From assembly GCF_003569045.1 (NCBI RefSeq), contig NZ_BFCB01000002.1:1469506-1533505 (forward strand): a DNA stretch of 64,000 nucleotides, given 5' to 3'. The notes beneath the pieces are model-generated. The model was not told where the DNA came from. It saw only the letters and a list, made by a program, of their open reading frames with translations, and made no database searches. The position numbers and the translations under genes are program-made. Each line of letters opens with the position of its first letter. Positions within the stretch are counted from its first letter, which is position 1. The DNA comes from Aggregatilinea lenta (GTDB lineage: Bacteria; Chloroflexota; Anaerolineae; Aggregatilineales; Aggregatilineaceae). Below are positions 1-64,000 of this stretch, in pieces.

Positions 1-433
1 ACATCTGCGCCGAGGGCACGGGGATCATGGCGGTGTCCACGACGTTGGTGCCGTCGGGCATCCACCGGTCCTCGAACGTCGCCACGTTGTTCGGGTCGGA
101 GAAGAAGCCCAGCACCTTGACCACATCGTTCCCGACGTTGCGCACATTGTGCAGGACCATACGTGGCACGATCGCCATTTCGCCCTGCGTCAGCCGGATC
201 TGCTCGTCCCCGACCACGGCCTCGACCGTGCCCTGCAGGATCAGCCAGGTTTCCTCGGCGCTGTCGGTGTGCGCGCCAAGCTGGTGGCTCGGATCGAGTT
301 CGAAGTACACGGCGGCGGAGTCTTCGGTGCCCAGTGCCCCGAAGAACGGGAAGGTCGCGCGGCAGCGCATATCAGGCGTGTTCTCGGCATACAGCGAACG
401 CAGTTGGAGGTCGTTGAGATTGATGGTGAGCAT
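1..433 (-). CDS. Cupin-domain protein, C-terminus outside the window
   Basis: About 144 codons are visible; the gene runs off the left edge, so the C-terminus is missing. The start ATG at 433 has an AGAGGA-type ribosome binding site just upstream. The translation fits a single-domain cupin: a His-x-Asp segment (QLGAHTDSAEETW), then a glycine turn (LQGTVEAVVGDE), then the second cupin motif with Pro and a late His (VPRMVLHNVRN). Such proteins bind a metal in a small beta barrel and range from isomerases to dioxygenases and sensors. The substrate cannot be told from this fragment. It is read in the same direction as the TetR gene to its right, about 190 bp away, and may be a target of it, although I see no copy of the TetR-linked operator in front of it. 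Confidence 0.75.
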   Translation of the reverse strand, partial: MLTINLNDLQLRSLYAENTPDMRCRATFPFFGALGTEDSAAVYFELDPSHQLGAHTDSAEETWLILQGTVEAVVGDEQIRLTQGEMAIVPRMVLHNVRNVGNDVVKVLGFFSDPNNVATFEDRWMPDGTNVVDTAMIPVPSAQM

Positions 434-621
434 GATGTGTCCTCTTTTGTCATCTTTGGTTTCAACGGTGTCCATGAGGCATTTCGATCCGAGCGAGCAC
501 CCGCCTCACAGTGACCGGGAGCGGAGATCCACTCCTTGCCGGTTGCTCGTCGCGCATGAACCGCAGGGCCTGCCCGGTGCGCGCTTACCGCGCAGGTCGT
601 CGCGTGAACCGCCTGGTGTGG

Positions 622-1224
622 TTAATCAGGGTCCGGCAGGTCGATCTTTAGCCTCGCGGCCAGCGTGATCGTCACCTGCTCCACGGCCTGCTCGACGCTC
701 AACTGCCCCTGGAGGCGCAGCGCCCGGTAGGTCAGCGGCCCCATCAGGCCCCGTACGAACCCGGTGGCAGCGTCGTCGGGACCAGAGGGATCCGGCCACA
801 TCTTCAGGATGACGCCCGCCAGCATGTTACAGGTTGCCTCATAGCCGCGTAGGGTCGCCTGGAAAATCTGCGACTCGGCTTCGAGCGTGTAGCCCGTCCA
901 GGATTGGCCGAATGTGAACTCGTGCAGCCCGAAGACGTGCTCCACCACCGCCCGCAGCCGCTTGCCGGGGGGGTCGATTGTCTCGAACGACTCCGGCGTC
1001 CGCACGTCGAGCATTTCGCTCATGCGGTGGGTGCACGCCCCGAACAGGGCTTCCCGCGTGGGGAAGTACTTGTTCACGGTCGGCAGTGAGACGCCTGCTT
1101 CTTCGGCTACGGCGGCGAGTGTCGTGATTCCCAGGCCGTGCAGCTTGACCGCCGCGTCCACGATAGCGTTCCGTGTTTGCGTGGCGCTTTCGGCCCGGCG
1201 GCGAGATTGATAGGTGCGTGGCAT
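622..1224 (-). CDS. TetR/AcrR family transcriptional regulator
   Basis: A 200-residue protein with the N-terminal helix-turn-helix of TetR regulators: residues roughly 14-60 read as a helical bundle ending in VSLPTVNKYFPTREALFGA, where the family usually has a Tyr-Phe-Pro-x-Lys/Arg turn. The rest is a divergent ligand and dimerisation domain with no recognisable ligand. I place the start at the ATG at 1224 (MPRTYQ); an ATG eight codons upstream is possible. The promoter holds a 13-bp palindrome at 1265-1277 between its -35 and -10 boxes, and the same site occurs in front of the NDH-2-like gene at 2955-2967. The likely role is therefore auto-repression plus control of that flavoprotein. Confidence 0.9.
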   Translation of the reverse strand: MPRTYQSRRRAESATQTRNAIVDAAVKLHGLGITTLAAVAEEAGVSLPTVNKYFPTREALFGACTHRMSEMLDVRTPESFETIDPPGKRLRAVVEHVFGLHEFTFGQSWTGYTLEAESQIFQATLRGYEATCNMLAGVILKMWPDPSGPDDAATGFVRGLMGPLTYRALRLQGQLSVEQAVEQVTITLAARLKIDLPDPD

Positions 1225-1253
1225 GTTCCGTGTGACCCTTTCGAACATTCCGA

Positions 1254-1288
1254 TACAACCATATTATATTTAATATAGCCTGTCAATA
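1254..1288 (-). promoter_or_regulatory. TetR gene promoter with embedded palindromic operator
   Basis: Read on the minus strand, TTGACA is followed after 17 nt by TATGGT. The spacer contains the perfect 13-bp dyad TATATTTAATATA (1265-1277 on the plus strand). An operator between -35 and -10 is a classic arrangement for a TetR repressor. The 28 bp at 1261-1288 match 25 of 28 positions at 2951-2978. Confidence 0.75.
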
Positions 1289-1361
1289 CAAGTCACGCCG
1301 TTTTTGCAGGTTTTTTGCCCTTCCCCGTATCGCTTGAATGCCCAGCGTATCCGCTTTTTAT

Positions 1362-1450
1362 GGGGCGGGCCTGGAAACCCGCCCCTGCCTTTACATTTTC
1401 CCCTTCCCTCCGCTTGCGTGGGGGAAGGGGCCAGGGGATGGGGGGCCTCC
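1362..1450. repeat. Intergenic hairpin repeats
   Basis: A hairpin of the form GGGGCGGG-loop-CCCGCCCC (1362-1387) is followed by a second imperfect dyad rich in CCCTTCC and GGGGAAGGGG. Similar hairpins recur in many gaps of this window, mainly at gene 3-prime ends. Here they follow the stop codon of the NDH-2-like gene. Confidence 0.6.
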
Positions 1451-1453
1451 GCC

Positions 1454-2824
1454 TCACCCCGCCCGCCGCATGGTATTCGTCTCGCGTACGCGAGAGAGCG
1501 TCGCCGTCTCGCGCAGCGTCTTCAGCCCGATCTCGGCGGTGGCGCGAATCCCGGCGAACGGCGTCTCCCGCTCCGTGATCAGCAGCGCCGACCGTCCGCG
1601 TGTGGTGAAGTTCCACATCCACTGCACCAGCACCAGCACCCGATTTTCGAGGTCCATCTGGTACATGAGGTGGATCACCATCCACAGGTTCCACGCCAGC
1701 CACCCGGCCAGCCGGAAGCGCCCGATCTCAGCCACCGCCTTGCCCCGCCCGATGGTGGCCACGCTGCCCGGATCGCGGTAGCGGAAGGATGGCAGGTCGT
1801 CGCCCTGCACCCGGCGGTGGATCAGATCCCCCATGTAGCGTCCCTGCTGGATCGCCACCTGGGCCACGCCCGGCAGCGGCGTTCCGGTCTGGTGCGCGTA
1901 GCTCGCCATGTCCCCGATCACGTGGATTTCAGGGTGCCCGGGCACCGACAGATCCGGCTCCACGGGGATCCGGCCGCCGCGATCGGTAGTCGCGCCGGTT
2001 GCGTCCGCCAGCGCCTTACCCAGCGGGGACGCCTGCACGCCCGCTGCCCACAGGATCGTGCGCGCGGCGATGTCGTCTTCGTGCCCGTCGTGGGAGAGGC
2101 GCAGCCCGTCCGGCCCGACATCCGTCACCCGCGTCCCCGTCACCACCTCCACGCCCAGCCGGGCCAGTGCGGCCTCGGCTTTGGCCGAAAGGTCGGGTGA
2201 GTAGGTCGGCAGCACGCGATCGGGACTCTGGATCAGCAGGATGCGGGCCTGCGAAGGGTCGATACTACGGAAATCGTGCTTGAGCGTTTCGTGCGCCACT
2301 TCCGCCAGCGCCCCGGCCAGCTCTACGCCGGTCGGGCCACCGCCGATGACCGCGAAGGTCAGCCACGCGCGGATCTTGTCGGGATCGGTCGCCCGTTCGG
2401 CGGCCTCGAACGCGCCCAGCACCCGCCGCCGGATTTCGGTCGCGTCCTCGACCGTCTTCAGGCTGGGAGCCCACCGCGCCCACTCGTTTTTGCCGAAGTA
2501 GTGGTTGCCCGCGCCCGCCGCGACGATCAGACGGTCGTAGTGAATCACCTCGTCGTGCAGAAGCACCGCCCGGTTTTCCACGTCGAACCCGGTCACCTCG
2601 CCCAGCACCACTTTCGCGTTCTTCTGCCCTTTCAGCAGGCGGCGCAGCGGCGTAGCGATGTCTGCGGGCGATAGCTCGCCGGTCGCCACCTGATACAGCA
2701 GCGGCTGGAACAGGTGATGGTTGCGGCGATCGATCAGCGTGACGTTGACCGGCGCGTTCTTCAAACGCTTGGCGGCATACAGTCCCCCGAATCCGCCTCC
2801 GATGATGACGACGTGTTCTTTCAT
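1454..2824 (-). CDS. NAD(P)/FAD-dependent oxidoreductase, type II NADH dehydrogenase family
   Basis: A 456-residue flavoprotein with two Rossmann signatures: VVIIGGGFGGLYAAKRL at the N-terminus for FAD and FAVIGGGPTGVELAGAL near residue 160 for NAD(P)H. The segment HHLFQPLLYQVATG after the first strand is typical of single-subunit, non-proton-pumping NADH:quinone oxidoreductases (Ndh/NDH-2). These pass electrons from NADH to membrane quinone. The C-terminal part (WNLWMVIHLMYQMD) is amphipathic, as expected for membrane attachment. I start at the ATG at 2824, which follows a GAGG site; the longer frame has no support. Its promoter carries the same operator as the TetR gene downstream, so it is probably controlled by that regulator. 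Confidence 0.88.
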   Translation of the reverse strand: MKEHVVIIGGGFGGLYAAKRLKNAPVNVTLIDRRNHHLFQPLLYQVATGELSPADIATPLRRLLKGQKNAKVVLGEVTGFDVENRAVLLHDEVIHYDRLIVAAGAGNHYFGKNEWARWAPSLKTVEDATEIRRRVLGAFEAAERATDPDKIRAWLTFAVIGGGPTGVELAGALAEVAHETLKHDFRSIDPSQARILLIQSPDRVLPTYSPDLSAKAEAALARLGVEVVTGTRVTDVGPDGLRLSHDGHEDDIAARTILWAAGVQASPLGKALADATGATTDRGGRIPVEPDLSVPGHPEIHVIGDMASYAHQTGTPLPGVAQVAIQQGRYMGDLIHRRVQGDDLPSFRYRDPGSVATIGRGKAVAEIGRFRLAGWLAWNLWMVIHLMYQMDLENRVLVLVQWMWNFTTRGRSALLITERETPFAGIRATAEIGLKTLRETATLSRVRETNTMRRAG

Positions 2825-2943
2825 GGCCGTGCCTCGATGAAGGTTGCGTTGTGCCTCAGACGATGTCGTTGCAAACAGGTCGGTGGTGTCAGCGGATGCG
2901 TGCATGTTCTGTGTCTCACTGTGTATTGTGCGTTCGATTTCGA

Positions 2944-2978
2944 TATGATGATATTATATTCAATATAGCAAGTCAATA
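2944..2978 (-). promoter_or_regulatory. NDH-2 gene promoter with the same operator as the TetR gene
   Basis: Minus-strand TTGACT, 17-nt spacer, TATCAT. The spacer contains the 13-bp dyad TATATTCAATATA (2955-2967), differing only at the central base from the dyad in the TetR promoter. The untranslated leader would be about 110 nt. Confidence 0.7.
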
Positions 2979-3135
2979 CGTTTTGCAGCTTTTTTATGAC
3001 TTTGTCACCGTCCCGGCAGAATCAAAAAGCGGGCCATGATAGACCCGCTCCTTCGCGTTGATGTGTGTAAGGGGTAAGGCTTGCCCTCCCCATTTTTTCG
3101 CCTAGAGCGTTTAACGTTTAGATCCGGACAAAACT

Positions 3136-3254
3136 AGGGCGGGTTAGAAACCCGCCCCTACAAAACCCCATTGGGCGCTGCCTGTCTCTCCTCTCCAACT
3201 TGATTGGAGAGGGGCCGGGGGTGAGGTGCTCTTGCTTGTGACTAACCGCTGCTT
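3136..3254. repeat. Gene-end composite repeat behind hisS
   Basis: Reading leftward from the hisS stop there is a segment with GCGGTTAG and AAGCAAGAGC, then a dyad CTCTCCAA-tc-aag-TTGGAGAG next to a CCCCCGGCCCC run, then a hairpin GGGCGGG-loop-CCCGCCC at 3136-3162. The same order recurs behind other genes in the window. The rest of the 430-bp gap from 2825 holds the NDH-2 promoter and, at about 3030-3048, a weak GCGGGCC/GACCCGC dyad. Confidence 0.65.
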
Positions 3255-4589
3255 TTACTCGCTCAACAGGCTGCGCACGGCCTGGACCGCCTCGGCGCGT
3301 GGCGCGCTGATCTCGGTGCCGTCGCTCAGGCGCTTGAAGTTCACCACGCCGTTTTTGATCTCCTCGGACCCCAGGAACGCCACCACACGCACGCCCTTGC
3401 GATCCGCGTACTGCACCTGCTTTCCAATCGATTTCTTCGGCTGCATGAACGCCTCGGTCCGCACGCCGCCCGCGCGCAGTTCGTTCGCCAGCTTGAGCGT
3501 TTCGCCTTGCAGGCCCGGCTCGAAGACCGTCACCAGCGCCTCGACCACCGTCCCGGTCAGCGCGGGCGGATACAGGTCGAGCTTGTCCATCAGGTCGATG
3601 ATGCGCTCCACGCCCAGGCTCGTGCCTGTCGTGGCCAGACTCTGCTTGCGGAACAGGCCCACAAGCTCGTCGTAACGCCCGCCGCCGGTCACGCTGCCCA
3701 GGTTATCGGGCTTGGTGATGACCGTCTCGAAAATCGGCCCGGTGTAGTAGCTCAGGCCGCGCACCATCGCGTAATCGATCTGCACGTTCTCCTGCGGCAC
3801 GCCCATCACGTTCAGGTACTCGACCATCTGCTCCAGGTCCGCGATACCCTTCTGCGCCGGTTCGATGCCCGCCAGCAGCTCGCGCAGCCAGCCCAGCGAC
3901 TCCGCGCCACCTTCGCGCCGTTCGAGCAACGTGAACATGCGCGCGATCGCGTCTTCCGCGATGCCGCTTTCGCGCAGTTCCGCCGCCACGCCGTCGATCC
4001 CGATCTTGTCGAGCTTATCCACGCTGCGATACAGGTCGCCCAGTTGCGCGTCGGGCACGCCCGCGTAAATACCGATCCCCGTCAGGATCTGGCGGTGGTT
4101 AACGTTCACCTTAAAGTCCGCGAAGCCCAGCCGCCGCAGCGCCGTCGTCACCAGACTGACGATCTCCGCGTCCGCCGACGGGTCCTCGATGCCGACGATG
4201 TCCGCGTCGCACTGGTAGAACTCGCGGTAGCGGCCCTTTTGCGGGCGCTCCGCGCGCCACACCGGGGCGATGTGATAGCGCCGGAACGGGAACGACAGAT
4301 CGTTTTCGTGCATCGACACGTAGCGGCTCAGCGGCACGGTAAGGTCATAGCGCAGCGCCAGTTCCTCCTTGCCGCCGGGGTGTTGCGCGTGGAAGATCAG
4401 CTTCTCGGCCTCGTCGCCATATTTACCGAGCAGCGTGTCTTCCATTTCGAGCACGGGCGTCTCGATCGGCTCGAAGCCGAAGGTCTTGAACACGTCCGTG
4501 ATCACGCCAAACACGTACTGGCGCTTGAGCACTTCTTCCGGCAGGAAGTCGCGCATCCCTTTGGGCAGGCGGGCGTCAATTTTGGGCAT
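3255..4589 (-). CDS. hisS: Histidine-tRNA ligase
   Basis: A 444-residue class II aminoacyl-tRNA synthetase that charges tRNA-His. The N-terminus (PKGMRDFLPEE) is the family hallmark. Motif 2 is in FRRYHIAPVWRAERP, the histidine-specific loops include GGRYDELV, and motif 3 is in TSLGVERIIDLMD. The C-terminal anticodon-binding domain is present and the length is normal. The start ATG at 4589 lies about 70 nt after an intrinsic terminator inside the leader. The leader also encodes a peptide with three consecutive His codons. Expression is therefore probably raised when charged tRNA-His is scarce, through ribosome stalling and anti-termination. Confidence 0.97.
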   Translation of the reverse strand: MPKIDARLPKGMRDFLPEEVLKRQYVFGVITDVFKTFGFEPIETPVLEMEDTLLGKYGDEAEKLIFHAQHPGGKEELALRYDLTVPLSRYVSMHENDLSFPFRRYHIAPVWRAERPQKGRYREFYQCDADIVGIEDPSADAEIVSLVTTALRRLGFADFKVNVNHRQILTGIGIYAGVPDAQLGDLYRSVDKLDKIGIDGVAAELRESGIAEDAIARMFTLLERREGGAESLGWLRELLAGIEPAQKGIADLEQMVEYLNVMGVPQENVQIDYAMVRGLSYYTGPIFETVITKPDNLGSVTGGGRYDELVGLFRKQSLATTGTSLGVERIIDLMDKLDLYPPALTGTVVEALVTVFEPGLQGETLKLANELRAGGVRTEAFMQPKKSIGKQVQYADRKGVRVVAFLGSEEIKNGVVNFKRLSDGTEISAPRAEAVQAVRSLLSE

Positions 4590-4653
4590 TGCTCGTTACT
4601 CCATCGTGCATACAAGATCGGGTGGGGCGAGTGGACTGCCGCCGGACGCAGGC

Positions 4654-4688
4654 AAACAAAAAGCGTGGCGAGTCGTGTCCACGCTTTT
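4654..4688 (-). terminator. Intrinsic terminator (attenuator) in the hisS leader
   Basis: In the minus-strand transcript AAAAGCGUGG (4688-4679) pairs perfectly with CCACGCUUUU (4668-4659) and is followed by UUUUUGUUU. It lies between the leader peptide and hisS, so only read-through transcripts contain hisS. A competing pairing at 4701-4674 uses the same 5-prime arm. Confidence 0.85.
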
Positions 4689-4701
4689 GAGTGCGTTCAC
4701 G
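4674..4701 (-). promoter_or_regulatory. Anti-terminator stem in the hisS leader
   Basis: CGUG-A-ACGC (4701-4693) can pair with GCGU-GGA-CACG (4684-4674): eight base pairs around a small internal loop with an 8-nt hairpin loop. It consumes the 5-prime arm of the terminator. The segment CGUGA (4701-4697) can instead pair with UCACG (4731-4727) inside the His codons, giving the classic 1:2, 2:3, 3:4 set of alternatives. Confidence 0.6.
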
Positions 4702-4709
4702 GGTCGCCG

Positions 4710-4748
4710 CTATGGAATTTGGGTCGCGTGATGGTGTCGGCGCAGCAT
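4710..4748 (-). CDS. hisS leader peptide with three consecutive His codons
   Basis: A 12-residue ORF, MLRRHHHATQIP, read from ATG at 4748 to TAG at 4710. GAGGAG (4764-4759) lies 10 nt upstream of the ATG and a strong promoter lies just before that. Three adjacent His codons upstream of the histidyl-tRNA synthetase gene make a sensor role likely. A ribosome stalled on these codons would cover 4731-4727 and free the anti-terminator. A ribosome that reaches the stop codon would cover part of 4701-4697 and let the terminator form. No T-box signature is visible in the leader. Translation and regulation are inferred from architecture only. Confidence 0.8.
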   Translation of the reverse strand: MLRRHHHATQIP

Positions 4749-4777
4749 AATACAACCACTCCTCGTAAGTATCCCTC

Positions 4778-4806
4778 AGTATAAGCCGCTTCCCTGTGGA
4801 TGTAAA
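4778..4806 (-). promoter_or_regulatory. hisS promoter
   Basis: Minus-strand TTTACA (4806-4801), spacer of exactly 17 nt, TATACT (4783-4778). Transcription would begin near 4771, about 23 nt before the leader peptide ATG. Confidence 0.8.
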
Positions 4807-4944
4807 GAATTGCGGCGGTGCAGACTGACGCACACTAAAATTCACAGAGAATTCATTCCATCAACTTGTTGCACGTTCCGTATGGTTGAATAATACCTGC
4901 TGCGTTCAGTCAGGGGATCCTGATTTAGGAAATGGAATTATCGC

Positions 4945-5310
4945 ATGGACTCAAGGTATCCTGCCCTTCGCACCATCAGCTTTATCTATAAAGTCATTGC
5001 GGTTATCGTCGGTGTAGGATCGCTTATTGTTTTCTTCGCTTTGATCTTCTCTCTCCCCGACACTCCCACCAAGCTCGAGCGCACCTCGGCGCTGATAGAA
5101 GCGGTCGGTGCGTTAATCGGTGGTGTGATAACCAGCGTCACCCTGTTCGCATCCGGCGAACTCTTCAGCCTGCTGATCGACATGGAAGAAAACTCGCGGG
5201 CGACCCGGCACATGTTGGGGCAGCTTGGCAAATTCCTCTCCTCGCGTGACTGGCCGCCCACGCGCAGTTCCGAGATCCCACCGCTGGACATCCCTGACCA
5301 GTTCCGGTAG
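4945..5310 (+). CDS. Small two-helix membrane protein of unknown function
   Basis: A 121-residue protein preceded by a TAGGAA site. Two hydrophobic segments are visible: residues about 12-38 (FIYKVIAVIVGVGSLIVFFALIF) and about 48-70 (LIEAVGALIGGVITSVTLFA). Between them is a short polar loop with TPTKLERTS, and the soluble C-terminal tail starts with LIDMEENSRATRHML. No catalytic motif is present. The gene is transcribed divergently from hisS and is followed by a strong hairpin terminator, so it is probably a single-gene unit. I do not recognise the family. Confidence 0.7.
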   Translation: MDSRYPALRTISFIYKVIAVIVGVGSLIVFFALIFSLPDTPTKLERTSALIEAVGALIGGVITSVTLFASGELFSLLIDMEENSRATRHMLGQLGKFLSSRDWPPTRSSEIPPLDIPDQFR

Positions 5311-5340
5311 CGGCCCGCCGTCCGATCACGCTTCTGTAGA

Positions 5341-5366
5341 AGCCGGGCTTGCTCCGCCCGGCTTTT
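5341..5366 (+). terminator. Intrinsic terminator behind the small membrane protein gene
   Basis: AGCCGGGC-ttgctcc-GCCCGGCTTTT forms an 8-bp GC-rich stem followed by four T residues, 31 bp after the stop codon. It also resembles the dispersed GGGCGG hairpin family of this window. Confidence 0.7.
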
Positions 5367-5409
5367 CACCCGCCGAGCAGGAAAAACCTCCTGCGCCCAC
5401 AATGCGCTT

Positions 5410-5465
5410 GTCTCCCCTCTCCAACTTGATTGGAGAGGGGCCGGGAGTGAGGTGTCGTCTCCCCC
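5410..5465. repeat. Gene-end composite repeat, CTCTCCAA dyad unit
   Basis: The unit contains CTCTCCAACTTGATTGGAGAG flanked by GGGGCCGGG and GTGAGGT. It lies immediately after the stop codon of the minus-strand toroid-fold gene and has the same orientation relative to that gene as the copies at 3185, 15279 and 25726. Confidence 0.7.
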
Positions 5466-6485
5466 TCACGCCGCCAGCGCCACCCATTCACCCGGCACGC
5501 GATCCAGCCGCGCCAGCACGCGCAGCGCCCGCAGCGTGATCCACTTGCTGGGCTTCCCCATCCGCTCCACGTTGATCCACATCTTGCTTGTATAGCCGTA
5601 TTCGAGTTTCCACCGGCCCTGCTCATCCTGCTTCGAGAGCACCAGCTCGACGGCCTCATCCAACCCATCGACCACGCCCGCCTCGGTCAACACTTCGAGC
5701 ACCATCAGCACGTCGCTGACGTAGCCCAGCGGGTAGCCGAACTTGAACCAGTTCTGGCTGATGCGGTTGTCGTACGGGTATTCGGCCCGCGCGATGTTGT
5801 ACGCCGTCAAGAACTCGACACTCGCGGCGATCGCGGACTCGACCGCAGCGGATCGCGCCTCCGCCGGGACGGCGTTCAGCGCCCATAATGCGCGCACCGC
5901 GCCCCAGCCGCACGGCAGGTTGCTGTTCACCGAGCAGCCGAACCCCGGCGACACGACGCCGGATCGCGGATACTCGCCATACCCGTCGCCCGTGATGGAG
6001 CGCGCCAACTGGTCGATGGCGACGTCCAGGCGCGGATCGCCGCCGAAACCGAGGTCTAACAGGGCACGCGTGACATTGCCCCACAGGCAGTGTATCGTCG
6101 AGCTGAGCGTGGCGCCCGTGCCGAATCCGCCCGCTTTGGACTGCGCGTGCGCCAGCAGATATTCCCCGCCGCGCCGCGCGCGCTTGTCGCGTCCGTCCGC
6201 GCCGAACTGCGCCAGGAACATCACCGACCACACTGTGCCCCGGTATTTCGGCGCATAGCCCGCCCCCGGCTTGCCCCAGTAGCCCTCTGGCTCCTGCGCA
6301 GCCAGAATCGCCGGAACCGGCCCGCTCTCCATGATGCGCGCCCGCGCCGCGACCACCTCCGGGTGATCGGCGGGCAGGCCCAGCACGTCGCGCAGGGCGA
6401 AATAGCGCACACCGGGAGTCGCCGCGTCCGGTTCCAGCAGCCACGGCAGCGGATTGGCGTTGAGCACCTCGGTCACACCGGTCAT
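5466..6485 (-). CDS. Alpha/alpha-toroid (prenyltransferase/squalene-cyclase-like) protein
   Basis: A 339-residue soluble protein made of repeated helical hairpins resembling terpenoid cyclase or prenyltransferase beta-subunit folds, for example EGYWGKPGAGYAPKYRGTVW, GGFGTGAT and DEQGRWKLEYGYT. The Asp-rich cyclase motif (DxDD) is not visible, so terpene cyclisation is not supported. Homologues of this kind are sometimes labelled 'nitrogen fixation protein NifH', which is wrong: there is no P-loop or iron-sulfur ligand pattern. The gene starts 10 nt after the stop of the GNAT gene with a GAGGAGG site, so the two form an operon. The substrate is unknown. Confidence 0.65.
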   Translation of the reverse strand: MTGVTEVLNANPLPWLLEPDAATPGVRYFALRDVLGLPADHPEVVAARARIMESGPVPAILAAQEPEGYWGKPGAGYAPKYRGTVWSVMFLAQFGADGRDKRARRGGEYLLAHAQSKAGGFGTGATLSSTIHCLWGNVTRALLDLGFGGDPRLDVAIDQLARSITGDGYGEYPRSGVVSPGFGCSVNSNLPCGWGAVRALWALNAVPAEARSAAVESAIAASVEFLTAYNIARAEYPYDNRISQNWFKFGYPLGYVSDVLMVLEVLTEAGVVDGLDEAVELVLSKQDEQGRWKLEYGYTSKMWINVERMGKPSKWITLRALRVLARLDRVPGEWVALAA

Positions 6486-6495
6486 GATCGCCTCC

Positions 6496-7086
6496 TCAGG
6501 CTGTACCGGTCCAGTCTTCGCGCAGCTTGACGAACACCAGCGTATCCCGCAGCGAGCCGTCCACGCCGCGCATCTGGTGGCGCATCGTCACTTCGAGCGC
6601 ATACCCTGCCCGTCGCGCCACCGCCGCGCTGCGCTCGTTACGCGCGTCACACCGGATCTCCAGCCGTTGCGCGCCGAGCACGTCGAACGCGAAGTCCGTG
6701 ATCGCGTTGACCGCCTCCGTGACGTAGCCCTGCCCCGACAGGCTCGTGCGGATCCAGTACCCGATCTCGAAGCGCGGCACGGCCCAATCGATGTTGTGCA
6801 ACCCGCTGCTGCCTACGAACAGCCCGTCGCTTTTGCGGAACAGCAGCAGTTGCAGAGTCTCGCGCCGGAGCCATTCCGCCGCCGCCTCGCGATCGTGCAG
6901 TTCCGTATCCTCCGGCGTGGGGACCGGCGTCGCCCACGGCATCCACGGCTGAAGCTCGGCCAGCGATTCGCGCAGCGCCTCGTTCGACGCGGCCCCGTCG
7001 CCGGGCCTCGGCGCGCGGATGATCAGCCGCTCGGACTCGAACCGATCGGGAAAATCTTGCAGAATCGGATTTTTGGGATCGGGCAT
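6496..7086 (-). CDS. GNAT family N-acetyltransferase, RimJ/RimL type
   Basis: A 196-residue acetyl-CoA-dependent acetyltransferase. Early strands contain ESERLIIRAPRPGDG. The later part has the family sequence FEIGYWIRTSLSGQGYVTEA (acetyl-CoA loop) and GAQRLEIRCDARNERSAAVARRAGY, typical of RimJ/RimL-like enzymes that acetylate protein N-termini or small amines. The substrate is unknown. I chose the ATG at 7086, which has a GAGGAAT site; the longer frame lacks one and would run back into the divergent leader promoter. It is the first gene of a two-gene operon with the toroid-fold protein. Confidence 0.85.
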   Translation of the reverse strand: MPDPKNPILQDFPDRFESERLIIRAPRPGDGAASNEALRESLAELQPWMPWATPVPTPEDTELHDREAAAEWLRRETLQLLLFRKSDGLFVGSSGLHNIDWAVPRFEIGYWIRTSLSGQGYVTEAVNAITDFAFDVLGAQRLEIRCDARNERSAAVARRAGYALEVTMRHQMRGVDGSLRDTLVFVKLREDWTGTA

Positions 7087-7182
7087 GGGATTCCTCGTAA
7101 TGACATGCGGGTTAATATGTCCATTGTAACTGCATTCTGCCCCCCAGCGACACGGTATCCGGCCCAATTTCGCGCCGGGATA

Positions 7183-7210
7183 TTGACATTTCTCAGATAA
7201 ACCATACACT
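7183..7210 (+). promoter_or_regulatory. Promoter of the carbonic-anhydrase-like gene leader
   Basis: TTGACA (7183-7188), 16-nt spacer, TACACT (7205-7210). Predicted transcription start near 7217. There is no second promoter between the leader terminator and the gene at 7442, so the gene depends on read-through. Confidence 0.65.
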
Positions 7211-7258
7211 TATTCACAGCGTTTCCGCCGATTATTCGCTTGAGAAACAGGGTTAGCC

Positions 7259-7339
7259 GTGACCAAGCGCAGCCGTTTGATGCAGGTCTGTATGTGTGAG
7301 GGCGCTCCCCACAAGGCGTGCGGCCTGCTTTCGCGTTGA
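7259..7339 (+). CDS. Cys-containing leader peptide (VCMC motif)
   Basis: A 26-codon ORF starting with GTG at 7259, six nt after AGGG, and ending at TGA 7337-7339. It begins MTKRSRLMQVCMC and has a third Cys near the end (KACGLLSR). The segment Val-Cys-Met-Cys is encoded by GTC TGT ATG TGT. The leader of the DUF4395-thioredoxin genes encodes the same four residues as GTT TGT ATG TGT. The synonymous change suggests selection on the peptide. Ribosome stalling at Cys or Met codons could control the terminator at 7377-7405. Translation is unproven; a shorter version from ATG 7280 is possible. Confidence 0.6.
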   Translation: MTKRSRLMQVCMCEGAPHKACGLLSR

Positions 7340-7376
7340 TCCCGGTTCGGCGGTAAAACGTTCCTCATGGTTAAGA

Positions 7377-7405
7377 AAGCCTCGGCCCAGCGCCGGGGCT
7401 TTTTT
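7377..7405 (+). terminator. Intrinsic terminator ending the leader before the carbonic-anhydrase-like gene
   Basis: AAGCCTCGGC (7377-7386) pairs with GCCGGGGCTT (7392-7401), ten pairs with one G-U, loop CCAGC, then a T run to 7405. It lies 36 nt before the gene start, which suggests attenuation rather than the end of an unrelated gene. Confidence 0.8.
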
Positions 7406-7441
7406 GCGTTTAAAGCTGGTTCATCGCACAAGGAGAACGTC

Positions 7442-8023
7442 ATGAGCAAGGTTTACGACGAGGTTTTGGCGGCCAACGCCGACTATGTACCGGTCTTCAA
7501 GGAATTCATTGCGCTGCCGATGCCGCCCGGTCTGCACGTTGCCGTGCTGACCTGCATGGACGCGCGCCTCGATCCGCTGCGCTTCACGGGATTGGACCTG
7601 GGCGAAGCGCATATCATCCGCAACGCCGGGGGCCGCGCCAGCGACGACGCGATCCGCTCGCTGGTCATCTCCTACAAGCTGCTCGGCACGAAAGAGTGGT
7701 TCGTCATCCATCACACCGACTGCGGCATGCAGACCTTCACCAACGAGATCATGGCCGATCTGCTGGCGCGCAGCCTGAAGACCGCCACCGTGGACGCGAA
7801 CGGCTGGCACGATACCGGCGAGGGGCCGGGATCGCCGGAAGGCGCATTCATCAACTGGCTGACCATCCGTGATCAGGCGCAGAGCGTCGTCGAGGACGTG
7901 ACGCGCATCCGCAATCACCCGCTCGTCCCGCGCGACATCCCGATCTACGGGCTGATCTTCGACGTGAAGTCGGGCAAGCTGCTCGAAGTGCCGGAAGCGA
8001 CCGCCATCGGCGCGGCCTCCTAG
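7442..8023 (+). CDS. Beta-class carbonic anhydrase family protein, possible carbonyl sulfide hydrolase
   Basis: A 193-residue zinc enzyme of the beta-carbonic anhydrase family. Zinc ligands and dyad are visible: Cys38, Asp40 and Arg42 in TCMDARLD, and His91 with Cys94 in [20 protein letters not shown] is the conserved helix. The short length and these motifs suit the compact clade that contains both mycobacterial Rv1284-type anhydrases and carbonyl sulfide hydrolases. Carbonic anhydrases interconvert CO2 and bicarbonate; the related hydrolases turn COS into CO2 and H2S. The Cys-coding leader upstream hints at sulfur control, so COS hydrolysis deserves a test. The start at 7442 follows AAGGAGAACGTC; the longer frame overlaps the terminator. 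Confidence 0.85.
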
Positions 8024-8062
8024 CGGGGCATCCGGTTAGAGGCGTCCGCCGAACTCGGTCTC

Positions 8063-8098
8063 GCAGGGGCAGGGTTTTACCCTGCCCCGCCTGCCCTT
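8063..8098. repeat. Intergenic hairpin GGGGCAGGG/CCCTGCCCC
   Basis: A perfect inverted repeat around TTTTA at 8065-8088, followed by a short T run. It lies between convergent genes and could terminate transcription of the carbonic-anhydrase-like gene. Confidence 0.6.
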
Positions 8099-8106
8099 TT
8101 TCGGCC

Positions 8107-8667
8107 TTACGACGATTGAGGCTCCAACCCAAGCGGCGTGGGCAGCCCATCGATGCTGGCGCTGTTGTGCTCGGCCTGATACGCGGGCAGCGACTCGCCC
8201 TTGGCGGCGCACCACTTACCATAGTGATCGCGCTCGCCCTGGTACGCGTACAGCGGCACGCCGTAACCGCACGACGTCTGCACGCGGTCGATCTCGGCGG
8301 CGATGATCTGGCGCGGCCCCGGATAGGCTGGGAAGTGCGCGATCAGCTCGTCCCAGTCCGCGTCGCCGGGACGCACGGTGCGCCCTGTGCCGTACAGCCG
8401 CAGGATCAGCGGCGGGCCGTCGAACGCGCAGAACATGAGCGTGATGCGCCCGTTTTCGAGCAAATGCGCGGACGTCTCGTTGCCGCTCCCGGTGAGGTCC
8501 AGGTACATGACGTGGTTGGGCGAGAGCACGCGGAAGCAGTCGCCGCCCTTCGGGGACAAATTCACGTGGCCGGACGCATCCAGCGGCGCGCTGCCGACGA
8601 AGAACAAACGCTGATGCTCGATGAATGCCCGGTGATTGTCGCTGATCGTGTCGTACACTTTCGCCAT
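8107..8667 (-). CDS. Pyridoxamine 5'-phosphate oxidase family (flavin-binding split-barrel) protein
   Basis: A 186-residue protein with the split beta-barrel of PNPOx-like proteins: FFVGSAPLDASGHVNLSPKGGDCFRVLSPN followed by YLDLTGSGNETSAHLLENGRITLMFCAFDG, a pattern for binding FMN or F420. The family includes small-molecule oxidoreductases and haem utilisation proteins. Nothing indicates true pyridoxine biosynthesis activity. The C-terminal part carries CGYGVPLYAY, often seen in this subgroup. The start at 8667 is preceded by GGAGGACC. It is a single gene, convergent with the carbonic-anhydrase-like gene. Confidence 0.82.
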   Translation of the reverse strand: MAKVYDTISDNHRAFIEHQRLFFVGSAPLDASGHVNLSPKGGDCFRVLSPNHVMYLDLTGSGNETSAHLLENGRITLMFCAFDGPPLILRLYGTGRTVRPGDADWDELIAHFPAYPGPRQIIAAEIDRVQTSCGYGVPLYAYQGERDHYGKWCAAKGESLPAYQAEHNSASIDGLPTPLGLEPQSS

Positions 8668-8753
8668 GTGGTCCTCCGTGCTGGGGTGTGATGTGGTGGC
8701 TCAGGCCGATCCGTCCGTAGCGTACCACGGATCGCAGCGGGAATCACGAGAAG

Positions 8754-9740
8754 CTATCTGCTCCGCTTTCCAACTTTCTTTAGCATACCCGGTTCATAAA
8801 CTATACCATCAGGCAACGTTGCGTCTTTAAGAGACTTTACTTCGCGAAGTTGATCATAATCGACACTTGCTCCAAGCAAGTTTGCCTTCCATAGATCGGC
8901 GTTCTTCAAACTAGCAAAGTTGAGATACGCCCCTGTCAGGTTGGTCAAACTTAAATCGATCGCTGTCAAATCAGCCTCTATCAGATCGGCATGTACTAGC
9001 GTAGCCGATCTTAGTTTCGCCCCACTTAAATCAGCTCTTCTTAGGTTGGCACTTGTCAACTCAGCTTTGCGGAGATCAGCTCCTCTCAAATTGGCGTTTC
9101 TTAGATTAGCCCCTGCTAGATCGATTTCAACCATACTAGAATAGCGCAACAGCCCATTTGAACCTGTTAGTAGTCCATCTGATTCCAAAAAACGAAGAAC
9201 CTCGTCCATACGCTTGCTGTCAAGCCGTCTTAGCGTAATAACAGTACGCGTCTGAGCAACCTCAACAATAGGTGGAGGAAGTATCTCATCATCTGCTTTC
9301 CAGTTTTCGAGCGCTTCGCGCAGCCCATGCTCCAAAAGTAGTTCGCTCATCGCGTCAAAGTAACGTTGAAGCGCTTCTTCTTTATAGCGATCTTCTCTCT
9401 CTAACCTCTCCTTTTCGATCCGTTCTGTCCTGGCCGCATGTTCACGTCTCGCAGCCTGCTGGTTGAACAGCACCGCACCGCCCGCCAACACTGCCGGAAC
9501 GATCAACAGGTCCAGCCAATCCCACAGCGTCTTGCCGCGTGCGGTTGTTCCGGTAACGGTCGTTTCGACACCATCGGAGTATGTGCGTGTAACGGTCGTC
9601 TGCGTGGAAGTGCGCGCGCCGAAACCGGAAGACCAGCCAAAAACGAGGAATCCAGCCAGGAGGGAAAGCAGGAAACCGACTAATAGCTTTCCCCAATGCT
9701 TACCCAAGAAGGATAAAAACCGCAGTATCTGTTTTTCCAT
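8754..9740 (-). CDS. Membrane-anchored pentapeptide-repeat protein
   Basis: A 328-residue protein in three parts. The N-terminus has a hydrophobic segment (WGKLLVGFLLSLLAGFLVFGW) and a second (LLIVPAVLAGGAVLFNQQAA). A charged coiled-coil follows (EHAARTERIEKERLEREDRYKEEALQ, quoted from its core around ARTERIEKERLER). The C-terminus has about 18 pentapeptide units of the A(D/N)Lxx type from about residue 205, for example LRGADLRKAELTSANLRRA. Such repeats build a right-handed beta helix used for protein binding. Codon use in the second half is much more AT-rich than in its neighbours, which suggests recent acquisition. The start at 9740 (MEKQIL) is favoured; an upstream ATG at 9761 is possible. 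Function unknown. Confidence 0.8.
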   Translation of the reverse strand: MEKQILRFLSFLGKHWGKLLVGFLLSLLAGFLVFGWSSGFGARTSTQTTVTRTYSDGVETTVTGTTARGKTLWDWLDLLIVPAVLAGGAVLFNQQAARREHAARTERIEKERLEREDRYKEEALQRYFDAMSELLLEHGLREALENWKADDEILPPPIVEVAQTRTVITLRRLDSKRMDEVLRFLESDGLLTGSNGLLRYSSMVEIDLAGANLRNANLRGADLRKAELTSANLRRADLSGAKLRSATLVHADLIEADLTAIDLSLTNLTGAYLNFASLKNADLWKANLLGASVDYDQLREVKSLKDATLPDGIVYEPGMLKKVGKRSR

Positions 9741-9828
9741 GCCCCTACCGCCCCCGTACATCCCCAACTGCCCCGGCGATCCGATCCACCGGGGCAGCAC
9801 GCGCGCTAGGGGCATATTACCACAACGT

Positions 9829-10716
9829 CTAACTTACCGCCTCCGCCAACACCATCCCGAACAGATCCAGCGCCTCGCCCGCCGGGGAGCCGTCGCGCAG
9901 GGTGAGGTAGCGCCGCTGCATGTCGGGCGCGGTCAGGTGCTCGACCACGGCGTAGCCCCGTGCCGCCAGGAACGCCTCAAGCTGATCCGGCGCGAGGTCG
10001 AAGTACAGCGGCTCTGAGCCGTAGGTCGCCAGCATCGCGTCGCGGGCCTGCTGCGCGCCGAAGCGTCCCTCCAGCTCGGACGCGGCGAACATGTAGTCGA
10101 AGCACACAAGGCTGCCCGCCGGGGCGTGCGCCCGCATGAAGGCGAACATCGCGTCCACGGTGTCGGGCGGCAGGTAGTACGTCACGCCCTCCCACACGTA
10201 CAGCGTGCGTAGGCCCTCGGCGAAGCCCGCCGACGTCAGGCGCGCCAGCAGATCGTCGCGCGTGAAATCGACGGCAAGGAAGGACAGTTGATCGGGGATG
10301 GCAACCTGCGCCTGTTCCAGCGCGGCACGCTTGGCCTCCTGCGTGGCCAGCGTGTCCACTTCGAAGATCCGCGTGTCCCGGATCAGGTGGCAGAAGCGGT
10401 ACGTGCGCGTGTCGTACCCGGCGCCCAGGAACACGATCTGCGGGACGTTCTCACGCAGTGCGCGCTCGACCACGCCGTCCATGTAGGCCGTGCGGGCCAT
10501 GAAAAACTCGTACGCGCCGGGTGAAAACGCGTTCACCTTCTGCATGACCACCGGGCGAATGGCGAGGTTACGGAGTGATTGCCGGGAGACCTCCGGCAGA
10601 AAGATTTCGGCCAGATGATCTGGCCCTTTGATCTCTTCGCGCGGTTCGAAGGCGGCGATGGCGCGGCACAGGGCGACGTTGAAGGCGCTGGCGGAAGGCT
10701 GATCGTCGAGTGGCAT
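9829..10716 (-). CDS. Class I SAM-dependent methyltransferase, leucine carboxyl methyltransferase-like
   Basis: A 295-residue enzyme of the PPM1/LCMT-like methyltransferase family. The SAM site is IVFLGAGYDTRTYRF (motif I), and the acidic residue of motif II is in RIFEVDTLATQEAKR. LYVWEGVTYYLPPDTVDAMFAFMR is the characteristic motif IV region. Bacterial members methylate carboxyl or hydroxyl groups in natural products, and the substrate here is unknown. The start at 10716 has an excellent GGAAGGAGGG site; the much longer reading frame is a shadow of the neighbouring gene. It lies behind the ammonia-lyase gene on the same strand, so it may act on an aromatic or acrylate product of that enzyme. 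Confidence 0.85.
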   Translation of the reverse strand: MPLDDQPSASAFNVALCRAIAAFEPREEIKGPDHLAEIFLPEVSRQSLRNLAIRPVVMQKVNAFSPGAYEFFMARTAYMDGVVERALRENVPQIVFLGAGYDTRTYRFCHLIRDTRIFEVDTLATQEAKRAALEQAQVAIPDQLSFLAVDFTRDDLLARLTSAGFAEGLRTLYVWEGVTYYLPPDTVDAMFAFMRAHAPAGSLVCFDYMFAASELEGRFGAQQARDAMLATYGSEPLYFDLAPDQLEAFLAARGYAVVEHLTAPDMQRRYLTLRDGSPAGEALDLFGMVLAEAVS

Positions 10717-10747
10717 GGTTCCCTCCTTCCGGGGACCGGTAGACCGT

Positions 10748-10793
10748 GTCCTCACGGGCCTCCACCGTGGAGTCTCGTGCTTACCATGAGGAC
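10748..10793 (-). promoter_or_regulatory. Nested stem-loop in the gap before the methyltransferase gene
   Basis: Outer arms GTCCTCA (10748-10754) and TGAGGAC (10787-10793) enclose a second dyad CTCCAC-c-GTGGAG (10760-10772). It sits between the ammonia-lyase stop and the methyltransferase ribosome binding site. It could be a processing or attenuation hairpin; there is no T run. Its function is not evident. Confidence 0.35.
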
Positions 10794-10835
10794 CCTGGTT
10801 GATCTTACACCCGGATGGACCGCCGTACTTGACGC

Positions 10836-12551
10836 TTACGCCTCCACCAGCACCCCACTCCGCACCACGCCCAGCAGCGCATCGAGCGCGGGCTTCAGCG
10901 CCTCGTCGCGCGTGATCATGCGCAGCGGCACGCCCGGCGCGATCTCGACCGCCCGCAGCGCGTCCATTGCCGCCGCCGTACCCGCGCCCAACCGTGCGCC
11001 CGGTTCCAGCCGCAGCCGCAGCTCGACCGCCTGGAACGCGCACAGCAGCTCGATGGCGACCACCATCTGCGCGTTGGCGACCACCTGCGCCGCGTGCCGG
11101 GCCGCGATGGTGCTCATGCTGACGTGATCCTCGCGGTTGGCGCTGCTGGGGATGCTGTCTACGCTGGCGGGGTGGCTCAGCACCTTGTTCTCGCTGACCA
11201 GCGCCGCCGCCGTGTACTGCGGCATCATCAGGCCGTTGTTCAGCCCTTCGCTCCCGCGCGGCTCGTCGATCAAAAACGGCGGCAGACCCCGATTCAGCCG
11301 CCCGTCGAGCAGCAGCTCGGATCGCCGCTCGGAAATGCTCGCCAGATCCGCCACCGCGATCTTCAGGAAGTCCATCGCGTACCCGACCGGCGCGCCGTGG
11401 AAATTCCCGCCGGAGACCGCCTTGTTCAACCGGTCCAGGTGTAACGGGCCGTCCGCGTCCACGAAGATCAGCGGGTTATCCGTCACGGCGTTGATCTCGG
11501 TCGTCAGCACGCCCTCGACATGCCGCAGCGTGTCCGCCACCGCGCCGAGCACGGTCGGCGCGGCCCGCAGCGAATACGGGTCCTGGGGCGGTCCCGCCGA
11601 CGGATCGAGATCGACGCCCGCACCGCCGCGCACCAGCGTGCTGCCCTCGACCAGTTCCCGCACCCGCGCCGCGACCTGCTGTTGGCCCGCGTGCCCCCGG
11701 ATCGCGTGCGTGTGCGGCAGAAACGCATCGCGGAACCCCTTCAGAGCCTCGACCGACAGCGCCAGCGCGATCTGCGCCGTGTCGAGCAAAATCGCCGCGT
11801 CGTGATACGTCAGCGCTGCAATCCCCGCGCTGACCGCCGTCCCGTTCACCAGCGCGACGCCTTCCTTCGCGCTCAAAACGACGCGCTCCAACCCCGCCGC
11901 CGCCATCGCCTCCGCGCCGGACAGCAGCACGCCGCCGAACCACGCCTGCCCGCTCGCGCCGGGATGATCGGCCTCGCCGGGCGCGGGCGCGCTCAGCACC
12001 AGCGCCAGGTGCGCCAGCGGCGCGAGGTCGCCGGACGCGCCGAGCGATCCCTGCTGCGGCATGACCGGCAGCACGCCGCGATTGAGCATCCCGGCCAGCG
12101 TATTGATTATGCATAGGCGCACGCCGCTGTAGCCCTGCGCCAGCGTATTGACGCGGATCAGCATCGCCGCGCGCGCCGCGTCCGGCGGCAGCGCATCGCC
12201 CGCGCCGACCGCGTGGCTCAGCACGAGATTCCGGCTCAACCGTGCCGCGTCCGCCCGCTTGCGGAAGATCGCGCGATCCGCGTTGTCGCCATAACCCGTA
12301 TTCACGCCATAAATCACCAGCGGATCGCGCCCATCGGCGTCCGCCGCTTCGATCTCGTCCAGCGTGCGGCGCACCCAGTCCGCGCTGGCCGTCACCCGCG
12401 CCGCGCGCACAGCCAATTCTGTCCCCGGCAGCGGATCGTCGGGCAGCGGCTCAACCCACCGCGCGTCCCGCGCCACGCTCACCACGTCCTCAATCGCCAG
12501 TAGATCCGCGCCCAGGGCCAGCGGAATCAAATGATCGGGTTCAACCGTCAT
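10836..12551 (-). CDS. hutH: Aromatic amino acid ammonia-lyase, probable histidine ammonia-lyase
   Basis: A 571-residue MIO enzyme. The Ala-Ser-Gly triplet that cyclises to the electrophilic MIO group is residues 172-174 in QQGSLGASGDLAPLAH. The catalytic Tyr is in YGVNTGYG (about residue 81). Substrate determinants look histidine-like: a Ser-His pair in NLVLSHAVG and Glu in VSENKVLSHPASVDS. Histidine ammonia-lyase makes urocanate and ammonia, the first step of histidine use. The other hut genes are not in the window and the protein is about 60 residues longer than usual, with an N-terminal extension, so another aromatic substrate is possible. A GAGGTGAGG site precedes the ATG at 12551. Confidence 0.88.
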   Translation of the reverse strand: MTVEPDHLIPLALGADLLAIEDVVSVARDARWVEPLPDDPLPGTELAVRAARVTASADWVRRTLDEIEAADADGRDPLVIYGVNTGYGDNADRAIFRKRADAARLSRNLVLSHAVGAGDALPPDAARAAMLIRVNTLAQGYSGVRLCIINTLAGMLNRGVLPVMPQQGSLGASGDLAPLAHLALVLSAPAPGEADHPGASGQAWFGGVLLSGAEAMAAAGLERVVLSAKEGVALVNGTAVSAGIAALTYHDAAILLDTAQIALALSVEALKGFRDAFLPHTHAIRGHAGQQQVAARVRELVEGSTLVRGGAGVDLDPSAGPPQDPYSLRAAPTVLGAVADTLRHVEGVLTTEINAVTDNPLIFVDADGPLHLDRLNKAVSGGNFHGAPVGYAMDFLKIAVADLASISERRSELLLDGRLNRGLPPFLIDEPRGSEGLNNGLMMPQYTAAALVSENKVLSHPASVDSIPSSANREDHVSMSTIAARHAAQVVANAQMVVAIELLCAFQAVELRLRLEPGARLGAGTAAAMDALRAVEIAPGVPLRMITRDEALKPALDALLGVVRSGVLVEA

Positions 12552-12632
12552 GCCAACCTCACCTCAAGCCATCTCAAGTCCATTGGTCAAAAAGCGCCGC
12601 CTCCCGGCAGCGCCCCTGCGACCCTATTGTAA

Positions 12633-12702
12633 CGCACCCCACGGCCTGCGCGGGGTGCGTCTCGCTTTCTTTGCGTCCCTTTCTTTCGCGAAAGAAAGGG
12701 AC
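12633..12702. repeat. Two strong palindromes between hutH and the YfhO-like gene
   Basis: The first is CGCACCCC (12633-12640) with GGGGTGCG (12652-12659). The second is a perfect 28-bp palindrome at 12675-12702 centred on TTTCGCGAAA, beginning three bases outside the stop codon of the YfhO-like gene. They may act as terminators without a U tract or as repeat elements. Confidence 0.65.
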
Positions 12703-12705
12703 ATC

Positions 12706-14964
12706 TTACAGCCGTTTCCGCCGCCACCCGATCACCATCGCCGCCAGCCACACCAGCCAGCCCACCGCCGACACGCCGACGCCCGCAACCAGCGACAGGG
12801 GTCGGAACTCGAAGCGCACGGTGTGCTCGCCCGCCGGGACGCACACCCCGCGCAGCGCCACGTCCGTCCGCACGATGTCGGCCTCGTCGCCGTCCACTGT
12901 CGCGTGCCAGCCGGGATAATACTGGTCGCTCAGCACCAGCAGCCCCCCGCCCCCGCTCGTCGTGATCGTCACGTCGTTCAGGTTGTACTCGCTGATCGTC
13001 GCGCTGCCGTCCTCGCCCGCCGGGCAGGTCACCGCCTCGTCCACGAACGCCGTCTGCTGCAGATCGGTGGTCTGGTCGTCGATGCGCGCGGCAACCGCCT
13101 CGTCGTTCGGCTCGACCACGATGTCCGTGCCGATCCACGCGCGCGGGAACGCTTCGGTGCGCTCGTAATAAAACGTGTCGTAGGCGATGCCGATCAGCTC
13201 ATAACCCGGCGCGTCGAGCTGTTCGTTGCTGAGCAGGTACTTCACGCCGAACAGCTCGTTGACGCGTGTCTGCGGGTCATTCTCCGCGTCGTTGTCTGCC
13301 AGCGTATCGAACGTCGCCAGATGCAGCGGATCGTAGCCCAACACGTGCAGGTGCCCCGTCACGCTCGCCAGGTTGGTCGTGCCGCCCGCCGGAGACACTT
13401 GCAGCACGCGCGCGTCCGCGCCCAGCGGGATATTCGTGCGCGCCCCGGTCCACATGCCCGGCTCAATCACCTGCGACACACCGATCACCGGAATGCCGAC
13501 GTGCCACGCGTCCAGCACGATCAGCAGCGCGGCCAGCCCCAGCGCCCAGCCCGGCGCTTTCGGCTCGGGCCGCGTCCACAGCCACAGCACGACCCACACG
13601 CCGCACAGGATCACGCCCGCCATCGCCAGCGTGCCCGCGACCTCGAACGCGCGCAGCGGCATCGGCTCGACGTGGCTCGCGCTGGCGTACCAGCCGGAGA
13701 AAAACACCGACAGCCCGAACGATCCCGCCGCCGCCGCCGGAATCCACCGCCGCAGCGCGGGTCTCAGCGCGCGCCGCCGCTCATCCAGCGACGCGGCTTG
13801 CAAGTTCGTGACCAGCAGCGCCGTCAGCCCGGCCATGCCGAACATCACGTACATCATGCCGCGCGCGGGCACGCGGAACATGCCCAGCCCCGGCACCCAT
13901 CGCACCAGCAGCGGCATCAGCGCGCCCTCGATGCCCACCGCCATCACCAGCCCGAACGCGATCAGCCCGTAGAAATACCACGCCTCGCGCCGGGGCCAGC
14001 GGATCATCAGCGGCACGGCCAGCAGCGGCAGCAGCCCCGCGTAAGCGTTGTGCTCCTCGTAAAAGTCCGCACCCCAGTAGAAATACGGGGCCCAGTCGGG
14101 CCGCCCGAACAGCCCCGGCAGCGCCAATGAGAGGTACTGCGCCGGAGGCAGCGCGAACGTATTGGCGAATTCGAGGTCGCCCGCCTCGCGCGAGGCCAGC
14201 CGCGTGAGCTGCGCGGCAGGGATCACCAGCGCCGCCGCCAGGATCAGCCCGCCCACGCCGATCGCCGCCAGCCGCCAGCCTGCCTCCCAGCCCGCGCGCA
14301 CTTCCTGGCCTTCCGGCGCGGTGCCGATGTGGTACAGCCACAGCGAGATCAGCCCGAAGCCCATGTACACCACCAGCGGCGGGTACCCGGCCAGCAGCGC
14401 CAGCCCCAGTCCGGCCATACCCGGCAGCAGCGCCACCCACGTCCCGCGCCGCAGCGCATAGCGGTACGCCAGCATCACCCACGGGATCCACGCGAAGACC
14501 ATCAGCAGGTTGTAGTGGCCGGGGAAATAGTGCGCTGCCGCCCAGCCGCTCATGCTGAAGATCACGCCCGCCAGCAGCGCCCCGACGCGGCTCGCGCCGA
14601 AGCTGCGCGTGAAGCGCTCCATGCCCCACGCGCCGAACCACGTATGCAGCACCAGCACCAGCCCGATCCCGCGCTGCACGCCGATCAGCCACACCAGCCA
14701 GTTCAGCGGGTAGAACAGCGCCGCGTGCGGATTGCCGATCACCGGGTGGCCCAGGAACTGCCGGGGATTCCACAGCGGCAGCGTGCCCGCCTTCAGCGCC
14801 TCGCTGATGAAGGTTTGCAGCGGATAGAACATCTCCTGCAGGTCTTTGCCGTTGAGCACCACGCCCGCCTCGACGGGCAGAATCACCTGCCGCAGGAAGA
14901 TGATCGTCAGAATCGCCAGCGCCAGCGGCGAGAGCCACGGTCGGCGCGCGAGTGTCTTTTCCAT
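12706..14964 (-). CDS. YfhO family multi-span membrane protein
   Basis: A 752-residue membrane protein with about 12-13 hydrophobic segments and a large extracytoplasmic C-terminal domain. The N-terminal region (GKDLQEMFYPLQTFISEALKAG and LPLWNPRQFLGHPVIGN) and the C-terminal VLSDQYYPGWHATVDGDEADI are typical of the YfhO family. These are GT-C-like proteins proposed to add sugars to lipid-linked glycans or teichoic acids using polyprenyl-phosphate sugars. The ATG at 14964 has a GAGGGGAC site. The next gene upstream on the same strand is a GT39-type glycosyltransferase, 384 bp away, and together they suggest surface glycosylation. Confidence 0.85.
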   Translation of the reverse strand: MEKTLARRPWLSPLALAILTIIFLRQVILPVEAGVVLNGKDLQEMFYPLQTFISEALKAGTLPLWNPRQFLGHPVIGNPHAALFYPLNWLVWLIGVQRGIGLVLVLHTWFGAWGMERFTRSFGASRVGALLAGVIFSMSGWAAAHYFPGHYNLLMVFAWIPWVMLAYRYALRRGTWVALLPGMAGLGLALLAGYPPLVVYMGFGLISLWLYHIGTAPEGQEVRAGWEAGWRLAAIGVGGLILAAALVIPAAQLTRLASREAGDLEFANTFALPPAQYLSLALPGLFGRPDWAPYFYWGADFYEEHNAYAGLLPLLAVPLMIRWPRREAWYFYGLIAFGLVMAVGIEGALMPLLVRWVPGLGMFRVPARGMMYVMFGMAGLTALLVTNLQAASLDERRRALRPALRRWIPAAAAGSFGLSVFFSGWYASASHVEPMPLRAFEVAGTLAMAGVILCGVWVVLWLWTRPEPKAPGWALGLAALLIVLDAWHVGIPVIGVSQVIEPGMWTGARTNIPLGADARVLQVSPAGGTTNLASVTGHLHVLGYDPLHLATFDTLADNDAENDPQTRVNELFGVKYLLSNEQLDAPGYELIGIAYDTFYYERTEAFPRAWIGTDIVVEPNDEAVAARIDDQTTDLQQTAFVDEAVTCPAGEDGSATISEYNLNDVTITTSGGGGLLVLSDQYYPGWHATVDGDEADIVRTDVALRGVCVPAGEHTVRFEFRPLSLVAGVGVSAVGWLVWLAAMVIGWRRKRL

Positions 14965-15348
14965 ACTTGTCCCCTCACTCCGGCCAGCGGCTTATCCGCC
15001 GCCGCCAACACATTCCCATCCCCCGGCCCCGGACCGTGCTCCCCATCACGCACCCCATTAACGAACCGATCGGCCTCTACTCGCTGCAACGACCAGGCAC
15101 CCACGGAGCACGCCGCCAGGCCGGATGCGCGTAGGGGTAGGGCTTGCCCTACCCGGCTTTTCACCCAACGGGCGGGGCCTGCCCCGCCCCTACAAAAGCC
15201 GGGATATGCTCAACCTGCCACACATGGGGCGTATCGCAATACGCCCCTACAAACATCACATCCCCCTCAAACCCTGCCTGTCTCCCCTCTCCAACTTGAT
15301 TGGAGAGGGGCCGGGGGTGAGGTGATTTTTGCCTTTACTGACCACTGA
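14965..15348. repeat. Gap of 384 bp filled with hairpin repeats
   Basis: The gap holds three hairpins in a row: GGGTAGGG-ctt-gCCCTACCC (15136-15151), GGGCGGGGC-ct-GCCCCGCCC (15171-15190) and GGGGCGTAT-cgc-ATACGCCCC (15225-15247). A CTCTCCAA/TTGGAGAG unit with GGGGCCGGGGGTGAGGT follows (15284-15324), and a TCAGTGATCAGTGG segment sits directly behind the stop of the GT39 gene. No gene is visible. Confidence 0.7.
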
Positions 15349-17247
15349 TCACTGACGGCTTACAGCCACCTCGCCCACCGCGACGAGCGTCTGCCCGCCC
15401 GCGTCGAGCGGCTGCATATCGCCGTACCAATACACGTTCACCGCCACCGTATACGCACCCGGCGGCAGATCCGGCGGCAGCGCCAGCGTGTGCCGGTCGA
15501 AGACCGGATCGCCCACCGTCCACGCGGTCGTCGGCGTCTCACCGGGCGGCCCCTGGTGATCGGCCACCGTCGCGCCCTCCGCGTTCATCAGGAACACCCC
15601 GACCGAATAATCCAGCGTGGGCGGCTGCGCGGCCTCCCACCACAAATCGACGTGCAGGAGATCCCCCGCCTGGGCGGTCTCCGGCAGCACGACATCCCGC
15701 AGCGCGAACAGGTCCCCAAACATCACCGGCTCGCGCGCCAGATCGGGCCGCTCGAACAGAACCGCCGTCACCAGCGGCGTCGCCGGATACGCCCGCGCAT
15801 ACTCGTCTCCGGTCGGGATCTCCAGCGTCCGCACGCGCCGGAAGTCGCTGCTTTCTCCTTCTATAGTCGGGATCACCGCCGAAGGTTGCAGCCACTGCAC
15901 GACCCACACGCGGCGGTGTGCCGCGATCGCGTCCGCGACGTGCGGGATCACCGGCTCGGCGGTCAGCGGATTGCCCACCCACGGCAGCGTGCGGATGATC
16001 TGCGCGCCGTCCGGCAGCGCCAGCGACAGCTCGTACTGGAACGCGTTGTCGTCCCAGCCCGTTTCCAGGATCACCAGATCGCCGGGCGAATATGCCGCCG
16101 CGACCGCCTGCGCGGTCCAATCGCTGCGCAGACGCGGCTGGATCGTCTGCGGCGTGACCAGCATCACCAGCGCGAACGTCCCCGCCAGGATCATCCCCGC
16201 GCGCCGGTCGAGCGATCCCAGCCCGTGCGCGGCGGTCAGCATCACGAACGGCGTCAGGAACACCAGCGTCCGCGCCGAAAGCACCCCGAACCACTCGTTC
16301 GCCGCGATCATGAAGGCCAGCAGCCCGATCCCGGCCAGCGCCACCGTCAGCCGCGCCGCCCAACGCACCGACCGCGCCCGCGTGCGGATCAGCGCGCCCA
16401 GGCCGAGCAGCACCGCGCCCACGGTCAGCGCCCACTGCCCCCCGAACACCAGCTCCATCACGCGGCGCAGCGCGGGCCACGTCGTCGCCAGACTGCCCGG
16501 AAACCCGCCGATGCCCTCGTTAACGCTGTTGTAGCCCCGGTCGAACTGCCCCGCGAGCACGATCAGCCACGGCACGAACGCCGCCGCCGCCGCGATCCAC
16601 GTCACGACCAGCGCCGCCTTGTCCCGCCGCGATCCGCGCCACACGAACAGCCCCACCACGCCGTGCACCGCCACGACCAGCACGCCCAGGTAGAGCGAAT
16701 AGAGCATGAACACGATGCTGAGGCCGTACGCGATCAGCCGCTCCCGCGAAGGGTGCCGAAAAGCGCGCAGGAACAGCAGCGTCATCAGGCACGCCGACAG
16801 CACCAGCCAACTGTAGTGCCGGACCTCCTGCGCGTAATACACCGGCAGATCGAGCACGGCGAACAGCAGCAGCGCGATCCGCCCGACCCGCGCCCCGAAC
16901 CAGTCCGCGCCCAGGCGATACACCAGCGCCGCAGACAGCAGCCCGGTCAGGATCGACCAGAAGCGCAGCGCCAGCCGCGACGCCCCCGCGACCTCGCGCC
17001 ACGCGTACAGCACGAAGTACGTCAGCGGCGGGTGGCGATCCCAGGCCTCGACGCGATCCAGCATCTCGCCCACCGTCGGCGCGCTGCTGGCCCACGCTGC
17101 GAAGCCCTCGTCGGTCCACACTGGGCGCGACGCAGCTCCATGCAAACGAGCGCCCGCCGCCAGCAACAGGATCGCCACCACCGCCCACAGCGCCAAACGC
17201 ACGCCGGGCCGGCTGCCCTGCTGCCCTGTTGTCGTGGAAATCGTCAC
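15349..17247 (-). CDS. GT39-type membrane glycosyltransferase
   Basis: A 632-residue membrane protein with 8-10 hydrophobic segments. The first extracytoplasmic loop carries the GT39/ArnT-type signature: an acidic WTDEGFAAWA and later AWDRHPPLTYFVLY. YYAQEVRHYSWLVL matches the usual QE.R.Y segment. Such enzymes transfer sugars from polyprenyl-phosphate donors to lipids or proteins outside the membrane. The last 150 residues form a beta-rich soluble domain (DLLHVDLWWEA, LPPGAYTVAVNVYWY). Translation begins at GTG 17247 behind GGAGCAGGC. Acceptor unknown. Confidence 0.85.
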   Translation of the reverse strand: MTISTTTGQQGSRPGVRLALWAVVAILLLAAGARLHGAASRPVWTDEGFAAWASSAPTVGEMLDRVEAWDRHPPLTYFVLYAWREVAGASRLALRFWSILTGLLSAALVYRLGADWFGARVGRIALLLFAVLDLPVYYAQEVRHYSWLVLSACLMTLLFLRAFRHPSRERLIAYGLSIVFMLYSLYLGVLVVAVHGVVGLFVWRGSRRDKAALVVTWIAAAAAFVPWLIVLAGQFDRGYNSVNEGIGGFPGSLATTWPALRRVMELVFGGQWALTVGAVLLGLGALIRTRARSVRWAARLTVALAGIGLLAFMIAANEWFGVLSARTLVFLTPFVMLTAAHGLGSLDRRAGMILAGTFALVMLVTPQTIQPRLRSDWTAQAVAAAYSPGDLVILETGWDDNAFQYELSLALPDGAQIIRTLPWVGNPLTAEPVIPHVADAIAAHRRVWVVQWLQPSAVIPTIEGESSDFRRVRTLEIPTGDEYARAYPATPLVTAVLFERPDLAREPVMFGDLFALRDVVLPETAQAGDLLHVDLWWEAAQPPTLDYSVGVFLMNAEGATVADHQGPPGETPTTAWTVGDPVFDRHTLALPPDLPPGAYTVAVNVYWYGDMQPLDAGGQTLVAVGEVAVSRQ

Positions 17248-17399
17248 GCCTGCTCCGTTTCACGCAGCGATCTGCCGCCCCATTTTACCGCAGCGCGGCA
17301 TGCCCCTCGCTGCGCCCGTTGCCAGATTAACACATTGTAAGGGGGAACAGGGGCTCTGAATAGGGCGGTATACGCGGGGGATGCGCAGCAAAACGCCGC

Positions 17400-17511
17400 A
17401 CCCCCGGCCATTTCCAATCGGGTTGGAGATGGCCGGAAGGGAAAGTCACACAGCGTGTTTGACTGCTGTTGACCGAACTAACAACCAACAACTAAGGACT
17501 GATAACTGCCC
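17400..17511. repeat. Hairpin and gene-end repeat behind the SGNH gene
   Basis: GGCCATTTCCAA pairs imperfectly with TTGGAGATGGCC at about 17407-17435. It is followed by a low-complexity stretch built of AACTAACAACCAACAACTAAGG, ending at the stop of the SGNH gene. It looks like a diverged copy of the gene-end repeat. Confidence 0.5.
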
Positions 17512-18435
17512 TTAGTTCAGCACGTCCCGCCGCAGGGCATCCAGCATTTGCAGCGCGGTCAGGTTGCGCACCGTCATCCCATACTGCAGGTGGTCCGCAT
17601 CGAACGTCGTGCTCTGCCCGTCCGGCGGCGAATTGGGGTGGATGTGGTCCGCACTGAGGCCGTAATCCGGCAGGTCTTGCAGCGCCAGCCAGTAGTTCCA
17701 CAGCGGGACTTCGTACTGCCGCGCGAGGTCGATCACGACGGCATTGAACTCCGGCACGCGCGCGTTGCCGCCCTCGGTCTGCGTCAGGGGCGGAATCGTG
17801 CTCAGCACCGGGATGGTGCCTGCTTCAATGCACGTCCGCACGATCTGCTCCAGGTTGGCGCGGTACGTTTCGAGCGTGCGCGCCCCCCATAGATCGTTCG
17901 TGCCGAGCATGATCAGCGCCACGGCGGGCCGCGCCAGCCGCAGCTCGCAGCTGAGCGGCGTCTCGCCTTGCAGGCAAAAGGTTGTATCGGCATTTGCAGG
18001 ATTGAGCACGGTTTCGGTCATCCACCCGCCTCGCGCAGCCACCGATGGCACACTGAAGGGGTTGGCGCCACGCGCATCCGGCCCGGCGAAATACGTCACC
18101 GTGTCCTGCAAATCGCCATACTCACCGAGATTCATCTCGCCTGCCGCGATGGGCCTCAAAAAGCGCCCGTCCGCGCTGATGCTGTCCCCGATCACGGCGA
18201 AGGTGTGCGCGCTGTTGCCTCGCTCTCGCCCGGCATCCCAAATCGAGTCCGCCCGGCTTCCTATGCCGCTGATGACGACATCGTCCCGCACTGCGGCATC
18301 ATCCGTGGTCAATGAGCCGCCGCCCAGCGCCCCGAAGTAGGTTGCCAGCGCGGCCCCACCCAGCGTTGCCGCGGCCACGACCAGGGAAGCCATGCGCCGC
18401 AGACTGCGCATGGTATACGAGTGTGTTGGTTGCAT
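17512..18435 (-). CDS. SGNH/GDSL-family esterase, membrane-anchored or secreted
   Basis: A 307-residue protein. An N-terminal hydrophobic segment (LVVAAATLGGAALATYFGAL, residues about 18-37) serves as signal anchor. The SGNH blocks are clear: AVIGDSIS with the nucleophile Ser, a Gly in block II, IMLGTNDLW in block III and DHIHPN with the Asp-His pair in block V. These enzymes hydrolyse esters of lipids or acetylated sugars. The gene begins 18 bp after the PRPP synthetase gene and is probably co-transcribed with it. The ATG at 18435 is used here; a second ATG eight codons in is equally possible. Confidence 0.82.
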   Translation of the reverse strand: MQPTHSYTMRSLRRMASLVVAAATLGGAALATYFGALGGGSLTTDDAAVRDDVVISGIGSRADSIWDAGRERGNSAHTFAVIGDSISADGRFLRPIAAGEMNLGEYGDLQDTVTYFAGPDARGANPFSVPSVAARGGWMTETVLNPANADTTFCLQGETPLSCELRLARPAVALIMLGTNDLWGARTLETYRANLEQIVRTCIEAGTIPVLSTIPPLTQTEGGNARVPEFNAVVIDLARQYEVPLWNYWLALQDLPDYGLSADHIHPNSPPDGQSTTFDADHLQYGMTVRNLTALQMLDALRRDVLN

Positions 18436-18453
18436 ATCAGGACGGGCGTCCTC

Positions 18454-19446
18454 CTACCCCAGCGACGAATCGGGCAGCATGTCCTCGCTCCAAAACGTGA
18501 ACAGCTCGCCTACCGACTTACCCTCATGATTGCACAGGATTCCGTCGCCAAACACGGACGCCACCGACAGGCAGTTCAGCTTCTTGATCTGCTCGGATGC
18601 TTCTGGCGCGTACACGGTATCGGTGACGACGATCTCGGATACCTTGTCCAGCGCGTTCAACCGCTCGACGGACGTGCCCGTAAACAGGCCGTGCGTAGCG
18701 GCCAGCGAAAATTCCTGCGTGCCCTGCGCTTCGAGCACCTGCACGATCTCCATCATCGTTCCGGCGGTCGCGATCTCGTCGTCGATGACAATCGCGCGGC
18801 GGGCCGCCGGGCCGCCCGGCCCCAGCACGGAGGTAATCTGAACCTGCGAGTCGGCCAGGCGCACCTTGGTGCCGACCGCGAGCGGCAGGCGCAGCGCGCT
18901 GGCGAGCTTGGTCGCCTGCTTGGCGTAGCCCACGTCCGGTGAGACGACAATCGTGTCGGACAGGTCCTGCTTCTTGAAGTGATCAACCATCACGCGCAGG
19001 CTGGTGAGGTGATCGAGCGGCACGTCGAAGAAGCCGTGCGTCTGCGGCGAGTGCAGCGTCATCGCGATCACGCGGTCCGCGCCCGCCGTCTCGACCATTT
19101 GCGCCACCAGCTTGCCGGTGATGCAGATACGCGGGGCGTCTTTTTTGTCTGACCTGCCGTAGACGAAATACGGCATGACGGCAGTGACGCGGGCGGCGTC
19201 GCCGTGGCGGGCGATGTCCAGCATCATCATCATCTGCATCAGGTGACGGTGAACCGGATCGGTCAGGGACTGGACGATATAAACATCTTTGTTGCGCACA
19301 CTTACGCCAAGCTGAACGCGCAGCGCGCCGTGGCTGAAACGCTCGGTATGCGTCGGGCGAAGGGGCACGCCGAGATAATCGCAAATCGCCCGGGCTAGAG
19401 GCTCATTGGAGGTTCCCGCGAAAATATAAGGGCCTTCGTCGGTCAA
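18454..19446 (-). CDS. prs: Ribose-phosphate pyrophosphokinase
   Basis: A 330-residue PRPP synthetase, which makes 5-phosphoribosyl diphosphate from ribose 5-phosphate and ATP for nucleotide, histidine and tryptophan synthesis. The PRPP-binding loop is AIVIDDEIATAGTM. The flexible loop region PYFVYGRSDKKDAP corresponds to the YARQDRK segment of standard enzymes but is changed, and VVSPDVGYAKQA replaces the usual SPDVGG. It is therefore a divergent Prs, possibly with altered allostery. The start is TTG at 19446 behind a strong GAAGGAGG site. A promoter-like pair TTGCAG, 16 nt, TAAAGT lies about 60 nt upstream. Confidence 0.88.
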   Translation of the reverse strand: MTDEGPYIFAGTSNEPLARAICDYLGVPLRPTHTERFSHGALRVQLGVSVRNKDVYIVQSLTDPVHRHLMQMMMMLDIARHGDAARVTAVMPYFVYGRSDKKDAPRICITGKLVAQMVETAGADRVIAMTLHSPQTHGFFDVPLDHLTSLRVMVDHFKKQDLSDTIVVSPDVGYAKQATKLASALRLPLAVGTKVRLADSQVQITSVLGPGGPAARRAIVIDDEIATAGTMMEIVQVLEAQGTQEFSLAATHGLFTGTSVERLNALDKVSEIVVTDTVYAPEASEQIKKLNCLSVASVFGDGILCNHEGKSVGELFTFWSEDMLPDSSLG

Positions 19447-19538
19447 GACCGTCCTCCTTCAATGGTGATCGGCATCGCAGGTCGCCCTCTACTTTATCGC
19501 CCGTCTGCAAACCTGCAACTCTTTTTTTACAACTGGTA

Positions 19539-19567
19539 ACAACTTATCACGTAATCGGTTAAGTTGT
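19539..19567. other. Inverted repeat between the WD40 gene and prs
   Basis: ACAACTTA (19539-19546) and TAAGTTGT (19560-19567) form perfect 8-bp arms around 13 nt, seven bases beyond the WD40 stop codon. It could be an operator for prs or a weak transcript end. There is no U tract on the minus strand. Confidence 0.4.
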
Positions 19568-19573
19568 GGCCAT

Positions 19574-21790
19574 TTACGGCGCTTGTAACGCGGCGGTGGG
19601 CGTGGACGGCGGCGTGAGCGTAGGCGTCGGCGTCATGGGCACCGGCGACGGCGCGGCCAGCTCCGTGCGCGTCACGCTGCCGACCGGCTGACCGTCCGCC
19701 CGCCAGAGGCGCACCGTGCCGTCCTGCGCGCCGGAGACCATCATGCGTCCGTCCGCGCTGAAGTGCAGCGCGCGCACGCGCGATGTATGCCCCGCCAGCG
19801 CTGCCACCCGCCCACCGTTGCGCACGTCGAACAGTAGGATCTCGCCCGACGCCGTGCCCACCGCCAGCAGGTCGCCCGCCGCGTTGAATGCCGCCGAAGC
19901 ATACTCGTCGCTCTCCGCCTGCGAGGCCATCACCAGCCGCAGCGCGTCGTCTTGCGGCGCGTGCAAATCCCACAGCCACACGTCGGCGTACCCGATCCCG
20001 GCGACGTAGCGCGCGTCCGGGCTGAGGGTCACGTCGTGAATGATGCTGTTCAACGCCGTGTCGTAATGCGCGACGATCTCGCCCGCCGCCACGTTCCATA
20101 CCGCCAGTTCGCTAACCATCACGCTGTAGTGACCCTCGCCCGCGTCACGGATTCCACCGCCGCCCACCACCAGCAGCGACCCGTCCGCGCTGAACTGTGC
20201 CCCGTTCGCGAAGTACGCGAGATCGCCCAACTCCGCCGCCTGCGTCCCGGTGGTTACGTCCCACAGCGCGATCGTGTGGCAGACGCACGCCGGATCGAGC
20301 TGCGCCGTCGCCAGCGTGCGACCGTCGGCGCTGAACGCCAGCGGCAGGTACGAGTAGACGGGATCGGGCGGCGTCAGGCTGGTGAGCAGCGCGCCCGTGC
20401 GCAAATCCCACACGGCGGTCGAACCGTCCAGGCGACGCGCGGCGAAAAAACCAACGTCGTCGCTGATCGCCATCGCGTCGTTCACGGCGAGACCGTCGAA
20501 GGCCATCAGCGCCGCCCCGGTGTCCAGATCGAGCAGCCGCGCACCGCTGGTCCAGTCCACGAACAGGCCGAGCGCCTGCCCGTCGCGCCAGAAGACATCC
20601 GGCAGGTAGCCGCCAGAATCGTGCAGATCGATCACGCGGCTGGTCCCCTGGCCGAGACGCCACACACGCGCCGATTCCCCGGACGTCACGATCGCGCACC
20701 GGGCATCGTCGGACAGCGCCATCTGGGTGATGCCGTTCAGGTCACTGCGCAGCGTGTTGATCCGCGCCACCGGCCCGGTGGTCCATACCTCCCACTCGTC
20801 ATACAGGCTCAGCACGATCCGGTCCCCGGTTGGGATGGGGAAACGGGCCAGCGCGAACCAGTCCTGCGGGGTGAGGTCCGAGCGCGCCATGAGCGCCGCC
20901 CAGTCGCGCACCGTTTCGGCGGCAATCGGTCCCCGCTCCTCGCGGAAGGCGTAGCCATCGAAATTGAAAAACAGGGCCATCGCCGGATCGTCCAGCAGCG
21001 CGGCGTGCTCGTCGTCGTCCAGGCGGCGGAAATCGCCGAAGCGCGTCTGCTCCCACGCGGCGACGTTCATCAGCAGGTAGCGCCCGTCCGCGCTGAACGT
21101 CACCGCGTCGAGCACGGGCATAGGGCTGAGCTGAAGATCGGTCGGCTCGGTGGCATCCGGCACGGACCACACGCGCACTCCGTCGTCGTCCGACACCCCC
21201 AGCAGATCGCCGGATGGGTTGAACGCAATCCCGTGCACGTGCTCGCTCATCCCCGGCAGCCGCGCGACCAGCTCCCCGCGCGCCACGTCCCACAGCCGGA
21301 CGCCCGTCGCGCGTCCCTCGGCCAGATACTGCCCGTCAGGGCTGAAGCACAGCGTCTGCGCGTAATCGCTGGTGGCCGTTGCGGACCGGGCCATCGTGCC
21401 CCGCAGCGCCCACGTCGTCGCATCCCACAGCCAGATCGTGCCGCCTTCGTCGCTGGCCGCCAGCAGATCCCCTGCCGGGCTGAACGCCACCGCTGCCACG
21501 ATCCGCAGCGGATCGTCGAGCAAGCGTGGTGCGGCGTCCAGCTCCGCGCCATCGCGCACCCACACGCCCGCCGTGCTCGCCAACGCCAGCGTACTGCCGT
21601 CCGGCGACCATGCCGCGTCCAGCAAGCCCCCCTCGCCTAACATGCCCACCTGCCGGATCTGCGCAGCCCCCCGCCGCGTGATCCCGGTAGACAGCGTCGT
21701 CGTGGGCGACGGGGCCAGCACGAACACAATCGCCATGCAGGCCATCAGCACGGCAAACCACCGCAGCGGCCCCTTTGCGCCTATCCCCAT
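19574..21790 (-). CDS. Membrane-anchored WD40-repeat protein
   Basis: A 738-residue protein. One N-terminal hydrophobic segment (FAVLMACMAIVFVLAP) anchors or exports it. The rest is a long series of WD40 blades, each with a core such as LAFSPAGDLLAASDEGGTIWLWD, LCFSPDGQYLAEG or ALHFSADGRMMVSGAQDGTVRLW. At least 11 such units are visible, enough for two propellers. The tail is Pro/Thr-rich. No enzymatic domain is present, so a scaffold or sensor role outside the membrane is likely. It is followed by prs on the same strand but prs has its own promoter-like sequence. Confidence 0.85.
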   Translation of the reverse strand: MGIGAKGPLRWFAVLMACMAIVFVLAPSPTTTLSTGITRRGAAQIRQVGMLGEGGLLDAAWSPDGSTLALASTAGVWVRDGAELDAAPRLLDDPLRIVAAVAFSPAGDLLAASDEGGTIWLWDATTWALRGTMARSATATSDYAQTLCFSPDGQYLAEGRATGVRLWDVARGELVARLPGMSEHVHGIAFNPSGDLLGVSDDDGVRVWSVPDATEPTDLQLSPMPVLDAVTFSADGRYLLMNVAAWEQTRFGDFRRLDDDEHAALLDDPAMALFFNFDGYAFREERGPIAAETVRDWAALMARSDLTPQDWFALARFPIPTGDRIVLSLYDEWEVWTTGPVARINTLRSDLNGITQMALSDDARCAIVTSGESARVWRLGQGTSRVIDLHDSGGYLPDVFWRDGQALGLFVDWTSGARLLDLDTGAALMAFDGLAVNDAMAISDDVGFFAARRLDGSTAVWDLRTGALLTSLTPPDPVYSYLPLAFSADGRTLATAQLDPACVCHTIALWDVTTGTQAAELGDLAYFANGAQFSADGSLLVVGGGGIRDAGEGHYSVMVSELAVWNVAAGEIVAHYDTALNSIIHDVTLSPDARYVAGIGYADVWLWDLHAPQDDALRLVMASQAESDEYASAAFNAAGDLLAVGTASGEILLFDVRNGGRVAALAGHTSRVRALHFSADGRMMVSGAQDGTVRLWRADGQPVGSVTRTELAAPSPVPMTPTPTLTPPSTPTAALQAP

Positions 21791-21930
21791 CGTTTAACCC
21801 CCTGCTGTTTTATCGACCACGCCTGCTTCCAGTCTATACCCGCGCGTGCGCCTTGCTCCCAGGAGTCAGGCGGACGGTGGGCAATCGGCAGCGGCACGCC
21901 CACCAAATAGCGTCCCGCCCCACCAGGACG

Positions 21931-21936
21931 TATAAT
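21931..21936 (+). promoter_or_regulatory. -10 box of the double-GNAT gene
   Basis: A perfect TATAAT lies 50 nt before the ATG at 21986. The sequence 17 nt upstream (TAGCGT) is a poor -35 box, so an activator or another sigma factor may be involved. Confidence 0.4.
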
Positions 21937-21985
21937 CGGCGCAGCAGCCGCACCGCCGTTGACCTGTCACAAGTTCGGAGCACTT

Positions 21986-23266
21986 ATGCAGATCCGCATC
22001 CTCCGCTGGCCCGACGATCAAGAGGCCCTGTTTCACTACTTCGAGCGTGTCTACGGCCCTGAGGAGCAGAACACCATCTCGGCGTGGTACGGCACGTATC
22101 CCGGCTTCGTCCCGGCGGACGCGTTCGTGGTGGAGGCGGAGCCGGACGGCGACATCGTCGGACACGCGCTGCTGATTCCGCGCGCGCTCCAGATCGGGGA
22201 GGCCGTGCTGCCCGCCGCCGAGATCGCGCTGGCCGATGTCGACGAGTCGCACCACAAGCAGGGCATCGAGCGAGCGCTGCTGGAGATCGCCCACGAGCGG
22301 CTGGACGCACGCGAGGCGGCGGTTTCGCTGACGCTGGGCCTGCCCAACTCGTACGAGCACTGGCAGTACGATTACGCGGCGGGGCTGTACCTCACCAGCT
22401 TCGAGCCGGACATCAGCCTCGATTTGGCGCAAAAAGCGGGCAGTTGGGACAGCCTGCACACCTATGAGCGCCGCACCGCCGACCGGCTCGGCGCGCACAG
22501 CCAGTCGGTGATCGTGCGGCCCTTCTATGCCAGCGACCTACCGACTGTCCAGGCGCTCTACGCCGCCGAAAGCGCGCGCGGAAGCTACCTCATCGCGCGG
22601 GACGAAGCGCAGTGGCTCTGGCAAATGGATTACCTGATCCACACCGGGCGCTACGAGCCGGACGACTTCCTGGTGGCGGAAATCGACAACCGGCTGGTGG
22701 CGTACGTGCGCGTGATCTCGCACCAGGACGTCAACTGGTTCCGAGGCGCGGACGCGGCCCACTTCAGCGTGATCGAAGCGGCGGGCGACCATGCGGACGG
22801 CGTCGAGGCGCTGCTGGCCGAGGTCGCCAGGATGGCCGAGCGGCTGGACGTCGAGCGCATCGGGCTGTTCGTTCCGCACGACAGCGCGTTTATGGCGCAT
22901 GCCCTGGCGCGCGGAGCCAGCTTGCGGACCTTCACCGGGGCGGCGTACTTGCGCCTGCACGACCTGCCGCTGGCGCTGTCGCACCTCGCGCCTGCGCTGG
23001 AAGAACGCCGGTTGAACAGCCGTTACACCGGACGCGCCTACCGGCTGGCGATCACCACCGAGCACGATGAGGTCGCGGTTGATCTGGGCATGGGCAGCCC
23101 GGAGACGGTCGAGCTGGAGATCCCCTCCACCTCGCTGATGCGGCTGATCACGGGCTGGTACGGCATCGATCACCTGACGACCGGCTATCACGAGCGCTAC
23201 CACGACCTGCTGGCGGTGCTGTTCCCGCGCCGCCGCCCGATGATCGGTATAGCCGACCTGCTGTGA
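21986..23266 (+). CDS. GNAT-family acetyltransferase with two tandem GNAT-like domains
   Basis: A 426-residue protein. The first half has acetyltransferase features, including EPDGDIVGHALLIPRALQIG, ADVDESHHKQGIERALLE and GLPNSYEHWQYDYAAGLY, resembling Eis-like or GNAT folds. The second half begins about residue 165 (VIVRPFYASDLPTVQALY) and repeats the fold more weakly (DFLVAEIDNRLVAYVRV). This two-domain layout recalls acetyltransferases that modify antibiotics or proteins, but the substrate cannot be inferred. The ATG at 21986 has a GGAG site five nt upstream. A second GNAT gene follows about 190 bp downstream on the same strand with its own gap. Confidence 0.78.
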   Translation: MQIRILRWPDDQEALFHYFERVYGPEEQNTISAWYGTYPGFVPADAFVVEAEPDGDIVGHALLIPRALQIGEAVLPAAEIALADVDESHHKQGIERALLEIAHERLDAREAAVSLTLGLPNSYEHWQYDYAAGLYLTSFEPDISLDLAQKAGSWDSLHTYERRTADRLGAHSQSVIVRPFYASDLPTVQALYAAESARGSYLIARDEAQWLWQMDYLIHTGRYEPDDFLVAEIDNRLVAYVRVISHQDVNWFRGADAAHFSVIEAAGDHADGVEALLAEVARMAERLDVERIGLFVPHDSAFMAHALARGASLRTFTGAAYLRLHDLPLALSHLAPALEERRLNSRYTGRAYRLAITTEHDEVAVDLGMGSPETVELEIPSTSLMRLITGWYGIDHLTTGYHERYHDLLAVLFPRRRPMIGIADLL

Positions 23267-23323
23267 CGGCGGCGGTCACGGCGCGCGCGACCAAAACGAG
23301 GGGATGCCCTGTCGCCCGGTAGT

Positions 23324-23339
23324 GTTAAATGTATTTAAC
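23324..23339. promoter_or_regulatory. 16-bp inverted repeat between two GNAT genes
   Basis: GTTAAAT-gt-ATTTAAC forms perfect 7-bp arms, followed 16 nt later by another GTTTAAC-like sequence. It is unusually AT-rich for this region and is the best candidate for a regulator site of the GNAT gene at 23458. No clear -35/-10 pair was found next to it. Confidence 0.35.
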
Positions 23340-23457
23340 GAGATAGGGAAGTCAGTTTAACAACGGGTAAAGTCTTTTCCGTTCGACCGGGTTAAGCCGG
23401 GGGTCAGCGCCATCACCGTCCTGACCTACGACGAGCCGTTATCAGGAGAAAGCGTCT

Positions 23458-24402
23458 ATGTCGCAGATTACCGTCCGGCAGGCCACGCTGGCCGACGCCG
23501 CGAGCATCACCGGGGTGTACAAAGCGGTCACCGGGACGTGGACGCGCCGCGACCTCGACGGCAGCGCAGTCCCGGCGGAGTACGATGATCTGTCCCTGTT
23601 CGAGCGCTGGCAGAACGGCGGGCCGCAGACCAGCATCGAGATGTGCGCCGTGCACCTGGCGAACCTGTTGCGTGGCTCGGACGGGATTCCGCTGGTGGCC
23701 GAGGTCGAAGGGCAGATCGGCGCCGAGGCGGAAATTTTCATCGGCACCGAACCGGAGCCGTTCGGCCATCACGTCAACGTCTCGCGGCTGACCGTGCATC
23801 CCGACGCAACCAACGTCGGTTTGGGCAGCGCCCTACTGACGTACACGCAGCAAATCGCCGAGGCAATCCGCTGCAAGCGCGTGACGGTCGCCAATGCGGG
23901 CGACGATGCCGCACTCTACGAGCACCACCACTTCCAGCGCGCCCATATCGGCCAGCGCATCACCTTCCCCGCGCAAGAGGGGCGCGTCTTTTACCGCGCG
24001 ACCGAGCTAACGGCCTTCGACCCGGCGCAGATCACCGGCTGGCACATGCCGCTGGGCCGCACTCAGAACGCGCGCGAAGAGTGGGACCGCCTGCCGCCCG
24101 GCTTCTGGAACAGCGTGCCGGAGATCGTCGAGCTGGAATCGGCGCGGGTGCAGATCACGCTCACCGGGCAGGAGGCGTATGCCCTGTTCCAGCAGGACCG
24201 GACCAATCCCGACCGGGTGCACGTCTTCATGTGGTCCAAGCGCCCGATCAACAACCTGCTGATGGTCGCGCTGCGCGACTGGGCCGCGCGTCACGACTAC
24301 CGCACGCTGGTCGCGTTCGTGTGGGACTACGTGCTGCCGCTGCTGGAAATCGACTACGCGCAGGACGGCTACACGCAGCACCTCTACGCCAAGTCGCTGT
24401 GA
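23458..24402 (+). CDS. GNAT family N-acetyltransferase
   Basis: A 314-residue protein. The N-terminal half is a GNAT domain: ITVRQATLADAASITGVYKAV, then VSRLTVHPDATNVGLGSALLTYTQQIAE with the acetyl-CoA-binding turn, then NAGDDAALYEHHHFQRAHIG. The C-terminal half (from about residue 185) has no recognised motif but contains VFMWSKRPINNLLMVALRDWA, a possible second divergent GNAT domain. It resembles its upstream neighbour in layout, so the two may be distant duplicates. The ATG has a strong AGGAGAA site. The substrate is unknown. Confidence 0.8.
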   Translation: MSQITVRQATLADAASITGVYKAVTGTWTRRDLDGSAVPAEYDDLSLFERWQNGGPQTSIEMCAVHLANLLRGSDGIPLVAEVEGQIGAEAEIFIGTEPEPFGHHVNVSRLTVHPDATNVGLGSALLTYTQQIAEAIRCKRVTVANAGDDAALYEHHHFQRAHIGQRITFPAQEGRVFYRATELTAFDPAQITGWHMPLGRTQNAREEWDRLPPGFWNSVPEIVELESARVQITLTGQEAYALFQQDRTNPDRVHVFMWSKRPINNLLMVALRDWAARHDYRTLVAFVWDYVLPLLEIDYAQDGYTQHLYAKSL

Positions 24403-24441
24403 CCGATTGCGCCGGGTAAGAGGCCAATTTTGGCTATTTTA

Positions 24442-24470
24442 TTGACAACCGCCTTCAATATTCATAAAAT
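24442..24470 (+). promoter_or_regulatory. Promoter of the DUF4395-thioredoxin leader
   Basis: TTGACA (24442-24447), exactly 17 nt, TAAAAT (24465-24470). This is close to the sigma-70 consensus. Transcription should start near 24477, about 265 nt before the first gene. Confidence 0.8.
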
Positions 24471-24489
24471 CACCGCATCAACCGGATTA

Positions 24490-24555
24490 ATGGTATCGAG
24501 TACGCACACGATGATGACTGCAATGGTTTGTATGTGTCTGGAGCCGGGGCGTTAG
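24490..24555 (+). CDS. Leader peptide with VCMC motif before the DUF4395-thioredoxin genes
   Basis: An ORF of 21 codons from ATG 24490 to TAG 24553-24555 that ends AMVCMCLEPGR. In-frame ATG codons at 24511, 24514 and 24523 are alternative starts. No convincing ribosome binding site is seen, so the start is uncertain. GTT TGT ATG TGT matches the GTC TGT ATG TGT of the other leader at 7286-7297. Cys codons preceding thiol-redox genes suggest a cysteine supply sensor. Confidence 0.55.
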   Translation: MVSSTHTMMTAMVCMCLEPGR

Positions 24556-24644
24556 CCACCGCTTCAGACTGACCAACCGTTAAGCTAACGGCCCAGGGCT
24601 GAACAGCGCGGCAGCGCCCCATCGCGGCGGTCACAGCGACCGCC

Positions 24645-24676
24645 CGCGCAGAGGGGAACGCTCCGCGTTTTTGTTT
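24645..24676 (+). terminator. Intrinsic terminator in the DUF4395-thioredoxin leader
   Basis: CGCG-ca-GAG (24645-24653) pairs with CTC-CGCG (24661-24667), followed by TTTTTGTTT. A second T run follows at 24692-24696 behind the long-range stem arm. Both lie upstream of the gene start at 24741, with no promoter in between. Confidence 0.7.
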
Positions 24677-24740
24677 GCCCTGGGCCGTCCGTTTTTATCA
24701 CCGGTGCGGGCTGGATACCATCGCGTGAAAGAGGACCCGC

Positions 24741-25199
24741 ATGATTCCCGAACGAACAGTTGACCACAGCGCCATCCGCGTCAACCAGGCCATCAGCGTC
24801 ACGCTGCTGGCGATTGCCTTCGTCACCGGCGCGGCGTGGCTGCTGCTGATCGTCGGTCCCGTGCTGCTGATCTCCGCGCTGGCCCCGCGCTATGCGCTGT
24901 TCACCGCTTTTTACCGGCACGCGCTACGCCCCACCGGACTCGTGAAGCCGGGCGTGATCCGTGACAACCCGGAGCCACATCGCTTCGCGCAGTTGCTGGG
25001 CGGCACGCTGGTGACGCTGGCGTTCGTGCTGGTGCTGGCCGGGGCAGAGACGCTCGGCTGGGCGCTGCCGCTGGTCGTGATTGCGCTGGCGAGTCTGAAC
25101 CTGTTTGCGGGCTGGTGCGCGGGCTGCATGATGTACTACTGGTTCAACCGGCTGGGTGTGCCGGGCTTCACGCGCAGCCCGATTGAGGCGTCCCATTGA
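24741..25199 (+). CDS. DUF4395 family membrane protein
   Basis: A 152-residue membrane protein with two hydrophobic pairs: residues about 15-50 (ISVTLLAIAFVTGAAWLLLIVGPVLLISAL) and about 95-135 (TLVTLAFVLVLAGAETLGWALPLVVIALASLNLFAGW, cited only by its ends). After the last helix comes FAGWCAGCMMYYWFNRLGVPGF with a Cys-x-x-Cys pair, the DUF4395 hallmark. The family is found beside thioredoxins and sulfurtransferases, and a role in sulfur or thiol trafficking across the membrane is plausible. Its stop overlaps the start of the thioredoxin gene by 4 bp, so the two are translationally coupled. Expression depends on read-through of the leader terminator. Confidence 0.85.
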   Translation: MIPERTVDHSAIRVNQAISVTLLAIAFVTGAAWLLLIVGPVLLISALAPRYALFTAFYRHALRPTGLVKPGVIRDNPEPHRFAQLLGGTLVTLAFVLVLAGAETLGWALPLVVIALASLNLFAGWCAGCMMYYWFNRLGVPGFTRSPIEASH

Positions 25200-25597
25200 T
25201 CGAACGACTGGTTCTGCTCATCGCACTGATTCCGCTCGGCATGCTGGCCTACGCGGGCCTGCGCCGCTGGCAGGTGGCACACCTCCGCCCGGCGCTGGGG
25301 AAGCCGCTGCTGGCCGCACTGCGCCCGAACGTCCCGGCCATCGTCTATTTCACCTCGCCGGAGTGCGGGCCGTGCCGCGCCTACCAGCGCCCCGCGATCG
25401 AGCGCGTGCTGCGCGACCTGGGCGACGCCGTGCAGGTGGTCGAGGTCGACGCGCTGGCACAGCCGGACGAGGCCAAACGCTGGGGTGTGATGACCGTGCC
25501 CACGACGTTCATTCTCGACCGCACCGGCCATCCGCGCCAGGTGAACAACGGCGTCGCCGGGCCGGACACGCTCAAGCACCAGCTTCGGAAAATGTAG
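25196..25597 (+). CDS. Membrane-tethered thioredoxin-fold protein
   Basis: A 133-residue protein. The first 20 residues are hydrophobic (LVLLIALIPLGMLAYAGL) and probably anchor it in the membrane. The thioredoxin fold follows with AIVYFTSPECGPCRAYQRP, whose active-site Cys57-Gly-Pro-Cys60 is intact, and GVMTVPTTFILDRTGHP with the cis-proline. It likely reduces or exchanges disulfides, perhaps those of the DUF4395 partner, which has its own CxxC. The start is TTG at 25196 within a TTGA overlap with the preceding stop; an ATG at codon 15 would remove the anchor. Confidence 0.88.
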   Translation: MIERLVLLIALIPLGMLAYAGLRRWQVAHLRPALGKPLLAALRPNVPAIVYFTSPECGPCRAYQRPAIERVLRDLGDAVQVVEVDALAQPDEAKRWGVMTVPTTFILDRTGHPRQVNNGVAGPDTLKHQLRKM

Positions 25598-25605
25598 GGG
25601 GCAGC

Positions 25606-25773
25606 ATTTAGCGGTTAGCTAGTAGCAAGGGCGAAAGTACGGCGGCATCGAGATGCAGAAACGCGGCGCTTGAGGGGCAAAAAAACGGGCGGAGCAAGCC
25701 CCGCCCCTACGAGATCGTGGGTTTGTCTTCCCTCATCGACTTGATTGGAAAGGAGCCAGGGTGAGGTCGGGAG
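25606..25773. repeat. Gene-end repeats between convergent genes
   Basis: Behind the thioredoxin stop is an AGCGGTTAGCTAG segment, then a hairpin GGGCGGagcaagccCCGCCC (25689-25708) flanked on one side by seven A residues. A degraded CTTGATTGGAAAGGAGCC unit then abuts the stop of the SLOG gene. On the minus strand the hairpin followed by seven T residues would be a good terminator. Confidence 0.65.
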
Positions 25774-26496
25774 CTACTCCGCTTCCACCAGCAGCCGCGT
25801 GAGCGCCGCCGCCAGCGCCGCCGGATCGTCGAGATCGACCACGTCCAGGTGCGCGATGGGTGGGAGCTGTTCAGAAAGCGCGCTAGACGGGTCGGCCAGC
25901 TCGTCCGCCGTACGGCCCGATCCGCGCACTACGATCAGCGGCGTGCCGCGTACCGCGTGCATTTGTGCCTCACGCGCAACGATCTCGCCGCCGTTGACGA
26001 TCAGCGCCACGCCGGGCTGCGATCCCGCCGTCGCCAGGCCGACCAGCAGCTCGGACTCAACGCCAAAGCCGCCGCCGTCCACCAGAATGAAGTGGGAGTG
26101 GTGCGGTTCGAGGGGGTAGCGATCCTCCGCTGGAGCGGGACCGCCCGCATAGGTCACGCTGTCAGTGGGGCACACGCCGATCAGCGACCACGATCCGTCC
26201 GTGCGGCGGCGCGCTTCGCCCATCGCGGCGAACGCCCCGGCGTCCGTGCCGCCGTCCGCCACGATTAACCGCTGGTGCTCGGCCAGCAGCGCCAAGCCCT
26301 CCGCCAGCAGATCGGTGATCCGCGCGGTGAGGGCCGGGTCCGGCTGCGCGCCACCGTGCAGCACCACCACACCGTCGTGGGGCGGCAGGTCAAGCGCCGC
26401 GAGTGCCGCGCCGGGTGACGCCGACGCGTCTACACGGATCGCGTCCGCCGTACGCCCCTCCCCCAGCGAGATGGTGAATCGCGCTGCTTCCTGCAT
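25774..26496 (-). CDS. SLOG-superfamily (LSDAT, prokaryotic TRPM-like) nucleotide-binding protein
   Basis: A 240-residue Rossmann-like protein. Features match prokaryotic LSDAT/SLOG domains: VVVLHGGAQ near residue 45, RLIVADGGTDAGAFAAMGEAR near residue 77, PLEPHHSHFILVDGGGFGVESE in the middle and VALIVNGGEIVAREAQ late. SLOG proteins bind nucleotides or nucleotide derivatives; the same domain forms the cytosolic part of animal TRPM channels. In bacteria they are thought to sense or cleave signalling nucleotides, often beside membrane effectors. Here it ends an apparent operon with two paralogous TPR-membrane proteins, starting 13 bp after the second. A clear AGGAGCGGG site precedes the ATG. 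Confidence 0.75.
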   Translation of the reverse strand: MQEAARFTISLGEGRTADAIRVDASASPGAALAALDLPPHDGVVVLHGGAQPDPALTARITDLLAEGLALLAEHQRLIVADGGTDAGAFAAMGEARRRTDGSWSLIGVCPTDSVTYAGGPAPAEDRYPLEPHHSHFILVDGGGFGVESELLVGLATAGSQPGVALIVNGGEIVAREAQMHAVRGTPLIVVRGSGRTADELADPSSALSEQLPPIAHLDVVDLDDPAALAAALTRLLVEAE

Positions 26497-26509
26497 ATGC
26501 CCGCTCCTG

Positions 26510-28537
26510 TCAGCTTGCCGAAGTGATCCGAATTGATTCGATCATCGTTTCAATCACGTCAGTCGGCAAATCGGCCTTCAGCGGGCCGGACATCGAGACG
26601 GTCATCCACAGCACGCGCCCATTGTGCTCGATGTACACGTCGTAGATCGCCTCGCGCCCGAACGACCGGGGATCGGACACGCCCGGATCGCGCGCGTTGA
26701 AGAAGTAGTAGTTGGCGGTGCGCCCGTCGATGGTCATCTCGTGCTGGTCGTAGGTGACCTTTGCCTCTTCGCTGACGCTGCCTTGCTGCGTCCACTCGTA
26801 GGCCGCTTTAGCCTGGCTGTACCCGGCGTACGCGTCTGAGGTGCGCGGCACGTCCATGACGATCACCGAAATCTGCGTGTCCGGCAGCTCGCTCGCACCG
26901 AACAACAGCCCGTTGCCCAGGTCGGCAAACATCTGGGCGAAGTCCACTTCCTTACCCGCAAAATAATCGACCTGATTGAACAGCTTGTCGTTGGCGATGC
27001 CGCACACGGGATAGCCGAGCGACTCGGTCGTGCAGCGCATGTCCCACTCTTCGGGATAGTCGAGCGAGAACGAGGCCGCGTCGAGGCGCGTCATGGGCGG
27101 CGGCGGCGGATCGAACATGCCGCGCTGGTCGGCCACGACCCACAGCCCGCCCAGCGCCAGCATCACCGCGACTGCCAGCAGCGCGATTATCATCACGCGG
27201 CGCACACGCTTGTTCACGTCGTCGGGCGGCACGGCAGGCGCGATGGCCCCCGCAGCGGCGCGCGGCGTTTCGGCGCGACCGCCGACCAGGATGCTGTCAT
27301 CGGGCGGCAGATCGGCGAACGGGTCGTCCGGCCCGGCGACGCCCGCAAATGGGTCGAGTGCGTCCGGCGCAGACGCTGCCGGCGCGGACGGCGCAAACGG
27401 ATCGGGCACCACAGGCGGCACGGCGGGGCGCGATGGTGCGGGCGGAACCGCCGGCGTACCACTCACGGGGGCGGTCGTCCAGTCGGGCGCCGCAGCGAAC
27501 GGATCGCTGGGCGCCACGGGAGCGGGCGAGGTCGGCGGGGTCTCGACTGCGGGCGCGGGCGAGCCGGGCGCTGCCGCAAATGGATCGGCGGAGGGCGTGG
27601 ACGCCAGCGACGCTTGCAGATCGCCCGCGTCGAACCCGTCCAGCCACGCGGGCGTGTTGGGATCGGACGGCGCGGCATCCGGCGGATCGAACGCCGCATT
27701 GTCGAGCTGCGAAAACCAGGCAGCGGAGCCGCCGCCGGACAGGAACGGGCTTCGCGGCGCGTTCGGATCAGCGGGGGCGCTGGGCGGCGCAGGCGGTTGG
27801 GGCGCGGGTGTTTCAGCCGCTGGCGCGGCCATCACGGGCGGCGCTTCGTCGTCCGTGAACGAAAAGCTCCACGCAGATGCATCATTGGCGGGCGCGTCCG
27901 GCACGAGGGGCGCGGGCGGCGTGCTGCTGACCGGGGCCGCCGTCCAGTCGGACGCGGCAGCAAAGGGATCGGCGGGCGCAGCAGCAGGCGGCGCAGGCGG
28001 CTGTTCCCCCTCCATGATATCGGCAGTGAACGGGTTCGAGCCGGGCACGACGTCCGCAAACGGGTCCGCGCTGGGCGGCTGCCCGACAAACGGATCGCTC
28101 GTCGCGGGCGGGGCATCCGGCTCCGATCCTGGCTCGGCCTGTGTGCCCCGCAGCGGCGTTGTCAGGAAGGGATGCTCGATGACCCCGGACGGCGGCCCAG
28201 CGGGGGCACCCGGCGCGGCGGACTTTGCACCCGAATCCACCGAACTCACGCCGAAAAACGAGTCGTCCGGCTCATCGGACAGCGCCAGATCGAGCAGCTC
28301 GTCCAGCCTGGCGCGCGCCTTCGCATGGTCCGGGTTGATCGCCAGGACGCGCTCCAGGCACGTCTGCACGTTGTCCGGCCTGGTCACGGCATGCGCCATC
28401 AGCCACCACGCGGTCGCGTCGCGTGGATTCTTGCTCAGGTATGCCTTGAGCACTTTCGCCGCGTCGCCGCGCTCGGCAGCCTTGAGCAGCTTGTGCGCCT
28501 GGATCAGCTCAGGGGGGAGGGTAGGAGATGCTGGCAT
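26510..28537 (-). CDS. TPR / Pro-rich / transmembrane protein with PsbP-like C-terminus (paralogue B)
   Basis: A 675-residue protein in four parts. Residues 1-80 are a tetratricopeptide-like pair (AWWLMAHAVTRPDNVQTCLERVLAINPDHAKARARLDELL). Residues about 100-440 are low complexity, rich in Pro, Ala and repeated SDPFAAAPDWT-type units. Residues about 455-480 form one membrane helix (MIIALLAVAVMLALGGLWVVAD). The C-terminal 200 residues start SFSLDYPEEWDMRC and resemble the PsbP/DUF1795 fold used in many exported proteins. The same layout is found in the adjacent gene at 28579, so the pair arose by tandem duplication, with a large expansion of the disordered linker here. Role unknown; probably a cytoplasm-to-outside scaffold. 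Confidence 0.8.
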   Translation of the reverse strand: MPASPTLPPELIQAHKLLKAAERGDAAKVLKAYLSKNPRDATAWWLMAHAVTRPDNVQTCLERVLAINPDHAKARARLDELLDLALSDEPDDSFFGVSSVDSGAKSAAPGAPAGPPSGVIEHPFLTTPLRGTQAEPGSEPDAPPATSDPFVGQPPSADPFADVVPGSNPFTADIMEGEQPPAPPAAAPADPFAAASDWTAAPVSSTPPAPLVPDAPANDASAWSFSFTDDEAPPVMAAPAAETPAPQPPAPPSAPADPNAPRSPFLSGGGSAAWFSQLDNAAFDPPDAAPSDPNTPAWLDGFDAGDLQASLASTPSADPFAAAPGSPAPAVETPPTSPAPVAPSDPFAAAPDWTTAPVSGTPAVPPAPSRPAVPPVVPDPFAPSAPAASAPDALDPFAGVAGPDDPFADLPPDDSILVGGRAETPRAAAGAIAPAVPPDDVNKRVRRVMIIALLAVAVMLALGGLWVVADQRGMFDPPPPPMTRLDAASFSLDYPEEWDMRCTTESLGYPVCGIANDKLFNQVDYFAGKEVDFAQMFADLGNGLLFGASELPDTQISVIVMDVPRTSDAYAGYSQAKAAYEWTQQGSVSEEAKVTYDQHEMTIDGRTANYYFFNARDPGVSDPRSFGREAIYDVYIEHNGRVLWMTVSMSGPLKADLPTDVIETMIESIRITSAS

Positions 28538-28578
28538 GCGTGTCTAACCTTTTCAAACCACGAGTCGTCGCATTGAAC

Positions 28579-29751
28579 TCACTTGAAATTAATGGACCGG
28601 ATCATCTGCTCGATCTCCGCGCGGGGCAGGTCGTCGATGCTCTCCGCCGAATAGGCCACCACGGTCAGCATCAGCATGCGGCCTTCGCGCGGGACGTACA
28701 CATCCCCGATGATGAAGTAGCCGCGCCGGTCGAGCACTTCGCCGGTGACGTCTTTGCCCGTCAGCCAGTAGACGTAGCCCGTCGCGCCGTCGATGGTCGG
28801 GTGATCGATCTCGTATTCCATCCACAGATCATAGCCGCGAATGTAGCTAGTGCGGCCATTCTTGGCGGAGTATTCCCGCTCCTGCCAATTCAGCGACTGG
28901 AGCACGTAGTCGTAGCCGGACACATCGCTGGCGTAGTCCATGATGATGCCGATCGCCGCGCGCTGCGGGGCGTCGCCGCCACCGAACAGCGCCGTGTTGA
29001 TCGTGCGCAGCAGGTCCTCGTTGCCCAGATTCTGGCTGCCGCGCGTATACGGCCCCAGCAGGTCGTACTGCGTTTCGGACGCGAAGCTGCACAACTGGCC
29101 CTCGCGGTCCCCGGTACAATGGCCGGTCCAGCCACCCGCGGGCTGCACGCTGAACACGTCGCCGCGCAGCGCTCCCGGCGCGGTGTCGCCCACCACCCGC
29201 TCCCGGTAGAGGTCCAGCCCTTCCACGATCAGCACCGCGACCACGACCACCGCCAGCACGGTCAGGATGCCGTACAGGGCGAGCGTCAGGGCACGCCCCT
29301 GCTGGGCTGTCTGGCGCTCGGCAGGCGTGCGGCGGACCGCTGCCCCACTGGAGACGACCGGCGCATCGGCGGCCAGCGCCAGCGCCCAACTCCCGCCGCC
29401 GCCGCGCGCGGGTGCGTCCTGGACTACCAGCGCGCCGCGTCCCGCCGACCGCAGATTGGGCGGCAGCTCGAAGTCGCGCAGGGGATCGAACGCAGGCACA
29501 GGGGCGGACGCCTGAAGCGCATCCAGGCGGGCGCGGGCCGGAGCGTGATCGGGCTTAGTGACCAGCACCTTCTCCAGGCAGTGCCGCACCTGCGCGGGGT
29601 CGGTCACGGCGTGCGCCATCAGCCACCACGCGTCGGCATCGCGCGGATAGGCGCGCAGGTAAGCCGTGAGCGCGTCACGGGCCGGGGTGAGCTGCCCCGC
29701 CTTGATCTGGTGGTAGACCGCAACAAGCTGCGGATTGGGTGCTTGCGACAC
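28579..29751 (-). CDS. TPR / transmembrane protein with PsbP-like C-terminus (paralogue A)
   Basis: A 390-residue paralogue of its downstream neighbour. The N-terminus carries the same TPR-like block (YLRAYPRDADAWWLMAHAVTDPAQVRHCLEKVL). The linker is short (about 70 residues). One membrane helix follows (ALYGILTVLAVVVVAVLIVEGL), and then a C-terminal domain with VFSVQPAGGWTGHC and a late YSAESIDDLPRAEIEQMIRSI that aligns with the end of the other copy. Translation begins at GTG 29751. The 41-bp gap to the second copy and 13-bp gap to the SLOG gene indicate one operon of three genes. Confidence 0.8.
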   Translation of the reverse strand: MSQAPNPQLVAVYHQIKAGQLTPARDALTAYLRAYPRDADAWWLMAHAVTDPAQVRHCLEKVLVTKPDHAPARARLDALQASAPVPAFDPLRDFELPPNLRSAGRGALVVQDAPARGGGGSWALALAADAPVVSSGAAVRRTPAERQTAQQGRALTLALYGILTVLAVVVVAVLIVEGLDLYRERVVGDTAPGALRGDVFSVQPAGGWTGHCTGDREGQLCSFASETQYDLLGPYTRGSQNLGNEDLLRTINTALFGGGDAPQRAAIGIIMDYASDVSGYDYVLQSLNWQEREYSAKNGRTSYIRGYDLWMEYEIDHPTIDGATGYVYWLTGKDVTGEVLDRRGYFIIGDVYVPREGRMLMLTVVAYSAESIDDLPRAEIEQMIRSINFK

Positions 29752-29861
29752 GAACGGTGATCCTCAGGCACGCCGGTCAGGTGTGCCCTAGTATACAGGC
29801 AGCCGCGCAATCGCGCGCGGCGCGCGTCTGAAAGATTCCCGAATTTTGGGGGCGTTATCGC

Positions 29862-30656
29862 TCAGCGAGGGGAGGAAAGCGCGTGCTGCCGCGCGACGTA
29901 AATGAGGATGGCCGCCGCCGTCGCCGCGTTCAGCGATTCGACGCTGTGCACCATCGGGATGCGGATCAGCGTGTGCGGGATGCGCTCGGCAGCGCGCGCG
30001 AAGCCGTGCGCCTCTCCGCCGACCACGATCGCCGAGGGACGGGTCCAGTCCACCGCGTCGTAGGCCGTTTCGCCCGCCGCGTCGGCCAGGTAAAACGAGA
30101 GGCCGCCCAGGCGCTGCGCGATCCAGTCCCAGTCCCAGTTGACCACCGGGATGCGCCACTGCGCCCCCATTCCGGCGCGCAGCGTCTTGGGATTGAACGC
30201 GTCCACGGTGCCCGGCGTCAGCACAACCAGATCGACGCCAGCCGCTGCCGCCGTACGCAGCAGCGTGCCCAGGTTGCCGGGATCGCGCCAACCGTCCGCG
30301 ACGATGACCAGCTCCGGCGCGTCCGGCACGGGCGTATCGGGCCACGGGAACACACCCAGCACGCCCTGCGGCGTTTCCGTCTCGGCCATGTCGCGCATCA
30401 GCTCGCCGGTGACGTCCAGGCAGGTCACGCCCGCCGCGCCCAACTGCGCGACGAGGTCGCTCGCCGCCCCGCCGGACTGCACGGCCTCGGCGGTGAAAAA
30501 CACAAACTCCGGCGCGGCCCCGGCCTCGAACACGTCGCGGACCAGGCGCACGCCTTCGAGCACCAGCTGCCGCTGCCCGCGACGGGCCTTGCTGTGGCGC
30601 TGAAGCTGGCGCACCAGCTTGACCCGCGAATTTTGCGCGCTGCTAACCGGCGGCAT
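29862..30656 (-). CDS. TrmH/SpoU family RNA 2'-O-methyltransferase
   Basis: A 264-residue SPOUT enzyme. The N-terminal substrate-binding part contains SRVKLVRQLQRHSKARRGQRQLVLEGVRLVRDV. The knotted catalytic domain has the three family motifs: VADGWRDPGNLGTLLRTAAAAG (motif 1), AIVVGGEAHGFAR (motif 2) and RIPMVHSVESLNAATAAAILIY (motif 3), which form the SAM knot. It methylates ribose in tRNA or 23S rRNA; the exact target cannot be told from sequence alone. A GAAGGAG site precedes the ATG. It is the most distal gene of the infC-rpmI-rplT neighbourhood, a common location for this family. Confidence 0.92.
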   Translation of the reverse strand: MPPVSSAQNSRVKLVRQLQRHSKARRGQRQLVLEGVRLVRDVFEAGAAPEFVFFTAEAVQSGGAASDLVAQLGAAGVTCLDVTGELMRDMAETETPQGVLGVFPWPDTPVPDAPELVIVADGWRDPGNLGTLLRTAAAAGVDLVVLTPGTVDAFNPKTLRAGMGAQWRIPVVNWDWDWIAQRLGGLSFYLADAAGETAYDAVDWTRPSAIVVGGEAHGFARAAERIPHTLIRIPMVHSVESLNAATAAAILIYVARQHALSSPR

Positions 30657-30698
30657 CGTTTGCTCCTTCGTCAGGCCGGATTGGCTCAGCGGCGCGCG

Positions 30699-31253
30699 TC
30701 ACGCGCGGCTTGAGCCGGACCAGCTCGGTTTCAACAAGCCCGCCAACCGCTGTAAATCCGCCCGCTCGTCATCGCAGGCGGCATCCATGCGCAGCAGGAT
30801 CAGCGGCGAGGCGCGATCGATGTCGGCCAGCAGCGTGCATGGCTGCCGGGTCTCGCCCGCCTCCGGTACATCGAGCCGGAAGCCGAACAGATCCAGCGCA
30901 TCGACCGCGACCGCCTCGCGATTTGGCAACGGCCACAGCGTCACCGCACGGCGGGCGGTTTCGAACCGCACGCGCAAGCTGATGTCACGCGCGCCGGGCA
31001 AATAAACGACGACGTATAACAGTCCAGCAGCGACCAGTCCCACGCCGATCCCCGCGCCGCGCAGCAGCCACGGATCGTCGCCGGGCGCGATAATCCCGGC
31101 CAGCACCAGCGCCATCGCCGCGCCGATGCCGACCGCCGCCCCACCCAGCAGCGCCCACAACACCGCCAGCGGATGCAGCAGGCGCACGGGCAGCCGGTAG
31201 ACGAGCGTGATGGCGTGCGAACCGTGGCGTGACCCGATGCGTGCGCGTGGCAT
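30699..31253 (-). CDS. Small membrane protein of unknown function
   Basis: A 184-residue protein with two hydrophobic segments in the first 100 residues (LAVLWALLGGAAVGIGAAMALVLAGI and GAGIGVGLVAAGLLYVVVYL). A soluble C-terminal half follows with FETARRAVTLWPLPNREAVAVDALDLFGF and SPLILLRMDAACDDERADLQRLAGLL. I do not recognise a family. Start codons at 31271 and 31253 are both possible; the second has a GAGGA site at a generous spacing. It lies between rplT and trmH, directly after the rplT terminator, so it may have its own weak promoter or depend on read-through. Confidence 0.6.
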   Translation of the reverse strand: MPRARIGSRHGSHAITLVYRLPVRLLHPLAVLWALLGGAAVGIGAAMALVLAGIIAPGDDPWLLRGAGIGVGLVAAGLLYVVVYLPGARDISLRVRFETARRAVTLWPLPNREAVAVDALDLFGFRLDVPEAGETRQPCTLLADIDRASPLILLRMDAACDDERADLQRLAGLLKPSWSGSSRA

Positions 31254-31298
31254 AGGCCGCTCTATCCTCATTGTACCCGGCGAAACCAGCCTGAAATG

Positions 31299-31334
31299 AA
31301 AAACCGGCACTGCTCACGGGGAGGAAGCCGGTTT
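31299..31334 (-). terminator. Intrinsic terminator after rplT
   Basis: Minus-strand AAACCGGC (31334-31327) pairs with GCCGGTTT (31308-31301), followed by further T residues. It lies 29 bp after the rplT stop and should end the infC-rpmI-rplT transcript. Confidence 0.85.
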
Positions 31335-31362
31335 AAGTAACATATGTCGGTGGAACGGCGGG

Positions 31363-31710
31363 TTACGACTGCGCAACCGCCACGATCTTGGCGAAGGCAT
31401 CCGCGTCACGCACGGCCAGATCCGCCAGGACCTTCCGGTCCAGTTCGATGTTCGACTGCTTCAGCGCGTGGATCAGACGGCTGTAGGTCGTGCCGTTGAG
31501 GCGGGCAGCCGCGTTGATGCGTGCGATCCACAACCGGCGCAGATCGCGGCGACGGACGCGGCGGTCGCGGTAGGCGTACCACTCGCTCTTCATCATCGCT
31601 TCGTTGGCGCGGCGGAACAGGCGGTGCTTGGTGCCCCACTGTCCCTTGGTCATCTTCAAGATCTTTTTATGGCGACGGCGCGTCACCACGCCACCCTTTA
31701 CACGAGCCAT
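31363..31710 (-). CDS. rplT: 50S ribosomal protein L20
   Basis: A 115-residue basic protein that matches L20 from end to end. The N-terminal extension that threads into 23S rRNA is [22 protein letters not shown], cited for its basic run RRRHKK. The globular part contains [20 protein letters not shown] and [25 protein letters not shown]20 is needed for early assembly of the large subunit. In many bacteria it also represses its own operon by binding the leader mRNA. It is the last gene of infC-rpmI-rplT, 46 bp after rpmI. Confidence 0.98.
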
Positions 31711-31756
31711 TCCGTTTGCTCCTTAGTTCCTGTTTACCCGGCAGACGCAGGACGCG

Positions 31757-32002
31757 TTAGGCCGGGGGATTCTGCTTATACTTGCCAAGATACGGGGCCA
31801 GACGCTTGACGCGCTTCGCCTCGGTCGAGGTTGCGACCTCGTGCATCTCCGAGTACTGGCTCTTGGCGCGAGCCGAACGGCGGCGGCGCAGGTGGCTCTT
31901 GCCGCCCTTGGTCCGCATCACCTTGCCGGTACCGGTGATCGTAAAGCGCTTGGCAGCCGCCTTATAGGTCTTCAGCTTGAATTTCTTTTGCTTCTTGGCC
32001 AC
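31757..32002 (-). CDS. rpmI: 50S ribosomal protein L35
   Basis: An 81-residue basic protein. KKFKLKTYKAAAKRFTITGTGK and the later HLRRRRSARAKSQ are the L35 signature. The start is GTG at 32002 (first residues V/M-AKKQKK) behind GGGAGT six nt away. The ATG-started reading frame farther upstream would add 12 residues with no counterpart in the family. The C-terminus is somewhat longer than the usual 64-66 residues (ends KRLAPYLGKYKQNPPA). It sits between infC and rplT in the normal order. Confidence 0.96.
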   Translation of the reverse strand: MAKKQKKFKLKTYKAAAKRFTITGTGKVMRTKGGKSHLRRRRSARAKSQYSEMHEVATSTEAKRVKRLAPYLGKYKQNPPA

Positions 32003-32024
32003 GAACGTACTCCCTATAAACACA

Positions 32025-32048
32025 TGAGCACCGCACAAAAGTGCGGCG
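32025..32048 (-). promoter_or_regulatory. Hairpin between infC and rpmI
   Basis: CGCCGCAC-tttt-GTGCGGTG on the minus strand, 22 bp upstream of the rpmI GTG and 33 bp after the infC stop. No U tract. In other bacteria L20 represses rpmI-rplT by binding structures in this gap, so this hairpin is a candidate L20 target or processing site. Confidence 0.45.
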
Positions 32049-32080
32049 CAGTGAACCGTCTGTCCTGCCGAGCGCGCGCC

Positions 32081-32605
32081 TTACTTCTTCTTCTCCGTGG
32101 CGGGCGCGAGCACCATCAGCATCGTTCGCCCTTCCATGTTCGGAGACTGCTCCACGACGGCAACGTCATCCAGTTCTTCGGCCACTTCGCGCAGCATATC
32201 GCGCGCAATTTCCGGGTAGGTGATCTCACGGCCACGGAAGCGAATCCGCACCTTGACCTTCATACCCTCTTCCAGCCAGCGGCGAGCATCGCGCACTTTG
32301 AACGACCGGTGATGGTCGTCGGTCTTGGGCCGTAACCGGATTTCTTTGACTTCAATCGTCTTTTGAAGCTTGCGCGCTTCGCGTTCTTTTTTCGCGCGCT
32401 CGTACTGGAACTTGCCAAAATCCATCACCTTGCAAACGGGTGGGGTTGCGTTGGGTGAGACTTCGACGAGATCCAATCCGCGCTCGTTCGCAATCCGCAT
32501 GGCTTCTTGAATGGATATGACGCCCAGGTTCTCGTTCTGGTCGGTGATGACACGAACCTCGCGTGCGCGTATCCGTTCGTTAATCCGGTATTCGCTAGTG
32601 CTGAT
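32081..32605 (-). CDS. infC: Translation initiation factor IF-3, with an AUC start codon
   Basis: A 174-residue IF-3 of normal length if translation starts at ATC (32605-32603). The N-domain begins ISTSEYRINERIRAREVRVI, the linker has EVSPNATPPVCKVMDFGKF, and the C-domain ends with EGRTMLMVLAP. The only in-frame ATG lies 36 codons downstream and would delete half of the N-domain. There is no ATG, GTG or TTG upstream in frame. AGGGGTTAGG lies just before the ATC. IF-3 discriminates against non-standard start codons, and infC genes commonly use one (AUU in E. coli) for autoregulation. The gene leads the infC-rpmI-rplT operon. Confidence 0.93.
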   Translation of the reverse strand: MSTSEYRINERIRAREVRVITDQNENLGVISIQEAMRIANERGLDLVEVSPNATPPVCKVMDFGKFQYERAKKEREARKLQKTIEVKEIRLRPKTDDHHRSFKVRDARRWLEEGMKVKVRIRFRGREITYPEIARDMLREVAEELDDVAVVEQSPNMEGRTMLMVLAPATEKKK

Positions 32606-32662
32606 GGTCCTAACCCCTGATTTCTCTAAATTGACACGTGCTCTTGCTGATTGTGTGGCAGC

Positions 32663-32691
32663 AGTTTAACATAGCGACTGCGTTTCGTCAA
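32663..32691 (-). promoter_or_regulatory. infC operon promoter
   Basis: Minus-strand TTGACG (32691-32686), 17-nt spacer, TAAACT (32668-32663). Start of transcription near 32656, about 50 nt before the ATC start codon. Confidence 0.75.
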
Positions 32692-32706
32692 CCGTCATCC
32701 GGGCGG

Positions 32707-35700
32707 TCAGCGGCAGGTTTTCTCGCTCAATCGAGTGCCGTCTACACGCACGCCCTCGCACGGCACAGCCGCCTCGCCCATCTCGTCGCGCCCGACCGGG
32801 ATCGTCACGGTGAAGGTGCTGCCCACGCCCAGCTCGCTGGTCAGCTCGATACAACCCTCGTGCAGATCCACGATCTCCTTGACGATCGACAGCCCCAGCC
32901 CCGTACCGGACGCGATGCGCGTCGCGGTGCGCGCGCGGAAGAAGCGGTCGAAGACGTAGTTCTGCTCCTCCGGCGCAATGCCAATCCCGGAATCGGTGAT
33001 CGACAGGCGTACTTCGCCTTGTCCCTGCTCCATCTCGACCGCGATCTGCCCGCCTTCGGACGTGTACTTGATCGCGTTGCTCAGCAGGTTGCGGAACACG
33101 CGCTCCAACTGGTGCGCGTCACCCTCGACGAAGCAGTCGTCGTCGAGGCCGGCCAGCCGGAACGACAGCGATTTTTCGTCGCTCACCGGGCGCATGGTCG
33201 CCAGCACGCTGTGGTACAGGTCGGAGAGGTTGATCCAGCGTTTTTGCAGTGTCGCACGCTTCGAATCGAAGCGGGACAGCTCCAGAATGTCTTCGATCAG
33301 CTCGCGCAGGATGTGCGCCTGCTGCTCGACGTCGGCCAGCATCTCCTGCCGCTCGTCGTCCTCGAAGCGCGCATAGTACTTGAGCAGCGTGCTCACCTGG
33401 AGCAAAATCGCGGACAGCGGCGTGCGCAGCTCGTGCGACACCGTGGAGACAAAGCGGCCCTTCAGCTCGTCCAGCTCGCGGAAGTACGTGACGTCGTGCA
33501 GCACGATCACCGTGCCCAGGTCCGCCCCGCCGCCGTCGCGGATGTCGGCGCTGTGCGCCTGCACCGATCGACGCATCATCCGCGCAATAACCGGGCAGCC
33601 CCCCGTGGGGTCCTGCCGCCAATCGGTCTGGAGCCAACACGGCCAGGCCGGATTCTTGCGCTCCGCGCCTTCGCAGCGTTCCAGCAGGCACTGCGCCAGC
33701 ACGCCCCCTTCATCCACCAGTGGATCGACGGGCAGCGCGAACTCGACGTTCACCGGGCCGGGGGTCGTCGGGCGTGTGGACTGGAACCACGCCATCAGCA
33801 GCCGCGCCGCCTCCTGCGGACCGCCCGCCTCCTCCGGGTAGAAGGTGAACAGATCGTCCGCCGCGGGGTTCATCAGGATCAGGTTGCCCTTGGGGTCGAA
33901 CACCAAGAGGCCGTCCGCCACGCTGCGCAGAATCGTGCGCAGGTGGGCTTCGCCGCGCACCGCCTCGGTATACAGCGCGGCATTCGCCAGCGCCACGCCG
34001 ATCTGCCGCCCGATAGCATCCAGCATATGCGTTTCTTCGGTGCGCCACGGACGCGGCTGGTCGTTCACCAGCGTGATGATGCCCTGGATGTGATCCTTGC
34101 GCCAGATGGGCACGCTCACCACCGCCGACACACCCGTCTCGCGTGCGATGTCGAGATCCTCCTGGGGGGCAGCCCCAGGCAGGGACACGTCCGGCGTGCC
34201 CGGCACGATGCCCGTCACCAGCGCGAGATCCGTCTCCGAAATGCCATAATGCGCGGCGAGCTTGAGCGTTTCGGAGTCGGCATTGAGCAGGTAGATCGCG
34301 CCGCCCATCACGCTGAGTTCCTCGACCGCCGTCTTCAGCACGCCGTCGAGCATCTCACCCATATCCAGCGAGCTGCTGAGGGTCTGCGCTACGGCGTTGC
34401 GCACGCTGAGGTCCACCGTGCGCACATCGACGCGCTGTTCCAGCTCGTCCGTGTACTGGCGGATCTCGTCATAAAGCTGGCGGTTTTCGAGCACGACCGC
34501 CACGCGCTCGGCGAACGCGCTGAGGATCGAGCGGTCCTGGACGGAAAACGCGTGCGGTTCCGCGCTTTGCAGGTCCAGCACGCCGATCAAACCCTTGGCC
34601 GTCGTCAGCGGGATGACCAACTCGGACCGGGCGCGCGGTGCTGCCTGCCCCGGCGACAGGTCTGTCGGCACGATGTCGGGCAGATAGATCAGGGACTCGG
34701 TGTGCACCGCCTCGGTGACAGGTGAAATCTGGGCCAGCTCGATCGGGCCGGTTGTGCGCAGGCGGTTGTTCCCGGCACGGTCCAGGCGGATGCAGCGGTC
34801 CTGCTCGCGGTCCACCAGGAACACGGCACAGTCCACGCCGCCGAACTCGTCCGTCACGGCCTGGGAGATCTGCGCGCCCACGTCCTTTAGCTCCGCCGAG
34901 GACGACAGCGACGTAAAGAGGAAGCTGGTGCCCCGATGCAGCACAGCCATCTCTTCAGCGTGGCGGCTCAGCTCCGCATAGAGACGCGTGTTTTCCATCG
35001 CGATCGCGGTCTGGTTGGCAAACGCTCGCAGCCATTCGGCGTGTGTCGAGGTGAACATGTCGCTGTGGCGGCTGAGCAGGCTGACAATGCCCACCGTCTT
35101 GCCCTCGATCTGCATGGGCACAGCCAGATACGAGGCGGGGATAGCATCCGGCGACACGAGCGGCCAGTCTTCCGCCCACCCTAATTCAGACGTCGCGCCG
35201 ATGACGTACGGCGCTCCCTGCTCCACCACCGTGCGCAGCGGCGAGAGCATGTCAGGCGTGAAGCGCATCTTGCGCAGGCGGTCGTCGGCCCCGGTATCGG
35301 GAAAATCCAGCCCACGATGGAAGACAAACCGCCCGGCAGCGCCTTCGATCAGCATGACGCTCAACGCGTCGTAGTTGATGAGCTGGCCGACTGTGTCCGC
35401 CAGTTGATCGAACACGCCGTCGATCTCCACCGTGCCGCCCAACGCCGTCGCAAGATCGCGCAGTGCTTCAGCCAGTTGGCGCTGCTCGCGCTCGGCCTGG
35501 AACAACTGCGCCGTCTGGATGGCAACCGCCGTCTGGTTGGCGAACAGGCGCATCAGGCGCGCGTCGTGCTCGCCGAACGTGCGGCGCGACTGGTCAGCCG
35601 CCGCCAGGAACACGCCGAGTGTCTGGCCCTGACGGGTGATGGGCACGGCAATGGCACTCTGGTTGTCGTAGTTCCAGGATGCGAGGCGCCGGCCCTGCCA

Positions 35701-38358
35701 CTGGGTGAAGTCGTTGACGATCTCGACGTCATTGGTTTCGAGCACGCCGCCTGCCAGCCCCTGCCCCCGCACAACAGAGAACCCCGGCCTGACCTCGTCG
35801 AACCCAAACCCCACGCGCCACACCAGCGTTTCGGTCTCAGGCTGGTACAGGTATATGCCGCCCCGGTCGGCGTTGAGGATGCGCACCATGTCCTCGACGA
35901 GCGCGCACAGCAGCGTGTCGAGATCGAGCGTCGTCCCGATGTTGAGCATCATGCCGCGCAGCGTTTCCAGCTCTTTGGCGTGCTGCTGCACCCGGTCATA
36001 CAACTGCGCGTTGCGGATGGCCGTGGCGGTTTGCGCGGCAAAGGTTTGCAGGCGCTCGACGTGCGTTGCCGTGTAGCAGTTGATCCGGGCATCGTCCACG
36101 CTGAGCATGCCGATTACGTCGCCGCCCAGCTCGATCGGGATGCACAGGTGTGACCGCACCCAGTCCAACGCCGGCATGTCCAGCCGGTCGAACGACTCGC
36201 GCACATCCGGGACCAGCAGCGGCCTGTGCTCGTGGATCACCTGATGCGTGCAGGCCGTCAACGCGCCCAACGAGATCAGGATGTCGTCGGTGACTTCGCT
36301 GCTGTACCCGGCGCTGCGAACAAGGTGTGCCTTGTCGCCGTCGAGCAAAATGATATGGGCCGCGTCGTGCTCGACCACTTTGTTCAGGCTGGTCAGAATG
36401 TGGGTCAGCACCTCGCCCAACTGCAGGCTGCTGCCGATGATCTCCGCCGTGTCGCGCAGGGCCTCGATCACCTGCCGCTGTTCGCGCTCGGCAATTTCGC
36501 CGCGCTGGCGCACGATGGCCGCGCCGAGAATCCCCGCGAGATTGCGCAGCGCCTCGACCTCGACCGGCATCCATTCGTGGTGCGCGGCATAATTGTCGAT
36601 GCGCAGGAAGCCCCACCAATCGCCGTCGGTGAAAATGGGCACGACGGCGAACGAAGCCACGCCGTCCGCTTCCAGCAGGGCGCGCTCCTGGGGAGAGCGG
36701 TCGCGCACCAGCCCGTACAGCACCTGCCCCTGGCTGAGCGTCTCCTCCCACGCCGCACACGCCTCCGCTTCGAGCGGGTTGTTCTGGCCGGACGGCGGCA
36801 GCTGCACTTCGCCCGCGCGCCATTCGCAGCGCCGGGAAACGACCCGCTGGCCGCCCGGCTCGCGCTCGTTCTCAAACAGGGCCACACGGCTGTCAGGAAC
36901 TGCCCTGCCCAAGCGCGCCAGCACCTCCGACAGCGCCGCGTCGAGCGATCCCGATTGCAGCAACTGCTCGCTGGCCCCGGCGAGCGCTTCCAGAATCGCG
37001 TCCCGCCGCCGCAGGGCTTCTTCCGCACGCCGGGCCTGGGTCACGTCGCGCACGATCGCGGTGACTTCGTCCGTGCCGCTGGGCACAAAGCGCGCTTCAA
37101 ACTCGCCGGCACTGTCGTCCCTGGGAAGCTGGTAAGTGAAGATCTGGATGTCGCCTGTCTCCAGCGTACGCTCGATCACCCGGCAGATCCGGTTCGCCAG
37201 ATGCGGCGGCAGAATCTCGCGCACGTGCTGCCCCATGAAACGCTCTGCCGGAGCGAACAACTGCATATCGCTGGACGGCTTGTAGTCGACGAACACGCCC
37301 TGCCGGTTGAAGCGGAACATCAGGTCGGGGATGGCGCTCAGAAGCGCGCGCATGCGGACCTCGCTGCGATACAGCGCCGATTCCGTGGTGCGCTGGTAGG
37401 TGATGTCGTGGAACAGGACCTGCACCGAGGGGCGGCCCTCGAAGGTGGAGCGGAAGGGAACCACCTCAAGCTCGCACAGCGCGCCGTCCAGCCGCACGAT
37501 CTGCTCGCGGATCGGCTTGACCGGCGCGTCCTGGTCCAGGCTGATCGCGCGCAGATCGAAAACGTCCGACGTGGGATAAATAAAGTCTTCCGCGCGCAGA
37601 TTCAGCACGTCTTGAAGCCGGGTTGCGCCGAGGATCTTCAGCGCCGGGTGGTTCGCGTAAACGATCTTGTCGTCCACATAGACCAGCATGCCCATCGGGG
37701 ATCGCTCGACGAGCTGGCGGTACTTGGCTTCGCTGTCGATCAGCTGGCTCCGCCGCTCGTGCTCGATCGCCTGGTAATAGCGCAGCACCAGACTCATGGT
37801 CGCCAGACCGAACAGCACGAAACCCAGGCCGTGCATGATCAAATCGGCCAGCGACCATTCCGGCACGACCAGCGGCAGCAGCAGCGTCACCGCGACGATG
37901 CTCACCGTGAGTGCGGCCAGCGCACGGCGGGGCAGCAGCAGCGCCCCGATACCGGTCACCAGCAGCAAATAGTGCAGCAGGCCGATGTTCATGCGGTGGA
38001 CCGCCAGCCCAAACACCACGCCCGCCGCCGTGACGATCAAGATCAGGGACGATGCCTGCACGTAGCCCCTGGCGTTCAGCCACCGCGCGCCCCCGGCGGC
38101 CACAGCGACCAGGACCACACCGATCAGCTCCGGGCTGCGCCACAACGTACCGGTCTCGCCGTGATGGTAGGCCGCCACGACCGAGAGCACGAACCCAAAA
38201 GGAATGAGCGCGTAAATCAGGATGGTTTGCAGCCAGAGGATATAACGTGATCGATCGCCATCGAAGCGGGCACCAGGAGCCAGGCCGCGATTGAAGGCGT
38301 TAATGCGCGACCGGAGCTGGCCTGTTAGTCTGGGCGTCCTCACAAACGAGTCCCTCAT
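32707..38358 (-). CDS. Very large multi-PAS/multi-GAF membrane sensor histidine kinase
   Basis: An 1883-residue sensor kinase. Residues about 40-205 contain six hydrophobic helices. Two PAS domains follow (about 215-335 and 345-455), then six GAF-like domains in series (about 465-1500), several joined by signalling helices such as ALRDTAEIIGSSLQLGEVL and LRDLATALGGTVEIDGVF. A third PAS domain covers about 1510-1620. The kinase core has the phospho-acceptor His1642 in VSTVSHELRTPLSAI, N box FRNLLSNAIKYT, G1 TDSGIGIAPEE and G2 GTGLGLSIVKE. No receiver domain is fused and no response regulator lies next to it. It should autophosphorylate in response to combined small-molecule or redox cues. Confidence 0.93.
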   Translation of the reverse strand: MRDSFVRTPRLTGQLRSRINAFNRGLAPGARFDGDRSRYILWLQTILIYALIPFGFVLSVVAAYHHGETGTLWRSPELIGVVLVAVAAGGARWLNARGYVQASSLILIVTAAGVVFGLAVHRMNIGLLHYLLLVTGIGALLLPRRALAALTVSIVAVTLLLPLVVPEWSLADLIMHGLGFVLFGLATMSLVLRYYQAIEHERRSQLIDSEAKYRQLVERSPMGMLVYVDDKIVYANHPALKILGATRLQDVLNLRAEDFIYPTSDVFDLRAISLDQDAPVKPIREQIVRLDGALCELEVVPFRSTFEGRPSVQVLFHDITYQRTTESALYRSEVRMRALLSAIPDLMFRFNRQGVFVDYKPSSDMQLFAPAERFMGQHVREILPPHLANRICRVIERTLETGDIQIFTYQLPRDDSAGEFEARFVPSGTDEVTAIVRDVTQARRAEEALRRRDAILEALAGASEQLLQSGSLDAALSEVLARLGRAVPDSRVALFENEREPGGQRVVSRRCEWRAGEVQLPPSGQNNPLEAEACAAWEETLSQGQVLYGLVRDRSPQERALLEADGVASFAVVPIFTDGDWWGFLRIDNYAAHHEWMPVEVEALRNLAGILGAAIVRQRGEIAEREQRQVIEALRDTAEIIGSSLQLGEVLTHILTSLNKVVEHDAAHIILLDGDKAHLVRSAGYSSEVTDDILISLGALTACTHQVIHEHRPLLVPDVRESFDRLDMPALDWVRSHLCIPIELGGDVIGMLSVDDARINCYTATHVERLQTFAAQTATAIRNAQLYDRVQQHAKELETLRGMMLNIGTTLDLDTLLCALVEDMVRILNADRGGIYLYQPETETLVWRVGFGFDEVRPGFSVVRGQGLAGGVLETNDVEIVNDFTQWQGRRLASWNYDNQSAIAVPITRQGQTLGVFLAAADQSRRTFGEHDARLMRLFANQTAVAIQTAQLFQAEREQRQLAEALRDLATALGGTVEIDGVFDQLADTVGQLINYDALSVMLIEGAAGRFVFHRGLDFPDTGADDRLRKMRFTPDMLSPLRTVVEQGAPYVIGATSELGWAEDWPLVSPDAIPASYLAVPMQIEGKTVGIVSLLSRHSDMFTSTHAEWLRAFANQTAIAMENTRLYAELSRHAEEMAVLHRGTSFLFTSLSSSAELKDVGAQISQAVTDEFGGVDCAVFLVDREQDRCIRLDRAGNNRLRTTGPIELAQISPVTEAVHTESLIYLPDIVPTDLSPGQAAPRARSELVIPLTTAKGLIGVLDLQSAEPHAFSVQDRSILSAFAERVAVVLENRQLYDEIRQYTDELEQRVDVRTVDLSVRNAVAQTLSSSLDMGEMLDGVLKTAVEELSVMGGAIYLLNADSETLKLAAHYGISETDLALVTGIVPGTPDVSLPGAAPQEDLDIARETGVSAVVSVPIWRKDHIQGIITLVNDQPRPWRTEETHMLDAIGRQIGVALANAALYTEAVRGEAHLRTILRSVADGLLVFDPKGNLILMNPAADDLFTFYPEEAGGPQEAARLLMAWFQSTRPTTPGPVNVEFALPVDPLVDEGGVLAQCLLERCEGAERKNPAWPCWLQTDWRQDPTGGCPVIARMMRRSVQAHSADIRDGGGADLGTVIVLHDVTYFRELDELKGRFVSTVSHELRTPLSAILLQVSTLLKYYARFEDDERQEMLADVEQQAHILRELIEDILELSRFDSKRATLQKRWINLSDLYHSVLATMRPVSDEKSLSFRLAGLDDDCFVEGDAHQLERVFRNLLSNAIKYTSEGGQIAVEMEQGQGEVRLSITDSGIGIAPEEQNYVFDRFFRARTATRIASGTGLGLSIVKEIVDLHEGCIELTSELGVGSTFTVTIPVGRDEMGEAAVPCEGVRVDGTRLSEKTCR

Positions 38359-38561
38359 GCAAAACGGCTAGATCGAGAATTGGTTAGCAGGTCCTTGGCC
38401 CAACCGGCACAATAAAAATGCCGGTCCGTCAAGAATTGCTCAACCTTCATTATAACCAGCGCCTGACCAAGTTGAGCGTTTGCCGCATAAAATTCAGCCT
38501 TCCTTCATAAATGGGGCCTCACGCGGACGGGCGAAGCACACCTTGCGTCAGGCCAGAATGC

Positions 38562-38589
38562 AAAAGATGGAAGCCTCAATGCTTCCATC
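38562..38589 (-). terminator. Intrinsic terminator of the MBL-nuclease gene
   Basis: GATGGAAGC (minus 38589-38581) pairs perfectly with GCTTCCATC (38574-38566) and is followed by TTTT. It lies about 54 bp after the stop codon. Confidence 0.85.
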
Positions 38590-38642
38590 TGTCAATTTAA
38601 CGTCGATAGGCGGAACGGAGAAACTATACGCCGGGAATGTTG

Positions 38643-40043
38643 CTAAATCGTGAACGTCTGGTGCAGCTCCGGGATATCCACCTGCTCGTATCCGGCCTCG
38701 GTGCGCAGACTTTCGGCCAGACCCGTCGCGGCGTCCGGCTCGCCGTGCACCAAAAACGTGCGCTGCGGCTTCTTGCTGATGGCCTGCGCCCACTCGACCA
38801 GCTCGCCACGGTCGGCGTGGCCGGAGAAGCCGTTGATCACGTCCACCTCGGCGCGCACGCGGTGCTCTTCGCCGAAGATGCGCACCGTCTTGGTGCCCTC
38901 CACCATGCGCCGACCCAGCGTATCCGGCGCCTGCCAGCCGGTGATCAGCACCGTATTGGCCGGGTCGCCCACGCGGTTGCGCAGGTGATGCAGAATGCGT
39001 CCCGCTTCCATCATACCGCTGGCGCTGATAACGATGAACGGCTGGCGCAGCGTGTTGAGTTCCTTGCTCTGCTCAACCGAGCGCGTGTAGCGCAGCCCGG
39101 AAAAGCCGAATGGATCGCCCTCTTCGAGCATGAAGGCGCGGATCTCCGCGTCGAACGCTTCCGGGTGCAGCCGGAACACCGAGGTCGTGTCGATGGCAAG
39201 CGGGCTGTCCACGTAGATCGGCATGGGTGGAATTCGCCCGTCGACCGTCATGCGGTGCAGCGTGTACACCAACTGCTGCGTGCGGCCCACGGCAAACGCG
39301 GGGATGATCACCGCGCCGCCGCGCCGGTAGGTGCGCTGCACGACGTCGCCGAGCTTCTTTTCCGCGTCTTCCACGTCTTCGTGCAGGCGGTTGCCGTAGG
39401 TGCTTTCGAGCAGCAGCACGTCGGCGTGATCGACCGTCTCTGGATCGCGGATGATCGGGATGCCCTTGCGGCCCAGGTCGCCGCTGAAGACCACGCGCAC
39501 GTCGCGCCCCGCCTCCCGATCCTCGATGTCCAGCACGACCACGGCGCTGCCGAGCATATGGCCGGCATCGCAGAATGTGACGGTCACGCCCGGCAGGATC
39601 TCCGAGGGCCGGTGATAGCCGATAGCGCGGAAGTTTTCGAGACAGTTCACCACGTCCGCGATGGTATAGATCGGCTCGACGGGCGTTTCGCCTTTGGCCT
39701 TGCGCTTCTTGTTGACGAAATCGGCGTCTTTTTCCTGGATGTAGCCGCTGTCCATCAGCATGGTGGAGCACAGGTCGCGCGTGGCGAAGGTACACACGAT
39801 GTCGCCCCGGAACCCGGCCTTGACCAGATTCGGGATGTTTCCGCTGTGGTCGATGTGGGCGTGGCTGAGCACCATCACGTCCACTTTACCGGGATCGAAC
39901 GGCAGGTGGCGGTTGCGCTCGCGGGCTTCGTCGCGCTTGCCCTGGTACAGGCCGCAGTCGAGCAAAATCTGCTTGCCGTTGACCTCGATCAGGTGCTGCG
40001 AGCCGGTTACCGTGCGCGCCGCGCCGTGAAATGTGATCCTCAT
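38643..40043 (-). CDS. MBL-fold / beta-CASP RNA-processing exonuclease
   Basis: A 466-residue protein of the CPSF73/YSH1-like bacterial family. The metallo-beta-lactamase core starts MRITFHGAARTVTGS and has the metal motif LSHAHIDHSG; later ligands are in FCDAGHMLGSA and VFSGDLGRKG. The beta-CASP insert follows (PIYVDSPLAI), then SASGMMEAGRILHHL and INGFSGHADRGEL carry motifs A-C. Two metal ions drive hydrolysis of RNA. Bacterial members act as endo- or 5'-3' exonucleases. The start at 40043 is an ATG after a GGGG run. It is followed by a terminator and preceded by a repeat-filled gap to RNase D on the same strand. Confidence 0.93.
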   Translation of the reverse strand: MRITFHGAARTVTGSQHLIEVNGKQILLDCGLYQGKRDEARERNRHLPFDPGKVDVMVLSHAHIDHSGNIPNLVKAGFRGDIVCTFATRDLCSTMLMDSGYIQEKDADFVNKKRKAKGETPVEPIYTIADVVNCLENFRAIGYHRPSEILPGVTVTFCDAGHMLGSAVVVLDIEDREAGRDVRVVFSGDLGRKGIPIIRDPETVDHADVLLLESTYGNRLHEDVEDAEKKLGDVVQRTYRRGGAVIIPAFAVGRTQQLVYTLHRMTVDGRIPPMPIYVDSPLAIDTTSVFRLHPEAFDAEIRAFMLEEGDPFGFSGLRYTRSVEQSKELNTLRQPFIVISASGMMEAGRILHHLRNRVGDPANTVLITGWQAPDTLGRRMVEGTKTVRIFGEEHRVRAEVDVINGFSGHADRGELVEWAQAISKKPQRTFLVHGEPDAATGLAESLRTEAGYEQVDIPELHQTFTI

Positions 40044-40077
40044 GTACCCCGTCTCCTCGCTCCGCCGAACTCAGCCA

Positions 40078-40171
40078 AACACCTCATCCCCCGCTCCTTT
40101 TCTCCTCTCTATTCGGAGATGAAGAGGGGAAAGGAGATGAGCTTTTGCTTACAGCTAACCGCTGTTCGCTG
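40078..40171. repeat. Gene-end composite repeat behind RNase D
   Basis: A diverged copy: from the RNase D stop leftward come GCGGTTAGCTGTAAGC and AAAAGC, then a long imperfect dyad CTCATCTCCTTTCCCC...GGGGGATGAGG. Order and polarity match the copy behind hisS although the dyad sequence differs. Confidence 0.55.
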
Positions 40172-41356
40172 CTACTCGTCCGCGTCCATCTCCTCGTCTT
40201 CGTCCTCAAAGGCCCGGACCAGCACGTCCAGCATCTCGCGCCCGTACTGCGCGCGCCGCCACGGTCCCAGGCCCGGCACGCCGTCCAGATCCTCGACGCT
40301 CGCCGGAGGATTCTTCGCCAGCGCCCACAGCGACTCGCGCGAGACGATCACGTCCGACTCGACGCCGCGCTTGGCCGCGCGCTCTTTGCGCCACGACCGC
40401 AGCGCGTCATAGCGTAACTGCACCTCAGGATCGGGCTGCGGCTTGCGCGCGGGTGGCTCCGGCGGCGGGGCCGCGCGACCGCGTGCGACCGCCTCGATGA
40501 TCTGATCGCCGTAGCGCCGCGCCCGGTCCAAGGACAGGCCCTTCGCGTTTTGCAGGTCCTCCACGCGGCGCGGATCGAGCAGCACGATCTGCACCAGGGC
40601 CGCGTCATTGAAAATCTTGAACGAAGGCAGATCCCGGCGGCGGGCGATCTCGTCGCGCAGCGCGTACAGCTCGCGCACAACGGCCATCTGCGCGCGGTTG
40701 AGCGTGCGCGCGTGCCCCATGCGCCAGTAGCCGTCGGGGTCGAACGTCTGCCGCGCGGCGGGTAGATCGGGCAGCGCCGCGAACGTCTCCTGGGCTTCTT
40801 CCAGGTGGCCCTTCGTGGTGAGCTGGTTCAGCAGCAGATCGCGCAGCTCCGGCAGATAGTGCGTGTCCATCTGGGCGTAAATGAGCTGTTCAGCCGGCAG
40901 CGGGCGCATCGCCCAATCCGCCTGCTGGTAGCGCTTCTCCGCGCGGATCCCGAAGTGGCCCTCCAGAATGCTGCCCAGGCCGAACTGGTCCCAACCGCAG
41001 ATGCGCGCGGCGATCATCGTGTCGAAGAGGTTGGCGAACTCAAAGTTGAAGTCGCGCTTCATCGTCATGATGTCGTATTCGGCGGCGTGAAAGACCGTCT
41101 CAACGGCGGGATCGGCCAGCAGCTCGCCCAGTGGACTCATGTCGTCCATGGCCAGCGGGTCGATGATATAGTCGTGCTCGCGGGTGGAAAGCTGCACCAG
41201 GCAGACCTGCTCGTAATAGGCGTACAGGCTGTTGGATTCGGTATCCACGGTGATGAGGGGCTGTCCGCGCAGATCGTCGACCAGGCGGCGCAGGTCGGAC
41301 GAATGGCGGATGATTTCGGCGGGCGGCAAGATCGGCGGATTCGCTTTCACAACCAC
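40172..41356 (-). CDS. rnd: Ribonuclease D with HRDC domain
   Basis: A 394-residue DEDDy exonuclease. Exo I is LITVDTESNSLY, Exo II is VFHAAEYDIMTMKRD, and Exo III is IYAQMDTHYLPEL with the catalytic Tyr. The HRDC domain at about 205-285 (LNRAQMAVVRELYALRDEIARR) binds nucleic acid. RNase D trims tRNA 3-prime ends. A second helical segment and a very acidic tail (AFEDEDEEMDADE) follow. The start is GTG: 41356 is listed, but GTG at 41350 would overlap the CorA stop as GTGA and is just as plausible, so coupling to corA is likely in either case. Confidence 0.92.
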   Translation of the reverse strand: MVVKANPPILPPAEIIRHSSDLRRLVDDLRGQPLITVDTESNSLYAYYEQVCLVQLSTREHDYIIDPLAMDDMSPLGELLADPAVETVFHAAEYDIMTMKRDFNFEFANLFDTMIAARICGWDQFGLGSILEGHFGIRAEKRYQQADWAMRPLPAEQLIYAQMDTHYLPELRDLLLNQLTTKGHLEEAQETFAALPDLPAARQTFDPDGYWRMGHARTLNRAQMAVVRELYALRDEIARRRDLPSFKIFNDAALVQIVLLDPRRVEDLQNAKGLSLDRARRYGDQIIEAVARGRAAPPPEPPARKPQPDPEVQLRYDALRSWRKERAAKRGVESDVIVSRESLWALAKNPPASVEDLDGVPGLGPWRRAQYGREMLDVLVRAFEDEDEEMDADE

Positions 41357-42264
41357 CCCCGATGGCGGAAATAAGCGAGCATTCCGGTTGCAATCATGAA
41401 CATCAATCCTATCACTATTTCAAAACTCAATTCCGTTCGTTGGAACGGCAGGTCTACGTTCATCCCGTAGATGCCGCTGACCAACGTCAGCGGCAGCATC
41501 AGCACCGAGATCACGGTGAGGATGCGCATCACTTCGTTCAGGCGATAGGTCACCAGCGTGTTGGCCGTGTCCGACAGCCCGTTGATGATTTCCAGGTGTT
41601 CTTCGACAATATCCGCGCCTTTGACCAGGTGGTCCTGGATGTCCCCGAAGTACACGTCCAGTTCCTCGCGGATGAAAGGCCGGTCCACCTTTTCCAGGTT
41701 TTCCAGCAGCAGGATCTGCGGTCGGATGATGCGCCGCAGGGCGAGAATGTCGCGCCGGATAAACGACAGATCCTGGATGATATGCCGCGAGTCTTCGGTG
41801 AAGATCTCTTCTTCAAGCTCGCGGATGTTGGCATCGACTTTGTAGAGGATCGGGAAAATATAGTCCACCAGCCGGTCAATCACGGCGTAAAAGGTCTTAC
41901 TGCCGCCCCGCCCCAGAAGCTGTTCGCGCATTTCAGGGCTGGCATCGCATTGCTCGAACATGTGCCGCAGCGGCTTGAGCGATCCGTCGCTGACCGTAAC
42001 GAGGTAGCCGCTGCCCACGAACATATCCACTTCCGACGCCCGGCTGACACGCTGCACGGGGTCCCACAGCGGGAAGTGCATCACGACGAACAGGTAGTCG
42101 TCGTATTCGTCCAACTTGGGGCGCTCGATGCGGCTCTGCAAGTCTTCGAGGTCCAGCGGATGGAAATGCGGGTACGACTCGCGGAGGACCTGCATGTCCT
42201 CAGGAGTGATGTGCTCGATATTCGTCCACGCCACGCGTCCATAGTGAAGGGTCTGAATCGCCAT
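41347..42264 (-). CDS. corA: CorA family magnesium/metal transporter
   Basis: A 305-residue protein. The cytoplasmic part is mainly helical (LEDLQSRIERPKLDEYDDYLFVVMHFP, cited by its core PKLDEYDDYLFVV). The two C-terminal membrane helices are present (ILTVISVLMLPLTLVSGIYGM and FEIVIGLMFMIATGMLAYF). Between them lies the selectivity motif Gly-Met-Asn in GIYGMNVDLPF. CorA pentamers import Mg2+ and sometimes Co2+ or Ni2+. The 3-prime end overlaps the start of the RNase D gene by a few bases, so the two are expressed together. Confidence 0.95.
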   Translation of the reverse strand: MAIQTLHYGRVAWTNIEHITPEDMQVLRESYPHFHPLDLEDLQSRIERPKLDEYDDYLFVVMHFPLWDPVQRVSRASEVDMFVGSGYLVTVSDGSLKPLRHMFEQCDASPEMREQLLGRGGSKTFYAVIDRLVDYIFPILYKVDANIRELEEEIFTEDSRHIIQDLSFIRRDILALRRIIRPQILLLENLEKVDRPFIREELDVYFGDIQDHLVKGADIVEEHLEIINGLSDTANTLVTYRLNEVMRILTVISVLMLPLTLVSGIYGMNVDLPFQRTELSFEIVIGLMFMIATGMLAYFRHRGWL

Positions 42265-42551
42265 AGCCCCCCATTATCGCGTGCTGATCGCTTCCCGGCA
42301 ACCCGCGCCTTTAAAGCAGGGATTGGGGATTGGGGAATAGGACAGAGAAAAGCAAGAGCCGGGTGGAACACGCCCCGCTGCTACAGCGCCACGGTGTGCG
42401 GAGGCGCGCCGCGCCCTGAAAACCGCACGCCCGATTCCCACCGTACCAGATCAACTCCGAGAATGCCCTCGGCAAGCGCGTAAAAACATGATATTAATCG
42501 GGTATACTCTGGAAGCATCACATTCATACCTGTGCGAGGAGCAAACGTCGT

Positions 42552-43268
42552 ATGGTTTATTCCGAGAAACGCACTCAAACACTCCGCGTCCTCACCGTCG
42601 CGGCGGTCACCCTGTTTGCGCTCGCCCTGCTGATGGACTTTTTCTACGTCGGTCCAGAAGCCGAGCAAGGCGAAGCACAGCGCATCTTCTACGTGCACCT
42701 CGGTTCCTTCCTGGGGGCTTTCTTCGGCTTTGGCGCGGCGATGCTGGGCGGAGCCTTGTACCTGCGCACCCGCAATCCCAAGTGGGACACGCTGAGCCTG
42801 ACCGGCGTCGAAACCGGGCTGGGCTTCTCCGCGATCACGATCATCACCGGCATGGCCTGGGCGCGCCCGATCTGGAATACGTGGTGGACCTGGGACCCGC
42901 GCCTGACCAGCGTCACGATCATGTGGCTGGCCTACGCGGCCTATCTCATGCTGCGCGCGGGGATCGAAGACCCGGAACGTAAGCGGCGCTTCGCGGCGGT
43001 GTACGCAATTGTAGCCGTCGCCAGCGTCTTCTTCACGATCGTCATCATTCGCGTCCGGCCCGACACGATCCACCCGGTCGCCATCGGCCCCAGCGAAGCC
43101 GAACCCGAAGGCTCGTTCGACATGTCGCCTAGGATCGTGGAGACGCTGCTGTTTAACCTGTTCACCTTTGGCGTGATCACCGTCACGCTGATGTGGCACC
43201 GCATCCGGCTCGAAAACCTGCTGGATTCCATCGCCCGCCGGAAGATGCGCCTGTTGGCCGAGATGTAG
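42552..43268 (+). CDS. ccmC: Heme exporter protein CcmC-like
   Basis: A 238-residue membrane protein with six hydrophobic segments and the tryptophan-rich heme-handling motif IWNTWWTWDPRLTSVTIMW. His residues flank it (FYVHLGS and DTIHPVAIGP), which are the usual axial ligands. CcmC delivers heme to CcmE in cytochrome c maturation. The next gene encodes a CcmD-like protein, which supports the role, but ccmA, ccmB, ccmE and ccmF are absent from the window. A GAGGAG site lies 10 nt before the ATG at 42552. Confidence 0.9.
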   Translation: MVYSEKRTQTLRVLTVAAVTLFALALLMDFFYVGPEAEQGEAQRIFYVHLGSFLGAFFGFGAAMLGGALYLRTRNPKWDTLSLTGVETGLGFSAITIITGMAWARPIWNTWWTWDPRLTSVTIMWLAYAAYLMLRAGIEDPERKRRFAAVYAIVAVASVFFTIVIIRVRPDTIHPVAIGPSEAEPEGSFDMSPRIVETLLFNLFTFGVITVTLMWHRIRLENLLDSIARRKMRLLAEM

Positions 43269-43294
43269 CGGAATTCAAGGAAAGGATCGCCCCG

Positions 43295-43567
43295 ATGGGC
43301 AAAAACGCAGAATATATGATTTTGGGGTACGCGGCGATGGCAGTCATCCTGCTGGGGATGGTAGTCTGGGTGTACTGGCGCACCGTGATGGCGCGCCGCG
43401 AGGAACTGCTGCTCAGCGAGCTTGAGGCGGAACAGCACGTAGATTCGGTATCGGCGGCGGTTGGCGCGATGGAAGAGGACGTGCAGCCGGAGCGCGCGAC
43501 ACCGGGGCAGTCCGGCATGAGCAGCCCGACCTCCGAGTACGTCAGGACGCTGCCGGATCAGCCCTAA
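43295..43567 (+). CDS. CcmD-like small membrane protein
   Basis: A 90-residue protein with one N-terminal helix (YMILGYAAMAVILLGMVVWVYW) followed by a charged helix (RTVMARREELLLSELEAEQ) and a disordered tail. This is the layout of CcmD, which stabilises the CcmC-CcmE complex. It begins 26 bp after the ccmC stop with an AAGGA site. I place the start at the ATG at 43295, because the longer frame overlaps ccmC by 75 bp without a ribosome binding site. Confidence 0.75.
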   Translation: MGKNAEYMILGYAAMAVILLGMVVWVYWRTVMARREELLLSELEAEQHVDSVSAAVGAMEEDVQPERATPGQSGMSSPTSEYVRTLPDQP

Positions 43568-43639
43568 ACCATCGCTTCCTCATCCCTACACACAAAAAGC
43601 ACCGGGACACAACTGCTCCGGTGCTTTCTGTTTTGCGTA

Positions 43640-44020
43640 GGTGGAGGTGAAGGGAATCGAACCCTTGTCCGAAGAACTCGAGCACAAACGTCTACAAGCA
43701 TAGTTGGCTCTTTGATTTCGCGGTTGGCAACCCGAGCCAACAGGGGTAAACCGGACCGCTAGCCGATAAGTCTTAGTCGCCCGTTATCGGCGTCGGGACG
43801 ACGCACCCTGTCATTTGTTACGCCTGCTTGCCGCCCGGACAGGTACGGTCAGGGCAGACGGATTACCCTAAGGTAATCATGCCTGTTTGGCTACTACGCA
43901 GCCAAAGCGAGGCGTGGAGTGCTATTGTTGGCACTTATTAGTGTGCTCTGGATTAACGAGGGGAGAGCGCCTCGGCTTGCAGTCTGTACACAACCTTCCC
44001 CGTCGAAGCCTGTCACCCCC
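43640..44020 (-). ncRNA. ssrA: Transfer-messenger RNA (tmRNA)
   Basis: About 380 nt. The 5-prime end (GGGGGTGACAGGCTTCGACG) and the 3-prime TGGTTCGATTCCCTTC-like T arm (AAGGGTTCGATTCCCTTCAC) with acceptor CACCTCC pair as an alanyl-tRNA-like half. The final A of CCA is not encoded. The tag reading frame is at 43932-43894 and reads ANNSTPRLALAA followed by two tandem TAG stops. tmRNA with SmpB rescues stalled ribosomes and marks the product for proteolysis. A TATAAT box lies 15 nt upstream at 44040-44035. Confidence 0.96.
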
Positions 44021-44034
44021 TTCGACTTGCGCCT

Positions 44035-44063
44035 ATTATAGCATGTCCCGCCCGCCCGTTCTA
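44035..44063 (-). promoter_or_regulatory. tmRNA promoter
   Basis: Minus-strand TATAAT (44040-44035) with 17 nt to a weak -35 (TAGAAC). The distance to the mature 5-prime end suggests a short leader that is removed. Confidence 0.6.
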
Positions 44064-44152
44064 TCCCGAACCCTTTAAAATTCGTTAGAACGACCGCGCG
44101 ACCGCGTCCCGCCGAATTGTCCCGGTTTTCCGCCCACGCTATACTTCCCGGC

Positions 44153-45616
44153 ATGACCACTGCGCGCCGTCACTTAACCCTCACCCGCCCGTTGATCGTG
44201 CTGCTCGCGGCTTTGCTCGCCGCCGCGCTGGCGGGCTGCGGCTCGGTCACCGACATCATCGGGGACCGCAAACCACCCACGCCCACGCGTCCGGCCTTCT
44301 CCACGGCGACGCCCGGCGGGCGGCTGTCGGTGTGGCTCGTCACGCCCGCCGGACAGGCCGACGCACCGCAAACGCCCGGCACGCCGGAGCCAAACGCCGT
44401 TCCTGGCGGCAACCCGGTTGGCCCGGCGGCGACGGCCACCGCCGCCCAGGCGACCATCGTCGCGGCGACGGCCACCGCAGGCGCGCCGATCACCGGACCG
44501 AATTACCAGCCGAGCGAATGCCCCGCGCCCGGCGTCCCGGCCCCGCCGCAGCGGCCCGCCAACTTCAATGACACCAGCGCGCTGATCGGGCAGTTCCTTT
44601 CGGCAGGCGGATCGCCGACCGTGCTCGAAGCCACGCTGCGCAACTGGAGCGCGATCACGGATCGGGGCGGCGTGGTGCAGGCGGACACCGACCTGACCGG
44701 CGACGGCATTCTCGAAGTGATCGTCACCGTCTACAACCCCGCCGCCTACAACGCCGACGCGCCGCTCAACGCCGGGCAGATGCTGGTCTACGGCTGCGAT
44801 TCAGGCGGTTACCGGCTGCTCTATTCCACGGCCTACAACGCGACCATTGCGCTGCCGCAACTGCTGCGCGTGGGCGACATGAACACCGACGTGCGCAACG
44901 AGCTGGTCTACCAGACGGAAACGTGCAACGGCGCGAGCTGCTACAAAGAAGCCAAGATCCTCACCTGGAACGCGCTGCTCGGCACCTTCCAGGAATTGAA
45001 CAACGGCCAGATTATCGCCATCAACGGACGCATTGGCATCGCGGACGTGGAAGGCGACGGCGTGCTGGAGCTGACCGCGCAGATCAACCCGCCCGGCACG
45101 GCGCAGAGCGGCCCGCCCCGCCCCGTGGTCGATACGTGGGACTGGAACGGCACGGAATATGTGCTGGCGCGCCGCGAGGACCGGGGCGCGCTGTATCGCA
45201 TCCATGCGATCTACGGCGCGGACGATTTGCAGCAGGCGGGCAGCACGCGCGACGCCATCTTCGCCTACGACGCCGCGCGCGACGACGAGAACTTGCAGAC
45301 GTGGAATGTCTCAGGCGAGTACGAGGCGCTGCGGGCGTATGCGGCGTTCCGCATCGTAATCCTATACGCGTCGCTAGGGAACGGACGTGCCGAGGACTGG
45401 TTCAACACGCTCCAGGCGGAGAATCCGCCGGGCAGCACGGGGAACGGCTTCGCGCAGATGGGCGCGGCGTTCATGGAGAACTATCGCGCCACGGGCGACG
45501 CGCACGCCGCGTGCGCGCAGGCGATCAGTGCAGGCGCGGCCAACACGCTCAGCGTCATGAACCGTTACGGGACCAACAACCGCACTTACACGCCGACGGA
45601 TCTGTGTCCATTGTAG
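44153..45616 (+). CDS. Lipoprotein of unknown function
   Basis: A 487-residue lipoprotein. The signal peptide ends in the lipobox LAAALAGCGS with Cys29. A Thr/Pro/Ala-rich linker follows to about residue 120. The folded part contains VVQADTDLTGDGILEVIVTVY and NGRIGIADVEGDGVLELTAQI, two DxDGDGxxE-like segments reminiscent of calcium-binding FG-GAP/VCBS or integrin-type repeats. The C-terminal 100 residues (EYEALRAYAAFRIVILYASLG) are helical. Probably an exported surface protein tethered to the membrane. The start at 44153 (MTTARR) is preferred to the upstream ATG at 44117 because it gives a normal signal peptide. Confidence 0.8.
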   Translation: MTTARRHLTLTRPLIVLLAALLAAALAGCGSVTDIIGDRKPPTPTRPAFSTATPGGRLSVWLVTPAGQADAPQTPGTPEPNAVPGGNPVGPAATATAAQATIVAATATAGAPITGPNYQPSECPAPGVPAPPQRPANFNDTSALIGQFLSAGGSPTVLEATLRNWSAITDRGGVVQADTDLTGDGILEVIVTVYNPAAYNADAPLNAGQMLVYGCDSGGYRLLYSTAYNATIALPQLLRVGDMNTDVRNELVYQTETCNGASCYKEAKILTWNALLGTFQELNNGQIIAINGRIGIADVEGDGVLELTAQINPPGTAQSGPPRPVVDTWDWNGTEYVLARREDRGALYRIHAIYGADDLQQAGSTRDAIFAYDAARDDENLQTWNVSGEYEALRAYAAFRIVILYASLGNGRAEDWFNTLQAENPPGSTGNGFAQMGAAFMENYRATGDAHAACAQAISAGAANTLSVMNRYGTNNRTYTPTDLCPL

Positions 45617-45853
45617 GAACCGGCATCGTCAAAGAGCGTTTTGGGGACGTATTGCGATACGCCCCTACCTGTTTCCGGGACGGAACGAAAACCGGGCGGA
45701 GCAAGCCCCGCCCCTACCCCCTATTTCCGCATCGACCGTAAGCGGGCAATTCACGAGTTGCCCCTACGCGCCCGACCTCATCCAACAAAAAAGCAGCGTG
45801 ACGCTGCTCTTGCGTGAACTAAGGGCTGAAAACTTCCAACTAAGAACTGCTTT
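45617..45853. repeat. Gap with three hairpin repeats between convergent genes
   Basis: GGGGACGTATTgcgATACGCCCC (45645-45667), GGGCGGagcaagccCCGCCC (45693-45712) and GCGGGCAA-ttcacgag-TTGCCCCT (45735-45757) occur in a row. An AACTAAGGGCTG segment follows next to the stop of the GT2 gene. No gene is visible. Confidence 0.65.
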
Positions 45854-46615
45854 TTACACCGAATAGCGCCCGGCGAAGGCGTTAATCCGCACGCGCAGCA
45901 GGTCCAGCAACCCCTGCCACGAGTCCTTGATTGGGTGGACGCGCCGCGTGCCCTGGTGATGCCACTCGACCGGAACTTCGGCCATCTTCAGGCTCAGCTT
46001 GCGCGCGATGTACAGCACTTCCAGATCGAAGCCTGCCGTCACCGCCGCGCCCTGCGCCCGCGCCCGTGACCGCTCGTTGAAGATCTGCATGCGGCCAAAA
46101 ATTGCCGGGACGACCGCGCCTCGGAACGCCTTAAATCCGCACTGCGTATCGTGATAAGGCAGCCGCAGCACGATTGTGCGCAGCACGCGGAAGCCGTGCG
46201 CCATCACTTTGCGCACCAGCGGCGCGCCCTGCCGCCCGCTGCGGGAGCCGATTACGCCGTCGTACCCGGCGTCGAAGCACGGCAGCAGCTTCTCGACTTC
46301 GCTCAGCGGCGTGGCCTGATCCATGTCCGCGAACAGTACGATCTCGCCCTGCGCGGCCAGCATCCCGGCGATCACCGTGCCGCCCTTGCCCCGGTGCGGC
46401 TCGCGCAGCACGCGGAAGCCGTCGTGCGTGCGGACAAACGTCTCGGCCAGGTCGGCGGTTTCGTCCGGCGATCCGTCGTCCACGATCAACACTTCCCACG
46501 TATAGGGCTGGGCGGTCAGGTAAGCCGATACCGTCTCCAATACGCCCCGCTTAATGTTATCGACTTCCTTATAGGCAGGAATCACCACGGACAGGTAAAT
46601 GGGAGCGTCCTGCAT
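45854..46615 (-). CDS. Family 2 glycosyltransferase, dolichyl/polyprenyl-phosphate glucosyltransferase type
   Basis: A 253-residue GT-A enzyme. YLSVVIPAYKEVDNI begins the Rossmann-like core, VLIVDDGSPDETAD binds the nucleotide, FADMDQATPL is the DxD-like metal site (here Asp-Met-Asp), and YHDTQCGFKAFRGAV is the characteristic acceptor-loop of polyprenyl-phosphate sugar synthases. It likely transfers glucose or mannose from UDP/GDP-sugar to a polyprenyl phosphate, making the donors used by GT39 and YfhO-type enzymes such as those at 12.7-17.2 kb. The start at 46615 has a GAGGAG site; an ATG seven codons upstream lacks one. Confidence 0.9.
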   Translation of the reverse strand: MQDAPIYLSVVIPAYKEVDNIKRGVLETVSAYLTAQPYTWEVLIVDDGSPDETADLAETFVRTHDGFRVLREPHRGKGGTVIAGMLAAQGEIVLFADMDQATPLSEVEKLLPCFDAGYDGVIGSRSGRQGAPLVRKVMAHGFRVLRTIVLRLPYHDTQCGFKAFRGAVVPAIFGRMQIFNERSRARAQGAAVTAGFDLEVLYIARKLSLKMAEVPVEWHHQGTRRVHPIKDSWQGLLDLLRVRINAFAGRYSV

Positions 46616-46741
46616 TCGGTTCTCCTCAACGGGCATTCGCTCTGCACAAACGCATTCGGGCGCTCTATGGCGCGGCCCCCATTCTCCCGCGTTTCCGCCG
46701 AGCTTTCAATCCGCAACCTGTGGACGGGCGTCCGCAGGCGA

Positions 46742-49033
46742 TCAACTCAGCGTGAACGAGAAGGTCGCGCCCATGTCGATCTCGCCCTCGGCCCAGACCT
46801 GCCCGCCGTGGCGGTGCACGATGCGCTGCACGGTCGCCAGCCCGATCCCGTTCCCCTCGAATTCGGCCTCGGAATGCAGGCGCTGGAACGCCGTAAACAG
46901 CTTGCCGACGAACGCGTCGTTGAACCCCACGCCGTTGTCGCGCACGAAGTACACGGCGCGATCGTCCTGATAGTCCCTGCCGAACTCGATTCGCGCCGGG
47001 TCGCGGGAGCGGGTGAATTTCCAGGCGTTGCTCAGCAGATTTTCCAACAGGACCCCCAGCAGGCGCGGATCTCCCTGCACCGCCAGGTCAGGCTCGATGA
47101 TCACTTCGACCTGACGCTGCGGGTGCTCACTCCGCAAATCGGCAATCACATCCTGGGCAAGCGCGCTCAGGTTGACCGGCTCGTGCCGGATCTCCCCGCG
47201 TGACAGGCGCGAGAGCCTGAGCATGTCGTCGATCAAGTGGCCCATGCGCTGGCTGGCCGTGCGGATGCGGTCAAGCAGGTACTGGCCTTCCTCGTCGAGC
47301 CGGTCGTGATAGTCTTCCAGCAGCACCTGGCTAAAGCCGTCCAGCGCACGCAGCGGGGTGCGCAGATCGTGCGAGACGGTGTAGCTGAACGCTTCGATCT
47401 CCTGGTTGAGCGTCATAAGCTGCGCGGTGCGCTCCTGCACGCGCCGCTCGAGTGTCGTGTTGAGGTCGTGGATATGCTCTTCGGCCCGCTTACGCTCGGT
47501 GATGTCATGGTTGACCGCCACCATGCCGATGCGCTCGCCGTTTTCGTCAAAGAGCATCGTCTTGGCGGCCAGCACGAAGATCGGCGTGCCGTCTTTGCGC
47601 AGGTGGATCACTTCGCCGTGCCACCGTCCCTGGTCCTCAAGCTGCCGGATTACGTCCTCGCGCTCGTGATAGGGATAGCGCGACTGCAGCACGTCGAACA
47701 TGACCTTACCTTGCACTTCCTCGGCGGTCCAGCCATAGATCAGCTCGGCGGCCCGGTTCCAACTCTGGATGTGGTAGTCCCGGTCCACCGACAGGATCGC
47801 GTCCCACACGAACTGGAACAGCATCGCATAGTGGCGCAGCTGCCTGTCGGCCAACCGTCGTCCGGTGATCTCGTCCGCCACCACGTTCACGCCGATCACG
47901 TGGCCGTCGTCGTCTTTCAGCGGCAGAAAGTTTTCCTCCCAGATGCGCCGCACGCCGGGCTGGGCCGCCGTTTCACCGGCGAGTTCCAGGCCGAGGATCG
48001 GTTCGCCGGTGTCGATCACGCGGTGGAACAGCGGTTCGGCGGCGGCGGCCACATCCGGTACGATCTCGCGCACCGACCGACCCAGATGCGCTTTGGCCGG
48101 GGTGCCGTTCATCGCGGCCATGCGCTCGTTCACGCGCACGTAGCGCAGATCGGTGTCCAGAAAGCACAGGCCCACAGGCGCGGTGTCGTAGATAGCCTCG
48201 ATTTCCGCGAGCTGCTGCTGCACCAGCGCCCGGCTGCTGCGCAGCGCTTGCTCGGTCCGCTTCTGCTCGTCGATGTCCGTCGCGGTGCCGTACCAGCGCA
48301 CGACCTCACCCTGCGTGTTGCGCACCGGGAACGTCCGCGTCAGGTGCCAGTGATAGGTGCCGTCGGCGACGTGGACGCGGTGTTCGACTTGGTACGGCTC
48401 ACCGGTGGTGATGGTTTTCTGCCACATCGCTTCGGTGATATCCACATCATCGGGGTGCACCAGGGTTTTCCACACCTGCGCCAGATCGGCAGTCTCCGGC
48501 AGGCCGATCGACCGGACGCGGCGGTTGTAATACTCCACGATGCCGCCGGGAAGCAGCGCCCAGACCAACTGCGGCAGCGATTCGGCCAGTTCTTGAAAGA
48601 GATCCAGACGCCGCGACAACTGGCTGTTCTCACGCTGCACGCGGGCGGCGCAGGCGTCGCTGCGCAGCACGGCTTTTTCCAGAACAAACCCCAGCTCGCG
48701 CCAGCCTTCCCCGGTGGAAAGCACCACATCCTGCGCGCCTGCCCGCATCGCGGCCAGCCCCTGCGCGTGATCGTCAGGCTCGACCAGGACTACCACCGGC
48801 GCCGCCGAGATCCGGTCGAGAACGGTTTCCCAGTCGCCCGCCCCGCCATCCGGCGTCAGATCGAGCAGGATGGCATCGGGCGCGTCCTCGCCGCTCGCCC
48901 GCTCTACGACCTGCGCGCTATCACGCACGGTGACCACGTGCCATTCAGCCGTTGGCCCGGAATCGAGACTTTTCTGGGTTTGGTATGCGATGTCGGCGCG
49001 TTGCGTTGCGGCAAGAAGGGTCCATCTATTCAT
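46742..49033 (-). CDS. PAS-domain sensor histidine kinase with N-terminal receiver-like domain
   Basis: A 763-residue cytoplasmic kinase without membrane helices. Residues 1-125 look like a degenerate receiver domain (AILLDLTPDGG at the phospho-Asp strand, then VVVLVEPDD). At least three PAS domains follow (about 140-265, 275-395, 400-515), the first with the PAC-like end VVRWYGTATDIDEQKR. The kinase core has His in YTVSHDLRTPLRALDG, an N box LLENLLSNAWKFT, G1 RDNGVGFNDAF and G2 GNGIGLATVQRIV. It resembles phytochrome-like soluble kinases. No cognate regulator is adjacent. Start at 49033 (MNRWTL); the longer frame would add 22 hydrophobic residues. Confidence 0.9.
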   Translation of the reverse strand: MNRWTLLAATQRADIAYQTQKSLDSGPTAEWHVVTVRDSAQVVERASGEDAPDAILLDLTPDGGAGDWETVLDRISAAPVVVLVEPDDHAQGLAAMRAGAQDVVLSTGEGWRELGFVLEKAVLRSDACAARVQRENSQLSRRLDLFQELAESLPQLVWALLPGGIVEYYNRRVRSIGLPETADLAQVWKTLVHPDDVDITEAMWQKTITTGEPYQVEHRVHVADGTYHWHLTRTFPVRNTQGEVVRWYGTATDIDEQKRTEQALRSSRALVQQQLAEIEAIYDTAPVGLCFLDTDLRYVRVNERMAAMNGTPAKAHLGRSVREIVPDVAAAAEPLFHRVIDTGEPILGLELAGETAAQPGVRRIWEENFLPLKDDDGHVIGVNVVADEITGRRLADRQLRHYAMLFQFVWDAILSVDRDYHIQSWNRAAELIYGWTAEEVQGKVMFDVLQSRYPYHEREDVIRQLEDQGRWHGEVIHLRKDGTPIFVLAAKTMLFDENGERIGMVAVNHDITERKRAEEHIHDLNTTLERRVQERTAQLMTLNQEIEAFSYTVSHDLRTPLRALDGFSQVLLEDYHDRLDEEGQYLLDRIRTASQRMGHLIDDMLRLSRLSRGEIRHEPVNLSALAQDVIADLRSEHPQRQVEVIIEPDLAVQGDPRLLGVLLENLLSNAWKFTRSRDPARIEFGRDYQDDRAVYFVRDNGVGFNDAFVGKLFTAFQRLHSEAEFEGNGIGLATVQRIVHRHGGQVWAEGEIDMGATFSFTLS

Positions 49034-49240
49034 GATGCTGTTCCCAATAACGGGGCAATTGAAAGCATAAAGCAGTACACACAGCCACCCGCGCTGCACT
49101 GCGTTACTCCAACTATAGCAGCGTCAGCAACCCCACGGCTAAAGCCGGGGGCACCCGGCGAGTGGTTCTGATGAAATCGTACTACACAGGATTTTGACGC
49201 CGTAAATGAGGGTGGCGGGAGCGCTTGCGCGGCGCGGGGA

Positions 49241-49801
49241 CTATTCCAGGTTGGCGTGGCGCGCGACCATATCCGGCTCCTCGACCTGCATGTCGGCCAT
49301 AAGCTGCACCGTCACCAGATCGAGCAGCAGGTTCAGCGCGCACTCAAACTGCGACCCCATCGGCAGCGCGGAGCTGACCCCGCCGCCATCCGCCAGCTTG
49401 GGCGAGTGCGCGGGGATGCGCACCGTCCATGTGGCGTAATCGCGCACCGGTGACTGTTCCGCGATGGTAAGCAGTGCAATTGGCGCGCCCTGCGCCGCCG
49501 CGATCTCCGCGTAGCGCACCAGCGAGGGCGTGCGCCCCGACCCGGAACCGATCAGCAGCAGGTCGCCCGCCACGATGCCCGGCGTCGTCACGTCGTCGAC
49601 CACATGCGCCTGTAGTCCCAGGTGCATCAGGCGCATGGCGAAACCGCGCATCATCAGCCCGGAGCGGCCCTTGCCTGCCACGAACACGCGCGGCGCGCCC
49701 AGGATCAGACCGCGCAGCGTGGTAAGCTGCTCGTCCTCGACCGCCGCCAACGCCGTGCGCAAATCGTGCAATGCGCCATCCAACAGATCCGTGAAGTTCA
49801 T
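49241..49801 (-). CDS. hxlB: 6-phospho-3-hexuloisomerase (SIS domain)
   Basis: A 186-residue SIS-fold isomerase. FVAGKGRSGLMMRGFAMRLMHLG is the family start, and GDLLLIGSGSGRTPSLV binds the phosphosugar. It converts 3-hexulose 6-phosphate to fructose 6-phosphate, the second step of the ribulose monophosphate route for formaldehyde. Its ATG overlaps the TGA of the synthase gene by four bases, so the two are translationally coupled. The reverse direction supplies ribose 5-phosphate in some archaea. Confidence 0.92.
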   Translation of the reverse strand: MNFTDLLDGALHDLRTALAAVEDEQLTTLRGLILGAPRVFVAGKGRSGLMMRGFAMRLMHLGLQAHVVDDVTTPGIVAGDLLLIGSGSGRTPSLVRYAEIAAAQGAPIALLTIAEQSPVRDYATWTVRIPAHSPKLADGGGVSSALPMGSQFECALNLLLDLVTVQLMADMQVEEPDMVARHANLE

Positions 49802-50436
49802 CCCGCCTCCATCCTTTCGCGCAGCGCCCGCGCCGCCTGCGCGGGGTCGTGCGCCCGCGTCACCGCACCCCCGACGACGACGATCGCCGGGCGGACGCTC
49901 AAAATATCAGTCAGCGTGTGCGGCGTAATCCCACCCGCCGCCGCCAACTGCGCACCCGGCAGATGTTCGCGCAGCGCACGCAGCGCCGCCAGTGGCGTAT
50001 GGCCCAGGCCCTGCATGTCGTAGGCGGTATGCACGCACAACACGTCACAACCCAGGGCGAGCAGCGCCCGCCCGCGCGTGAGCGGATCGGCCACCTGGAC
50101 GAGATCGGCCATCACCTGCCCGCCGCAGCGTCGCGCCGCATGGACTACGCCGTTCACCGTGGCGTCCGCCGCCGCGCCAAGCACCGTAACCCACATCGCG
50201 CCCGCCTCGAACGCGATGCTGGCTTCTTCCTCGCCCGCGTCCATGATCTTCAGGTCGGCCAGGATCCCCTTGTCCGGGTACGTCTCGCGCGCCCAACGCA
50301 CCGCCGCGACGCCTTCGCGGAAGATCAGCGGCGTGCCGATCTCGATCACGTCGATGTAGGGATGCGTGGCGGCCAGCACGGATCGCGCCGCGTCGAGCGT
50401 GCCGTCCAGGGCAAGCTGGAGCCGGATGTCAGGCAT
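49798..50436 (-). CDS. hxlA: 3-hexulose-6-phosphate synthase
   Basis: A 212-residue TIM-barrel enzyme of the orotidine-phosphate-decarboxylase suprafamily. The signature Asp-x-Lys-x-x-Asp is in GILADLKIMDAG, the start IRLQLALDG is typical, and AAAGGITPHTL binds phosphate. It condenses formaldehyde with ribulose 5-phosphate to 3-hexulose 6-phosphate. With the adjacent isomerase this allows formaldehyde detoxification or assimilation. Start at 50436 (MPDIRL). Its 5-prime end overlaps the stop of the TPR gene by eight bases, giving a three-gene operon. Confidence 0.93.
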   Translation of the reverse strand: MPDIRLQLALDGTLDAARSVLAATHPYIDVIEIGTPLIFREGVAAVRWARETYPDKGILADLKIMDAGEEEASIAFEAGAMWVTVLGAAADATVNGVVHAARRCGGQVMADLVQVADPLTRGRALLALGCDVLCVHTAYDMQGLGHTPLAALRALREHLPGAQLAAAGGITPHTLTDILSVRPAIVVVGGAVTRAHDPAQAARALRERMEAG

Positions 50437-51469
50437 GGGCAGTGCTCTCTTCGCTCTCCGGCACATCCCGCAGGGGGCGGCGCGCGATGATGCGCTGCAT
50501 GTCGCGCACGTGCTCCTTGAGCGTGTCGGCGTAGGGGGTCTGCTTGTGGCGGCGGGCTTCCTCTTCCAGCGCGGGGATCACCTTCATGCCGCCGGACGCC
50601 ATGCGGTCGAACCAGACGCGCGCCTCGGCCTCGTCGCCGCGTTCCTGCGCGATCTTGCCGAGCACATACGCGCCGTAGACCTGCCCCTGAGACACGAGAT
50701 CCGGCACGTCGAGCACGGCGCGCAGCGTGCGCTCCGCTTCATGCGGATCGCCTGCGAGGTACTGGCACAGGCCCAGGTAATAGCGCGAGCTGCTGCTTTC
50801 CTCGAAGCGCAGCGCCTCGCGGATGGCGACCACCGCTTCCGCGTAGCGGGCCTGATGCCGCCGCAGCGACCCGATCGCGCCGTTCACCGAGGCGAAATTC
50901 GGCGCGACGGCCTGCGCCTGCGCCAGCAGAGCGTCCGCGCGCTGCCACTTGTTCAGCTCGATGTACGCCAGCGCGACCATCGCCAGCTTGTCGGGGTGAC
51001 CGCGCCCCGCCATCGCCTCGTCTTCGAGCTGGCGCGCGAGCTGCCTGTACTCGCCGGCCTGAAGCAGCCGCAGCGCCGGGACGCGCCACGCGTACAGGTC
51101 CTTCGTCACGCCGCGCCGCCACCAGCGCAGCGCCATCGTGCCCGCGATGAACGCCAGGAACGGCCCCGCGACCCGCATGCCCGCGCCCGCGAGGTACCAG
51201 CCGAACGCCCCGATGCCCAGCGCCATCAGGATCAGGTTCGCCACCAGCGTGATCAGCCACGTGCGCGGCGGCTCGACCGGGCGGAAGCGCTCCGCCTGGA
51301 CCAGTACACCCCGCGCCATCCACGCAAAATAAACCAGCACCAGCAGCAGGATCAGCCCGACCGCCTCGATGCTGCCCGTCGCCGCCAGCCCAATCCCGAT
51401 GCCCGCCGCGATCAGCAGCGCCGCCTCGAACCACCCGATTTGCACCCGCCCTATGCGGAACTCTGCCAT
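50429..51469 (-). CDS. TPR-repeat membrane protein
   Basis: A 346-residue protein. Four hydrophobic segments occupy residues about 12-110 (FEAALLIAAGIGIGLAATG, GLILLLVLVYFAWMA, LITLVANLILMALGIGAFGWY and AGPFLAFIAGTMAL). A soluble C-terminal half has at least four TPR-like hairpins (LAMVALAYIELNKWQRADALL, AVVAIREALRFEESSSSRYYLG and YVLGKIAQERGDEAEARVWF). It may organise proteins at the inner face of the membrane. It is the first gene of the operon with the two ribulose-monophosphate enzymes, but no direct link to formaldehyde is evident. Confidence 0.75.
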   Translation of the reverse strand: MAEFRIGRVQIGWFEAALLIAAGIGIGLAATGSIEAVGLILLLVLVYFAWMARGVLVQAERFRPVEPPRTWLITLVANLILMALGIGAFGWYLAGAGMRVAGPFLAFIAGTMALRWWRRGVTKDLYAWRVPALRLLQAGEYRQLARQLEDEAMAGRGHPDKLAMVALAYIELNKWQRADALLAQAQAVAPNFASVNGAIGSLRRHQARYAEAVVAIREALRFEESSSSRYYLGLCQYLAGDPHEAERTLRAVLDVPDLVSQGQVYGAYVLGKIAQERGDEAEARVWFDRMASGGMKVIPALEEEARRHKQTPYADTLKEHVRDMQRIIARRPLRDVPESEESTAHA

Positions 51470-51566
51470 GCCTCGCCCCAATCTTCCAACGCCGGTCCAA
51501 CGCGCCTGATCGTACCGGAGAAGCGAGAGAAGGTCCACAAGATCGGGCCGGAGGGGGCTGCGGACG

Positions 51567-52790
51567 TCAGGCTTCGCCCCAGATCTTCATGGTGCCGTTC
51601 ATCATCGCCACCACGAGCTGGCTGCCGTCAGGACTCCACGCGGCGGTGAGCGCCTGGCCCGGCAGCACCGCGATGACGTCACCGCTGGCCGCATCGGTGA
51701 TGGTCACCCCCGCCGGGCTGGCCGTGGCCTGACGCGCGCCATCGGGCCGCAGGATCGCCGCCGGACCCGCGGGCAGCGAGCCTTTCTCCGCGCCCAGGAA
51801 CGCGCCCGACGCGTCCCAGGTGCGGACCACGCCGTCCAGCGCGGCGCAGCGGATCGTGCCATCGGCCTCCCACTCCACCGCCGTGATCCAGTCCATGTGC
51901 TCCGGACGAGCCGCAACCTCGGCGCCGCTCGACACCCCCCGCACCGTGACGTAGCCGTCCCACGCGGCCACGACCTGCTGGCCCCCGTCCGGGCTGGTAG
52001 CCGTGCCCGAAGGCGGTTCGAGCGTGATGTCCTCGACGTGCGTGACGTCGCCGCTGGCCGCGTCCCAGGTGATCGCCTGCGCGTCGCGCCCGGTGCTGAT
52101 CACCGTGCCGCCGTCCGCACCCCACGCGACCGAGGTCGCCACGTCCGTATGCCCGTGCAGCACCGCGTCCGGCTCCCCGGTGGCCGCGTCCCACAGGCGC
52201 ACCGTGCCGTCCTCCTGCGCGCTGGCGATCCGCGATCCGTCCGGGCTGAAGGCCAGCGCGTTGACCCAACTGCCCGTGTCGATCTGGCGCAGCGCGGCCC
52301 CGGTCGCCGGGTCCCAGAAGCGGATCGTGCCGTCATAAGCGCCGCTGGCGATGAGCGACTCGGTGGGATGCCACGCCACCGCGACGGTCAGCCCGGTGTG
52401 CCCCTCCAGCGTGAACAGTTCCTGCTGCGGGGCGACGTCCCACACGCGCACGGTCATGTCGTGGCTGACGCTCGCCAGCTGCGACCCGTCCGGGCTGAAG
52501 GCGAGGCCGTAGACCGCCTTGGTGTGGCCCTTCAACAGCCCCACGTCCGACAGATCCGGCGCGTACAGCCAGATCCCGACCACGCCGCCAACCGCGATAA
52601 CTTCGTTGCGCCCGTCGGTCATCACGTCCCCCTTCGGACTCCACGCGGCGCTGCGGACCATGCCGCGTCCCAGCGTGCGGACTTCGGTATACGGGCCGGG
52701 GCCGGGATCTTGCGCGTTCAGGCGGGCGGCGGGCACAGCGGCGAGCGCGACGACGAGGATCAGGGCGAGGATGCGTGCGATGCGTGGCAT
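51567..52790 (-). CDS. Exported WD40-repeat protein
   Basis: A 407-residue protein with an N-terminal signal peptide (IARILALILVVALAAVPAARLNA). Seven or eight WD40 blades follow, for example LAFSPDGSQLASVSHDMTVRVWD, VAWHPTESLIASGAYDGTIRFWD and LAFSPDGSRIASAQEDGTVRLWD, enough for one seven-bladed propeller that probably binds protein ligands outside the membrane. There is no catalytic domain. The ATG at 52790 follows GGGAGGTCC. It is less than half the length of the other WD40 protein in the window and has no obvious partner. Confidence 0.85.
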   Translation of the reverse strand: MPRIARILALILVVALAAVPAARLNAQDPGPGPYTEVRTLGRGMVRSAAWSPKGDVMTDGRNEVIAVGGVVGIWLYAPDLSDVGLLKGHTKAVYGLAFSPDGSQLASVSHDMTVRVWDVAPQQELFTLEGHTGLTVAVAWHPTESLIASGAYDGTIRFWDPATGAALRQIDTGSWVNALAFSPDGSRIASAQEDGTVRLWDAATGEPDAVLHGHTDVATSVAWGADGGTVISTGRDAQAITWDAASGDVTHVEDITLEPPSGTATSPDGGQQVVAAWDGYVTVRGVSSGAEVAARPEHMDWITAVEWEADGTIRCAALDGVVRTWDASGAFLGAEKGSLPAGPAAILRPDGARQATASPAGVTITDAASGDVIAVLPGQALTAAWSPDGSQLVVAMMNGTMKIWGEA

Positions 52791-52980
52791 GGATGGACCT
52801 CCCGATTATTCATTTTGGAGAGATCGTAAGGGAAAGGGCGGCGGGGTGGGTAGCGGAACAGGGGACCAGAATAACGACAAAGACGTTAGGAACGGAAAAA
52901 AAAGGCTGTATAGCAACATCGACAATCGAGATATCCGCTTCGCACTTCGAAATTTGCTGAAGTAGCCTAAGTTGTAAGCT

Positions 52981-53574
52981 TTACAAACAGGTCCTATTTC
53001 GAAGATCATTTATCATAATTTTAACATGGTAAATTACATCTGTGAATTTCGATAGGTCGATAAATATACTATCTCCTTCTTTATACCATGTAAGCAATTC
53101 GCACTGTTCAATATCCTTCAAAGCAATGCCAGAATGATGAATGATAGAACGCCTTATATAACGGAGATCTCCCATTATTGGATATTTGAGAGCGTTTTTC
53201 TCAATACCTAACTCAGAAGCAATTTCTGCTCGATAATAATCCTCCCAATACTGATAAAGAGTAACCAACGCCATGTTACCTATAAATCTAGAATTTATGC
53301 CTTGCATTGAGTTTCTCTCTATATACTCTTTTGAAGTACATTGATACACATAAGACGCGTCGGGAGCATTAACATTCACTATCCCAACGGACATAAAACC
53401 CGAGTTAAGATAGTCCGTATCGACGAGATCCGGATGGTTACTCTTGAGAAATTTAAGGTCTTCATCCAAGCGTTCCTCATAGTGCCTTCTCAATGTGCTG
53501 AATCCTTGGGTGGCATCAAAATAGACCGCGAAAATATTATTAACTGTTTGTTCAAAAGCATCGATTATTTCCAT
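52981..53574 (-). CDS. HEPN-like protein, AT-rich
   Basis: A 197-residue protein with no recognised name. Near residue 140, LRYIRRSIIHHSGIA fits the HEPN RNase pattern Arg-x4-6-His in a helical context, and the rest is predicted mostly helical (LRRHYEERLDEDLKFLKSNH, NMALVTLYQYWEDYYRAEIA). HEPN proteins are often RNases in toxin-antitoxin and phage-defence systems. No antitoxin gene is evident next to it. The gene is far more AT-rich than its neighbours, with many ATA, AAA and TTT codons, which suggests horizontal acquisition. It starts 18 bp after the stop of the lipoprotein gene. ATG 53574 is preferred to TTG 53589 by spacing to AGG. Function not shown. Confidence 0.6.
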   Translation of the reverse strand: MEIIDAFEQTVNNIFAVYFDATQGFSTLRRHYEERLDEDLKFLKSNHPDLVDTDYLNSGFMSVGIVNVNAPDASYVYQCTSKEYIERNSMQGINSRFIGNMALVTLYQYWEDYYRAEIASELGIEKNALKYPIMGDLRYIRRSIIHHSGIALKDIEQCELLTWYKEGDSIFIDLSKFTDVIYHVKIMINDLRNRTCL

Positions 53575-53592
53575 CTTCAGACCTATCAACTC

Positions 53593-54822
53593 CTACTCCC
53601 CTTCGCCCACGCTGCCCACCACGCTCAGCGTGTAGTTGAGGGCGGGGCCGCCGAGGTCGTAGAACGTCACCTCGAAGCCGGTCGCTTCCTGCGGGACGAG
53701 TTCCTGATCGTTGACGAAGACCGTCTGCGCCGCGACGACGTGGCCCTGGTCGTCCCAGATGCCCACCACCACGCGCACCGCCGTCGCGAGGCTGGGGCCG
53801 GTGTTCGCCAGCTCGCCCCGGATCACGAGGTTGCCCCGGTCGTTGTAGATCGCCTCGTCGTTGGCGACGGTGAAATTGCCCGGCCCGTAAAAATCGGCCA
53901 GGGTGAACTCCGCGTCGCGCCCGGCGACGTTCAATTCGTAGCGCACCGCCGCCGGGGGCTTGCCGCCCTCGAAGCGCAGGTCGAACGGCGCGCCCTCGCC
54001 CGCGCCCAGCACGTCCACCGAGAGGATATCGGACTGTTCGACCAGCCGCCGCCCCTGCGCGTCGTAGAGCACCCCGCTCAGGCGCACGGCTTCGAGGGGC
54101 TGCTGCGTGGTGTTGATCGCCTCCCCGGTGATGTGGAACACGCCGCTCGGATCGGTCCAGGCGAGGTAGCCGTTGAAGCGAATCACGCCGCTGTACGAAG
54201 TCACGCCCGCCGCCTGCTGCACCGCGCCCACTGCCAGCTCGGCCTGCGGATCGACGCGGAAGGTGTTGATCACGGCGGAGAGGGTGCTCAGCAGATCGTC
54301 GTTCGCGCCGGTGAGATCGACTTCCAGCGCGGAAAAGAGGGATCCGTCGCCCTCGAGGTAAATATTCATGCTGCGGGGGCCGAGCAGCGGGTAGGTGCGC
54401 ACGCCCGTGATGCGGCGCGATCCGTCCGGCATGTCCGCGCGCTCGACCTCGGTCCACTCGTACTGCGCGAGGTCGGCGGGCGGCTGGTAGGTGTTGACCG
54501 CCTCCGCGAACGCTTCGGGCGTCATCGGCGCGCCGGTGTTGACCACGTACACGCTCAGCCGCGTGACGGCCTGCCCGCCATCCACATCGGTAAACTGGAC
54601 GCGCACGCCGTTGGCGTCGGGCAGTTCCCCGGCGATCCAGTCGGGCGGCATGCGCAGCGAGAACACGCCGTTCGGGTCGCGGTAGGTGATGAAGTCGGCG
54701 TCCGGCGGGATCTGCGTGGCGACGCGGATTACAGGCTCCTGGCTGTCACCGCCCGTGCCGCATCCCGCCAGCGCGATCAGGCCGACCAGAAGTAGTGCGA
54801 TCCCTATGCGTCCGCGCGCCAT
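53593..54822 (-). CDS. Lipoprotein with PsbP-like N-terminal and FxLYD-like domains
   Basis: A 409-residue lipoprotein. The signal peptide ends in LIALAGCGTG (lipobox). Residues about 40-185 resemble PsbP/DUF1795 domains (YRDPNGVFSLRMPPDW), as do the C-termini of the TPR proteins at 26.5-29.8 kb. The C-terminal half consists of two FxLYD-type beta sandwiches: HITGEAINTTQQPLEAVRLSGVLYDAQG and LVIRGELANTGPSLATAVRVVVGIWDDQG, cited by their cores VRLSGVLYDAQG and VRVVVGIWDDQG. It is likely anchored to the outside of the membrane. Start 54822 is the ATG that gives a standard signal peptide. Confidence 0.8.
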   Translation of the reverse strand: MARGRIGIALLLVGLIALAGCGTGGDSQEPVIRVATQIPPDADFITYRDPNGVFSLRMPPDWIAGELPDANGVRVQFTDVDGGQAVTRLSVYVVNTGAPMTPEAFAEAVNTYQPPADLAQYEWTEVERADMPDGSRRITGVRTYPLLGPRSMNIYLEGDGSLFSALEVDLTGANDDLLSTLSAVINTFRVDPQAELAVGAVQQAAGVTSYSGVIRFNGYLAWTDPSGVFHITGEAINTTQQPLEAVRLSGVLYDAQGRRLVEQSDILSVDVLGAGEGAPFDLRFEGGKPPAAVRYELNVAGRDAEFTLADFYGPGNFTVANDEAIYNDRGNLVIRGELANTGPSLATAVRVVVGIWDDQGHVVAAQTVFVNDQELVPQEATGFEVTFYDLGGPALNYTLSVVGSVGEGE

Positions 54823-54972
54823 ACCGTCCCGCTCCGCTGCGTGGTGTGTCGAGTCGCCGCCATTATAGCCCAATCGTCCGCGCGGGAGAATTTACGGCTT
54901 TGGGATCTTTTATTAATCGAATTTTGATCGCGGCAGCGCACACTGAAGCGTATAGGTTTGTACAAAGTCACC

Positions 54973-55035
54973 GTACGGTTTGAGAGCGGTTAGTACCCAA
55001 GTACGGTTTGACTCGACTACAATCTTCTTTATCCT
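54973..55035 (+). promoter_or_regulatory. Promoter with two direct repeats before the Cys-rich gene
   Basis: GTACGGTTTGA occurs at 54973-54983 and 55001-55011, 28 bp apart. The second overlaps a -35 box TTGACT (55008-55013), followed after 16 nt by TATCCT (55030-55035). Direct repeats overlapping a -35 box suggest regulator binding on one DNA face. Confidence 0.5.
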
Positions 55036-55112
55036 AATGGGAAATTGTGATACAGTGAATTTCATTAGTAAATTGTTTGGGCAGTTCCATTTAGACTAAA
55101 GGACGGGGTGGG

Positions 55113-55472
55113 ATGTATACGAACAACGAGTTGATGTTCCCGCATTACGCAATTCCCCGCTTACGTGACGCGCGCGGCGGGTCCTGGGCCTCCCTGATCG
55201 ACCGCCTTTCGACGCTCCCCGAAACCCACGAAGAAGTGCTCGCCTTCATGCTGGTGATGATCCGGCTCAACGGCTGCCTGCCGTGCGAAACGGACAGCTA
55301 CCGGGCGATGCGCGGGTGCAGCATGTGCACGCTGCAAACGCTGCGGCGCTTCAAGGGCACCGACGACGAGCTGCTGCAAATGTACCGGGACGCGCTGGCG
55401 GACATGCGGCGCTATCTGGCCCAGGCGGAGATGCCGCGCCTCGTGCTGACGATGCTGCAAGAGGTCGCCTGA
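55113..55472 (+). CDS. Small Cys-rich protein of unknown function
   Basis: A 119-residue protein. Four Cys residues form two pairs in a tight region, NGCLPCETDSYRAMRGCSMC, a possible zinc or iron-sulfur site. The flanks are helical (EEVLAFMLVMIRL and DELLQMYRDALADMRRYL). I do not recognise the family. GGGGTGGG lies immediately before the ATG. The promoter has two direct repeats, so it may be part of a regulated response. It is followed by a short gap with GC-rich repeats. Confidence 0.7.
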   Translation: MYTNNELMFPHYAIPRLRDARGGSWASLIDRLSTLPETHEEVLAFMLVMIRLNGCLPCETDSYRAMRGCSMCTLQTLRRFKGTDDELLQMYRDALADMRRYLAQAEMPRLVLTMLQEVA

Positions 55473-55740
55473 GCGACGCGCCACACCACAACCGAACGCA
55501 ATCACGCGGGCCTTCAGTGCCCGCGTTTTTGTTTTAAAGGCAGTTGTCAGTCGTTGGTTTTCCGTGACCGATCAAGGACAAGAACAAAGGCAAAAGCCGG
55601 GAGGAGCAAGCCCCGCCCCTACGGATCTCGACGCGGAAGACGTAAAAGCGCGAGCCGTTTCTTCCCCTAAAACGTGCGGAACAGGGCCTGAGTCGCTATA
55701 CTGCGCCCCATTCGCTGCCTGACGAGAAAAAAGGAATTTC
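55473..55740. repeat. Gap with gene-end repeat and GGGCGG-type hairpin
   Basis: After the stop, ACGCGGGCcttcagtGCCCGCGTTTTTG forms an intrinsic terminator (about 55502-55528). A repeat with AGTTGTCAGTCGTTGG and AAAAGCCGGG-aggagcaag-CCCCGCCCC (to 55622) follows, and TATACT at about 55698 may be the -10 box of the methyltransferase gene. Confidence 0.6.
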
Positions 55741-56808
55741 ATGAAACAGCGCCGTTCGTCCAACCCGTCTACGGGCCTGTTCTTCGACGCCGCGAACATC
55801 GCACCCGGCGAGCGCGTCCTGCTGCTGCACGCCGACGATCCCGGTCTGGCGCGCTGGGCGCTGGCGCGCAGCGATCAGGTGATCGCGTTCCCGCCGAGTT
55901 ACCGCGCGCAGGCGCAGTTGGAGGCCCTCGCAGGGCTGGCGCTCGACACGGGCGTGTATCCGAGCGCGGCGCACGGCCCGGCGGACGTCGTGCTGCTGGC
56001 GCTGCCGAAGGGCCGCGAGCACACGCAGGCGTATTTGTGGACGGCAGCGGAGGCGCTGCGTCCCGGCGGGCGGCTGTACCTGGCGGGTCCGAACGCGACG
56101 GGGGCCAAGTCCGCGATCAAGGACGCGGCGGCGGTGTTCGGCAGCGCGCCCGTGCTGATGTTCAAGAGCAGCCACCGCATCGCGCTCGCCTCGCGCCCGG
56201 AGACGATCCGCGTGCCGGACGAATGGGCCAACATCGCGCCCTGGGCCGAACAAACGCGCGAGATCGCGCGTCCTGAAGGCACGTACACCGTCGTGACGAT
56301 GCCCGGCGTGTTCAGCTGGGATCATCTGGACGCGGGCACGGCGCTGCTGCTCGATCACCTGGATGTGAAGCCGGACATGCGCGTGCTGGACATCGGTTGC
56401 GGCTACGGCATCCTGGGCATGGCGGCGGCGCAGGCCGGCGCGCAGGCGGCGCTGATCGACGACGATCTACTGGCGGTGCGCTGCGCGCGGGCGAGCGTCG
56501 AGGCGAATAAGCTCGCAGATCGCTGCACGGTCTACGCGGGCGACATGACGAGCGCCGTACGCGGGCAGAAGTTTGATCTGGTGATCTCCAACCCGCCGTT
56601 CCACAAGGGCATCGAAACAACGACCGCCCCGGCGCAGCGACTGGTGCGCGCCGCGTTCGACGTACTGCGCGCGGGGGGACGTCTGCGGCTGGTGGCGAAC
56701 CGATTCCTGGCGTACATGGACCCGCTGCGCGAAACGTTCGGGGACGCGCAGGTCGTCGCGGAGACGGGCCAGTTCGTGATCCTGGAGGCTGTGCGCGGCG
56801 AGCAGTAG
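55741..56808 (+). CDS. RsmC-like class I methyltransferase
   Basis: A 355-residue protein with two Rossmann-like halves. The N-terminal half is a degenerate copy (AQLEALAGLALDTGV and GRLYLAGPNATGAKS). The C-terminal half is active-looking: MRVLDIGCGYGILGMAAAQAGA binds SAM, and DLVISNPPFHKGIETT has the Asn-Pro-Pro-Phe-His motif of guanine-N2 methyltransferases. E. coli RsmC methylates G1207 of 16S rRNA. The two-domain form matches that enzyme. The start follows AAAAGGAATTTC. The gene stands alone before lpd. Confidence 0.88.
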   Translation: MKQRRSSNPSTGLFFDAANIAPGERVLLLHADDPGLARWALARSDQVIAFPPSYRAQAQLEALAGLALDTGVYPSAAHGPADVVLLALPKGREHTQAYLWTAAEALRPGGRLYLAGPNATGAKSAIKDAAAVFGSAPVLMFKSSHRIALASRPETIRVPDEWANIAPWAEQTREIARPEGTYTVVTMPGVFSWDHLDAGTALLLDHLDVKPDMRVLDIGCGYGILGMAAAQAGAQAALIDDDLLAVRCARASVEANKLADRCTVYAGDMTSAVRGQKFDLVISNPPFHKGIETTTAPAQRLVRAAFDVLRAGGRLRLVANRFLAYMDPLRETFGDAQVVAETGQFVILEAVRGEQ

Positions 56809-56929
56809 GTGGCGCGGAACGGTGGACGAAAGCGTTAGATTTGTGAATAATCTGGGGAGAAACTCGATCTTCACGCCTCTACAGCGCATCTAAAAGAATG
56901 CGCACACGATCCACTGAAGGAGCACCTAC

Positions 56930-58339
56930 ATGGCAAAAGAATACGATGTGGTGGTACTGGGAGCAGGCCCAGGCGGATATGTGGCTGCCATTCGGAGCGC
57001 CCAGCTTGGCCTGAAAGCAGCCATCGTCGAAAAAGAATGGTGGGGCGGCGTGTGCCTCAACGTAGGCTGTATTCCCTCCAAAGCGCTGCTGCGCAACGCG
57101 GAGCTGGCGCACATCATCCAGCACCGCATGCAGGAATTCGGCTTCACGGTCAACGGCGACGTCTCGCTGGATTACAGCGTGGCCTTCGACCGCAGCCGCA
57201 AGGTGTCGGGTCGCCTCGTCAAGGGCGTGAAGGGCCTGATGAAGAAGAACAAGATCGACACCTACGAAGGCTGGGGCACGATCAAGGACAAGTCCACCAT
57301 CGAGGTGGCGCTGAACGACGGCGGCAGCGAAACGCTGAGCACCAAGAACCTGATCGTGGCAACCGGCGCGACGACGGCCATGCTGCCCAACACGCAGAAA
57401 TCCGAGAACGTGATCACGTACCTCGAAGCGATTTTGGCCGACAAGCTGCCCAAGAGCATCATCATCGCCGGGGCAGGCGCGATTGGCATCGAGTTGGGCT
57501 ACGTGATGCGCAGCTACGGCGTCGACGTGACCATCGTCGAGTTCCTGCCGCGCATCCTGCCGCTGGAAGACGCCGAGGTCACAGCGGAGCTTGAGAAGCA
57601 GTACAAGAAGCTCGGCTTCAAGATCATGACCAACACGCGCGTCGAGTCGATCGAGGACACGGGCAGCGGCGTGCGCGTCACCGTGCGCCAGGGCGACGGC
57701 GAGCCGCAGGTGCTCGAAGCGGAAAAGGCGCTGCAAGCGATTGGCTTCCGCCCGCGCCTGGAGGGCTACGGCCTGGAAAACATCCAGGGCCTGGAGATCA
57801 CCGAGCGGCCCAAGGCGATCCAGGTGGACGAGCGCATGGCAACTAACGTCGAGGGCGTGTGGGCCATCGGCGACGTGACCGGTAAGCTGATGCTGGCGCA
57901 CGTCGGCAGCGCGCAGGGCATCATCGCCGCCGAAAACATCGCCGGGGTGGAAACCACCACGCTCGATTACCGCATGATGCCGCGCGCCGTGTACTGCCAG
58001 CCACAGGTCGCCAGCTTCGGCTATACCGAAGAGCAGGCGCGCGAGGCGGGTTTCGACGTGAACGTGGCGAAGTTCCCGTTCATGGCGAACGGCAAGGCGC
58101 TGGGCCTGGGTGAAGGCATCGGCTTCGTCAAGGTGATCAGCGACAAGCAGTACGGCGAGCTGCTGGGCGCGGCAATGATCGGCCCGGACGTGACCGAGCT
58201 GCTGCCGGAACTGACGCTCGCGCAGAAGTGGGAGCTGACCGCGCACGAGATCGGGCGCAACGTGCACGCTCACCCGACGCTGTCCGAAACGCTGATGGAA
58301 GTGGCGGATGGCCTCGAAGGGCACATGATCAATTTCTAA
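56930..58339 (+). CDS. lpdA: Dihydrolipoyl dehydrogenase
   Basis: A 469-residue FAD disulfide oxidoreductase. FAD site: [21 protein letters not shown]. The redox disulfide is in [18 protein letters not shown] (Cys-x4-Cys). The NAD site is [21 protein letters not shown] and the second FAD site is [19 protein letters not shown]. The C-terminal active His-Glu pair is in [13 protein letters not shown]. It reoxidises lipoyl groups of 2-oxoacid dehydrogenases or glycine cleavage. No partner E1/E2 genes are in the window. A GAAGGAG site and a downstream terminator frame it as a single-gene unit. Confidence 0.96.
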
Positions 58340-58500
58340 AGGCAGCCGTTAGCTGCTGGTAATGAGCGGTTAGCCAAGAGCGAAAAGCAAAAGCACAAGC
58401 GAACGCAATCGTGCCGGGGCGGGTCTATGGACCTGCCCCGGCATTTTTGCGCCCTTACAAGCGACGGAAAAACGGGCGGAGCAAGCCCCGCCCCTACGAA
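58340..58500. repeat. Gene-end composite repeat behind lpdA
   Basis: Directly after the stop come GCCGTTAGCTGCTGG, GAGCGGTTAGCC and AGCGAAAAGCAAAAGC, then the terminator, then GGGCGGagcaagccCCGCCCC (58474-58494). This is the same segment order as behind the permease gene at 63.6 kb. A TATAAT box at 58608-58613 in the rest of this 355-bp gap may serve the next gene. Confidence 0.65.
58412..58448 (+). terminator. Intrinsic terminator after lpdA
   Basis: TGCCGGGGC-gGGT-ctatgg-ACC-tGCCCCGGCA followed by TTTTT, 73 bp after the stop. It is a strong rho-independent terminator. Confidence 0.9.
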
Positions 58501-58694
58501 GATCGGTACAGGTCGTAACCTTCAAACAGCGCTTGGGTGAAGCGTATCCCCCGCCGCATCTCCTGGCCCTTGTACCTGAACCTCTACAGTCTGCGGGCAT
58601 CTCCCGGTATAATCGGCGGCGAGAATGAACCAGCTCGCCCCAGGTCGCGTCTTAGCACCGGACGATGGCCCCGCACCAGGGAGATCGCCGCATT

Positions 58695-59720
58695 ATGCTC
58701 AAAATCGCCGTATTCGGGTTCTTCCAGCCCGATCAAACCCGCGTGAATCCGCTCCGCGCCCCGCAGCCCGCGCGCCTGTCCGCCAGCACCGACGACTTCA
58801 TGCGCGCGATTGCGGCACAGGTCCCAGACGCGCCCAAGGGCTATGCGTCGGGCGCGCCGTGCTTCGTCAAGCTGAGCGGGATCATCGCGGAGCCGGTGTA
58901 CGTGCAATCGCTAAGCGACCGGATGGCGCCCGGCGCGGGTCTGTTGAACTGCGACGGCTACGTCGCCATCGTGGACGCGGTGAAGATCCTCGCGCCGCGT
59001 ACCATCGAAGCGGCGCTGCGACGACTGCACGAGCAGCATCCACGCGCGCACATCATCATCGCGGCGGGGCGGCAGAACGACCCGGACGCGCTCTCGTCGG
59101 ACGAGATCCGCGAAGTCCTGGGCCTGCACCCCGACCTACCGGTCTATCCCTATGTGCCCGACGAGCCAAAGACGGCCCAACGCCTGATCCGGCGGCTGGC
59201 GCGCTACATCAGCGATCCGGCGCGCAACGTGCCGCCCATCTTTGCGGGCATGGAGCTGCCCATCGAACCGGCCCCCGCACCCGCCGAGGCGATCTCGTCT
59301 GCGCCACCTGCCCCGGCAGAGCCGCACATTCACGGGCTGGATCACACCGCGCTGGCTGTGAGCGACACGACGCGCGCGCTCGACTTTTACCGGGGCCTGC
59401 TGGGCTTCCGCGTCGTCGGGGAGAAGGTGCTGGCGGACGGTACGACGATCACGTTCGTCAACCTGGGCCGCAGCCTGCTGGGGCTGTACGCCGCGCCGGA
59501 CGCCGGAGCCGAGAGCGAGACGCGTCCGCGCGTGGGCGCGGGGCACGTCGTGCTGCGCGTGGTGGGGCTGGACGACATCGCGGATCAGCTCATCTGCGCG
59601 GACGTGCCCTGCCTGCTCGACCCGGACGAGGTCGCCGGGCGGCGCATGGCCTACTTCGCCGATCCCGACGGCAACGTCGTGGGGCTGGTCGAGGGCGATC
59701 CGGGCTTCAAGCGGCGGTAA
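58695..59720 (+). CDS. Fusion of a P-loop-less small-GTPase-like domain and a glyoxalase/VOC domain
   Basis: A 341-residue protein. Residues 1-185 resemble a small Ras/ARF-like GTPase: IAVFGFFQ is the first strand, GYVAIVDAVKIL precedes a helix, and IIIAAGRQNDPDALSSDEIREVLGL aligns with the base-recognition loop (ANKQDLPDALS in ARF-like proteins, cited by QNDPDALSSDEIREVLG). The GxxxxGKS P-loop is absent and the NKxD motif is changed to GRQND, so GTP hydrolysis is not expected. A Pro/Ala linker leads to a VOC domain from about residue 215 (DHTALAVSDTTRALDFYRGLLGF). VOC enzymes use a metal and act on lactoylglutathione, dioxygenase or resistance substrates. ATG 58695 is preferred; 58665 is possible. 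Confidence 0.75.
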   Translation: MLKIAVFGFFQPDQTRVNPLRAPQPARLSASTDDFMRAIAAQVPDAPKGYASGAPCFVKLSGIIAEPVYVQSLSDRMAPGAGLLNCDGYVAIVDAVKILAPRTIEAALRRLHEQHPRAHIIIAAGRQNDPDALSSDEIREVLGLHPDLPVYPYVPDEPKTAQRLIRRLARYISDPARNVPPIFAGMELPIEPAPAPAEAISSAPPAPAEPHIHGLDHTALAVSDTTRALDFYRGLLGFRVVGEKVLADGTTITFVNLGRSLLGLYAAPDAGAESETRPRVGAGHVVLRVVGLDDIADQLICADVPCLLDPDEVAGRRMAYFADPDGNVVGLVEGDPGFKRR

Positions 59721-59789
59721 AAACGACGCGCCGCAGGGGCAAAACCGACAGAATGACTCGAGCCGTCGATTCGCTTGGGGATCGGCGGC

Positions 59790-60440
59790 CTATTTGATCG
59801 CAAACCCCGCAATATGCGGTCCGACAATGGGAATATCCAGGTGGAAGTGATCCAGGTGCACGCTGCTAAAACCCGCGTGCTCGATAGCCGCCCCGGTTTC
59901 CCGATCGACGTGACAGGCATCGCTCATTACTTGCCAGAGGGGCCGCACGATGCGCTGCCAGCGGCGGCGTCCGCTGCCGCGCGGAGCGGCGACGTGCTCG
60001 ATGAAGACGAAGCGCCCGCCCGGTTTGAGCACGCGCACAATCTCGCGGAGGCTGCGCTGCGGATTGGTCACGGAGCACAGCACCTGCGTGCTGACCACAG
60101 CGTCCAGACTGCTGTCCGGCACGTCAAGATGTTCGGCCTGGCCTTCGCGCAGTTGGATGCTCAGACCCAGCCGCTGCGCCTCGCGCTGCACGTAGGGGAA
60201 CATCGCCGGGTTGGGATCGATGCCGAGCCAGCGCACGTCGGCGGGATAATAGGTCAGGTTCGCCCCGGTCCCAGGGCCGATTTCCAGCACGTCGCCGTGA
60301 AGGTCGCCCAATAGGGCACGCTTGCGCGCCTCGTAATAATGCGAGCGGCCCGTGCTTTCGGAGGCGATCAGTGACGCAAACAGACGCTCGTGCCAACTCG
60401 GACGGCGCGGGGACGGGGTCGCATCAGATTCGGTGTGCAT
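59790..60440 (-). CDS. Class I SAM-dependent methyltransferase
   Basis: A 216-residue methyltransferase of the type 11/UbiE-like group. GDVLEIGPGTGANLTYYP is motif I, WLGIDPNPAMFPYV motif II, LDAVVSTQVLCSVTNP motif IV and LREIVRVLKPGGRFVFIEHV motif post-I. The fold resembles METTL7-like thiol or lipid methyltransferases. The substrate is unknown. ATG 60440 has AAAAGG at eight nt, whereas the ATG at 60446 is too close to it. It lies downstream of the Ser/Thr kinase gene on the same strand but behind a terminator, so it is probably transcribed separately. Confidence 0.85.
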   Translation of the reverse strand: MHTESDATPSPRRPSWHERLFASLIASESTGRSHYYEARKRALLGDLHGDVLEIGPGTGANLTYYPADVRWLGIDPNPAMFPYVQREAQRLGLSIQLREGQAEHLDVPDSSLDAVVSTQVLCSVTNPQRSLREIVRVLKPGGRFVFIEHVAAPRGSGRRRWQRIVRPLWQVMSDACHVDRETGAAIEHAGFSSVHLDHFHLDIPIVGPHIAGFAIK

Positions 60441-60492
60441 CGACATGTCCTTTTGAACGGCCTTCCTCTCACTCCAACTCTCAGAGGGTAAC

Positions 60493-60531
60493 AAAAAACC
60501 GGGTGCACGCACATCGCGCCACACCCGGTTT
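60493..60531 (-). terminator. Intrinsic terminator of the Ser/Thr kinase gene
   Basis: AAACCGGGTG (minus 60531-60522) pairs with CACCCGGTTT (60505-60496), followed by T residues. It is located 32 bp after the kinase stop. Confidence 0.85.
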
Positions 60532-60562
60532 AATCGAATTCCTGATCCCCAGTCCCTATGCC

Positions 60563-62203
60563 CTATTGAACGGTGATCGTCAGGCTGGCCGAGTCGCCCA
60601 TGATGCCGTTGCTCCACGGCACGACCGCGACGGTATGGCGGCCCGTGCTGTCCGGTGTATAGGTGAACGAGCCGGTGTAGCTGCTCTGGTTGCTCACGTC
60701 CACCGAATCCAGCACGCGGTCGAAGCGTCGCAGCTCCACGCGCGTGATCGGGTTGCGGCTGTCCTGCGCCGTGAACTCGATCGTCACGCTGTCGCCCAGA
60801 GTGATCGTTGGGCCGCTGGTCGGGGACTGGATCGACGCGGCAGGGCGGAACTCCGCCGTGGGCGTGATGGTCGGTTCCGGCGGGCTGGTCGGCCCGGCCC
60901 CCTGCCCATCGTCGCCACCACCAAGCAGACTGACCAGCACGACCAGGATCACGATCACCACCACACCCGCCGCCGCAAGGCCACCCAGCAGCAGCCCTCG
61001 GTTGATCGCGGGCTGGGGCGCTTCAACATACGGCTCGGCGGGCGGCTGATAAGCGGGCGCATCCTCGCGGTAAAGCGGCGGCTGGTACGGTGGCGGAGGC
61101 GTGTAGGCAGGCGGGGACTGCACCGTCGCGGCGCTGTCAGAGAGTGGCATCGCGCCCGTCGGTGGGATCGTCGGCTGGAGATCCAGCGCCTCGCCCGTGG
61201 TCGCGCCCGCCATCAGCTCGTCCTCGACCTCCTGGTCCAGCATGCGCTCGTAGGTCCCCGTGCTGGCAGGTTCCGGCTCCAGCTCGGTTTCGCCGGTCCC
61301 TTCCGGCTCGCCCGCCGCAACGAGATCCAGCGCGGCGCGGTGCGCCTCGAAGTCGGTCTGCTCCGGCAGGCGTACGGGCGCATTCAACGCGCCGTCGAGC
61401 GCCTCGGCAAACGCTCCGGCGGACGCATAGCGATCCTCCGGGTCCTTAGCAAGCACCTTGCTGATCACCGGCTCGATGCTCATGGGCAGGTCGGGCTGGA
61501 GCGTATGCGGCGCGGGCGGCTCCACGTCGAGGTGCTGGTACATCAGGCCGTGCGGCGTCTCGGCGGAAAACGGCGTCTGGCCGAGCAGCATCTGGTACAC
61601 GATCACGCCCAGCGCATAGACGTCGGTGCGCCCGTCCACGGGCTGCGCACGCCACTGCTCCGGGGCCATGTAGGTGGGTGTGCCCATCACCGCGCCGGGC
61701 GCGGTCAGACCGGTGGTGGCAGTCCCCGCGACCATCTTGGCGATGCCAAAGTCGGTCAAGTAGGCGTTGCCCATCTCGTCGAGCAGGATATTGGTCGGCT
61801 TCAGGTCGCGGTGCACGATGCCCCGGCGATGCGCATAATCCAGCGCCGACCCGATCTGCCGCGTCAGCTCGACCACCCGCTCCGGCTTGAGCGGCCCGTC
61901 CAGTTCTGCCGCCAGATGCCCGCCGTCCATCAGCCGCATGACGAGATACGCGTTGCTCTCGTCACGTCCGAAGTCGTAGACGGGCAGAATGTGCGGATGC
62001 TGGAGCCGCGCGATGATCTGCGCCTCGCGCTCAAACCGGGCCATAAATTCGGGATCGCTGGCAAGGCCGGGCGCGATGATCTTGATCGCCACCTCGCGGT
62101 GCATGGACGGCTGGTAGGCGCGGTAGACCGTCGCCATGCCGCCCTTGCCGACCACTTCAAGCAGCTCGTACTGTCCGATGTGCGTTCCAGAAAGATCGGT
62201 CAT
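60563..62203 (-). CDS. Transmembrane serine/threonine protein kinase
   Basis: A 546-residue Hanks-type kinase. Residues 1-270 form the catalytic domain: GKGGMATVYRAY glycine loop, Lys41 in EVAIKII, catalytic Asp133 in IVHRDLKPTNILL, DFG at 151-153, and YMAPEQW. A Pro/Glu-rich juxtamembrane region follows, then one membrane helix (GGLAAAGVVVIVILVVLVSLL, about residue 410-430). The outside domain (about 455-546) is a bacterial Ig-like beta sandwich (SIQSPTSGPTITLGDSVTIEF), not a PASTA repeat. It should phosphorylate cytoplasmic proteins in response to external ligands. Confidence 0.95.
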   Translation of the reverse strand: MTDLSGTHIGQYELLEVVGKGGMATVYRAYQPSMHREVAIKIIAPGLASDPEFMARFEREAQIIARLQHPHILPVYDFGRDESNAYLVMRLMDGGHLAAELDGPLKPERVVELTRQIGSALDYAHRRGIVHRDLKPTNILLDEMGNAYLTDFGIAKMVAGTATTGLTAPGAVMGTPTYMAPEQWRAQPVDGRTDVYALGVIVYQMLLGQTPFSAETPHGLMYQHLDVEPPAPHTLQPDLPMSIEPVISKVLAKDPEDRYASAGAFAEALDGALNAPVRLPEQTDFEAHRAALDLVAAGEPEGTGETELEPEPASTGTYERMLDQEVEDELMAGATTGEALDLQPTIPPTGAMPLSDSAATVQSPPAYTPPPPYQPPLYREDAPAYQPPAEPYVEAPQPAINRGLLLGGLAAAGVVVIVILVVLVSLLGGGDDGQGAGPTSPPEPTITPTAEFRPAASIQSPTSGPTITLGDSVTIEFTAQDSRNPITRVELRRFDRVLDSVDVSNQSSYTGSFTYTPDSTGRHTVAVVPWSNGIMGDSASLTITVQ

Positions 62204-62427
62204 AATGCCTCGCTGTTAGTCGGCTTCCGTCGATAGGCGCTGCGCCGCGTGCCCCAGAATTAGCATAGCTGCACGCCGCAATTGCGGCAAATAGGCCACC
62301 ACGCGTTTACTTTACCCAGATATTACCAGGGATTGCGGGCTTCCCCCACGCAGCGCCGCCCACCAGAGCCATCAGAATTTGTGAGCCGGTCGCGTCGGGA
62401 TGATAATAAGCGCCATTCGTAATCCGG

Positions 62428-62449
62428 GAGATCGGCAGCTGCCGATCTC
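62428..62449. promoter_or_regulatory. 22-bp perfect palindrome upstream of the permease gene
   Basis: GAGATCGGCAG followed by its exact reverse complement. It lies 35 bp before the permease start, between divergent genes. No U tract follows. It may be an operator or a remnant of a terminator for an upstream gene no longer present. Confidence 0.45.
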
Positions 62450-62483
62450 TGTTGGTTTCTCAGGAAATTGAGGTCACCCCGGT

Positions 62484-63629
62484 ATGGCTGGCGCAGAAGA
62501 CGCCCTCCCTCTTTCACTCAAGTCCGGCTCTAGCCCGCGATCGAACCCCTGGATCGACGCCTGGCGCCTGTTCCGCCGCAATCGGGCCGCAATGGTCGCC
62601 CTGTTTATCCTGATCGGCATCGTGTTCATCGCCCTCACAGCCAACGTGTGGACCGACCTCGGCCTGCTGGATGGCCGCACCGGGGCCAGCGCGCGCCACA
62701 CGATCAACCCGCTCGGTCTGGCGTCGGTCGATCCGTTCCCCGATCCGGGCACTTGCGCGCGCGATAACCAGGCCCGCAGCCCGTATTGGTGTGCGTGGCT
62801 CGAACCCGACGCGCTGGCCGTGGTGAACGACAGTTACTGCTCCACGCCCGCCCCGACCACGCAGCGCCAGTGGTGCTTCTTGCTCGGCGGCGACAACCAG
62901 GGTAAGGACTGGCTCTCGCAGACCGTCTACGGCGCGCAGATCTCGCTGACGGTCGGCTTCGTGGGCGCGATCATGAGCCTGGTGCTGGGGCTGGTCTATG
63001 GCATCGTCTCCGGCTACTACGGCGGCAGCATCGATAACCTGATGATGCGCTTCGTCGACTTTATGTACGGCTTCCCGGATCTGGTGATGATCATCCTGCT
63101 GCAGGTGTTCTTCACGCAGATCGCGCGCGAGTATCAGAACAAGGAGGGCACCGGCCTGTTATGGTCGATCCTCCAACTGAACAAAAGCATGGGCGGGCTG
63201 CTGTTCCTGTTCGTCGCCCTGGGCGCGCTGAGCTGGATCGGCACGGCGCGGCTGGCGCGCGGCCAGGTGCTCTCGTACCGCGAAAAGGAATTCGTCGAGG
63301 CCGCGCGCGCGGTGGGCGCCAGCGACCGGCGCATCATCTTCGTGCACCTGCTGCCCAACGTCATCGGTCCGCTGATCGTGGCCGAAACGCTGGCGATCCC
63401 CGGCTTCATCTTCACCGAGGCGTTCCTGAGCTTCATCGGGCTGGGTGTGCAGCCCGGCATCCCCAGTTGGGGCGCGATGATCAGCCGCGTGCGCGAGGAG
63501 GGCGGGTTGCGGTCCAACCGGCACATCCTGCTCCTGCCCAGCGCGGCGCTGGTGGTCACGACGCTGGCGTTCAACTTCCTGGGCGACGGCCTGCGCGATG
63601 CCTTCGATCCGCGTCTGCGCGGGACGTAG
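62484..63629 (+). CDS. ABC transporter permease, OppC/DppC type, without its usual partners
   Basis: A 381-residue membrane protein. An N-terminal cytoplasmic segment and first helix (AAMVALFILIGIVFIALTA) precede a long extracytoplasmic insert with Cys residues. The permease core follows with five helices and the EAA loop EFVEAARAVGASDRRIIFVHLLPNVIGP, which contacts the ATPase. This is the second permease of dipeptide/oligopeptide importers. Normally it follows oppB and precedes oppD/F, but here it is divergent from the kinase gene and followed by repeats, so it looks isolated. The long insert is common in Chloroflexota-type OppC. ATG 62484 has only a weak ribosome binding site. Confidence 0.9.
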   Translation: MAGAEDALPLSLKSGSSPRSNPWIDAWRLFRRNRAAMVALFILIGIVFIALTANVWTDLGLLDGRTGASARHTINPLGLASVDPFPDPGTCARDNQARSPYWCAWLEPDALAVVNDSYCSTPAPTTQRQWCFLLGGDNQGKDWLSQTVYGAQISLTVGFVGAIMSLVLGLVYGIVSGYYGGSIDNLMMRFVDFMYGFPDLVMIILLQVFFTQIAREYQNKEGTGLLWSILQLNKSMGGLLFLFVALGALSWIGTARLARGQVLSYREKEFVEAARAVGASDRRIIFVHLLPNVIGPLIVAETLAIPGFIFTEAFLSFIGLGVQPGIPSWGAMISRVREEGGLRSNRHILLLPSAALVVTTLAFNFLGDGLRDAFDPRLRGT

Positions 63630-63706
63630 ACAGGCAGCCTTAGCGGGTAGCCAGGAGCCAAAGCAAGAGCGAAAAGCAAAGGTAAGAGCACCTCACCCCC
63701 GGCCCC
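63630..63706. repeat. Gene-end composite repeat, left half interrupted by an insertion
   Basis: After the permease stop come GCCTTAGCGGGTAGCC, GCAAGAGCGAAAAGCAAAGG and AGAGCACCTCACCCCCGGCCCC. The unit then breaks at 63706 and resumes at 63939 with a duplicate of the last 11 bp. It has the same order and polarity as the copies behind hisS and RNase D. Confidence 0.75.
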
Positions 63707-63938
63707 CTTTCAGGGGTAGGTTTTTAATTCTTGGGAATCACACGTCAATGCGTAGATGGGCGATTCGCCTTTCAACGGCTGAAAATCGAGAGCTTCATGG
63801 TCTGGACCTGCCAGCGTTTGAGGCGGAAACGGTCTCAGACCGCCAACGATTTCGCCATATTGGAACAACTGCTAGCCCTTGAAAACCCGTGGAAGCTTAA
63901 GCGTTCTAGGGCTTCCATAAAAAACCTACCCTTGAAAG
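63707..63938. mobile_element. MITE-like element, 232 bp, inserted in the gene-end repeat
   Basis: Terminal inverted repeats CTTTCA(G/A)GGGTAGGTTTTT match at 18 of 19 positions. An 11-bp direct repeat CCCCCGGCCCC flanks the element (63696-63706 and 63939-63949), and removing element plus one copy restores an intact gene-end repeat. There is no full transposase gene. One open frame from ATG 63797 reads through the right end and could be a transposase remnant. The TSD length would suit IS4-like relatives, but the family is not identified. Confidence 0.7.
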
Positions 63939-64000
63939 CCCCCGGCCCCTCTCCAATCAAGTTGGAGAGGGAAGACAAGCAGATCGCGTCTATTGCGCGA
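63939..64000. repeat. Gene-end composite repeat, right half
   Basis: CCCCCGGCCCCTCTCCAA, TCAAG and TTGGAGAGGGAAGACAAGC complete the dyad unit. The remaining bases to the window end hold no visible gene. Confidence 0.7.

Follow-up and report, generated by a model that had tools for sequence, protein, structure and literature searches.

In its overall design, the leader that precedes the histidyl-tRNA synthetase gene hisS of Aggregatilinea lenta is similar to the enteric his leader (Rfam RF00514). Both contain a run of His codons in a short open reading frame (ORF), a terminator, and an alternative antiterminator. The his leader of E. coli has seven His codons, and a protector helix between regions 1 and 2 (1:2) marks the trp/his subtype rather than every leader-peptide attenuator. 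The leader described here differs from the enteric his leader in several respects: it would control hisS, it belongs to the Chloroflexota, it has three His codons and no supported 1:2 helix, and it has no match in Rfam. A leader-peptide attenuator before an aminoacyl-tRNA synthetase gene is also found in E. coli, where the pheM leader peptide belongs to the attenuator of pheST. That system is enteric and concerns Phe, whereas the family of the present genome has a T-box before pheS instead (see below).

In his operon attenuators, stalling of the ribosome leads to read-through (PMC9413887). The same paper describes predicted leaders for his operons of Firmicutes, with three to five consecutive His residues, a terminator and an antiterminator. 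These belong to another phylum, and they resemble the leaders found here before hisG-hisD. The main text of that paper makes no mention of hisS, and Chloroflexi are named there only in the title of a reference. A His leader peptide was predicted for a Bacillus paralogue of hisS (hisS*) and for hisZ (PMC2965389, Naville and Gautheret 2010). By its description, it is like the present leader in standing before a gene of the hisS family. In Bacillus, however, this gene is a paralogue and the main hisS is under T-box control, while the only hisS found in the present genome carries the leader. The authors of that paper knew of demonstrated leader peptide systems, with the exception of ermC, in no groups other than Proteobacteria and Actinobacteria.

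For the Chloroflexi, T-boxes were described in two genomes, for the ile synthetase and trp genes (PMC2494555), and a survey that plotted leader genes for many groups calls its Chloroflexi diagram insignificant, as there were too few genomes (PMC4833913). No report of leader-peptide attenuation in Chloroflexi or Anaerolineae was found in a literature search that covered mainly open-access journal papers. The first-pass annotation of this DNA had known of no His-leader attenuator controlling hisS in this phylum. The literature agrees with this for Chloroflexota, while the Bacillus prediction already gives a His leader before a hisS paralogue. The mechanism of the hisS leader is classical, and what is new is its presence in a phylum for which no described case was found.

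Layout and folding of the hisS leader

The locus lies in a window of 64 kb (the whole stretch of DNA analysed). Its features, in window coordinates, are as follows.

4806-4801 (-35) and 4783-4778 (-10), minus strand: candidate promoter TTTACA-17-TATACT, from sequence reading and a promoter scan
4764-4759, minus strand: Shine-Dalgarno-like GAGGAG, 10 nt upstream of the leader ATG
4748-4710, minus strand: leader ORF MLRRHHHATQIP, 12 codons (ATG 4748-4746, TAG 4712-4710)
4736-4728, minus strand: proposed sensor, three consecutive His codons CAC CAT CAC
4709-4693, minus strand: region 2, the 5' strand of the antiterminator, beginning directly after the stop codon, core CGUG at 4701-4698
4701-4693, minus strand: CGTGAACGC, from sequence reading
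4684-4669, minus strand: region 3, part of the 5' arm of the terminator plus loop, alternative partner of regions 2 and 4
4688-4654, minus strand: intrinsic terminator (3:4), AAAAGCGTGG at 4688-4679, loop ACACGACTCG, CCACGCTTTT at 4668-4659, then TGTTT
3255-4589, minus strand: hisS (ATG at 4589), histidyl-tRNA synthetase by Pfam and TIGR00442, proposed controlled gene

Direct reading finds the promoter, GAGGAG, 12-codon ORF and terminator where the first-pass annotation had placed them. The promoter is the single promoter-like site between 4300 and 5200 (shuffles average 0.4), and a similar box pair precedes the leaders of the leader-bearing members of the family as judged by eye, with a poorer -35 box in one of them (L009). 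The terminator hairpin (4688-4659) has 10 perfect pairs, a loop of 10 nt and a T-rich tail, and is located about 70 nt upstream of the hisS ATG. A terminator scan with a loop limit of 8 reported none at the leader because of the longer loop, and a separate scan finds the hairpin. The gene behind the leader is hisS, as had been proposed, with matches of its product to PF13393 (3.6e-51), PF03129 (HGTP_anticodon, 1e-13) and TIGR00442 (above cut-off). The protein has one match in its own genome, which is 98.38% complete. The closest ORF of note upstream, at 4945, is on the plus strand and points away from hisS, so no minus-strand gene upstream needs this terminator. A scan of both strands of the window for a short ORF with at least three His codons, including a tandem pair, followed by a terminator finds the MLRRHHHATQIP site alone. 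The sole Rfam match in the window at the gathering score is a tmRNA gene (RF00023, 43639-44020, minus strand).

In the proposed mechanism, RNA polymerase would start about 20-30 nt upstream of the leader ORF, with a ribosome following it. When His-tRNA is charged, the ribosome would reach the stop codon and its footprint would cover region 2, so that region 3 would pair with region 4 and transcription would end before hisS. When charged His-tRNA is scarce, the ribosome would stall on the His codons and leave region 2 free. Pairing of region 2 with the loop and the 5' arm of the terminator would then let transcription continue into hisS.

The two folds of the leader are mutually exclusive, and the position of the ribosome selects between them in folding calculations. 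The terminator has a probability of 0.00 when a ribosome occupies the first His codon (modelled with its edge 13 nt past that codon) and of 0.95 with the ribosome at the stop codon, in agreement with the earlier proposal that a stall frees region 2 and release at the stop covers it. The outcome is the same when the ribosome edge is varied from 9 to 17 nt for a ribosome at the stop codon (terminator 0.93-0.95) and from 10 to 16 nt for one stalled on the His codons. Only 1 in 500 dinucleotide shuffles of the intervening segment gives as large a change. Considered alone, the sequence gives modest statistics, with a z score of -1.43 for the free fold (23 of 200 shuffles are equally good) and a p value of 0.075 in a best-duplex test.

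The four-region design drawn in the first-pass annotation is retained in part. Its region 3 pairs, in the folding calculations, with either region 2 or region 4. The CGUG/CACG part of the two-helix 2:3 pairing has a probability of 0.98-0.99 in the full transcript when region 2 is free and of 0.00 with a ribosome at the stop, while competition from a shifted register holds the CGC/GCG part of the second helix to about 0.3. The protector helix (1:2, UCACG/CGUGA), in which the His codons would pair with region 2, is rejected (0.00-0.03). As this helix is unsupported, the leader looks, in the folding models, like a two-state rather than a four-region switch. With no ribosome on the leader, the antiterminator folds and the terminator probability is 0.01. 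In thermodynamic terms, termination should therefore need a ribosome that reaches the leader stop. The enteric trp and his leaders do the opposite.

Recurrence and covariation in related genomes

The DNA upstream of hisS was compared at 176 loci, 15 from the family of the window, 95 more from its order and 66 from elsewhere in the class. For the order, upstream DNA was read for 110 loci among 138 genomes with hisS. The other orders were sampled through 40 loci from the top of the score-sorted matches listed, by which some hisS subtypes are over-represented, and through 30 of 44 matches. Five duplicates (L016, L224, L227, L228, L230) were left out; the upstream DNA of L016 is identical to that of L010 (genome G008, in the family of the window). 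The outgroup loci L017-L021 were also left out, and no His leader was seen in them (L020 is without upstream DNA, and L017 has only 104 nt). In one of these, from an Anaerolineales MAG (L021), hisS is immediately preceded by what, judged by eye, resembles a tRNA gene with the anticodon GTG (His), behind which come a hairpin and a run rich in T. Loci L022-L095 (74 of 80 loci, outside the class) are not part of the count of 176.

His-rich short ORFs with terminators recur in these genomes. Under a strict rule, which requires a terminator behind a short ORF that has at least three His codons and among them a tandem pair, 40 of the 176 upstream regions are positive; the same rule gives 12 for Arg and 11 for Ser, the next amino acids. 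Whole dinucleotide shuffles give 0/176 in each of 20 rounds, and shuffles of the upstream part with the terminator kept give 0-4 per round (50 rounds) among the 57 of 176 regions that have a terminator, although the relatives are not independent and such counts overstate the certainty. A looser rule (two His codons, in tandem or one apart, before a terminator) finds 47 leaders, 39 among the 110 loci of the order and 8 among the 66 of other orders. Outside the class, the looser rule is satisfied at 1 of 50 loci, with the hisS start set by alignment; the longest-open-frame start (30 of the 50 loci) gives the same 1/50. This sole His leader outside the class (L357) has MSVIVRLNSQHHAHACSAQGVP together with an AGCGTGG terminator, and is possibly the result of horizontal transfer.

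The leaders contain up to eight His residues, in patterns such as HHH, HHHH, HPHH, CHH and HAHHH. There are 29 distinct codon strings for the His run among the 47 leaders, with counts of 104 for CAT and 65 for CAC as compared to 17 for CAA and 9 for CAG. These varied strings, with both CAT and CAC, show that the amino acid is kept and not the base string. The non-His residues and the choice between CAC and CAT vary among the leaders, while clustered His codons recur. Comparison of homologous hisS leaders for a conserved His-codon run and terminator had been named as a check on the original proposal, and both are found.

The leader is not universal, as 71 of the 110 loci of the order fail the looser rule. 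In the family of the window, 6 of 15 hisS loci have no leader (L004-L007, L012 and L015). Four of these loci are from a single genus, g12 (L004, L006, L007 and L012), in which hisS is located behind an arsC-type phosphatase-like gene as judged by eye. In another genus (g2), two loci have only an HSH pattern and an imperfect terminator stem (L011 and L013) and a third has one His codon (L014), also by eye; these are outside the rule-based count. All three keep a promoter and a terminator despite having one or two His codons, and are perhaps decaying or re-purposed attenuators. In the large genus g46 the leader is present at 1 of the 19 loci examined (L150), and in family f7 at none of 9 hisS loci. 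The hisS of genome G159 (L226) has a GAGCGTGG terminator upstream and no His leader by the rule.

The switch seen in the window is also observed, on average, across the 47 leaders, with mean terminator probabilities of 0.50 in the stalled state and 0.88 at the stop. The real change exceeds the change in shuffled sequences over the leaders (Wilcoxon p 0.0005). Stalling lowers the terminator probability by more than 0.25 in 21 of the 39 leaders from the order and in 1 of the 8 from other orders. Two close relatives in the window's own family (L002 and L003) show no switch in folding, and L002 is slightly reversed (0.84 stalled, 0.63 at the stop). The ribosome-free terminator probability has a mean of 0.68 over the 47 leaders, so the ribosome-free behaviour of the leader in the window is not general. 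Before the 3' arm has been made, the nascent leader has a mean folding energy of -14.6 kcal/mol when stalled as compared to -5.5 at the stop, partly because more RNA is free in the stalled state. This difference may perhaps decide the outcome during transcription. The duplex test is weak when applied leader by leader (mean z -1.03, with 11 of 47 below p 0.05).

The two strands of the 2:3 pairing covary. Family f6 has many leaders in which region 2 follows the stop codon without a gap and is complementary to the 4-nt loop of the terminator and one further base, and the two sides change together (CCAAC/GTTGG, CTGAC/GTCAG, CCAGC/GCTGG and ACGGT/GCCGT). For counting, the two blocks were set by rule as the 5 nt after the stop and the loop with the first base of the 3' arm, in the 28 of 47 leaders that have a 4-nt loop; the leader in the window, with its 10-nt loop, is outside this set. 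These 28 leaders have 88 Watson-Crick pairs, as compared to 64.7 with permuted partners (0 of 10000 permutations reach this number), and the 22 distinct pairs have 59 as compared to a permuted mean of 46.5 (reached in 29 of 10000), again with relatives that are not independent. In families f48 and f43, the last part of the ORF itself contains region 2 (CCGCGCC with GGCGTGG). The attenuation model requires region 2 to lie at the stop or close to it. Together with the recurrence of the His-rich ORFs and terminators, this covariation supports the original proposal of a His-codon-sensing attenuator before hisS.

A second His leader and a T-box in the same genome

A search for hisD in 18 genomes gave 17 loci, in 15 of the genomes. 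In the genome of the window, hisG-hisD (locus L278; TIGR00070 1.2e-48, TIGR00069 1.2e-149) is preceded by a leader of its own.

6481-6620 of L278: second His-leader attenuator, before hisG-hisD

This leader has TTGACA-17-TATACT, the ORF MNVQAQFHAHHHGITPG, and a terminator with a sequence unlike that of the hisS terminator. A His leader with a terminator precedes hisG-hisD at each of the 8 loci of this kind in the family, with runs such as HTHAHHHH and HIHTHHHHH (TIGR00070 identifies hisG at the five loci searched with it, and the other three were identified by eye). A His leader also precedes hisD in one genome of family f2 (L294). In genomes of f6, 8 hisD loci were scanned with the requirement of three or more His codons, and no leader was found. 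Pairing of the His codons with leader RNA further downstream is predicted in the 8 leaders of the family (mean 0.17-0.74), so the hisG leaders appear closer to the full classical design. Their terminators are favoured in both ribosome states, and the calculation shows no clean thermodynamic switch. With this second, different His leader before hisG-hisD, histidine supply and charging would answer one signal. For leuA, no terminator was found within 600 nt upstream (10 of 13 matches scanned).

The pheS gene was considered as a further case of leader-peptide attenuation and was dropped, as a T-box (RF00230) is found there instead. In the genome of the window, it covers 282 nt (L295 986-1267, E 3.2e-19); its score of 85.4 bits is below the gathering score of 93, and it is absent from the Rfam search at that score. 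The T-box core is present upstream of pheS in 7 of the 7 family members examined by eye. The hisS leader (4580-4830) has no Rfam match up to E 10, RF00514 (His_leader) and RF00230 included, and 16 hisS loci searched together have none up to E 1. The case for the hisS leader therefore rests on comparison.

Alternative explanations and implications

A histidine-responsive, ribosome-mediated transcription attenuator that controls hisS has, in our estimate, a probability of about 0.9, and bacteria with this leader most likely sense histidine shortage through stalling of the ribosome. Three other explanations were weighed.

The hairpin could be an attenuator under other control, for example through binding of HisRS or another protein. 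Autocontrol of a synthetase through RNA does exist, in the threonyl-tRNA synthetase of E. coli (PMC2965389), and about half of the leaders are without a clean thermodynamic switch. This explanation is nonetheless very improbable, as it accounts neither for the in-frame runs of His codons in a short ORF nor for the separate His leader of hisG-hisD, whose terminator is different.

A T-box would bind uncharged tRNA-His with CAC as its specifier codon and would have no translated ORF. In its favour are the T-boxes reported in two Dehalococcoides genomes of the Chloroflexi (PMC2494555), the role of hisS as a known T-box target in Bacillus (PMC2965389), and the pheS T-box in the same genome (below its gathering score). 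At hisS, however, the Rfam searches above find none, the leader spans about 115 nt from its inferred start to the end of the terminator as compared to 282 nt for the pheS T-box, and a single T-box specifier has no need of several His codons, varied in codon and placed between a start and a stop. We consider a T-box at hisS very improbable.

Chance juxtaposition of a plain terminator and an ORF is hardly credible and already contradicted by the comparative data (40/176 as compared to 0/176 in each of 20 shuffles, the covariation, and a divergent ORF at 4945 that leaves the terminator with no upstream minus-strand gene to serve), for all the modest free-fold statistics of the single sequence and the 71 of 110 loci of the order that fail the looser rule.

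The attenuator reading thus stands, and the hisS attenuator is real and recurrent, one half of a histidine regulon of two operons with hisG-hisD. It extends leader-peptide attenuation to the Chloroflexota, a phylum with no earlier report among the papers searched, and places T-box sensing (pheS) beside leader-peptide sensing (hisS and hisG-hisD) in one genome. The leaders diverge fast but preserve the His run and the complementarity, and they provide a natural series on the essential parts of an attenuator, including the protector helix. A wider picture, of an Anaerolineae histidine regulon with leaders before hisS and hisG-hisD, a T-box before pheS, and a hisS switch that works without a protector and turns on when leader translation is lost, is tentative and rather doubtful as a whole. 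If it is true, loss of leader translation would turn hisS on, not off, and termination would need a ribosome at the leader stop.
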